Source: Verrucomicrobiota bacterium (GTDB lineage Bacteria; Verrucomicrobiota; Verrucomicrobiia; Limisphaerales; JAJOIW01). From it: 37,998 nucleotides of DNA. Positions 1 through 37,998 of the stretch are shown here, piece by piece. Within the stretch, counting starts at the first letter, position 1. Every line of letters begins with the position of its first letter. The translations under genes and the position numbers were made by a program. The DNA lies in contig JAJOIW010000021.1 in NCBI GenBank assembly GCA_021209225.1, positions 1 to 37,998 on the forward strand, written 5' to 3'. The notes beneath the pieces are model-generated. The model ran no database searches. It was not told the origin of the DNA and saw nothing but the letters and a program-made list of their open reading frames with translations.

Positions 1-833
1 CTGAAAAGGAACTCTCTGAGCGGCAGGACATTGAATGGCAATCCATCATATATGAACCTTAACATGAGAATGATCCCAGCAGCCTTGGAACCAATGGCAA
101 GAAAGGCAGTGGTTGGGGTTGGGGCACCCTGATAGACATCTGGAGCCCAGAATTGAAATGGAACGAGCGCTATTTTGAAACTCAGTCCACAGAAAATGAA
201 AAGCAGTCCTATAAGGAAGAGAGGGTCAGAGGCCTGATCGGCGTTGAGCAATTTGAGAACACTTAAATCCATGCTCCCGGCAGAAGCGTAAACCAATGCC
301 ATTCCGAATATCAGGACTGAACTCGATAACGCGCCCAGGATAAGGTATTTTATTCCTGCCTCTACGGAAGCCAGACGGTTCCTGTTGAAGGAGACCAGCA
401 CATAGAAACTGACTGTGATCAGTTCAACCGAGACAAACATCATGGCAAAATGGCGGGCACCAGCTGCAAAAAGCATCCCTAGCAACGCAAAAGTCAGCAG
501 GACAAAATATTCGCCCACCCCCGTCTCAAATCGCTTGGAATAGGACACAGAAACCAGAACGATAAAAATGGCGGCCACGAGGAAAATACGTTTGAGGAAG
601 ATGGAGGCTGAATCCACAGAGATGAGACGGGACAGGTTATCGTCCTGAAGCAGAAGGTACTCCATGCCTGCAATATCCAACCCGAAGTGTGCTATCAATA
701 CCAGCCCCAGCCCACTTGCAACAAAGTAGCCCAGCCATGCCTTGCGACGGGCCGGCACCCATAAATCGAGCAGGAGAGCTGCAAGCCCAATCAGCAATAC
801 CCAAATCTCAGTTTGAATTAATTTTGTGTTCAT
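1..833 (-). CDS. nuoN: NADH-quinone oxidoreductase subunit N (3' end outside window)
   Basis: Antiporter-like proton-pumping membrane subunit of complex I. Reading from the ATG at 833 gives an uninterrupted frame to the window edge (about 277 residues), starting MNTKLIQTEIWVLLIGLAAL and rich in hydrophobic segments. Family motifs are clear: a TM5 glutamate (FVSVELITVSFYVL), the TM7 lysine (LSFKIALVPFQFW) and the DVYQGAPTPTTAF stretch followed by SKAAG with the TM8 lysine. The histidine usual in the VPFH motif is Gln here. The frame is still open at base 1, so the C-terminal part, roughly 200 residues judging by the family, is missing only because of the window edge. It follows nuoM by 27 bp and is the last nuo gene visible in the operon. 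Confidence 0.95.
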   Translation of the reverse strand, partial: MNTKLIQTEIWVLLIGLAALLLDLWVPARRKAWLGYFVASGLGLVLIAHFGLDIAGMEYLLLQDDNLSRLISVDSASIFLKRIFLVAAIFIVLVSVSYSKRFETGVGEYFVLLTFALLGMLFAAGARHFAMMFVSVELITVSFYVLVSFNRNRLASVEAGIKYLILGALSSSVLIFGMALVYASAGSMDLSVLKLLNADQASDPLFLIGLLFIFCGLSFKIALVPFQFWAPDVYQGAPTPTTAFLAIGSKAAGIILMLRFIYDGLPFNVLPLREFLF

Positions 834-860
834 ATTCAGAGGGGATGTCGTAAGTGGATT

Positions 861-2426
861 TCACTTCTGGATTTGTGCCAGGTTGGGAGTGAGCGCATCC
901 CGATGCGGTGCATCCAAAACAGCGTCCTGGGATGATCGGCCCTTTTCTAATTGTTGAACCAGACCATTGATGGATATCTGAGCCTTCTGTGTGATTGTTC
1001 CAGGTAAAACACCGAAAAAGACCAAGGCACCAATCAGCAGGTTGATGGCAAATCTGGATGTGCCTGAAATATCCGGCAAGGTGGACCATTTTTCAGATAC
1101 CGGACCATGAAGCACATTCCTGAAAGCACGCAGCATATAAACCCCACCAATCACCAGCCCACTCCAGACAGCCAGCACCAGGGCAAAGGATTCCACATGC
1201 CCCCAAGCACCAAAAAATATCAGAACCTCACCCGCAAAATTGGCAAATCCCGGAACACCACACCCGGCAAAAAAAGCAATACCTAACGCCGTTCCAAGAT
1301 ACGGGGCCTGCTTGAGCAAACCTCCCATTTTCGTCATATCCAGATCCGGGGAAAAGCTGCGAAGCGCGCCAGCCAGCCCAAAACTGAGGGCAGCCAGAAA
1401 TCCATGTGCCACCATCACAAGTAAGGCACCGGTCACCCCGATATGATTATAGGCAACTAACCCCATGAAAACAAAACCCATGTGGGCCACACTTGAAAAC
1501 CCGATGAGCATGTGCAATTGCTTCTGACGCATCGCCGCCAGCCCCACCAGAACCAGGTTGCCCAGGCACAGAATTACCAGCAGCGATGCCCAATTCTCAC
1601 TGCCCAAAGGCAAAGCTGGAATGGCGAGTCGCAACAGAGCATACAGGCCGAATTTTTTCAATGCTCCAGCATGAATCATCGCGACACCGGTCGGAGCATG
1701 ACCATATCCCAAAGGAGCCCAGGTGTGAAACGGCCATAGGGAGACAAGCACCCCAAATCCAATCAGCAAAAGTGGGAAAATCCAGTTTTGAGTTGATTCG
1801 GACATTGGCGAATCAGCCACAGCAGCCAGAATGGCGAAAAAACTGAATGATGTGGCATTGGAGTGCAGGTAGAGTGCGATGATTCCTGCCAGAGCCAATA
1901 AGGCTCCCCCGGTCAGATAAAGTGTGAGTTTATAGCTGGCATATTTGCGCTGGGGGCCAGCTCCCCATCCACCAATGAGTATGAAAGTTGGAACCAACGC
2001 AAGTTCGTGAAAGAAATAGAATGAGAACACATCGAATGAGGAGAATGCACCGACCACGCCAGCTGACATGAGTGACAAGAGTAGGTAGTAGGTGCGTGGT
2101 CGCTCTTTGACATTGTCGGAGCAGGCTACGGCCGTAAAGCAAACTATGGAACTCATCAGCAGCATCGCGGCATTCAGAGGATCCATTCCCAAATACATCT
2201 GAATGCCAAGAGTGGGTACCCAGTCCTTCTGAAAAGCATAGAAAACACCGTCGGCATTCGCTGGATTCTGATCATACTGAACAAAAAGAGTGACAGCCAG
2301 AGCCGCCATAGCAAAATGAGTCAGCAATGCGATATTCCGGGCAACACCATTTTTGATGCCGGGAATCAATCCAATCGCGGCGGCCGCCAAAAGCGGAAGA
2401 AAAATTAATATGAGAACCGGGGACAT
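861..2426 (-). CDS. nuoM: NADH-quinone oxidoreductase subunit M, lacking the TM7 lysine
   Basis: Second antiporter-like proton channel of the complex I membrane arm; 521 residues, normal length, about 14 membrane segments. The TM5 glutamate (FFHELALVPTF), the TM8 lysine (HAGALKKFGLYALLR) and the TM12 glutamate (ANFAGEVLIFFG) are present. The TM7 segment reads IGFGVLVSLWPFHTWAP. Against E. coli NuoM, where the same place reads AFAVKMPVVP, the essential Lys234 is replaced by Leu227 (codon at 1746-1748). NuoL and NuoN of this operon keep their TM7 lysines. The gene sits between nuoL (36 bp upstream) and nuoN. Identity is certain; the functional consequence of the missing lysine is not. Confidence 0.97.
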   Translation of the reverse strand: MSPVLILIFLPLLAAAAIGLIPGIKNGVARNIALLTHFAMAALAVTLFVQYDQNPANADGVFYAFQKDWVPTLGIQMYLGMDPLNAAMLLMSSIVCFTAVACSDNVKERPRTYYLLLSLMSAGVVGAFSSFDVFSFYFFHELALVPTFILIGGWGAGPQRKYASYKLTLYLTGGALLALAGIIALYLHSNATSFSFFAILAAVADSPMSESTQNWIFPLLLIGFGVLVSLWPFHTWAPLGYGHAPTGVAMIHAGALKKFGLYALLRLAIPALPLGSENWASLLVILCLGNLVLVGLAAMRQKQLHMLIGFSSVAHMGFVFMGLVAYNHIGVTGALLVMVAHGFLAALSFGLAGALRSFSPDLDMTKMGGLLKQAPYLGTALGIAFFAGCGVPGFANFAGEVLIFFGAWGHVESFALVLAVWSGLVIGGVYMLRAFRNVLHGPVSEKWSTLPDISGTSRFAINLLIGALVFFGVLPGTITQKAQISINGLVQQLEKGRSSQDAVLDAPHRDALTPNLAQIQK

Positions 2427-2462
2427 AGTGAAAACAATTCCTGAGCTTTATGTTTTTGTCGG

Positions 2463-4319
2463 TTAGTGAGTTATAAAATAAAGGAGCACTGAAAGTCCTA
2501 TGAAAAACCACAGGGCGTATGTCTGGAGATTGCCGGTCTGAAGTAATCGAAGGGCACGGCCCCCAAATTCAATGACCCCTTGAGAACCCTTGATGACCAG
2601 TCCAGCTAAAAATGCACGATCAAACCAGGCGGCAATCTTGGCTAAAAGTTCGTGTGTGCAGGCAATGAGAACCCGGTAAATTTCGTCGATGAAAAACTTA
2701 CCTCCCAATACCCAACTGATAAAACCGGCTTTTTCAACAACCGGATCCTCATCCACCTTTGAGTAGATCTGAAATGCCAGAACAGCACCCAGAAAGGCAA
2801 TAAATAAACCCAGAAAAGCAGGAAGCGGACTATGTTCAAATGGAAGAAGAAAGAGGTTGGCCCCCCCCGCATGATGGAATATTGTGCCAAAAAATTCCTC
2901 TATGTTGATCCAACCAGCCATGACTGATGGAACCGCGAGTATCACCAGAGGGATGATCATGCCAGTCGGCGCCTCATGCGCATGGCTGGCATTCTCAGTC
3001 CGGGGCTTGTTGAAAAACACGACAGAAACCAGACGAAACATGTAAAAAGCAGTGAGAAAAACAACCAGCAGGGAAATGAAAAATAATATGGGGTTACCCG
3101 ACTGGGCCGCAGCAATGATCGCATCTTTGCTGTAGAAGCCACTCAATGGGAATATGCCGCACAACGCCAGAGTACCGACCAGAAACAGACGGTAGGTGAG
3201 AGGCATTGACTGACGTAATCCACCCATCTTCCAGATGTTCTGCTCGTGGTGGACAGAGAAAATGATGGCCCCGGCCCCCAGGAAAAGCAATGCCTTGAAA
3301 AAGGCGTGAGTCGTCAGATGGAACATGGCGGCGGTGGGTGCTGAAAGTCCAACAGCCATCACCATATATCCCAATTGGGAAAGGGTGGAATACGCAAGAA
3401 TTCTTTTGATGTCGTCCTGTTGCAGGGCAATTAATGCGGCAACCAGCGACGTGATGGCTCCAATCCAGGCTATGACGTCCAATGCTGAACCCACTAACAT
3501 GAAGGAAATTTTGCACAGCATGAAAACCCCGGCTGCAACCATCGTGGCGGCATGAATCAATGCACTGACAGGAGTTGGGCCTTCCATCGCATCCGGAAGC
3601 CAGACATGAAGGGGAAATTGGGCGGATTTTCCCATCGCACCACAAAATAACAGCAAACCGGCAGGGACCAGCCAGCTTGAGAACTGCTCAGGATCAAAAG
3701 AATGAAAGAAGGATTCGAGTTTCGAAAAACTGATGTCGCCCGTATTGTGCCAGACCAGGATGATTCCCAGCAAGAAACCAAAATCACCGATGCGATTGAC
3801 GATAAATGCCTTGCGGCAGGCGTTGGCTGCACTCGGCTTGTAAAACCAGAATCCGATAAGAAGAAAGCTGCTCACTCCGACCAGCTCCCAGAATAAGAAC
3901 ATCTGGAGCAGGTTGTCCGCAACAACAATTCCCAGCATGGAAAAAACAAAGAGATTGAGCGCCGAGTAAAATCTGCTGAGATCCGGGTCATCCCGCATGT
4001 AAACCCGGGAGAAATAGAAAACCGCTGTCGAGACTCCAGTCACAATCATCAGCATCAGGACCGAGAGGCGGTTAATCTCCACACCAATGCTCACATCCAA
4101 ACCTTGAACCACGATCCATGGAAAATAGGAGTGTATGTCTTCTTTCATGGAAAAGAAGACGAGAAGGCTCAGGATAAATCCTATGCCTGTCACCAGCGAG
4201 GAAAGGTCTGCACTGAGTTGACCATGTTCACGGGTAATAAATCGAATCGCCAAACACATGAAGAGTGGCATTGCAAAAATGAGCCACACGACGTTCGAAA
4301 TCCATTCAGGGTTTTCCAT
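2463..4319 (-). CDS. nuoL: NADH-quinone oxidoreductase subunit L
   Basis: Distal antiporter-like subunit of complex I; 618 residues, the usual size, including the C-terminal region that forms the long lateral helix and final membrane anchor. Diagnostic motifs: FWELVGVSSFLLIGFW (TM5 glutamate), GAMGKSAQFPLHVWLPDAM (TM7 lysine), GPTPVSALIHAATMVAAGVF, and SGFYSKDAI (TM12 lysine). All residues of the proton path that I can place are present. It lies between nuoK (102 bp upstream) and nuoM in the single-direction nuo cluster. Confidence 0.97.
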   Translation of the reverse strand: MENPEWISNVVWLIFAMPLFMCLAIRFITREHGQLSADLSSLVTGIGFILSLLVFFSMKEDIHSYFPWIVVQGLDVSIGVEINRLSVLMLMIVTGVSTAVFYFSRVYMRDDPDLSRFYSALNLFVFSMLGIVVADNLLQMFLFWELVGVSSFLLIGFWFYKPSAANACRKAFIVNRIGDFGFLLGIILVWHNTGDISFSKLESFFHSFDPEQFSSWLVPAGLLLFCGAMGKSAQFPLHVWLPDAMEGPTPVSALIHAATMVAAGVFMLCKISFMLVGSALDVIAWIGAITSLVAALIALQQDDIKRILAYSTLSQLGYMVMAVGLSAPTAAMFHLTTHAFFKALLFLGAGAIIFSVHHEQNIWKMGGLRQSMPLTYRLFLVGTLALCGIFPLSGFYSKDAIIAAAQSGNPILFFISLLVVFLTAFYMFRLVSVVFFNKPRTENASHAHEAPTGMIIPLVILAVPSVMAGWINIEEFFGTIFHHAGGANLFLLPFEHSPLPAFLGLFIAFLGAVLAFQIYSKVDEDPVVEKAGFISWVLGGKFFIDEIYRVLIACTHELLAKIAAWFDRAFLAGLVIKGSQGVIEFGGRALRLLQTGNLQTYALWFFIGLSVLLYFITH

Positions 4320-4421
4320 TGAAATTTAGTGTTTTGGGTTCTCTATGAGTAGATTGATCTTCCAGCGATTCACCAGTCCGATGAGACAAAATGAATATCA
4401 AAGTTATTGAAAATCTATGGA

Positions 4422-4727
4422 TTATAGTTTCAGTGAGTTGAGTTGGTCCGTGTAGACGTCCTGTTTCCGGCGATAGAGAGCGACGATCATGGCCAAACCG
4501 ACCGCCACTTCCGCAGCCGCCACAGTGATGATGAAAAAAACCATAATCTGCCCATCGGCGTGATTGCGGAAATGAGAGACCGCGACCAAAGCCAGGTTCG
4601 CCGCATTCAACATCAACTCCAGTGACATGAAATTGATCAGCAGATTCCGTCGGATCACAACCCCAGCTAGACCGATGAAAAATATTATCGAACTCAGGAC
4701 CAGATAATGATTTAAGGTGATTTCCAT
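4422..4727 (-). CDS. nuoK: NADH-quinone oxidoreductase subunit K
   Basis: Small three-helix membrane subunit of complex I, 101 residues, the standard length. Both conserved intramembrane glutamates are seen: in [15 protein letters not shown] (TM2) and in [18 protein letters not shown] (TM3). It directly follows nuoJ (30 bp) and precedes nuoL. A slightly longer reading in another frame over the same DNA (up to 4752) has no family resemblance. Confidence 0.96.
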
Positions 4728-4757
4728 AGTGACTGATTCCCCTCAGGAACAAATTTG

Positions 4758-5265
4758 TTATTTCAGCTCCTTTTTGCTCAATAAAATCACTCCCAGCATA
4801 GCGGCCAGAAGCAGGACTGAAATCACTTCGAAGGGAAGCAGGAACTGAGTGAACAGCAATTTACCCAATGTGGATGTCGAGCCTACATACACCACATCAC
4901 CTGCCGCCTCCTCGGGCGCATCTTTTCCGAACAGCACTTGAATAAATGTTGCCACCGACGCAAGCGTCAGGATGCCCCCCACAAAAATGGAGCCAAGCCG
5001 CAGCCGCCTTTTGTGCTCCACCTTCAGGTCCAGAAGCATGATGACAAACAGAAAAAGCACCATGACCGCACCGGCATAAACAATCACCTGGACCGAGGCC
5101 ATGAAAAAGGCCTGCAGAAGAATAAATAATCCGGAAATGGACAACATGGTCACAACAAGAAACATGGCATTTGTGACGGTGTTTCTGGCCAGGGGATTCC
5201 ACACCACAAGCAAATGCACTGAGAATTGCCAGGCATCCAAATATATAAAAAGTTAAGCCTTCCAT
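4758..5265 (-). CDS. nuoJ: NADH-quinone oxidoreductase subunit J, interrupted by a one-base frame break
   Basis: Complex I membrane subunit. The main frame gives the family core FMASVQVIVYAGAVMVLFLF and continues to the stop at 4758, but its in-frame start (5240) yields a poor N-terminus. The natural N-terminus, MEGLTFYIFGCLAILSAFA, starts at the ATG at 5265 in a different frame and joins the core at VVWNPLARNTVTNAMFLVV. Removing one base near the AA at 5208-5209 (TT on the coding strand) fuses them into about 168 residues, a normal NuoJ length. The rest of the operon is intact, so a sequencing or assembly insertion is more likely than a broken gene. It lies between nuoI and nuoK. Confidence 0.88.
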
Positions 5266-5326
5266 GAATCTTGTGTCAGTTCTGATTCGAGATATGAGTT
5301 GGTAAATTGTGCATTTCCTGGACCTG

Positions 5327-5875
5327 TCAATGAAATGGGGCTTGAGCTTGAGCTTCAGATTCCTTCTTTTTCCATTTTTGAATGGCGTCCTGGTGGGTAC
5401 CACCGAGTGTGAGAAGTTTGTCTTTGTGGTATATCATCTCTTCCCGGCTTTCACCTGTCAGGCTGTAATCCCGCATGAGGAATATTGCCTCCTCCGGGCA
5501 GACCTCCTGGCACATGCCGCAGAAAATGCAGCGAAGCATATTGATTTCAAAATCTTCGGGACATTTTTCAACCCCGCCCAAAGCGGAATTGACACTGGGA
5601 CCCGGCGGGGTGATTTTGATGGCCTTGGGAGGGCAAATGAACTCACACAGCTGGCAGGACACACATTTGGTGCGGCCCTCCTGGTCTTTGACCAGATAAG
5701 GAGCACCTCGATATCCATCAGGGACGGTCCACTTTTCCTCAGGATACTGCATGGTCACTTTGCGGCGTCCTGTAACTGTATCGATGAAATGCTTAGTGGT
5801 GATACGGATTCCCTGCGCAATACCGGGAAGGTACGTTTTCTCAAGCAAGGTCAGCTCTTTTCTTTCTACAATCAT
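5327..5875 (-). CDS. nuoI: NADH-quinone oxidoreductase subunit I (2x[4Fe-4S] ferredoxin-like)
   Basis: Peripheral-arm subunit carrying clusters N6a and N6b, passing electrons from NuoG towards NuoB. 182 residues with two classic ferredoxin motifs: Cys71/74/77/81 (CVSCQLCEFICP) and Cys116/119/122/126 (CIFCGMCQEVCP). It begins 17 bp after nuoH ends and is followed by the corrected nuoJ start after 61 bp. A 226-residue reading on the opposite strand over this gene is a shadow. Confidence 0.97.
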   Translation of the reverse strand: MIVERKELTLLEKTYLPGIAQGIRITTKHFIDTVTGRRKVTMQYPEEKWTVPDGYRGAPYLVKDQEGRTKCVSCQLCEFICPPKAIKITPPGPSVNSALGGVEKCPEDFEINMLRCIFCGMCQEVCPEEAIFLMRDYSLTGESREEMIYHKDKLLTLGGTHQDAIQKWKKKESEAQAQAPFH

Positions 5876-5892
5876 ACCGGTATCAATGTTTA

Positions 5893-6978
5893 TCAGCTTT
5901 TAAACCAGAGCCAGATGGCAGTCACGATAATATTGGCAAGTGAAAGCGGCAGAAAACGTTTCCAGCCCAGATTCATCAGCTGGTCATAGCGGAAACGAGG
6001 CAATGTCCAACGAATCCAAATGAAAAAGACCATGAACAAACTCACTTTACTGAAGAATATGATGATGTGAAGCAGGCCAAGAAATACGTTGTCAGCTGGT
6101 TGGTCCAATCCCCAGAGGGGAAGCGACCAGCCACCCAGAAATAATACAACCATCAACGATGAGGCGGCAATCATGGCAGCATATTCGCCAAGAAAAAATA
6201 AGGCGAACTTCATGGAGGAATATTCCGTGTGATATCCCGCGACGAGCTCAGTCTCCGATTCGGGCAAATCAAACGGCAGACGATTGGTCTCAGCAAAGGC
6301 AGCGGCAAGGAAGATGATGAAAGCCAATGGTTGCTTGAAGATAAGCCAGTCAAAGAAACTGCCGGATTGATAAGCAATGATCCGGCTCAAATTCAGGTCC
6401 GAGGTTCCCATCAGGAACTGATTCCAGGATTCACTCAGTCCCTGGCTGAAGAAAACGGGATCCGAGGTCAGCATGAAAAGCGGGATCACGGACATACCCA
6501 TAGCGATTTCGTAGGAAATCATCTGGGCACTGGACCGGATCCCCCCAAGGAATGGGTATTTGGAATTGGATGCATACCCGGCCAGAACAATGCCGTAAAC
6601 ACTCAGGGAGACAATGGCGAAAGTAAAAAGAATCCCAACATTGAGATCGGCAACCACCATCTTCTCCCCGAACAGCATCGACCCAAATGGAATTACCGCA
6701 AATACCACAAACGAAGGAATCATGGCCAGGGCCGGAGCCATCCAGAAATAAACCTTGTTCACGTAGGACGGAGTGAAATCCTCTTTCAGAAGAAATTTGA
6801 CCCCGTCCGCCAATGGCTGCAGCAGTCCGAATGGACCAACGCGATTCGGTCCGACGCGATCCTGAATCGCCGCAGAGATACGGCGCTCAGCAACCACAGA
6901 ATAGGCAATCAATGGCAACACCACAGAGATGAGTCCAACGATTTTTAAGGTCGAAATGAGTAATTCAGCTAGGGTCAT
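5893..6978 (-). CDS. nuoH: NADH-quinone oxidoreductase subunit H
   Basis: Membrane subunit that joins the two arms of complex I and forms part of the quinone chamber. 361 residues, multi-pass. Family signatures: ERRISAAIQDRVGPNRVGPF near the N-terminus, the quinone-site loop AETNRLPFDLPESETELVAG, and the following HTEYSSMKFALFFLGEY. All are intact. It begins 22 bp after nuoG ends and lies just before nuoI. Confidence 0.97.
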   Translation of the reverse strand: MTLAELLISTLKIVGLISVVLPLIAYSVVAERRISAAIQDRVGPNRVGPFGLLQPLADGVKFLLKEDFTPSYVNKVYFWMAPALAMIPSFVVFAVIPFGSMLFGEKMVVADLNVGILFTFAIVSLSVYGIVLAGYASNSKYPFLGGIRSSAQMISYEIAMGMSVIPLFMLTSDPVFFSQGLSESWNQFLMGTSDLNLSRIIAYQSGSFFDWLIFKQPLAFIIFLAAAFAETNRLPFDLPESETELVAGYHTEYSSMKFALFFLGEYAAMIAASSLMVVLFLGGWSLPLWGLDQPADNVFLGLLHIIIFFSKVSLFMVFFIWIRWTLPRFRYDQLMNLGWKRFLPLSLANIIVTAIWLWFKS

Positions 6979-7000
6979 GGCTTGGAATCAAATCAAATGG

Positions 7001-8719
7001 TTATCTGGAATCCGGGATTTCTATTTGAACCCCCAAATCACCCAGGCTGGCCCAAGTCAATCCATGGAGAGCACTGACTTTTTGAGCCATCAGATTAAAA
7101 AGGCCTTCAATGGTGGAGAAACCATTTTGACCGGTGGCTTTATGCAGGATTTCATGAAGGAATTCCCATTCTGGACGGGCATCCCCGGGAGCTTCCACAG
7201 CTTTCATGAATTTCTGAATCCGGCCCTTGACGTTGACGAAGGTGCCACGTTTTTCAAAATGAGCTGCGCCGGGGAGAACGTAGTGAGCCACATCCGTGGC
7301 AGGTGTGCGGTGGATATCACTGACTACCAGCAACTCCAGGGACTCCAGAAGGTCGATCGATATACCATGCGCCGTCACGTCCTCCCGAATCACAAAGAGC
7401 GCTTTGATGGCACCTTTCTTAATTCCCTCGGAAATGTGGGTGGAAGACGGAGATATCTGTCCGGACGTGGTGAAGTGATGGATTCTTAAACCGTTGGTGT
7501 TCGGGAGCCTGTCCGCATTCAGAAGCAGTCGATCGGATTCCCCAGAAGAGGAATACGCTTCCACCAATCCACCCATTTTTTCCGCCAGAGATTTGAAGAG
7601 AAAGACCTCCTCAGTCGACATCTGACCTGAGCCAATGAAAGCAATCTGACCAGGCTGGAACCTCTGCAATCTGGGTATGATCTCACCAAGAAGCTGCGAC
7701 CAGTTGAGGACTTCACGGATGTCACCCCGCATGGCTGTCACAGTTTTGAGGCGGTTCTCACTGGATTGCCACTTGTAATTGAGGCGGCCGTAATCGCACA
7801 TCCACGAGGAGTTCACCGCGTTGTTTTCCCGGGGCTCCTGCCGGTAAATAACTTCTTCGCGTGTGCCAACCAGAGTGTTGCATCCCGTACCGCAGGAATT
7901 ACACAAACTTTTGGTTTCTTTTAAAAACCAGGCACGCATCTTGAACCGGAAGTCCTTGCTGGTCAGAGCTCCAACCGGGCAGAGGTCGACAGTGTTGAGA
8001 GTGTAGTTGTTGTCGAAGGATCGGCCGGGATAGGCGGCCAGGGTATTATAACTTCCCCTATTCACGAACCCCAATGCGTCATCCCCGGCGATATCCCGAC
8101 TGAACCGGATACAGCGGGAACACAAAATACACCGCTCATCATCCAGCATGATGCGGGGCCCAAGATCAACCTGCTTGGGTTTGTGAACCTTTTTCTCCAC
8201 AAAACGACTCTCAGATTGACCGTGCTCATAACTGTACTCCTGGAGCTTACACTCACCCGCCTGGTCGCAGATAGGGCAATCCAGTGGATGGTTGATCAGT
8301 AAAAATTCCAATACAGACTGACGCATCTCAATAGTGCCGGGCGAGTCCGTATATATCTCCATGCCAGGCGAAATCGGGGTGGCACATGCAATTGCCGGGC
8401 GGGGCATTTTCTGAACCTTTGGAGATCCATCGTCGTTCAGAATGGGCTGACGATTGCGGTCGAGAGCTGGGAGGCCATACTCGACCAGGCACATGCGGCA
8501 ATTTCCAGCAACCGGCAACTTAGGGTGATAACAATAGTGCGGCACCTCGACGCCATACTGCTCGCATGCCTGAATCATGGTCGTCGGAACAGGCTTTCCA
8601 GTCAGAGGATCCGGATGTGTTTTGGGGACATCAACATCCATATCATTGATGCGGACACGCACCATCTCCACTGGTGGAGGCGTATCCGCTGGGGCTTTTT
8701 GAGATGCTATTTCAGCCAT
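7001..8719 (-). CDS. nuoG: NADH-quinone oxidoreductase subunit G (short form, with extra cluster motif)
   Basis: Iron-sulfur subunit of the NADH module, 572 residues, shorter than the 700-900 of E. coli-type NuoG. N-terminal [2Fe-2S] ligands: Cys52, Cys63, Cys74, Cys77. Next come the HPLDCPICDQAGEC site (N5-type, including a His ligand) and the RCILCSRCIRFSRDIAG plus LCPVGAL site (N4). It also has CNSCGTGC followed by a distant Cys in SSWMCDYGR, the spacing of the off-pathway N7 cluster site known from E. coli and Thermus. The molybdopterin-oxidoreductase-like C-terminal part is reduced but retains VLPGAAHFEKRGTFVN. An ATG at 8719 opens the frame, with a proline-rich N-terminal extension of about 18 residues before the ferredoxin fold. 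It sits between nuoF and nuoH. Confidence 0.96.
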   Translation of the reverse strand: MAEIASQKAPADTPPPVEMVRVRINDMDVDVPKTHPDPLTGKPVPTTMIQACEQYGVEVPHYCYHPKLPVAGNCRMCLVEYGLPALDRNRQPILNDDGSPKVQKMPRPAIACATPISPGMEIYTDSPGTIEMRQSVLEFLLINHPLDCPICDQAGECKLQEYSYEHGQSESRFVEKKVHKPKQVDLGPRIMLDDERCILCSRCIRFSRDIAGDDALGFVNRGSYNTLAAYPGRSFDNNYTLNTVDLCPVGALTSKDFRFKMRAWFLKETKSLCNSCGTGCNTLVGTREEVIYRQEPRENNAVNSSWMCDYGRLNYKWQSSENRLKTVTAMRGDIREVLNWSQLLGEIIPRLQRFQPGQIAFIGSGQMSTEEVFLFKSLAEKMGGLVEAYSSSGESDRLLLNADRLPNTNGLRIHHFTTSGQISPSSTHISEGIKKGAIKALFVIREDVTAHGISIDLLESLELLVVSDIHRTPATDVAHYVLPGAAHFEKRGTFVNVKGRIQKFMKAVEAPGDARPEWEFLHEILHKATGQNGFSTIEGLFNLMAQKVSALHGLTWASLGDLGVQIEIPDSR

Positions 8720-8732
8720 TAGTCAAATTCCT

Positions 8733-10127
8733 TTACTGGTTCATGGTGGCAGTTTGGCCGCTTTTGATTTCGGCAGCCGCACCTTTAGCTTCAAACTCAT
8801 CCTTAAATTTGCGGACAAAACTCTGCACCGGCCAGGAGCAAGCCTCTCCAAAGGCACAGATTGTCCGTCCTCCGGGAATGTTATCGGCGATCTTCAGCAG
8901 ATAATCCGCGTCCTGCTTCCGGCCTCCGCCATTGTTCAGGCGAGTCAAAGCTTTGCTCATCCACAGGGAGCCTTCACGACATGGAGTACACTGCCCACAA
9001 CTCTCATGTGCATAAAAATCACTGAGGTTCCCCAGTGCCTCCACGATATCCGTGGTGTCATCCATGACAATAATAGCCCCGGATCCAGACATACTCCCAG
9101 CCGCCATCAAGGTGTCAAAATCATAGGGAATATCCAGAATGTCCATTTCCTTCTCCACTTCATGGCCATCCTTGTCCTTCTGTTTGATTTTGAATTTTTC
9201 TCCGGCTTTAAAGACTTTAGCGGACGAACCACCAGGAATAATGGCCTTCAGTTTGCGTCCCGGCAGCAACCCGCCAGCAAAATCATGAATCAGTTGACCT
9301 ATGGTTGCATGCCCAACCTGGATTTCATAATACCCGGGTTTCCTGACATGCCCGCTGATGCAAACAATCCGCGTGCCGGTATTGTTGGGGGTGCCAAGCT
9401 TCGCATACTCACCAGCTCCCATTTCCATCACATGCTTCACATGGCAGAGAGTCTCCACATTGTTCACGATGGTGGGTGACATGTAGAGTCCCAGCACCGC
9501 CGGGAAATATGGCGGCTTGATTCGCGGATAAGGACGCTTTCCCTCCAGACTTTCCAGAAGACCAGTCTCTTCCCCACAAATATAGGCACCCGCACCGCGA
9601 TGCACATATATTTCCAAGTCGTAGGATGTGCCGCAGATACCTTTTCCCAGAAAATTCTTCTGCCGGGCTTCCTCGATGGCCCGCACAAGCATTTGCGCTC
9701 CCTGAGGGAATTCTCCACGGATATAGATGTATGCAAGATGCACATCGTTGGCATAGGCGGATATGATCATCCCCTCGATTAACTGGTGCGGATCTTTATG
9801 AATGATCTGCCTGTCTTTGAATGTTCCAGGCTCGGACTCATCCGCATTGCATACAAGGTAAATGGGTTTTCCACTGCGACGGTCCACAAACGACCACTTC
9901 AATCCGCAGGAGAATCCCGCCCCACCGCGCCCGCGTAATCCAGAGACTTTGACTTCTTCACGGATCTGTTCCTGAGGGGAAATCACCTTGCCATCTTTTT
10001 CAATAGCTGCCATGGCCATAACTTTTTTCAAGGTCTGGTAACCCCCATGCTTCTGGTAGCAATCAATGTCGACCGTGTATCCCGGCTGATCGGCATTCTT
10101 CAGTATCAATCTGTATTCTTCCGCCAT
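8733..10127 (-). CDS. nuoF: NADH-quinone oxidoreductase subunit F
   Basis: NADH- and FMN-binding subunit that starts electron transfer in complex I; 464 residues. The glycine-rich FMN/NADH region GLRGRGGAGF is at residues 63-72 and GAGAYICGEETGLLESLEG at 178-196. The N3 [4Fe-4S] ligands are Cys377, Cys380, Cys383 (SCGQCTPCREG) and Cys424. A lysine/glutamate-rich stretch at about residues 307-330 looks like an insertion relative to the common form. The gene is 13 bp upstream of nuoG, consistent with an NADH module E-F-G. Confidence 0.97.
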   Translation of the reverse strand: MAEEYRLILKNADQPGYTVDIDCYQKHGGYQTLKKVMAMAAIEKDGKVISPQEQIREEVKVSGLRGRGGAGFSCGLKWSFVDRRSGKPIYLVCNADESEPGTFKDRQIIHKDPHQLIEGMIISAYANDVHLAYIYIRGEFPQGAQMLVRAIEEARQKNFLGKGICGTSYDLEIYVHRGAGAYICGEETGLLESLEGKRPYPRIKPPYFPAVLGLYMSPTIVNNVETLCHVKHVMEMGAGEYAKLGTPNNTGTRIVCISGHVRKPGYYEIQVGHATIGQLIHDFAGGLLPGRKLKAIIPGGSSAKVFKAGEKFKIKQKDKDGHEVEKEMDILDIPYDFDTLMAAGSMSGSGAIIVMDDTTDIVEALGNLSDFYAHESCGQCTPCREGSLWMSKALTRLNNGGGRKQDADYLLKIADNIPGGRTICAFGEACSWPVQSFVRKFKDEFEAKGAAAEIKSGQTATMNQ

Positions 10128-10233
10128 CTGGTTCCCTGTATATTACTGCTCGGATTGTAAAATAGTTAAGCCAATGATCTCCTGAATCTTAATTCCATGC
10201 CGCTGAAATCCATTTCTATCGAACGCACTGGTT

Positions 10234-10743
10234 TCATGGCTGATTGTATTTTTTAATAAGTTTATCCGCCTGGTCAGTGCTGACATTATCATAAAAATCA
10301 TCATTGCACATGACAACAGGCGGAGTCCCACAGGACGCCAGACATTCAGCAAACTCAATTGTGAATTTGCCATCCGGCGTGTTTTGCGGTCCTTTATCAG
10401 CCGGGTTCAAACCAAGCTTACGGCACAGGTGCGAATGAAGCTGATGACTGCCACCCAAGGCACAACTCAGGGTTCGGCAAACACGAACCACGGTCTTCCC
10501 GACAGGGTGCTCGCGGAACATCGGGTAAAACGTCACCAGCTCGTAAATATTGATCGGCTGGAGTTCAAGCTTCATGGCAGTCCACTCAATGGCCGGCTGA
10601 GACAAGTAACCGAACTCCTCCTGAAGCCGATGCAGAATCATCAGTGATGCACTCCGCTTCTGAGGATAATGCGAAATCAACCCGTCAATTTCTGATTCCA
10701 GTTGTGCGGAAACTTTGATGTGATCCTTTTCAGTATGTGCCAT
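10234..10743 (-). CDS. nuoE: NADH-quinone oxidoreductase subunit E (thioredoxin-like [2Fe-2S])
   Basis: NADH-module subunit with cluster N1a; 169 residues. The four ligands have the expected spacing: Cys89 and Cys94 (CRTLSC) and Cys134 and Cys138 (CLASC). The N-terminal helical bundle (LMILHRLQEEFGYL) and the INIYELVTFYPMF segment are typical. It precedes nuoF by 106 bp; a small reading inside that gap (10143-10373) overlaps nuoE in another frame and is not supported. Confidence 0.96.
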   Translation of the reverse strand: MAHTEKDHIKVSAQLESEIDGLISHYPQKRSASLMILHRLQEEFGYLSQPAIEWTAMKLELQPINIYELVTFYPMFREHPVGKTVVRVCRTLSCALGGSHQLHSHLCRKLGLNPADKGPQNTPDGKFTIEFAECLASCGTPPVVMCNDDFYDNVSTDQADKLIKKYNQP

Positions 10744-10810
10744 TCGCTCAGTGGTCTTGAATTATTGAAACGTTTCGGAGGTCATCGAATACTTTCGGAG
10801 AGGGTTACGC

Positions 10811-12049
10811 CTACCTGTCGCACTCGCCCATGACGAAATCCAGAGATCCAAGCACTGCAACCACGTCACTGATCATATGCCCCTTCATGAGCACCGGTAG
10901 TATACTCAGGTTGACAAAACTCGGACTGCGGATCTTAAGCCTGTAGGGAACTCCCCCACCCTTGCTGTAAATGTAAAATCCTAACTCACCCTTGGGATTT
11001 TCATGGCCAAAATAAACCTCACCAGTCGGGGCATCCACACCCTGCGTCACATTCATGAATTGATGGATCAATTCCTCCATTGAAGTCAGAACTTTGGACT
11101 TATCTGGCAAAGTGATTTTCCGATCCTGAATGCTGACCGGTCCACCTGGAATCTGATTCAGACACTGCCGGAGAATCCGGACACTCTGACGCATCTCCTC
11201 CATCCGCACCAGATAACGATCATAACAATCGCCAATGGAACCCACAGGAATTTCAAATTCCACATCCCTGTATATTAAATACGGATTGTTTTTGCGAAGA
11301 TCATACTCCACCCCACTGCCACGCAAATTCGGCCCAGTCAAAGCATAGTCGATGGCCATCTGCTTGGAAATCACTCCCACTCCCCGGCTTCTATCAACAA
11401 AGATCTTGTTTTTTGTCAGGAGCTTATCCACCTCGTCAATGGCATGGGAAACTTCGTCGAGAAAACGTGCCAGAGAATCAACCCACCCTTCCGGAAGGTC
11501 GCGGATCACGCCACCAATGCGTGTATATGAAGTCGTGAACCGGGCGCCTGTCAGGGACTCACATAGATTATATATTTTCTCGCGCTCAGTGAAAGTATGC
11601 AGAAAGACAGTCATCGCACCCACATCCATCGCGAAGGCTCCAATACCTAATAAATGCGCCGAGATCCGGGCCAGTTCGCAGCAGATGACCCGGATATACT
11701 GACCACGCTGAGGCAATGCGTCGGAGAGGCCCAGAAGTTTCTCCACCGCGAGAACATAGGCCACATTGTTGGCCAACGGGGCGAGATAATCCAGCCGGTC
11801 TGTGTAGGGAACAAACTGGTTGTAGGTCATGTTCTCAGCAATTTTTTCATCGCCCCGATGTAGAAATCCGATGTCCGGATCACAGCCGGTTATTTCTTCA
11901 CCGTCCAGTTCCAGAATCAGCCGCAACACACCATGAGTGGCTGGGTGGGATGGACCCATATTCAAGGTCATCTTTTCTCCCTGGAGGTCGGTCAGCTCGC
12001 CTACCTTTCCAGTCACATCGCTGTATTCATATTCCTGAACTTCACTCAT
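10811..12049 (-). CDS. nuoD: NADH-quinone oxidoreductase subunit D
   Basis: The 49-kDa-type subunit of the Q module, related to the large subunit of [NiFe] hydrogenases; 412 residues. The quinone-site region is intact: MGPSHPATHGVLRL near residue 32, and NMTYNQFVPYTDRLDYLAP, which carries the quinone-site tyrosine. The C-terminus ends DVVAVLGSLDFVMGECDR, the normal family end. The ATG at 12049 gives about 30 extra residues before the conserved core, within the normal range. nuoC and nuoD are separate genes here, 71 bp apart, not the E. coli CD fusion. Confidence 0.97.
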   Translation of the reverse strand: MSEVQEYEYSDVTGKVGELTDLQGEKMTLNMGPSHPATHGVLRLILELDGEEITGCDPDIGFLHRGDEKIAENMTYNQFVPYTDRLDYLAPLANNVAYVLAVEKLLGLSDALPQRGQYIRVICCELARISAHLLGIGAFAMDVGAMTVFLHTFTEREKIYNLCESLTGARFTTSYTRIGGVIRDLPEGWVDSLARFLDEVSHAIDEVDKLLTKNKIFVDRSRGVGVISKQMAIDYALTGPNLRGSGVEYDLRKNNPYLIYRDVEFEIPVGSIGDCYDRYLVRMEEMRQSVRILRQCLNQIPGGPVSIQDRKITLPDKSKVLTSMEELIHQFMNVTQGVDAPTGEVYFGHENPKGELGFYIYSKGGGVPYRLKIRSPSFVNLSILPVLMKGHMISDVVAVLGSLDFVMGECDR

Positions 12050-12120
12050 GTTTTAGCTGTGGCTCTGAATTTTCTGTTATATCGGGTGGAGATTGTTCGC
12101 GTGTCTGATCCTAACCCGGG

Positions 12121-12693
12121 TTACGCTTCAAATGTTTTTGCCCGAGGCTCGCGGTGGACCGAAGATTTTTCAGTCGGGGCCGTGACAAATGGCCCACCCT
12201 CCTGTGGAGCTTGCCGCGTGAAGGCAACATCAGGCATTTCCGTGGACTTGCCCGACAATGGAAAATCCTTTCTCAGTGGAAAATAGGGATAGCCCTCCCA
12301 CATCAGGATTCGACGAAGGTCTGGATGTCCAGAAAACCGGATACCCATCATGTCGAATATCTCACGCTCATGCCAGTTAGCCGCTGGCCACACCTGAGTC
12401 ACACTGGGAATCTCTCCACATTCCTCAGTGAATGACACCCGGAGTCGAATATTCTCTCCCGAATCCATGTTACGGACTTCATAAACCACTGTGAATCGCA
12501 GATCCTCACCCCAATGGTCCAGACTTGATATGTCCACCAAAAATTGAAAACCCAACTTCTGTTTCAAAAATCCACAGACTGCCGGCAAGCACGCAGCATC
12601 CCGGATCTCAAGGCTCGTCTCTCCTCTGAAAACCCGAGGATCGGAGATCGTTTCACCAAATTCGGCTATCAATGCTGAAATGTTCTCTTCCAT
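12121..12693 (-). CDS. nuoC: NADH-quinone oxidoreductase subunit C
   Basis: The 30-kDa-type subunit of the complex I Q module, 190 residues. The signature is clear: NWHEREIFDMMGIRFSGHPD followed by LRRILMWEGYPYFPLRKDFPL. The C-terminal tail after the signature is about 30 residues and not conserved. It lies 91 bp downstream of nuoB and 71 bp upstream of nuoD. Confidence 0.96.
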   Translation of the reverse strand: MEENISALIAEFGETISDPRVFRGETSLEIRDAACLPAVCGFLKQKLGFQFLVDISSLDHWGEDLRFTVVYEVRNMDSGENIRLRVSFTEECGEIPSVTQVWPAANWHEREIFDMMGIRFSGHPDLRRILMWEGYPYFPLRKDFPLSGKSTEMPDVAFTRQAPQEGGPFVTAPTEKSSVHREPRAKTFEA

Positions 12694-12784
12694 TGCTTTA
12701 TTTCAAATTCAGGATGGTCACAATTTTGGGGTTTGGATCCATGATGCCGAAGAAAATGCCGGAATAACTCATGTTTCTATCGAC

Positions 12785-13294
12785 TTACCCAGCTTTTTTC
12801 AGCGTGGCAAGAGTCGGTTCAGTGGCCACTTTGTTCTGGAGTTTCATCAGGGCATCCAGGAGGGCTTCGGGACGGGGCGGGCACCCGGCAACATACACAT
12901 CCACCGGGATGATGTTGTCCACTCCCTGCAAAACCGCATAACTCCGATACATCCCTCCGGTGGAGGCACAGGCACCCATGGCAATCACCCATTTTGGCTC
13001 AGGCATCTGATCATAAATCCGCTTCACAGCCAGTGCCATTTTATAGGTTACAGTCCCCGCAACAATCATAAGATCAGCCTGGCGTGGACTGAAACGCATG
13101 ACTTCCGACCCAAACCGGGCTATGTCAAAACGACTGCAGCTCGCAGCCATCAGCTCAATGGCACAACAGGCAAGACCCATGGGCATTGGCCAGATGGAGT
13201 TTTTGCGGAACCAGTTCAATACGGCATCGGCCCGGGTAACTATGACCTCTCCCTCAATTTTGGTGTTGTATCCAACTTCTTTGATATCTGCCAT
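12785..13294 (-). CDS. nuoB: NADH-quinone oxidoreductase subunit B
   Basis: Q-module subunit binding cluster N2, the last iron-sulfur centre before quinone; 169 residues. Ligands are Cys43-Cys44 ([12 protein letters not shown]), Cys109 ([10 protein letters not shown]) and Cys138 ([19 protein letters not shown]). It is the first nuo gene in this cluster: no nuoA lies between it and trpS, and the 146-bp gap is too short to hold one. The ATG at 13294 fits the family N-terminus; no strong Shine-Dalgarno motif is seen before it. Confidence 0.97.
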
Positions 13295-13382
13295 GGTCGT
13301 CTATTTTGGACTTGCCTTCTCCACTCCCTTCATTGACAGGGATACCCAAACCTTAATCAGGAAACAGAGTAGAGCAAGAACT

Positions 13383-13400
13383 TTGTGAATTTTTTCACAA
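13383..13400. promoter_or_regulatory. CRP/FNR-like palindrome upstream of nuoB
   Basis: TTGTGAATTTTTTCACAA is a perfect inverted repeat with the spacing TGTGA-N6-TCACA, the layout of a CRP-family operator. It ends 89 bp before the nuoB start, in the only space where the promoter of the nuo operon could lie. Alternative: the stem could be part of the trpS terminator region, since trpS ends 41 bp away on the same strand. Role is inferred from sequence and position only. Confidence 0.45.
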
Positions 13401-13403
13401 TCT

Positions 13404-13422
13404 CCGCCACGTCACAAGGCGG
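13404..13422 (-). terminator. Hairpin just downstream of trpS
   Basis: CCGCC and GGCGG arms around a 9-base loop, starting 18 bp beyond the trpS stop on the minus strand. The bases after the hairpin are not a clean U tract (they run into the neighbouring A6/T6 palindrome), so a rho-independent terminator is possible but imperfect. Confidence 0.35.
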
Positions 13423-13440
13423 GCTCGGTCCATTTGATTC

Positions 13441-14409
13441 TCATTCGGACAGTCCACACGATCTTTTGGCCCTGGATAATACCCCGGAAGCAATAAACCG
13501 GGCTTTCTCGGCTCCATCGGCCAGGATGGAATGGACATAGCCCAGATCCTTGGAAAGGGCATGACGCTTTTCCCGCGCCGCACGAAAATATTCCCAATAT
13601 TTCTCAAAAAGATTCTTTTTCAGGCTCCCGTAGCCATAACCTCCCAATCGCAATCTCTCCTCCTCCTCCTGGGCTTCCGAAGCAGGTAGCAGAAGCCTCA
13701 GATATTGGATCGCCAGATTGTTCTGGGCGTCGGGTTTCGGCTCAGAGATGTCCCGGCTGTCCATCAGCAATCCCATAACCTTCTTTCTCACTGCCTTCTC
13801 TTCACCGAAAATCTCAATCGTATTCCCATAACTTTTACTCATTTTTTGTCCATCCGTGCCAGGAATTGCCTCAACGTCCCCGCGAATTTTCGATTCCGGA
13901 AGGACAAATGTCTCGCCGTACAATTGATTGAATTTTATCGCAATGTCACGGGTCACTTCCACATGTTGCTTCTGATCCCTCCCAACCGGCACAATGTTTG
14001 AATCGTACAGGAGTATGTCTGCCGCCATCAAAACCGGATATGCAAAAAGTCCATGATTGAACTGAAGCCCCCGCGAGACCTTGTCCTTGTAACTGTGGCA
14101 TCGCTCCAGAAGTCCCATCGGTGTCACAGTCGTCAACAACCAGGTCAACTCCGTCACTTCCGGCACATCAGACTGACGGAAAAACACCACTTTTTCCGGA
14201 TCCAACCCACAGGCTAGAAAATCCAGAGCCACTCCCATGGTATATTCTCGCCGCTTGACCGGATCAAAAAGCGATGTCATGGAATGATAATCCGCAATGA
14301 AATAGTAGGCTTCCCCCTGAGTTTGCAGCTCAATCGAAGGCAGCATCATCCCAAAATAGTTCCCCAAATGTAATACCCCGGATGGTTGTATTCCTGACAA
14401 TATTCTCAC
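13441..14409 (-). CDS. trpS: Tryptophan--tRNA ligase
   Basis: Class I aminoacyl-tRNA synthetase charging tRNA-Trp in the cytoplasm; 322 residues, the usual bacterial size. The start is a GTG at 14409, preceded closely by a GGTGGAG stretch; MRILSGIQPSG is the normal N-terminus. The HIGH-type motif is at residues 11-17 (GVLHLGN), and KMSKS is at 189-193 with the expected GTDGQ lead-in. Other family blocks: FRQSDVPEVTELTWLL and PVLMAADILLY. It is co-directional with nuo but separated from nuoB by 146 bp that contain a hairpin and an operator-like palindrome, so probably a separate unit. Confidence 0.96.
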   Translation of the reverse strand: MRILSGIQPSGVLHLGNYFGMMLPSIELQTQGEAYYFIADYHSMTSLFDPVKRREYTMGVALDFLACGLDPEKVVFFRQSDVPEVTELTWLLTTVTPMGLLERCHSYKDKVSRGLQFNHGLFAYPVLMAADILLYDSNIVPVGRDQKQHVEVTRDIAIKFNQLYGETFVLPESKIRGDVEAIPGTDGQKMSKSYGNTIEIFGEEKAVRKKVMGLLMDSRDISEPKPDAQNNLAIQYLRLLLPASEAQEEEERLRLGGYGYGSLKKNLFEKYWEYFRAAREKRHALSKDLGYVHSILADGAEKARFIASGVLSRAKRSCGLSE

Positions 14410-14513
14410 ATCTCCACCCTATTAAACCTCACACAGGAGACGCAAGCCCGATAACTTTCAGTTTCAGCTCCAACCAGAATTCGCTGCACCCATCCATTGC
14501 CCAGCCGGAGGGA

Positions 14514-15707
14514 TCAGAAAAACTTCTTTGAAACAAAAGACTCTGGAATTTTCTGATAAAAATCTTTTATGAATTCAGGGCTCCCGAATGCCTTGGATTC
14601 TGATATCTCCGGATGCCGCTTGAGTGCATAGTCCAAATGATCCGGTCCAGTGAGTTGCATACATCCCTTGGGTATTGCCCTCATTCGATCCATAATGTGG
14701 GACTGACCGCCATCAGCAGCCATGTCCCCGCAAAAATTGCGCTCCTCACCCTTGTCCTTGCCTCCTTCAACACCTTTCTCCGCTTGCAGTAATGAATTCG
14801 CCTCAGGTCCTCTCCCCTTACCCAATTCCTCAACCTGCTCAACATTCTCACCAACCGCATCTCCCACACCTGAATTAAGTGGATCCAGCGGACCATGACT
14901 TTCCATCCCCTTTTCCTCGCGACTGCCTCCTTCATGGCCAAAATTATGCATTCTTAAATCCTCTTCATAGCGCAGAAGGGTTTCTCTCAGATCCGAATCA
15001 AAACTCAGCCTGCCAGCCTCCGGTCGCTTAAATGGATCCCGATCCGCATTGGCCGAATCAGGTGAAAAGAAATTGAAGAATCTCCACTGGCAATGCTGAT
15101 CTCCCATCATGATTCTCCCGTAACTACACCAGGCATAACCTTCCACAGAAGCCACTATCCCCGCCCGCACCGGGTTCAAATCAATATATTGTGCCACTCT
15201 TCTGACCGCCGCACCAGATTCCAACAAAACCGATTTATATCGGGACTCCCAAAGTGTTCCTTCCCGCCCATTTTGATAATTATACCATTGTGTAAACCGT
15301 TGCTTGAAATCTTTCATGAACTGGCTCATATCATACATCCGGTTTATGTATGGCTTCAGCAACTCCCCTATCGCCTCCACATTGCCACTACGATGATACT
15401 CCTCCACGCATGTCCTTAACTTTGCCATTCGCTCTGGGGACACAAGTCCGCCCATTCTATAAAGAACTTCCTCTTCAGAAATCTGTTCCGGTCTGGCAGG
15501 AACTTTAATCAGCAAATGAAAATGGTTGTCCATCACACAGTGAGCTCCAATCTCACATCCCGAAAATCGTTCATGCTGCTTTAAAAAAAATTCCAACGTG
15601 CCTTTGGATGCATCACACAGCGCAAATCGCTTGTCCACAACCCGGCTGATAATATGAAAATACTGGTCTGCTTTGCTGTTTTTAATCCATTTTCTGGGAA
15701 TTCTCAT
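14514..15707 (-). CDS. REP-associated (RAYT-type) Y1 transposase
   Basis: HUH-type single-strand DNA nickase/transposase of the TnpA_REP family; 397 residues. The metal-binding HUH motif is His62-Phe-His64 within HCVMDNHFHLLIKVP. The downstream block FKQRFTQWYNYQNGREGTLW followed by ESRYKS is the family hallmark, with Tyr142 the likely nucleophile. IDLNPVRAGIV is also typical. Residues from about 230 on are a low-conservation, Glu/Gly-rich extension with no recognisable domain. The start ATG at 15707 gives MRIPRKWIKNSKADQYFHI, the normal N-terminus. It lies between trpS and pyrH, exactly where plus-strand composition flips. Whether it is active cannot be told. Confidence 0.88.
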   Translation of the reverse strand: MRIPRKWIKNSKADQYFHIISRVVDKRFALCDASKGTLEFFLKQHERFSGCEIGAHCVMDNHFHLLIKVPARPEQISEEEVLYRMGGLVSPERMAKLRTCVEEYHRSGNVEAIGELLKPYINRMYDMSQFMKDFKQRFTQWYNYQNGREGTLWESRYKSVLLESGAAVRRVAQYIDLNPVRAGIVASVEGYAWCSYGRIMMGDQHCQWRFFNFFSPDSANADRDPFKRPEAGRLSFDSDLRETLLRYEEDLRMHNFGHEGGSREEKGMESHGPLDPLNSGVGDAVGENVEQVEELGKGRGPEANSLLQAEKGVEGGKDKGEERNFCGDMAADGGQSHIMDRMRAIPKGCMQLTGPDHLDYALKRHPEISESKAFGSPEFIKDFYQKIPESFVSKKFF

Positions 15708-15750
15708 CCGAGCACACTACACCATAGGTCCAACCAACGCAAGTAATTCT

Positions 15751-15761
15751 GGGTCTGACCC
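15751..15761. repeat. Short palindrome next to the transposase gene
   Basis: GGGTCTGACCC: 5-bp arms around a single T, 44 bp outside the transposase start and 47 bp before pyrH. Short imperfect palindromes flank many RAYT genes and are the substrates of the enzyme, so this may be the element end. I found no matching copy downstream of the transposase stop (14410-14513), so the element limits are not established. Confidence 0.4.
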
Positions 15762-15807
15762 CATATAACTATTGCAATGCTTGGTTGATTGAACTAGAAG
15801 AAGGGAG

Positions 15808-16548
15808 ATGAAATTGCGTTACAAGCGGGTGTTGCTGAAATTGAGTGGCGAAGCTCTAGGTGGTGAGAGTGGATCAGGGATATGTCCGGAGGTGATACAG
15901 GATATAGCGATGCAGATAAGGGACGTGAGGAATTTAGGGGTTGAATTGGTGATTGTGGTGGGGGGAGGCAACATCTTTCGGGGATTGCAGGGAAGCGAGC
16001 GCGGGATTGAGCGGGCGACTGGGGATTACATGGGTATGCTGGCGACAGTGATTAATGCATTGGCGATCATGGATTGCCTCGAGAAAGAGGAAGTGGCGAC
16101 GAGGGTTCAAAGTGCGATTTCGATGTCCCAGATCTGTGAGCCATTCATACGGCGTCGTGCGGTGAGACATTTGGAGAAAGGAAGAGTGGTGATATTCGGA
16201 GGAGGGACTGGAAACCCGTATTTTTCGACGGATACGGCAGCGGCTCTGCGGGCAAATGAGATTGGAGCCGAAGTGATATTGAAAGCGACAAAAGTGGATG
16301 GAATTTATGACAGCGATCCGAAGAATAACCCGGCAGCGCGGAAATATCGTCAGCTTTCGTATAGTGACGCGATTTCGAAAAGATTGAAAGTTATGGATGC
16401 CACAGCGTTCAGTTTGTGTCAGGACAATCGGATGCCTATCATCGTGTTTGACTTATTTACCCGGGACAACATCAGGAATGTTTTGTGCGGGTCAAAGATT
16501 GGCACACTGGTATCGGATGTGGACACGCAGTACGCCTCGGGAGAATGA
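15808..16548 (+). CDS. pyrH: Uridylate kinase (UMP kinase)
   Basis: Phosphorylates UMP to UDP in pyrimidine nucleotide synthesis; amino-acid-kinase fold; 246 residues, standard. The N-terminus [13 protein letters not shown], the glycine loop [25 protein letters not shown] (UMP site), [21 protein letters not shown] and [13 protein letters not shown] are all present. The ATG at 15808 is preceded by AGAAGAAGGGAG, a usable Shine-Dalgarno. It is normally part of rpsB-tsf-pyrH-frr; here only frr follows, after an unusually long 339-bp gap, and a transposase lies upstream. Confidence 0.97.
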
Positions 16549-16887
16549 GACATGGGGAAAAAGTTACCCTTGAGAGCCCGAGATGTATCGGGTTTGAGCG
16601 CATCCAACTTGGGAGGCATGAGATGATCGTGTAATGAAGTGGGTGAGAGGGTGCTGTTGAGTGGGATGCATTGCTTTTGGCAGATTCCAGGGTTGATAGA
16701 GTTGACAAGGTGAGGAGGACAAAGTTTAAGGTAATTCAAAGGCAATTAATTCGGAGATGAGTTCAAAGCAATATAGGATATATGATGACTTGGGCTTGGG
16801 CTTGGAATTAATGCGATCAGAGGATTAAAGTAGGGTCCGAAAAGACCGGAACGGATAGAAATTAAAATTTAGAAACGAGCGATCCAT
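16549..16887 (+). other. pyrH-frr intergenic region (339 bp)
   Basis: No credible coding frame on either strand. It holds a hairpin at 16577-16592, a short CTTGGG direct repeat near 16790-16805, and a small GGTC/GACC hairpin (loop CGAAAA) about 40 bp before frr. Strongly purine-rich on the plus strand. No SD-like motif stands out directly before the frr ATG. Confidence 0.6.
16577..16592 (+). terminator. Hairpin downstream of pyrH
   Basis: CCCGA and TCGGG arms around a six-base loop, followed by TTTG, 28 bp after the pyrH stop. The stem is short and the T tract weak, so it could be a partial terminator or attenuating hairpin between pyrH and frr. Confidence 0.35.
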
Positions 16888-17441
16888 ATGAAAGAAGTTA
16901 TGAAATTTGCGGAGGACAAGATGAAAAAAGCGACGGAGCATTTAGCCCATGAGTTTGCCGGTTTGCGGACAGGCAAAGCGAGTCCGGCATTGGTGGAAGG
17001 AGTCATGGTTGAGGCCTATGGAAGTCAGATGCGACTCCGGGATGTGGCGAACGTTTCCATTCCAGAGGCGAGACAGATAGTGATTCAGCCTTGGGACATC
17101 ACAGTGATGCAGGCGATAGAGAAAGGGATTCAGAGAGCCAACCTGGGATTAAACCCGGCCGTGGATGGCAAATGTTTGTCGTTGTCATTCCGGAAATGAG
17201 TGAGGAGCGACGAGTTGATGTCACCAAACTGGCCAGAAAAGTTGCAGAGGAAGGCAGAGTAGCCATTCGTCACACACGAAGGGAAGCTATTGACCTGCTC
17301 AAGAAATCCGGAAAGGAGAGTGGGCTTCCTGAGGACGAGGTATCGAAAGGAGAGAAGGAGATACAGAAGCTCACTGATCTTTACATAAAAAAAGTGGATG
17401 AGCTGCTGGCGGCGAAAGAAAAAGAGATCATGACGATTTAA
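16888..17441 (+). CDS. frr: Ribosome recycling factor, interrupted by a one-base frame break
   Basis: Splits post-termination ribosomes together with EF-G. The first frame runs from the ATG at 16888 through FAGLRTGKASPALVEGVMVE and NLGLNPAVDGK (Lys95), then stops after a few wrong residues at 17199. The rest of the protein, MFVVVIPEMSEERRVDVTKL through to KKVDELLAAKEKEIMTI, is in the next frame starting at 17172. Adding one A to the AAA at 17170-17172 restores a continuous protein of 184 residues, the exact family length. frr is essential in bacteria and both halves are well conserved, so this is probably an undercalled homopolymer base. The site is not a canonical slippery heptamer, so programmed frameshifting is unlikely. 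Confidence 0.9.
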
Positions 17442-17818
17442 TGTGAGGTTGGCCGGTGAAGGTAAGATTTGAGGTATGGTCGTTCAGGAGGAAAATTGGA
17501 CATTGACAAATCAATCCGAACAGAGAATTCAGATTGGATAAAAGATGTAAAGCACACGGCTGAAAAATTTGTTAAGGGAGGGGCAGAAAGATTTTATTTC
17601 CAACCCTCCCTATAAATTTGTGCATGAATCAGCGGGCAATGATTTTTTGGAGAGGAATGATAAGCCAGGAGGAATCGGATGGGATGAGTTGGAGTGGAAG
17701 GATGAAGTTCAAGGGAGGGACTATGGAAGTGGATGGATGGATGGGTTTGATGGCAGTGGCGAAGGCGATGGGATTGGGTCAACTGGCAGGCTGATGGGAA
17801 AATTTGAATTAAAGATGA
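17442..17818. other. Non-coding, extremely G-rich interval between frr and the FtsB-like ORF
   Basis: No supported gene. Apart from the hairpin at 17565-17619, the notable content is base composition: in 17641-17760 the plus strand has about 52 G and only 7 C. A short GGAT tandem repeat lies at 17731-17742. Open frames here consist of low-complexity His/Pro/Ser readings on the minus strand and are not believable. Confidence 0.6.
17565..17619. terminator. Strong hairpin, possible bidirectional terminator after frr
   Basis: Perfect 8-bp stem AGGGAGGG (17575-17582) with CCCTCCCT (17604-17611), extended outward by AAATTT on both sides (17565-17570 and 17614-17619) with a small bulge; the loop is about 21 bases and T/A-rich. 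It lies about 125 bp after the frr stop and faces the minus-strand ORF ending at 17819, so it could serve both convergent units. Confidence 0.5.
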
Positions 17819-18118
17819 TCATGGTTTCGCCTGTGGGACGAGGCGGAGGATATTGCGGTTTATTTCCTCCAGCTTAGTGATGTCGCCTTGAGTGAGTTGG
17901 GAGTGCAGGTGAGAGAGTTCTGAATTATATTTTTGCAAGTTGCGTTTTGTGGCCAAGAGGTGATTCAGTTTAAGACTCGACGACTGGGTTTGGTTGTGGA
18001 GTGGGGATATCCAATGATGGATACAATAGAAGGTGACACCAAAACAAAAGATCAAAGCCAAAAGCAAGGTGCAGAAGCGGAAAATTTCGATGGTTCCTTG
18101 AGAAAATTTGAAATACAT
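17819..18118 (-). CDS. Small single-pass coiled-coil membrane protein, FtsB/DivIC-like
   Basis: A 99-residue ORF from the ATG at 18118. It has one membrane segment near residues 13-34 (FRFCTLLLALIFCFGVTFYC), then a polar helix with heptad-like leucines (about 46-75). The tail ITKLEEINRNILRLVPQAKP resembles the end of septum-formation initiator proteins (FtsB/DivIC), which commonly finish with an EEIAR-x-x-LGLV-x-PGE type sequence. If correct, it would act in the FtsB-FtsL-FtsQ division complex. The region's composition makes minus-strand ORFs likely by chance, but the TM-plus-coil layout is not a typical composition artefact. No partner division genes are nearby. Confidence 0.5.
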   Translation of the reverse strand: MYFKFSQGTIEIFRFCTLLLALIFCFGVTFYCIHHWISPLHNQTQSSSLKLNHLLATKRNLQKYNSELSHLHSQLTQGDITKLEEINRNILRLVPQAKP

Positions 18119-18532
18119 GATTCTTCTGATTGGATGAATGGATGAGGAGTGGTGGTTTCTACTGAACAGGAATAGGTGTGGGTTTGATGACTCAGGATGG
18201 AAAGAAGGGCGTTAGTGGAGTGGGAGCCTGAGATGAAATAAACGGGAGCGGTTGGATGAGATTCTGAGCAGTCCGTGTATTCATGATCTTATTCAGTGTG
18301 TGCAATTTGAGATGAGCAACCTGTTCCACCCTGCATGGAGCGTTGTGTCAATGCTGACGAGGGGGTATGAGAACCAGCACCTGGGGGCTACGGAGATTGG
18401 GAAATGCCCGGTCCTTTGCTGTCCATCTAGCCCATTTTATGATGGGCATGAGATCATGGTGGGCGGGTTTGATCAAGAAAAAGTTCGTGAGTCTGGAAAG
18501 ATGATGTGGGTTGAGTTGATGTTCAGAGGAAT
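18119..18532. other. Non-coding interval between the FtsB-like ORF and the Nudix gene
   Basis: No supported gene. Adjacent palindromes lie at 18430-18447 (GCCCAT and ATGGGC around a six-base loop) and 18447-18458 (CATGA/TCATG). The first lies about 85 bp after the Nudix stop on the minus strand and could end that transcript. A minus-strand frame extends here from under the Nudix gene (18348-18662) but is an out-of-frame shadow. Confidence 0.5.
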
Positions 18533-19072
18533 TCAGAGATGAGCGAAAAGTTTTGTTTGTGATGGATGTTGGCGGAACTTTTCCCACACACAAAGAAAGG
18601 AAGGGGCGAAGTCCGTCGGGGATGAGCCTATCCAAAGCATGAGATCCGGGAGATCGATCCATTTTCCTTCATCAATTTCAGAGGTGAGCAATGTGAATGG
18701 GCCGTTATTGTAGACTTGGTAGAGCCAGGTGAATTCGAAGCCGGTTTGCGGGCAGGCCTGTACTTTGAGCACGCGTTGGGGGGCAGCCTTAAGGAGAAGT
18801 CCCAGTTCTTCTGCGGCTTCACGGATTGCGGTCTGGTCATAATTTTCACCGGAATCGACGTGTCCACTGAATGAGGAATCCCATGTGCCGGGGTAAGTAT
18901 CTTTTGATTGTGAGCGTTTCTGGAGGAAGAGTTGCCCGGAGTCTGAAAAAACAAACCCATGAACTGCCCGGTGGAGGAGGTTTTTTGCGTGAACAATCGG
19001 GCGTCTTTCGCGGCCTATGACCTCGTCATTTTCATCAACCACATCAAAGAATTCGTCAAAGTATGAATCCAT
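18533..19072 (-). CDS. Nudix hydrolase, YfcD/IPP-isomerase-like
   Basis: 179 residues. The Nudix box is complete at residues 70-92: G-x5-E-x7-REAAEELGL within GHVDSGENYDQTAIREAAEE. The N-terminus DEFFDVVDENDEVIGRERR and LLHRAVHGFVFSDSGQLFLQ, plus WDSSFSGHVDSGE, match the subgroup annotated as YfcD-like or isopentenyl-diphosphate isomerase-like Nudix proteins. Substrate cannot be deduced; hydrolysis of a nucleoside diphosphate derivative is the family expectation. It stands alone between non-coding stretches. Confidence 0.9.
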   Translation of the reverse strand: MDSYFDEFFDVVDENDEVIGRERRPIVHAKNLLHRAVHGFVFSDSGQLFLQKRSQSKDTYPGTWDSSFSGHVDSGENYDQTAIREAAEELGLLLKAAPQRVLKVQACPQTGFEFTWLYQVYNNGPFTLLTSEIDEGKWIDLPDLMLWIGSSPTDFAPSFLCVWEKFRQHPSQTKLFAHL

Positions 19073-20123
19073 GGGGTTGAATGATAATGGGGTATGGCCG
19101 ATCTGACCAGTGAGTTAGTTACAGAAATGGCGGGAAGAAGCTGGCATGATCTGGAATTGAATTGCCCGGGATAGTGCCGATCTGATAGCGGGGAAAATGG
19201 GTGGATGGATCAGCCGGAGCCCTGGGATCGGAATCACCATCCGAATCCCGGCAGCAGGACAGAGTTGAGTCGAATTATCTGAATTCCAGATAAGCCATCG
19301 AGAGACTGCTCCCAACAGGTATTGCGATTTCGACTTTTGATCCGCCTGCAAGCCATAAACTCACCTGGGCTCACGGCTGCCATCACCCCACACTCACCAT
19401 TGGATTCTGATTGAGCGAAACGTGGAGCATTCCACCAATGCGGTAGTTTCTGAGCAGAATCAGATTGATCACACTCACCAGTAATTTTCCCACCATGCAC
19501 ATACACAATGTGATTGATCCTGGATGCTGACAAGCATCGGACAAACACCCCGGGCGACAGGAATATGGCGCATAAGCGGCCAATCCTTCTCAAAAAGTGG
19601 ATAGCTGAATTTTGTGGGAATTCAAGGAATCGGTCCAGGAACTTGAGAATCTCAGGCTGAGTCCGATGATTTCCAGGGCCAGCATGGGGAATACTGGGGA
19701 TTAAAGCTGGGATCTGAACTGTGAGACCGAGTGTCATGTGAAAGAGAATGCGGAACATTGGTCTTCAGCTTGAGCAATGAGCGGGCTGTGTCGCCAGATC
19801 AAAGAAAACGGCTAAAATGTTTATGATCAAGTGAGTGGAAAGAATGACTGAGGGGAAGCAGTGAGGATCAACCTGACGCAAAACCCGCAGATTCAATAAG
19901 TTGAAACGAAATTAGAGGAACAGTGAAAAATTAATATGATTTCACATCTTGATTGATTTATTGGCTTTTGAGCAGGGGTGGTCGACTCAGGCATTCCAGA
20001 GCAGTGGCATGGCAAACTGAATAGTGAGAGAGCACGTGTCGGAGGGGTGCTGTTTAATAAACAGGCGACCATCCAGTGCGAGCGGAGCAGTTTGGGCTCA
20101 GGAGGAATGAGCGGATGGGTGAG
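19073..20123. other. About 1 kb with no recognisable gene
   Basis: The longest gene-poor stretch. Minus-strand readings at 19234-19758 (174 codons), 19383-19583 and 19115-19351 overlap in different frames and none matches a family I know. A gene broken by several frame errors, as in the nearby sulfatase, cannot be excluded. An inverted repeat GTGAAA (19923-19928) / TTTCAC (19940-19945) around an AT-rich centre lies at the CutA end. No tRNA, SRP RNA, RNase P or tmRNA signature was seen. Confidence 0.5.
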
Positions 20124-20456
20124 TTATGTCCGGGGCATTACAGAGTTTTTAACCCAATGAAAATAATCGATGGAGACGATCATCTGGAAGCTGCCAATTT
20201 CGGGAAGCTCATATGTGTGATGTTTCTGGATATGATCCTGGAGTGAGTCAACGAGTTCCGGGATTGTTTTGAATTCGATACGCGATTCAGTGGATGACTG
20301 GATTTGTCCGTTCCAATGGTAAACCGAGCGGATGGGGAGGATTTGTGCGCACGCGGCAAGTGAGGACCGGACAGCTGACTGGGCTAGCTGGTGGGCGTGA
20401 TCTAAGGAGTCCGTTGTCGTGACGACCACTGAGATGGATGAGTGAATTGGGACCAT
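20124..20456 (-). CDS. cutA: CutA1-type divalent cation tolerance protein
   Basis: 110 residues, the usual CutA size, forming a trimeric ferredoxin-like fold in the family. Matching blocks: SISVVVTTTDSLDHAHQLAQ, SSLAACAQILPIRSVYHWNG (the AACA and Y-x-W-x-G motifs), KTIPELVDSLQDHIQKHHTY followed by ELPEI, and the final DYFHWV. The start ATG at 20456 lies 42 bp after the sulfatase stop on the same strand, so the two may be co-transcribed. Members are linked to metal tolerance, but the molecular role is uncertain. Confidence 0.92.
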   Translation of the reverse strand: MVPIHSSISVVVTTTDSLDHAHQLAQSAVRSSLAACAQILPIRSVYHWNGQIQSSTESRIEFKTIPELVDSLQDHIQKHHTYELPEIGSFQMIVSIDYFHWVKNSVMPRT

Positions 20457-20498
20457 AACTGAAGAGAGCCATTTTAGGATTTCAATGGAGAGGCGGAG

Positions 20499-22085
20499 CT
20501 ATCTGGATCGCGATCCAGCAGATTGCCACCACCCGCCTGCCGGTGTGAAATCCGGAGACAGAAACCGGGCATGTTCCATTTCACGACGAGGCATGACTTT
20601 GGCGGATTTATCATCCATGAATCTGGTATGGGCCAGTGGGTCCCAGTCCGGATTCGGTTCAGGCGCAGTGGCATGAATACTTTTCTGCCACTGCAACAAA
20701 TCCCTGGAAAGTGAAGTGACAAGATGTGGATATTCTTGGGACAGGTCCTGCGACTCACTCGGATCATTGTGAATGTGATAGAGTTCGAAGCGATGATCCT
20801 CAAGTAGTGGATCAGCTTCCAATATCCTTTTCGGATCATGGCGGTGGGTTCGCCACCTTGGTTTCCATAGTGGGGGTAGTGCCAGAACAGGGCGCGATCA
20901 GGAATAGTTTTTCCGACCAGCAGAGGAACCAGACTGAGACCATCCATATGGTGATTGGGCATGAGAGGCAGACCAGCCATTTCGAGAATGGTGGGGAAAA
21001 AATCGGTTCCTATGACTGGGACCTCACAGACTGCCCCCCGGGTGACTCCCGGCCAGAAAATGTAGAATGGCTGTCGAATCCCCCCCTTCCCATTGCCTGC
21101 CTTTTCCTCCACGCAGAGGAAGGCAACTGGTGGCAAATCCATCTCCCGACGAAACTCCCCCGTTGTCGGAGGTGAAAATAATGATGGTATTGTCGCTGAG
21201 GCCTGAGTCCTGAACCGCCTGCAGCACCAGTCCAACAGAGTCATCCAGGGCCTCCATCATTCCAGCGTAGACCGGATGATCCTGGACTTGTCGGACCTCC
21301 TGCGTGCGGTCCAGAAGGAACCGGGGCTGAGTGCGATGGGTGAGGCCCATGGTTTCGGCTTTAGTCCGGTATTTTTTCCATCGCTGCTCGGTGGTCTGGA
21401 TGGGAGCGTGAACTGAATAAAATGAGAGCATGGCAAAAAATGGGCGGGAGCCGTGAGCCTGACTTTTGATGAAGTTGGCGGTTTCTGAGGCGAGTCTGAT
21501 GGGGAGTTCCTCGCCCTGGGGGCCATCCATCAAATCCGGGTTTTTATAGGGAGAGAAAAACCACCTGGGGGGGTGCCGGCGTGGTGGCCCCCGATATTGA
21601 TGTCATACCCTTGATCGAGAGGTCCGAACCCAATATCCCCGAGGTGCCATTTACCGGCGAAAAATGTATGGTACCCGGCTGAGCGGAGGGCTTCGGCAAT
21701 GGTGGTATGTTCGAGTGGCAGTTGGGGCCGGTATTCAGCTGGCAATAAACGGGTATTTCGAGTCCATTTTTCCAGGCTGGTTCCCGCGATTGACAGCTAT
21801 GTAGTCGGTGATTCCGAGCCTGGCTGGGTATTGACCAGTTTGAATGGATGCGCGGGATGGGCTGCAAACCTGGCAGGCGGAATATCCCTGATCAAATCGC
21901 ATGGAGCGCCGGGCCAGGGCATCGATATGTGGAGTTTCGTGATAAGTGCTGCCCTCGCAGCTCAGATCCATCTTACCCAGGTCATCCACGAGGATGAAAA
22001 GAAAGTTGGGTTGTGCGCCATGGAGTGATTGAAGCAACCCAAGGAGAATCCATGTGAGGGATAAACAAGATAACCGGTGGACCAT
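20499..22085 (-). CDS. Exported type I sulfatase, interrupted by four one-base frame breaks
   Basis: Formylglycine-dependent sulfatase. The signal peptide is [20 protein letters not shown]; the metal site [13 protein letters not shown]; the formylglycine motif CSPSR within [20 protein letters not shown]; then [25 protein letters not shown], and the tail KGYWKLIHY joining [17 protein letters not shown]. These blocks lie in alternating frames. The breaks are at T5 21767-21771 (one base too many), A5 21556-21560 (one too few), C7 21080-21086 (one too many) and about 20799-20806 (one too few). Correcting them leaves a 528-residue protein with no internal stop. The insertions and deletions cancel, and each sits in or beside a homopolymer. 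This points to read errors, though a young pseudogene is possible. Substrate unknown. cutA follows. Confidence 0.85.
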
Positions 22086-22404
22086 GTGGGGAGTCTAGCT
22101 TGAATGAAGTCAATCAGGCAACGAGGAACAGACATGCAGTTTGAATAGCGGTTAAGCCCGCAGATCTTTTCAGGACACAGTATTGATGTGCAGGGCAGAA
22201 TTCCGGTTTGTTGAACTCACAAATAGGCGTATCAAAGTGGCGACAGGAGAACTGGTGGATGTGAATTGAAAATCGCATCAATCGCAGGCGGACCGGTGGC
22301 AATGACAAATTGAAGTGGTCAGGAATGGGGACTTCCGTGAATATTGCTGATCGAGATATTCGCATTTTGACTGGATAGGAAAATTGGTCATATTCAGACT
22401 GACT
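22086..22404. other. Divergent promoter region between sulfatase and Ig/propeller gene
   Basis: 319 bp separating two outward-facing genes, so promoters for both are expected here. A TTGACT hexamer at about 22368 is the only -35-like element I noted for the plus-strand gene, but it sits too close to the ATG at 22405 with no convincing -10 box. No coding frame is credible. Confidence 0.5.
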
Positions 22405-24863
22405 ATGAAGTTGAAATTACTCCCGCAAAAAGTATGGGCAAAGGCAGTGATAGGACTGATTTGCATTGGATTGGCAGGAAATGAGTTGAAGGCGACTGTG
22501 AGCCTTGAGACCAGGTGGTTTCAGTCGCCGGATATGGAACTTGATTTTCTGAGCACCGACAACACCCAACGCGGTGCGGCGATAAATCCCGTCAATGATA
22601 CCGTCGTGGTGGTAAGCCGCCGGAGTGGAAACGGTGTCTTTGTGCTGAGTGGAGAGGACGGCAGTCTTCTGAGGACGCTGGATGCCGGTTCTATAAGTGG
22701 TGGCACTTTTGGGGTCAATATGGTTGGTGTCGCTGAGGATGGAGTTATTTATGTGGGAAATCTTTCCACGAGTGCGGAATTCCCGAATTTCAAGCTCTAT
22801 CGATTTTCAACCGACGAGGAGGGATTGCAACCTGAGTTGGTATATGAGGGAGATCCGGGAGCCACGGAAGATGGGGCGACTTCGGGTCAAAGGTGGGGAG
22901 ACACCCTGGATGTGCGGGGCAGTGGGAATAATACTGAGATTGTCCTCGCCTCCCGCAATGGCACCAGAGCCGCCATATTTCAAACCAGCGACTCAGGCGT
23001 CAGCTTTACCGCCAAGGAAATTGCGATTTCCGGAATCAACAATGGCGACATTGGTCTGGGCGTAGGGTTTGGAGTTGGGCAAACGCTCTGGGGAACAGCC
23101 GCAGGCAGGCCGATATTTCATATTCAATACGATCTGGCCACTGGAGCCGGAAGTGTGGTGCGGGTCTTGGATTCAGTGGGTGTGCCTGCAGGACTGAGCA
23201 ACCTGGCCATAAGCCCCCGACGGGGAAATATCTTGCTGCCACAGATATCAACAGCCATGTGGTCAATGTGTATGATATTTCAGACCCAAACAGCGCACCA
23301 GTATTCCAATCCGCCTCAACCATGCCAACCCAGAATGGCAATACGAATGGAACGGGAGCTCTGGATTTCGATGGAGACACATTAATGGTGCTTGAGACAA
23401 ACAATGGAGTGGTGGTTTTCAATCTGATTGAGTCGACGACGGTTGTGGCACCGGAAATCATTACTGAACCCGTGGGTGGGACCATCTTTGAAGGTTCAAA
23501 TTTCGAGTTTTCCATTGTGGCGACGGGTTCCACACCTTTGGAATACCAGTGGTATAAAGATGGTGAGCTGATTGATCTTGCCACGAGTTCGGTGTTGCGA
23601 CTCGAACAGGTCAGTTCGGAACAAAGTGGAGTTTACAGTGTGGTAGTGAAAAATTCAGCTGGATCAGACACCAGCCTTGAGGTTCAGCTGACGATTCGCA
23701 AACCTGTGGATCCGAATCTGTTGACAGCTGCCTGGAGCCTGGCACCAGGGGACCGGACATTTCTGGGCACCGCCAATACAGAGCGCGGTCTTGCTTACAA
23801 CCCGGCTGGAAATCATCTGCTTATAGTCTCACGCAATGGGGGGCTCAGTTTAAACGTCCTCGACGCGGATACGGGAGAAACGCTCCATGCCATGGACACC
23901 GATCCCGGGTTGGTCTCCGGAGGCACCTTTCCATTGAATATGGTTGCCTCGGGAGATGATGGGGCGATCTATGCGGCCAATCTCACTTTGGATGGATCCA
24001 CGACTGCGTTCAAAATTTACTCCTGGGAAAGCGATGCACCGGATGCCCTGCCCTATGATTCGTTTTTCGGTGACCCGGGAAATGGAGCTGCGGAACGCTG
24101 GGGAGATTCGCTTCATGCCAGAGGATCCGGGAAAAACACTCAAATCATCGCAAGTTCCAGATCGGGCAATTTTGTCGCCATTTTCACCACCGATGATGGA
24201 CTGAATTTCAATTCCACCCTCATTGGTGGAGTCAGCGGAGGATTGGGAGTGAGCTTTGGATCCGGCAATACTTTCTGGACAACTTCAGCAGGCGCCAACC
24301 TGGACCTGTATGAGTTTGATCTTGAGGCAGCCACAGCGACGCGTGTGGTGAGTTATGATGGTTCTGTCTTTCCCTCAGGCATCTCGCCTATCGCCTTCGA
24401 TCCTGCGGGCGAATTCCTGGCGGGCATTGATCTGGGTGGCGGGGGATTACTCAAGTTGTTTGAATACAGGGGGAGCGATTCCGACCCTCTGATTCTCCTG
24501 GAAAAACCGTTTCCGGTGAGCAATCCCAATGGGAACGGGGTCGGGGCTGTCGCCTTCAGCACCAACCCCAGACGACTCTTTGCCTTGAATACAAACAATG
24601 GCATCGTCGCCTTTGATCTGGGAGAATTAACTGTCCAGCCCACGACTGTCCGCATCACCAATGCTTTCATCAATGCGGATGGACAATTTGAACTGCAGAT
24701 AGTTGGGGCTCCCGGAAGCACTGTGAACCTCAGCTCAGGCAGCAACCTGATAATTTGGGGAAATACACAATCGGTGGAACTGGATGAGGAAGGCAATGGA
24801 ACCTATACCTTACCGGTCGACAGTTCCACCTCAGCTCTGTTTGTCAGAGTGGAAAAGCCTTGA
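22405..24863 (+). CDS. Exported protein with duplicated propeller-like module and Ig domain (one frame break)
   Basis: The start is the ATG at 22405 (MKLKLLPQKVWAKAVIGLIC, a signal peptide); an in-frame TTG at 22384 only adds seven residues. Frame one runs to about 23228; the rest is one frame over. Adding an A to the AAA at 23226-23228 joins ISPRRGKYLAATDINSHVV and gives 819 residues. The protein contains two similar modules (about 30-300 and 410-730), both with RGxAxNP, SGGTF-x-x-NMV, RWGD-x-L-x-x-RGSG and SRxG blocks, separated by an Ig-like domain (YQWYKDGEL, EQSGVYSVVVKNSAGSD). The end resembles the C-terminal domain common in Verrucomicrobial surface proteins. The modules may be DUF4623-like. 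Probably cell-surface; function unknown. Confidence 0.8.
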
Positions 24864-25036
24864 ATAAATAAAACCAGTTCATCCGAAACAATCCGTTCAC
24901 ATCCGCATTCTGTGACCGGGAGAAATCCTGACGGATCCGTATCACCATCTGGAGCGGAATTGTGATATTGGACTGACCCCATCCGTATGTGAATGCGGAT
25001 AAATATATTCCCGGTTCAGGTTGCCGGGATTGTCTC

Positions 25037-25065
25037 AACCCACATCGTCTCATGCGAAGTGGGTT
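25037..25065 (+). terminator. Rho-independent-type terminator after the Ig/propeller gene
   Basis: AACCCACATCG and CGAAGTGGGTT form an 11-bp stem with one mismatch around a seven-base loop, followed by TTATT on the plus strand. It lies about 175 bp after the stop at 24863, in the convergent gap before ppk2. Confidence 0.55.
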
Positions 25066-25074
25066 TTATTCTAT

Positions 25075-25090
25075 CCATGCAGCGGCATGG
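25075..25090 (-). terminator. Hairpin downstream of ppk2
   Basis: CCATGC and GCATGG form a perfect 6-bp stem around a four-base loop, about 25 bp beyond the ppk2 stop; the minus-strand bases that follow are A/T-rich (ATAGAATAAAA). Together with the neighbouring plus-strand hairpin this looks like a convergent terminator pair. Confidence 0.4.
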
Positions 25091-25115
25091 TTGAGACTGA
25101 TCACGGGTGTATGTG

Positions 25116-25994
25116 TCAGGCTTCATCCTGAAGGAGTGTGCGCATTTTATCGAATTTCGATTTTTCCTCTGGAGAGATGGATGGATAATGCATGCCCATA
25201 TTTTTCAGGTTTTCCACAATAATCTGAGCGACCATAGCTCTCATGAAATGTTTATTATCCGCAGGAATCGAGTACCAGGGAGCCCATGGACGGGATGTGG
25301 CATTCAAAGTTTTCTGGTATGCCTGCATATAGGCATCCCAGTGCTGTCGTTCCACAACATCACCAGCTGAGAATTTCCAATTCTTCCCGGGCTCATCCAA
25401 TCGGCTCAGGAAACGTTTTTTCTGCTCTTCTTTTGAGACATTGAGAAAAAATTTCAGGATGAAAGTTCCGTTCCGGGCCAGGTGCTTTTCATGATCGAGA
25501 ATGGATTGGTATCGATGGGTCCAGAGAGATTCCAAATCATCCGGGATTTCGGGGAGTTTCTGATGAGTGAGGAATTGTGGATGAACCTGAACCACGAGTA
25601 CTTCTTCATAGTAACTTCGGTTGAAGACGCCAATTCTGCCGCGTTCCGGGAGTCTCTGAGCAGTTCGCCACAGGAAGTCATGATCCAGTTCCCGCTCACT
25701 GGGTCTTTTGAAGTTGAACACCTGGAATCCAGCTGGATTGACGCCCCGCAGAACAGCGCGAATGGTGCTGTCTTTGCCTGCGGCATCCATCGCCTGGAAT
25801 ATCAGTAAAACCGAGAACTTATCGTGGGCGTATAATATTTGCTGCAGGTCATCCAGGGACTTCACACATTCCTCAACCATCTGTTTACATTGCTTCTCGT
25901 CCGGAGCCTGGGCTGGGGGTTGGGTTGAGCACGCGTTTAAATCAAATGTGCCATCTCCAGGCACGAGGAAAGGATTACAAACTGCATTGAACAT
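25116..25994 (-). CDS. ppk2: Polyphosphate kinase 2 family protein
   Basis: Transfers phosphate between polyphosphate and nucleotides; P-loop kinase fold. The ATG at 25994 gives MFNAVCNPFLVPGDG, which matches the family N-terminus, and a 292-residue protein. The frame is open further upstream to 26363, but that would overlap the divergent permease and adds unconserved sequence. The Walker A-like loop is FQAMDAAGKDSTI (GKD at 73-75). Other blocks: RGVNPAGFQVFNFKRPSERE, FNRSYYEEVLVVQVHP (Walker B region), KFFLNVSKEEQKKRFLSRLD and PWAPWYSIPADNKHFMRAMV. It starts 102 bp from the divergent permease. Whether it prefers ADP, GDP or AMP cannot be told. Confidence 0.93.
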   Translation of the reverse strand: MFNAVCNPFLVPGDGTFDLNACSTQPPAQAPDEKQCKQMVEECVKSLDDLQQILYAHDKFSVLLIFQAMDAAGKDSTIRAVLRGVNPAGFQVFNFKRPSERELDHDFLWRTAQRLPERGRIGVFNRSYYEEVLVVQVHPQFLTHQKLPEIPDDLESLWTHRYQSILDHEKHLARNGTFILKFFLNVSKEEQKKRFLSRLDEPGKNWKFSAGDVVERQHWDAYMQAYQKTLNATSRPWAPWYSIPADNKHFMRAMVAQIIVENLKNMGMHYPSISPEEKSKFDKMRTLLQDEA

Positions 25995-26096
25995 CGCGGG
26001 ATCATAGCGCACACCTGGGCATCCATTCAAGACCGGCCAGGATGAAATCCGGACATTTGCATTTTCAATGATGCCTGTGGGTGAAATGATGGGGAC

Positions 26097-27419
26097 ATGG
26101 ACCGGGAAACTGTGAATCTGGGCAATAAAAATCAATTGGGACTTTTTGGGGCGATAACCATGGTTGTCGCGAGTATGATTGGTGTGGGGGTATTCACGAC
26201 GTCCGGGTTTCTTGCTGCTGATCTTGGCTCCAGAGGTCAAATCCTCGCAGCATGGGGAGTTGGGGGCGTGATCGCCCTGACTGGTGCATTGAATTATGCA
26301 TCGCTCAGTCGGTTGATACCGGGTTCGGGTGGTGAATATCTTTATCTGTCTCGTCTGGTGCATCCAGTGGCTGGGTATTTAGGAGGATGGATCTCACTTA
26401 TAGTCGGTTTCTCAGCCCCCCTGGCGGCGGCTGCCATACTTTTTGGCACCTATTCAGAACAATGGATCCCGTATCTCAACCCAAAATCAGGAGCCTCGCT
26501 TATTCTTGTCGTATTCACATTATTGCAATTCAAAGGATTCCAGCTGGCTTCCTGGGTGCATAAGTTCATCGTTTCGTTCAAGGTTTTTTGTATACTGATT
26601 TTTATTGGATGCATGGTGTCCGGAATTGGGCAGACTGAACGATTCAACGGAACCAAGGATGAGATTATGGCTCCATTTTCGATTGGGGCATTCAGCATAT
26701 CATTGTATTGGATTTATTTCAGTTATGCTGGTTGGAATGCGGCGGTGTATATGAGCCGAGAAATCAGGGAACCGGAGAAAAATGTCGGCAAAGCATTGAT
26801 TTTCGGAACGCTGATCGTTGTGTGTTTATATCTTGGGTTGAACTACGCCATGATATATGCGGTACCTCTGGAGGAGATAGCAGGCCAGGAACTGGTGGCA
26901 TCCATTTCCGCCCGGGCTGTAGGGGGTCGGGCATTTGAGACGGGAGTATCCCTTCTCATCATGGCAGGTCAGGCCACATCCATATCCGCGATGATATTTT
27001 TAGGGCCCAGAGTCTATGGAGCCATGTCCTCGGAAGGATTCTTTCCCAGGCAGCTTTCAGGAGAGAAGCCCCCATTTATCCGTGGGGTCGTGTTTCAATC
27101 CCTGATCGCGATGGGATTCATTTGGACCACTGTCTACTCCATGCTGCTGAAATACATCGGTTTTATGCTGAGTGTGAGTTCATGTGCCGCCATTCTGGGG
27201 ATGATTTTCTATAAATTGAAAAAGGAGAACAGGGGTTTAAAGATTATTGGCTGGCCGGTGGTTCCATTCACTTTTGTGGGATTACTGTCAGCTCAAATAA
27301 TTTTCAGTGTGTGGAAAGAACCCGCAACCATGATCTGGGGGATAGCCACATTGGCATTGGGAATGATCTTCAAGCACGTCATTGAACTCAACCGGGCGCC
27401 GGACAAGCAGAATAAATAG
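26097..27419 (+). CDS. APC-family amino acid permease
   Basis: 440 residues with about 12 hydrophobic segments. The N-terminal GAITMVVASMIGVGVFTTSG is the substrate-binding TM1 break (G-x-G) of the amino acid-polyamine-organocation superfamily, and PGSGGEYLYLSRLVHPVAGY followed by LGGW is the TM3 region. YAGWNAAVYMSREIREPEKN is the typical TM6-loop motif. A sodium- or proton-coupled uptake system is the family expectation; the substrate is unknown. It diverges from ppk2 and is followed 113 bp later by a pseudopilin gene. The ATG at 26097 sits just after a GGGG stretch, a weak SD. Confidence 0.9.
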   Translation: MDRETVNLGNKNQLGLFGAITMVVASMIGVGVFTTSGFLAADLGSRGQILAAWGVGGVIALTGALNYASLSRLIPGSGGEYLYLSRLVHPVAGYLGGWISLIVGFSAPLAAAAILFGTYSEQWIPYLNPKSGASLILVVFTLLQFKGFQLASWVHKFIVSFKVFCILIFIGCMVSGIGQTERFNGTKDEIMAPFSIGAFSISLYWIYFSYAGWNAAVYMSREIREPEKNVGKALIFGTLIVVCLYLGLNYAMIYAVPLEEIAGQELVASISARAVGGRAFETGVSLLIMAGQATSISAMIFLGPRVYGAMSSEGFFPRQLSGEKPPFIRGVVFQSLIAMGFIWTTVYSMLLKYIGFMLSVSSCAAILGMIFYKLKKENRGLKIIGWPVVPFTFVGLLSAQIIFSVWKEPATMIWGIATLALGMIFKHVIELNRAPDKQNK

Positions 27420-27532
27420 GAGACGGATTTCAAACAACAGCCCAGTAAAAAGGAGGTGACAGTATAGGAAATCGGGGGGGGTGTGAACAAAAACATGTTT
27501 ACAATATTCCGGCATCAGTTCACATTTCAAGC

Positions 27533-28291
27533 ATGATCACATCTCAATTCCTGAGCCGGAGGAATCGCGGGCACGTCCGGGGGCTGCGTGGATTCACATT
27601 GATTGAGCTTCTGGTTGTCATAGCGATTATAGCCATCCTGGCTTCCATGCTGGTTCCGGCGCTCGCGAAAGCCAAAGGCAAAGCGAAGAAGGCGTACTGT
27701 TTGAACAATTTGAAGCAGACCGGGCTGGCAATGATGATGTATGCGGAGGACTATAAAGGATTAATTCCCAGGGGGAATGGAGTTTTGTGGTTTCTGGCAT
27801 ACATGCCTTATATGCCGGAAGGGGTCAAGTTCCGCACCACGAATGGCGGCAGCCTGGGCGAGCAGCGTATAGATTTCCGCCGTTCGAGAATATTCCGCTG
27901 CCCGGCATACCCGAGTCCTGATCAGATTGTATGTTATGTGGATAGTTCGTGGAGTTTCCGCAATCAAAGGGACCGGATTGGATTTGAAGTGAATGACCCG
28001 ACTCCATTGAATAAATTCCATCGACCTACTGCGACCATATATATTGCGGACAATGAGAATGGATCCTGGCGACCGATTGTGAAGGGATTGAATGATCCCG
28101 AATTGAGGAGGCATGATGTCTGGCATCCGGGACATTTGTCCAGCTCGAAGAGCACGGATCCAAGCACAGGGAGACGTGTCGCAGCAAATCGGCATGGTGG
28201 AGGACCCAATAATTTATATTATGATGGACATGCGGCATGGTTGAAGGCCGAAAAAATGACGGTGCAGATGTGGCGAGAGCAATGGTTTTAG
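27533..28291 (+). CDS. Type II pseudopilin-like protein with H-X9-DG tail
   Basis: 252 residues. A basic leader of about 20 residues is followed by the prepilin cleavage site and hydrophobic helix [20 protein letters not shown]. The following [20 protein letters not shown] stretch (Pro/Ala/Lys-rich before it) is the signature of the large PVC-bacteria family of pseudopilins. The C-terminus has H-x9-DG (His-Gly-Gly-Gly ... Tyr-Tyr-Asp-Gly), the processing-associated motif of that family. Genomes of this group carry many copies, often beside unrelated genes; this one stands alone between a permease and the DUF1592 gene. Expected to be exported and processed by a prepilin peptidase; cargo or role unknown. 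Confidence 0.9.
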
Positions 28292-28683
28292 ATTGAGCAG
28301 GCAGTCATCCGCTGCCAGGTATGTATTGGCCCATGGGAAGAAGTGCCGGAAGGGGAAAATGGCTGAGTATATGTATCTCCCGGGAAACTTTGGATCTGGA
28401 TATCAGGTATGCGATTGGATGCCAGCCAGTTGAGAAAACTCCGCGGCACCGGCATCACAGCCCTTCCGGATTCAGGATATATCGATTTTGTGGTTATGAA
28501 GGCAATTTCAGGAAATCATGAGCCTGGGACCATGTGTCACAAATCGAATTTTTTTTGGAAACGAGGGATGAGAACCCATACTGTATGAGCATGGCGATGG
28601 ACCTTGGGGAAAATCGGCAGGCAATGAACAATCATGTCGATAATGAGATCATGACAAATGAATGGCATTTGAAAAAGAAGCTT
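28292..28683 (+). other. Region between pseudopilin and DUF1592 gene
   Basis: 392 bp. A GGCAG/CTGCC hairpin begins nine bases after the pseudopilin stop (28300-28316) but lacks a T tract. The DUF1592 frame is open from 28534, so part of this stretch could be its N-terminus if an earlier Met is used; the residues before 28684 look like random polar sequence. No other gene is seen. Confidence 0.45.
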
Positions 28684-30631
28684 ATGGACAGAATCCTCCG
28701 GTTTGGGCCCGCTGGATCCAGAGCTTTGTGGATAATAGGCGTGTGTGTCCTTTTTTGCGGGGGAGCTGTGGGTGGTGAGGAACTGGAAATGCAGTTCGGC
28801 GGTGAGATACAAAAAATAGTGAACAAAAACTGCTCCGAGTGCCATGGACCCAAGAAAAGCAAGGGCGGTCTGAACTTTGATGATTACCCTGATTACATGT
28901 CGGTTGTGAACGATGTGGATTTATGGAAGATGGTATTAGAGAGGGTCCAGGCATCTGAGATGCCACCGAGTGGGAGTCCGGAAATGGACTATAATCAGAG
29001 GCAGACCTTGATGAACTGGTTGAGGAAGCTACCCACGCCTGAGTTGGATTGTGACCAATTGGCATCGGACCGGACTGAGAACTATTACCAGGGGTATGTG
29101 ATGAGTCGCAGACTGACCCGCCATGAATACGAAAATTCCATCAACGATCTTTTTGGGGTCGATATCCGCCTGGCAGGATTACTGCCGGCGGATGGTTCTG
29201 GTGGGGAAGGTTTTGATACGAATGGGAGCACGCTGTTTTCGTCGCCGCTGCTGGTTGAGAAATATCTACTGGGAGCAGAATTGGCTGTCAAAGCACTGAT
29301 TCGATCCCCTCTGGCTGAGCAGGATTTCACGTCTATCGCCCCCATCAGCCAGGGGCAGACTGAAAAGGACCGGGCGTATTTCATTCTGGATTACTTTGCC
29401 AGGCGTGCATTCAGGCGGCCATTAAGTCCGGATGAGGTGGCGCGGTATTTGAGTCTTTACGAAGTCATGCGCGATAGTGGTGAGGAATTCAGGATATCTG
29501 TGGGTTATGCTCTGGAGGGAGTGCTCATGTCTCCGAATTTCCTTTTTCTCATGGAGAAGGAATCGGAAGAACCCGGCACCCACCCACTGGGATCCCATGA
29601 ATTGGCTGCGAGGCTCGCCTACTTTTTATGGTCAAGTTTGCCGGATGATCGATTGATGGCGCTGGCCGACTCGGGTGAGATCTTGAAGACTGAAGTCATT
29701 GAGGCGGAGGTTCACAGAATGCTGAAGGATCCGCGCGTTCATGGATTAGCCCGGAGATTTGGCATCCAATGGCTCGATCTGGATGACCTGGCCAAGACAG
29801 TCCAGCCGGATTCCCGGATCTATCCGGAATTTGATGAGAACCTGCTGGATTCAATGAAAGGTGAACTGGATTACTTTTTTAGTCCATCTGCTGCGGAATG
29901 ATCAGTCCCTGCTGACGATCATTGAGAGTGATTATACATTTATCGACCGGTCGCTTGCACAGTTGTATGGACTGGATTGGCCTGAGGATGCTGAAGTGGA
30001 TGGCAGCGGATTCCGCCGGGTTTTATTGAATTCGGAATCTCCCCGCGGCGGGGTTCTGGGGATGTCAGCGATACATCTGGCCACCTCGTATCCCACGCGC
30101 ACGAGCCCGGTTTTACGTGGCCGGTGGATATTGGAAAGCCTGATAGGCGATGAGGTTCCTCCTCCGCCCCCGAATGTGCCGGCATTGGTCGAACCAGGCG
30201 AGCAAGTGAAACCAGCCACCTTGAGGCAGCAACTGGAGGAACACCGCAAAAATCCTGATTGTGCCGCCTGTCACAACCGCATGGACCCATTGGGCTTTGG
30301 ATTGGAGAATTTTGATGCACTGGGCCGGTGGAGGACGCAGGAGAATGGCCTGGCAATTGATGCCTCCGGCACGCTTCCATCCGGGGAATCTTTTTCCGGA
30401 CCTGCCCAGCTCAGAAAAATTATCCTGAGCAAAAAGGATAAAGTGATGAAGCATCTGGTGCGGAAGATGGTTGGTTATGCCTATGGCAGGCAATTGAACA
30501 AGTTTGATCGCTGTGTGATTGAGGAAGGATATCGGGCTCTTCAGGCAAATGAGTTCCGGCCGTCCTCGCTCATTTCAACGATTGCAACCAGTTTCCCATT
30601 CCGGCACAGATTCTACGCTAAACAGGATTGA
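28684..30631 (+). CDS. Exported DUF1587/1592/1595/1588/1585 protein with two CxxCH motifs (one frame break)
   Basis: Planctomycete/Verrucomicrobial-type multi-domain protein. The chosen ATG at 28684 follows AAAAAGAAGC and gives a signal-like segment ([20 protein letters not shown]). Then come a cytochrome-like CSECH (Cys50-His54), DUF1587 ([20 protein letters not shown]), DUF1595 ([20 protein letters not shown]), DUF1592 ([20 protein letters not shown]), DUF1588 ([20 protein letters not shown] and [19 protein letters not shown], a second CxxCH) and DUF1585 ([18 protein letters not shown]). The frame breaks at the T6 run 29875-29880; one T fewer fuses [20 protein letters not shown] and gives about 648 residues. 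It pairs with the DUF1552 gene downstream. Haem binding is inferred from motifs; function unknown. Confidence 0.87.
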
Positions 30632-30701
30632 ACCGGATTATGACTGGACAGACAGAAAATGAAATCCTTGCTCAATTTGCCGACTTAACATTGGATATGC
30701 T

Positions 30702-32117
30702 ATGAACCTCAATTTACAAAAATGGAAACTTCCACGCAGGACATTTCTGCGCGGGCTGGGGGCGACATTGGGATTGCCCATGATGAATGCGATGGGAATA
30801 AAAGACCCGTTTCTGCAGCCGCAAGCTGAAGCTTCCCAAAAGCCGGCGGACCCGGCGATACCACCCCGGAGATTGGCCTGCATTTATTTTCCGAATGGGG
30901 TATGGGAAAAGGATTGGCACCCAAAGTCGGGTGATGGTGGACTGGTGCTGCCCTGGGCATTGGAGCCACTTCGATATTTCCAGGACTCGATCAATATTTT
31001 TTCGGGATTGGATAAGAAGCACAGTCACCAGGGGGATGGGCATTACGCCAAGACCGCTAATTTTCTGACGGGGCTGCCGGTCCGGAAGACGACGGGCAAA
31101 GATCTGAGTGTGGGTGGGATATCGATTGACCAGCTTTGCGCCAGGGAATTAGGTCATCTGACTCCCCTTCCCTCGCTGGAGCTGGGGATCGACCCGGTCA
31201 TATCGGGCATTGACACCAATGTTGGGTTCACCCGGTTGTATGGATCCTATATCTCGTGGCGCTCGGAATCCGTGCCGGTCGCCCGTGAGATCAATCCTCT
31301 GCGGGGGTATGAGAAATTATTCGGCATTATCCGTTCGAGTCAGAACCGGGATCTATCCAGTGGTCCATCTGGCACATGGACCCGCCCGCGACAGGGCCCG
31401 CTGCTGGATCTGGTTTTGGAGGATGCCAATCAACTGAGATCGAAGCTGGGGCGGGATGACCAGTTCAAGCTGGATGAGTACCTGGATTCGGTGCGGGAGG
31501 TTGAGAAGAGGATAGATTTTTTCTCCAATCAGGACCCGCGGGAATGGCGGCCGACACATCCTCTGCATCTGGAGGACATTGCGGCTCCCAAGGGGGCACC
31601 TGGAGATCATGAAGAGCATGTCCGGTTGATGCTGGATCTGATGGTATTGGGATTCTGGTCTGACTCCACCCGCATCAGCACCTTCATGTTTGCCAATGAT
31701 GTCTCCAACAAAAACTTTTCTGAATTAATTCCTGGAGTCAAAGGTGGTCACCATTCGCTTTCCCACCACCAGGATAAGGAGGATGCGATTGCCCAGTATG
31801 CGGCGATAAACCGATGGCATGCGGCTCAACTGGCTTATATGTTGCGGAGGATGCAGGCGATTGATGAAGGGGAACGAACACTCCTGGAAAACTCCATGGT
31901 GCTTTTCGGGTCCAGTTTTTCCGATGGAAACCGCCACGATCCCAGCAATCTTCCGATCATTGTCGCCGGCAATGGAGGGGGCACAATAAAGTCGGGTCGA
32001 CATATCAACTGCCCCGACCCTACGCCTCTGTGCAATCTTTATGTCTCGCTGCTGGAACGGATGGGAGTGGATGTCGAGGCGTTCGGCGACAGCACACAGG
32101 CGCTGCCACTCATATAA
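30702..32117 (+). CDS. DUF1552 protein with Tat-type signal
   Basis: 471 residues. The N-terminus has a twin-arginine motif, RRTFLRGLGATLGLPMMNAM, predicting folded export. The body carries DUF1552 features: LACIYFPNGVWEKDWHPKSG, HSHQGDGHYAKTANFLTG, SIDQLCARELG, SLELGID, and late NSMVLFGSSFSDGNRHDPSN and NLPIIVAGNGGG. This family nearly always follows a DUF1592-type gene, as here (70 bp after it), and the two are thought to work together in the periplasm. The fold resembles alkaline-phosphatase-superfamily proteins (DUF1501-like). The substrate is unknown. Confidence 0.9.
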   Translation: MNLNLQKWKLPRRTFLRGLGATLGLPMMNAMGIKDPFLQPQAEASQKPADPAIPPRRLACIYFPNGVWEKDWHPKSGDGGLVLPWALEPLRYFQDSINIFSGLDKKHSHQGDGHYAKTANFLTGLPVRKTTGKDLSVGGISIDQLCARELGHLTPLPSLELGIDPVISGIDTNVGFTRLYGSYISWRSESVPVAREINPLRGYEKLFGIIRSSQNRDLSSGPSGTWTRPRQGPLLDLVLEDANQLRSKLGRDDQFKLDEYLDSVREVEKRIDFFSNQDPREWRPTHPLHLEDIAAPKGAPGDHEEHVRLMLDLMVLGFWSDSTRISTFMFANDVSNKNFSELIPGVKGGHHSLSHHQDKEDAIAQYAAINRWHAAQLAYMLRRMQAIDEGERTLLENSMVLFGSSFSDGNRHDPSNLPIIVAGNGGGTIKSGRHINCPDPTPLCNLYVSLLERMGVDVEAFGDSTQALPLI

Positions 32118-32284
32118 ACCCCGGGGAAAACCGGGAAAAACCCAGGGGTATCTCAAACGTCCGTGAGCAGTTGAAATTGGGATCACCGGTTCACACCGAA
32201 AATACCTCCTTGGGGAGAGTCCGATGGGGCTCTGCCTCCAGTCGGGAAGGCGATGTGTGGGATATGGGTCCTGATCACTGGGAA

Positions 32285-34021
32285 TTATGAGCCGGATCCA
32301 TGGCTTTGGAGTCTGCGTGTCAACCGGTCCAATTCTGCAATGGAAATGGAGCCTTCGACCACTTTTTCCCAGGCGTTGTGCCGCATGGGTCTCCACCCGA
32401 ATTTCCAGGCATGTTCGCGCAATTTACCGGCTTTGACATTGGAATCGATAAAGTCGACGGTTTCCTCGTTGGGAATGAAGATTTCGTAGATTCCGACACG
32501 ACCTGAATACCCCCGTCCCAGGCAGGATGAGCATCCGGTGGATTCCCAGGCAGAGAGGTCTTTTTCGGGCAGGGATAGGGCTGCCGCCATCTCCCCGGCC
32601 ACGCGGGGTGGAATGGATTCGACTGGTCGGCGACAGGCCTGGCAAAGTTTTTGTGCCAGGCGTTGAGCGACACTGGCGACCAGGCTGGACCCGAGCAGGT
32701 GGGGATCCACTTTCATTTCCATCAATCGGGTCACAGCGGAAATGCTGTCGTTGGTATGCAGAGTCGTCAGCACAATATGTCCCGTCTGCGCGGCACGAAC
32801 AGATATTCCGGCTGTCTCCTCGTCCCGGATCTCACCCACGAGAATGACATCCGGGTCATGCCGCAGAATGGATCGCAACCCACGGGAGAAGGTAAGGCCG
32901 ATTTCGTCCCGGATATTTATCTGAGCTGCTCCTTCAAGCTGGTATTCAACAGGATCCTCGATGGTGATAATTTTTCGGCCATCGTTATTCATGCGATTGA
33001 GCATGGCATACAGTGTTGTGGTTTTGCCACTGCCGGTTGGTCCTGTAATCAATACCAGACCGTTGGGCAATTCCCCAATCTGCAGAAAAATTTCCCTCTG
33101 AGAGGCCGATAACCCGATTTCTCCCAGATCAAGAAAGAGATTCTCACGCCCCAGAATTCTCAGACAGATCCCTTCCCCATAATTTGTTGGGATAGTGGAA
33201 AGCCGGAGGTCAATTTCCTTGCCATTGCTTTTCAGGGAGATGCGGCCATCCTGGGGAACGCGCTTCTCAGAAATATCCGCATTGGCCATAATTTTAAACC
33301 GCGACACAACGGCAGAGTATACTTTTCTCATGGATTCCGGAACCGGCACAGATTCCAGAACCCCGTCAATCCGGTAGCGGAGGCGAATACTTTTCTGATA
33401 AGGTTCCAGATGGATATCAGTGGCTTTGAGCCGGAGAGCTTCCGCGAGAATCTGATCGACAAAATCAGACATGTTCGCCTCTATGGAGCGGTTGCCAGCC
33501 TGGGCTTCCAGATCATGGACCCCACCGAATATGGATTCCTCATCATATTTGTCATCGCCGATTTTCTGAATCATTTCGGCGCCAATCCCAAAATGGTCGC
33601 GAAGGAAGTTCTGTATATCTCCTGGTGGCGTGATGACAATGCGGAGACGTTTCCCCAGGACCAGCCGCAGATTTCCCTGCTCACTCAGAGGCGGTGGATC
33701 GGAGAAGGCGAGAACCAGTTGCCCCATATCCTCTTTCACGGGAAGACAACGGTAGTGAAATATCAATTTTGTGGGGAATTTGGATAATAATTTAAGATCA
33801 ATCTCATCCCGGGATATTTTCATATATTCGAGATGGCGGATTTTGGCCAGGTATTGATAGACAATCTCCTCGTCGAGGAGCCGGAGATCGACGATAGCAC
33901 GGGAAATGGATTCTGCCTGACGTGTGGCCCGTTTCATGGCCGCGTCCAGGTTTCTCGCGGTGATCAGGCCATCCTTGAGAAGTTGTTTCCCCAGTTCATT
34001 ATCCTGGATTGAGAGCTTCAT
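32285..34021 (-). CDS. GspE/PilB-family assembly ATPase
   Basis: Cytoplasmic hexameric ATPase driving pilus or type II secretion pseudopilus assembly; 578 residues. The N-terminal MshEN/GspE-type domain covers about 1-150. Walker A is GPTGSGKTTT (327-336); the Asp box is KIITIEDPVEYQLEGAAQIN; Walker B is DPDVILVGEIRDEETA (389-404); the His box is GHIVLTTLHTNDSISAVTRL. The zinc-binding cysteines typical of GspE/PilB are Cys460, Cys463, Cys497 and Cys500. Its start overlaps the stop of the upstream gene by 4 bp, indicating translational coupling. Last gene of the visible operon; sequence alone does not decide between pilus and secretion use. Confidence 0.94.
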   Translation of the reverse strand: MKLSIQDNELGKQLLKDGLITARNLDAAMKRATRQAESISRAIVDLRLLDEEIVYQYLAKIRHLEYMKISRDEIDLKLLSKFPTKLIFHYRCLPVKEDMGQLVLAFSDPPPLSEQGNLRLVLGKRLRIVITPPGDIQNFLRDHFGIGAEMIQKIGDDKYDEESIFGGVHDLEAQAGNRSIEANMSDFVDQILAEALRLKATDIHLEPYQKSIRLRYRIDGVLESVPVPESMRKVYSAVVSRFKIMANADISEKRVPQDGRISLKSNGKEIDLRLSTIPTNYGEGICLRILGRENLFLDLGEIGLSASQREIFLQIGELPNGLVLITGPTGSGKTTTLYAMLNRMNNDGRKIITIEDPVEYQLEGAAQINIRDEIGLTFSRGLRSILRHDPDVILVGEIRDEETAGISVRAAQTGHIVLTTLHTNDSISAVTRLMEMKVDPHLLGSSLVASVAQRLAQKLCQACRRPVESIPPRVAGEMAAALSLPEKDLSAWESTGCSSCLGRGYSGRVGIYEIFIPNEETVDFIDSNVKAGKLREHAWKFGWRPMRHNAWEKVVEGSISIAELDRLTRRLQSHGSGS

Positions 34022-34584
34022 TCTGGAGAGGCGGGTTCGAGAGGCACTTTGAGCTGGGCCAGTTGATTGAAGGGAAGAACAAACGATGGCCCGAATTGAT
34101 GTTGCAATTCGACCCGATCGGGACTGATGTGGGAAATGGACAATCCATCCCCGAGATCATCTCCAACACGAAGTCTCTCCAATTTATCAAGTCTTTGAAT
34201 ATATGCGGCGATGAGCCCGGTGCTGGACTTCATCTGGCCCTTGTATGTCATTTCAAGCTCCTTGAATTTTGGTGGGGGTGGCGGAGGGGGTTTTTGTGGG
34301 GGTGGTTCTTTGACTACGGGTGGAGGTGGCAGATAATTTGTTGTATAAAATGGGTTGAACGAATCGGCCTCCTGTTTTGAAGGGGTCAATGTTGTCACCA
34401 GGTCCAGCAATTCCTGAACTGGCCCCATGAATGTTTCGTTGTCCGCGGTGAATTGTGGAGCCACGGATTCCTTTTGTATGACAGTCTGAATATCCCGGTG
34501 CTTCAATGCATGAAAGCAGATCATGAGCGCACCAGACACCAGCAACACATTAATCATAAATGGTTTGATCAGATATCGATTCAT
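34018..34584 (-). CDS. PilP/GspC-like periplasmic linker protein
   Basis: 188 residues: one N-terminal membrane segment (about 8-26, FMINVLLVSGALMICFHAL), an acidic linker, the phrase SFNPFYTTNYLPPPPVV, then a run of prolines broken by short KEP/QKP steps (residues about 83-105). A compact C-terminal domain of about 80 residues contains MTYKGQMKSSTGLIAAYIQ and LRVGDDLGDGLSISHISPDR, reminiscent of the HR/beta domain of PilP and GspC that contacts the secretin. It overlaps both neighbours by 4 bp. Its place between the PilO-like and ATPase genes supports a PilP-type role; the family assignment is by architecture. Confidence 0.65.
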   Translation of the reverse strand: MNRYLIKPFMINVLLVSGALMICFHALKHRDIQTVIQKESVAPQFTADNETFMGPVQELLDLVTTLTPSKQEADSFNPFYTTNYLPPPPVVKEPPPQKPPPPPPPKFKELEMTYKGQMKSSTGLIAAYIQRLDKLERLRVGDDLGDGLSISHISPDRVELQHQFGPSFVLPFNQLAQLKVPLEPASPE

Positions 34585-35414
34585 GGCTTGATCACGTTCT
34601 CGATTTTGTTAGTCACCTGAATGACTCCACTGACGTCGATCTTGAGAGTCGCAGAATCCGGCTTCTGCGACTCACGGGTCAATAAAACTGAACCTAAAAT
34701 ATAGGCGGGTTTTCCCGGAACATCCATATCATACGTCTTTCTGAGTTCATTGGCAGGAAGTGGGATGAATTTTATAAATTGAAGCAACTTGTCTCCCGGA
34801 CCGGACATGTGCCATTGGGATGTGAGTTCTTTCCAGGCGAGCTGGGGATTTCCTGGATTGGCAATCGTGCGTATATCCGGTGCATTTATTGAATGAATTG
34901 TGAGGTCTTTAATGGCAAAAATGGTTTCGAATACAAACCGGAATGTCTCCAGATGAACCCAGAGCAATTCGGGATGGATATTGCCAATGGAGAAATCGGG
35001 AAGCGATGAAAGGACTTCATAGGGAATAGAAACGCCTGCTATATCCGCTTTCATCAATAAACTGGCGATAAGACGACGACGCTCATTATCGAATTCGTTA
35101 TAATTGAATTCTCTATAGACATTGGTGATGACAAGTGATCCGGAGAAATCAAAAAACTTTCTGAAATTTTCGAGCGATTCCTGCAATTGCTTATTTTCAT
35201 CCCGGGCTTTTCCGAAATTGGATTCGATTTCATCCGGCAGGAATCCATACCTTGAGTTGAGGAGAATTTTCTGTTTTTCGGTTTTGAGTTGGGATTGAAC
35301 GTCGGTGACATTCTGTGAGAGGGGACGGAAGAGGATGAAGTAGACCACACAGCAGATTCCGGTCATGAAGGCGAGAAGAAGCTTCCATCGTTCAAAATAT
35401 TTTTCAAAGAACAT
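34581..35414 (-). CDS. PilO/Amuc_1100-like membrane protein
   Basis: 277 residues: one membrane segment (about 11-29, WKLLLAFMTGICCVVYFILF), a coiled-coil stretch (about 35-85, many Gln/Glu/Lys), then an alpha/beta periplasmic part. The layout is that of PilO. In Akkermansia the protein at the comparable place in the Amuc_1098-1102 cluster is Amuc_1100, with the same size range, single anchor and coiled coil. Near the C-terminus LTSQWHMSGPGDKLLQFIKF parallels the Amuc_1100 region in which a short repeat element precedes the final strand, but I see no strong residue identity. It lies 15 bp after the PilM-like gene and overlaps the next gene by 4 bp. Confidence 0.6.
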   Translation of the reverse strand: MFFEKYFERWKLLLAFMTGICCVVYFILFRPLSQNVTDVQSQLKTEKQKILLNSRYGFLPDEIESNFGKARDENKQLQESLENFRKFFDFSGSLVITNVYREFNYNEFDNERRRLIASLLMKADIAGVSIPYEVLSSLPDFSIGNIHPELLWVHLETFRFVFETIFAIKDLTIHSINAPDIRTIANPGNPQLAWKELTSQWHMSGPGDKLLQFIKFIPLPANELRKTYDMDVPGKPAYILGSVLLTRESQKPDSATLKIDVSGVIQVTNKIENVIKP

Positions 35415-35429
35415 GCGGGTCTGTGAGGG

Positions 35430-37244
35430 TTAGAATTTTCGGGTGGACGAAGCTGATGGGACGGAGTTGGTGGTGGAGCTTTTTCCGGGCAGCTTGATCA
35501 TGAAGCGGTTGGTCCAGGATGAGTCGAATTCTTCTTTATAATTTTTCTGCCAGTCGAGTCGGAGGGTGAATGTCTGGTTGGATATGATGAATTGTTGTGG
35601 GACGAGGTTATGGAGGTAATCGTTGGGCATTCGATCGACGGCGCCAAATGGTGGGTGATTATAGAGTTTATCGACCAAGGAATTGATATTGGTGAAGCCG
35701 GTGTCGACTGGGTGGCTGAATACGAACTGGCTGATGAGGCCGGGTTGATCCAGCCTGGACAAAGGCAGTGAGGAGGCGGTGACGGCACTGACGGCAGCAG
35801 CGGCAGAATCAGGTGTTGTCTGGGAGATCAAATTGGTGATTGAGTTGCGGCTATTGGCGAGGAAGGTTGCCTTGTCAGCTAAGAGAACCATCCACAGACC
35901 TGGGTCGATTTGAGCTTTCTCCAAGGCGTCGATGGAGCGAATCCAGTCGAGGCTCATGCCGAATTCTTTCATGAGACGGTAATGTTCACGGAAGAGGTAG
36001 AGACGTTCATGCATGAGGGAATCGGTTGTTTGTATCCGGCCGAATGCCTTTTCCAATCGATCCAGGTCGTAGTTGAGTTCGGTGTAGAATTTGTATTCAC
36101 GCATGCTGCAGATGACGAGGAAAACGAAGATGCCTGAGATGATGGCGAGTGAGAGGATATTGGCAAAAAACTGGATGGATTGGGCGAATCTTTTTTGCTT
36201 GAGGTGGGTTGGGAGCAGGCTCTGGCGGTGGCATGGGGCCCAGCCTGCGCCGATGGCACCCAGAAATCGTGGGACGCCTGAGATTTTAGTGAGCTGGTGG
36301 GATTCGAGGATTTCATCCCATGTTTCCATGCGGAATCCATAAACCGCACGCAGGTAATCGATCATACCTGGGATGAGGGCTCCACCACCGGACAGGAGGA
36401 CCGGCCGCCGACGCAACTCGGACAGGACATAATCGGATTCGCCAAACTGAATTTCCAGGACGCTGCTGAGTTCATTGAGCCAGCTCTCGACGGCTGCTTT
36501 GAGGGGAAGCGGAGTCAGTTCCTCATCAATGAAATAACGGTCCTCCCGCTTTCTTAATTCCGCTTCATCAAATGGGATTTCAAAATATGCGGCGATGACT
36601 TCAGTGAGTGATTCACCACCTATGGGGAAGCTGGTGGAGTAAACCATCTGGTTGGATTCGATCACCACCACTGCAGTCGTTGTTGCCCCGACTTCGATGA
36701 GGATGGCACTCGGCATATCCGTCGTGAGCGCGGAATGGGCATCCGCCAGAGCATTGGCGGGTGTGGTCACCCGGATAAGGTTGGATTCGTGGAGACCAAG
36801 TCTTTGAACCTGATCATCTATATCCAGAGCACGCACCATGGTCAGGACTCCAGCATTGATATATCCCGGAATCCTCCTGATCAAACGAAGTTCCCAGAGA
36901 ATTTCCTCATCCTCAGCCAGATGGAACCATCCGGACAACTCCCTCAAATTTGAAGGACCTAATTCGCGCCGTGGCCCAGTGGAGAATTGAGTCAGACGGG
37001 CGAGGCTGAGGTGTTCCGGGATAATGAGAATCACGGGCAGATCACCAAAGGATTCGAGGATCTGCTGGAGTTCCACACTCGATTCATCCTGAGTCATGAA
37101 TCCACCATCCGCAAAATCTATCAGGCGGCATTTCAGGACTTTAATGCGCTCAAATGTTCTTTCAAGGAGCAGGACCTTAATGTCACATGCACCCAGATCG
37201 ATCACAATTTTCTTGCGACTGATTAAATTGACGAAATCGATCAT
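35430..37244 (-). CDS. PilM-PilN fusion protein
   Basis: 604 residues. The first 340 form an actin-like ATPase of the PilM/FtsA type: phosphate-1 KKIVIDLGACDIKVLLLE (11-28), phosphate-2 AILIEVGATTTAVVVIE (180-196), FPIGGESLTEVIA, and adenosine motif LLSGGGALIPGMIDYLRA (283-300). A membrane segment follows (about 358-380, ANILSLAIISGIFVFLVICS), then a coiled coil and a periplasmic part of about 220 residues as in PilN. In most pili these are two genes; the fusion ties the cytoplasmic ring directly to the periplasmic frame. It starts 101 bp after the secretin stop and leads the PilO-, PilP- and PilB-like genes. Confidence 0.87.
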   Translation of the reverse strand: MIDFVNLISRKKIVIDLGACDIKVLLLERTFERIKVLKCRLIDFADGGFMTQDESSVELQQILESFGDLPVILIIPEHLSLARLTQFSTGPRRELGPSNLRELSGWFHLAEDEEILWELRLIRRIPGYINAGVLTMVRALDIDDQVQRLGLHESNLIRVTTPANALADAHSALTTDMPSAILIEVGATTTAVVVIESNQMVYSTSFPIGGESLTEVIAAYFEIPFDEAELRKREDRYFIDEELTPLPLKAAVESWLNELSSVLEIQFGESDYVLSELRRRPVLLSGGGALIPGMIDYLRAVYGFRMETWDEILESHQLTKISGVPRFLGAIGAGWAPCHRQSLLPTHLKQKRFAQSIQFFANILSLAIISGIFVFLVICSMREYKFYTELNYDLDRLEKAFGRIQTTDSLMHERLYLFREHYRLMKEFGMSLDWIRSIDALEKAQIDPGLWMVLLADKATFLANSRNSITNLISQTTPDSAAAAVSAVTASSLPLSRLDQPGLISQFVFSHPVDTGFTNINSLVDKLYNHPPFGAVDRMPNDYLHNLVPQQFIISNQTFTLRLDWQKNYKEEFDSSWTNRFMIKLPGKSSTTNSVPSASSTRKF

Positions 37245-37345
37245 GAATTAAATACCATATATCCTTTGAGGGCAGATTGTCTCTCTTGTGATCCGGGGTT
37301 CCATGGACCCACTTTGATAGTAAATAGTGTTTGCCGGCAGCAATG

Positions 37346-37998
37346 TTATTGGGGTGGCACCGTGTTGCCGAAACCTTCCTCGATAGGCATCTGGACACTC
37401 GGACCATCCTGTGGACTGAAAAGTGGGTCATTTGAGTAGTTGATGAATTCGCCGCTCTCGGAAATAACTGTCGCCCGCACGAATATCAAAAGATACCGGG
37501 GTTTATCCAATTCGACCCGACGCCGGAATGCGGCACCGATCAGCGGGAGCCGGCTGAGGATCGGAACGGATTCCACGAAGGTGGATTGATTGCGCTCTAA
37601 AACCCCGCCCATGACAACGGTTTCACCGGATTTGACTGACAAACGCGTCTCAAGGCTTTGAGTCCGTGACTCAGGCAGACGGATTTCGAAGCGGTTTTCG
37701 CCGTCCTGCACTTCAGCAAATGTGATGAGCTGCACATCCTGGTTAATTTCCGGATTCAGGGCGAGCAGGATGGTTTCGCCGTCGGTGCCGATGCTGGCGA
37801 GGACTTTCATGGTGACGCCGGAAGTGACTGTGGTTGGTTTGCCTTTCGGAGTGAGGGATGAGGTGACTGCCCTATCGGTGATGGTCTGTTTGACTTCGTA
37901 TTCCTCGTAGTAGTATTGGATTTTGCCGTCAGAAATGATACCTGGACGATTGTTTAACAAGGTGAGTCTGGGTGAACTCAGGGTATGGCTTTCACCGC
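37346..37998 (-). CDS. Secretin (PilQ/GspD family), C-terminal part only
   Basis: Outer-membrane channel of a pilus or secretion system. The frame is open to the right edge, beginning SHTLSSPRLTLLNNRPGIIS, so the N-terminal domains are outside the window. The secretin-domain signature is complete: TMKVLASIGTDGETILLALN, QSLETRLSVKSGETVVMGGV followed by LERNQS, and SVPILSRLPLIGAAFRRR followed by the strand YLLIFVRATVI. The tail after it (about 35 residues) is acidic and ends FGNTVPPQ. It is the first visible gene of the operon that continues with PilM-PilN. Confidence 0.93.
   Translation of the reverse strand, partial: GESHTLSSPRLTLLNNRPGIISDGKIQYYYEEYEVKQTITDRAVTSSLTPKGKPTTVTSGVTMKVLASIGTDGETILLALNPEINQDVQLITFAEVQDGENRFEIRLPESRTQSLETRLSVKSGETVVMGGVLERNQSTFVESVPILSRLPLIGAAFRRRVELDKPRYLLIFVRATVISESGEFINYSNDPLFSPQDGPSVQMPIEEGFGNTVPPQ

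Follow-up and report, generated by a model that had tools for sequence, protein, structure and literature searches.

The window, that is, the whole stretch of 37,998 nucleotides from a Verrucomicrobiota bacterium analyzed here, begins at the start of its contig (G000:C15) in an assembly with a completeness of 57.7%, and opens with a minus-strand nuo operon in the order nuoN (cut), M, L, K, J, I, H, G, F, E, D, C, and B. The nuoM gene (positions 861 to 2426, minus strand) is an uninterrupted open reading frame of 521 amino acids that matches the complex I fold and the NCBIfam NuoM profile TIGR01972 (357.3 bits against a cut-off of 263.8), and it lies between nuoL and nuoN as expected of nuoM, the three genes L-M-N closing the nuoB-to-nuoN operon. 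On one side, nuoL (2463 to 4319, minus strand) encodes a protein of normal length (618 amino acids) that retains the canonical charged residues. On the other side, nuoN (3 to 833, minus strand) has lost its 3' part at the contig start; the remaining fragment retains GluTM5, LysTM7, and LysTM8, and its TM12 Lys falls outside of it. At the far end of the operon (13294 to 13441), nuoB has no nuoA directly upstream and trpS comes at once, the sole nuoA match of the assembly being located on another contig (G000:C104:14662-14967). Elsewhere in the window, overlapping same-strand frames (20474 to 21533, 22384 to 24863, and 28534 to 30631) look like single genes split by frameshifts, probably a sulfatase, an Ig-domain protein, and a cytochrome/DUF protein of planctomycete type, which may be pseudogenes or assembly errors.

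NuoM is one of three subunits with which complex I pumps protons, and LysTM7 of these antiporter-like subunits is an essential residue according to textbooks. The earlier note had claimed that this lysine is missing from the window NuoM, and it is truly absent: in the TM7 motif GFGVLVSLWPFHTW (residues 223 to 236; 1719 to 1760, minus strand), residue 227 is a Leu encoded by CTT (1746 to 1748, minus strand) in place of K234 of Escherichia coli and K232 of Paracoccus denitrificans. A phmmer comparison with solved complex I subunits placed Leu227 without gaps on the TM7 Lys of E. coli (3rko), of P. denitrificans (8qby), and of two cyanobacterial chains (6hum and 6tjv). As also claimed, the frame is undisturbed at this codon and the change requires more than one substitution, CTT differing from AAA or AAG at three bases. 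Likewise, the TM5 Glu, TM8 Lys, and TM12 Glu were found as announced (E141, K258, and E400), and the TM7 lysines are retained by NuoL and NuoN of the same operon. The search for a second nuoM that the earlier note had called for revealed no other copy in the 57.7%-complete assembly, in which nuoH was counted once. The only other antiporter match was rejected as a candidate, as it consists of a short piece joined to an acyltransferase-like frame where a contig ends (G000:C242; L004, 778 to 1626); there, the acyltransferase-like frame runs into the antiporter-like piece, probably as the result of an assembly chimera.

Alignment of the remaining key residues, all on the minus strand, revealed a mixture of conserved and altered positions. 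On the P. denitrificans 8qby row, L227 corresponds to K232, A237 to L242, Y241 to H246, and K258 to K263. GluTM5 (E144 in E. coli) is kept and is preceded by His instead of Trp or Phe (His140-Glu141; 2004 to 2009). Ala237 (1716 to 1718) replaces the gating Leu and Tyr241 (1704 to 1706) replaces the uptake His, the latter in 170/170 sequences of the subtype defined below. On TM8, the classical lysine is present (Lys258, K265 in E. coli; 1653 to 1655) and is accompanied by an extra Lys257 (1656 to 1658; 170/170 in the subtype), where NuoM proteins with the TM7 lysine have Leu or Ser, and by His252 (1671 to 1673; 170/170), which alignment with E. coli NuoL placed at the position of NuoL H254. Met306 (1509 to 1511) stands before TM10 in place of Arg or Lys (R313 in E. 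coli, K311 in P. denitrificans), while His315 (H320 in P. denitrificans; 1482 to 1484), His341 (H346; 1404 to 1406), and Glu400 (E405; 1227 to 1229) are kept. The last is GluTM12, found rather than LysTM12 in 170/170 sequences of the subtype as expected of NuoM, as is the joint presence of GluTM5 and LysTM8. The LysTM7-GluTM5 pairing stated for each antiporter-like subunit (PMC10212512) is missing, residue 227 being Leu. Judged from its sequence, the window protein is by ancestry a NuoM, but one that lacks the canonical ion pair. The AlphaFold model (mean pLDDT of 89.9) retains the break of TM7 (helix 210 to 227, gap, helix 236 to 243) and superposes on solved NuoM chains of bacteria, plants, and cyanobacteria with an rmsd of 2.0 to 2.6 Å and a TM-score of ~0.82 to 0.94; the predicted fold is that of an ordinary NuoM with a broken TM7.

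The earlier note treated the loss as peculiar to this enzyme, a view that does not survive comparison, as the trait is instead fixed throughout a large subfamily of NuoM. All 111 NuoM from the order of the window and its near relatives (Limisphaerales, Pedosphaera, and Verrucomicrobia subdivision 3) have Leu at position 227, and E141, K257, K258, H252, H341, and E400 are invariant among them. The lysine is also absent from the ordinary NuoM of every other sampled family of the class. Altogether, none of the 188 NuoM placed on what we call the K-less branch has the lysine; these non-independent samples, with many related rows, comprise 170 type I sequences (159 distinct), which represent the ordinary Verrucomicrobiota type, 11 type II sequences from operons with tandem nuoM, 4 Bacteroidales-like sequences, and 3 odd ones. 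Every one of the 170 type I, 4 Bacteroidales-like, and 3 odd sequences has Leu at this position, and the 11 of type II have either Leu or Met. Since Leu227 is invariant (111/111 and 170/170) despite an overall identity to the window protein of only ~40 to 54%, its conservation goes far beyond chance. Conversely, the lysine is present in 30/30 K-type NuoM (E. coli, Paracoccus, Rhizobiaceae, Acinetobacter, Actinomycetota, and a few Verrucomicrobiota copies), with phyla other than Verrucomicrobiota thinly sampled and through plasmid records only. NuoM of Phocaeicola, Prevotella, and Bacteroides (L199, L200, and L203) are also K-less and have no replacement lysine. Residues were read from protein matches, because related classes vary around the motif and a strict phylum-wide scan for it at the DNA level is too narrow. 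In NuoL and NuoN of ~75 to 80 related loci, the canonical charged residues are retained wherever covered.

In a tree of 84 NuoM, a single branch parts K-less from K-type sequences with a support of 100. With the TM7-TM8 columns (residues 224 to 262) left out and NuoN, which retains the Lys, as the outgroup, the K-less rows still formed one clade (bootstrap 92, SH-aLRT 88), recovered in 93% of 200 bootstrap trees as expected of a subfamily; as the outgroup branch is long, the position of the root is less certain than the K-less/K-type split. The absent lysine is, by phylogenetic comparison, an old inherited feature of a NuoM branch and not a mutation of a single genome. One ancient loss in the K-less ancestor is most likely, and the simplest reading would place it before the separation, or exchange, of the Verrucomicrobiota and Bacteroidales sequences. 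Gene conversion from nuoN was considered and not adopted: W-A-P and Tyr are shared in TM7b, but the two resemble each other only in part, and Lys is present in the nuoN segment.

Several columns changed along with LysTM7. In K-less sequences, Pro+2 is replaced by Ser, Gly, or Ala, the gate Leu (L242 in P. denitrificans) by Ala or Ser, and the Trp or Phe before GluTM5 by His, Tyr, or rarely Asn (Met in odd rows), and the Arg or Lys before TM10 is mostly gone, odd rows excepted. As these changes all fall on, or close to, a single deep branch, their coupling to the loss of the lysine goes beyond what statistics can establish. Other changes are specific to subtypes. In type I, TM8 gains K257 and H252, and Tyr takes the H246 position; type II adds Lys147, six residues past GluTM5; in Bacteroidales-like sequences, H252 is the only new one, with neither K257 nor a TM5 Lys, so that K-less subunits do not in general have a lysine as replacement. 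GluTM5, the TM10 and TM11 His, and GluTM12 are retained in all type I sequences, which argues that the proton axis is under selection. K257 is found in all 170 type I and the 3 odd sequences, among which K258 is replaced in 5/173, by T, N, or Q (L075, L086, and L179 to L181). All five retain K257, which therefore looks like the working, indispensable lysine there, being kept even where the classical LysTM8 was lost. At the sequence level, K257 answers the suggestion of the earlier note that a compensating basic residue be looked for. In three of these sequences from one family of another class (L179, L180, and L181), which have Gln for the classical TM8 Lys, Ser also replaces the TM11 His (H341) and GluTM12 is retained.

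Compared with canonical NuoM/ND4/Nqo13 of E. coli, P. denitrificans, and Thermus thermophilus, the window protein shares the fold, the nuoL-nuoN placement, the broken TM7, GluTM5, LysTM8, the TM10/TM11 His, and GluTM12, and differs by the lack of LysTM7 and Pro+2, by Ala and Tyr at the L242 and H246 positions, by the extra K257 and H252 on TM8, and by the His before GluTM5. The TM8 His recalls MrpA/NuoL, in which MrpA adds a His (H273, at the NuoL H254 position) to its TM8 Lys, whereas the TM8 Lys of MrpD-like subunits has been described as their sole protonatable TM8 residue (PMC7419157), a rule that type I NuoM breaks; unlike the K-less NuoM, the window NuoL and related NuoL keep LysTM7. The same Lys-to-Leu change, noted in 2016 and 2022, is known from HycC of E. 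coli formate hydrogenlyase-1 (L208), which also keeps GluTM5 (E135) and LysTM8 (K239) (PMC5061711, PMC9474812). Unlike the window NuoM, encoded in a full nuo operon alongside canonical NuoL and NuoN, HycC belongs to a hydrogenase complex with two membrane subunits, and its GluTM5 and LysTM8 proved dispensable; conservation would argue against such a dispensable axis in the window NuoM. A full-text search of open-access papers, most subscription papers being outside its scope, returned no paper that mentions a K-less branch among the NuoM of complex I; we regard this branch as a new variant within a known family, with HycC Leu208 as the precedent.

Many relatives have operons with two adjacent nuoM; in the two that were read fully, the nuoN-side copy is K-less and the nuoL-side copy has the lysine. 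Two loci (L213, 7691 to 12810, and L214, 5665 to 12240) correspond to a second complex I operon with tandem nuoM and a NuoL frame of 683 to 703 amino acids. In the K-less copy of tandem operons, the Lys six residues past GluTM5 is conserved. 2M complex I is described as having four antiporter-like subunits, two nuoM genes, and a lengthened NuoL; by that description, the nuoL(long)-nuoM-nuoM-nuoN operons of the relatives resemble it, with one NuoM K-less, and the window, with one K-less nuoM and a NuoL of 618 amino acids, does not belong to this type.

We propose, with a probability of roughly 55%, that the K-less NuoM, an old branch of NuoM/ND4, represent a rebuilt pump, in which the lateral chain would still be pumping while the ion pair and the uptake gate have been remade. 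In this model, (i) GluTM5 (E141) would take charge from NuoN, (ii) the TM8 Lys, His315, His341, and GluTM12 (E400) would hand charge on to NuoL, and (iii) the intrasubunit Glu-Lys ion pair and the TM7b uptake gate would have been rebuilt. In type I, the partner of GluTM5 would be the invariant K257, acting in the role of LysTM7 as if the lysine had moved to TM8, probably assisted by His140 beside the Glu and by the NuoL-type His252. In type II, the new base would be the Lys six residues past GluTM5, and in Bacteroidales, His252 alone would be new. For Bacteroides fragilis, the NUO complex showed no NADH:quinone activity, which its authors attributed to missing NuoEFG and poor expression. The earlier note had proposed that this complex I pumps fewer protons or uses a rerouted path. 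Rerouting is possible, but a lower proton count finds no support here and is disfavored by P. denitrificans ND4 point mutants, in which turnover was lowered or abolished while the pumping stoichiometry was unchanged (PMC9802314). Furthermore, long persistence without LysTM7 suggests that the complex was more likely re-engineered than uncoupled. From conservation, we infer that E141 pairs with K257 and that the stoichiometry is unchanged.

The main rival to a rebuilt ion pair is that K-less NuoM, placed between NuoN and NuoL, serves as a relay or spacer that takes up and pumps no proton of its own, and that the complex pumps ~3 H+ per 2 e-. In its favor, TM7b shows joint changes in its N-side uptake features (Leu for LysTM7, Ala or Ser for L242, and, in type I, Tyr for H246), and in P. 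denitrificans, where the Glu-Lys pair is essential, the single mutants K232Q, L242A, and H246F each essentially abolish catalysis (PMC9802314); moreover, the tolerance of HycC to the loss of GluTM5 and LysTM8 would fit. However, we consider this reading unlikely, given the invariance of GluTM5, the TM10/TM11 His, and GluTM12 and a stoichiometry that was never altered in the P. denitrificans mutants. In addition, NuoN has Ala or Thr and Tyr at the L242 and H246 positions, and the second-copy NuoM of 2M enzymes often has Tyr at H246, so that altered residues there do not prove a closed channel. More doubtful appears the proposal that the TM7 lysine is simply dispensable, NuoM pumping without a Glu-Lys pair, and that K257, H252, and K147 are incidental lineage differences: Bacteroidales-like subunits do persist without a replacement lysine and the extra TM8 and TM5 lysines vary among branches, yet LysTM7 mutation kills activity in E. 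coli and P. denitrificans, and the conservation of K257 and H252 at 170/170 is unexpected of incidental changes. Finally, a normal lysine hidden by misalignment, frameshift, or sequencing error, although conceivable in a fragmented assembly with probable frameshifts elsewhere in the window, has a negligible chance given the gapless alignment to solved NuoM chains, the intact frame, and the recurrence of this residue across independent assemblies, among them single-contig genomes.

Most current models of complex I coupling take the TM5-Glu/TM7-Lys ion pair as their switch. Our study describes a large family in nature in which one subunit has lost half of this switch while its neighbors are intact. 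Comparison within such a family can test directly whether pumping needs the pair, what may substitute for it, and whether residue changes that are singly fatal are compatible when combined. Tentatively, K-less NuoM could even constitute a second working design of the antiporter unit, with GluTM5 paired via TM8 or via His alone and possibly with another H+/2e- ratio. If the ratio differs, the complex I energetics of much of Verrucomicrobiota and of gut Bacteroidales would need a recount, as would the five-proton estimate for 2M enzymes with one K-less NuoM. The K-less branch, spanning Verrucomicrobiota and gut Bacteroidales, therefore constitutes a natural test of complex I proton pumping.
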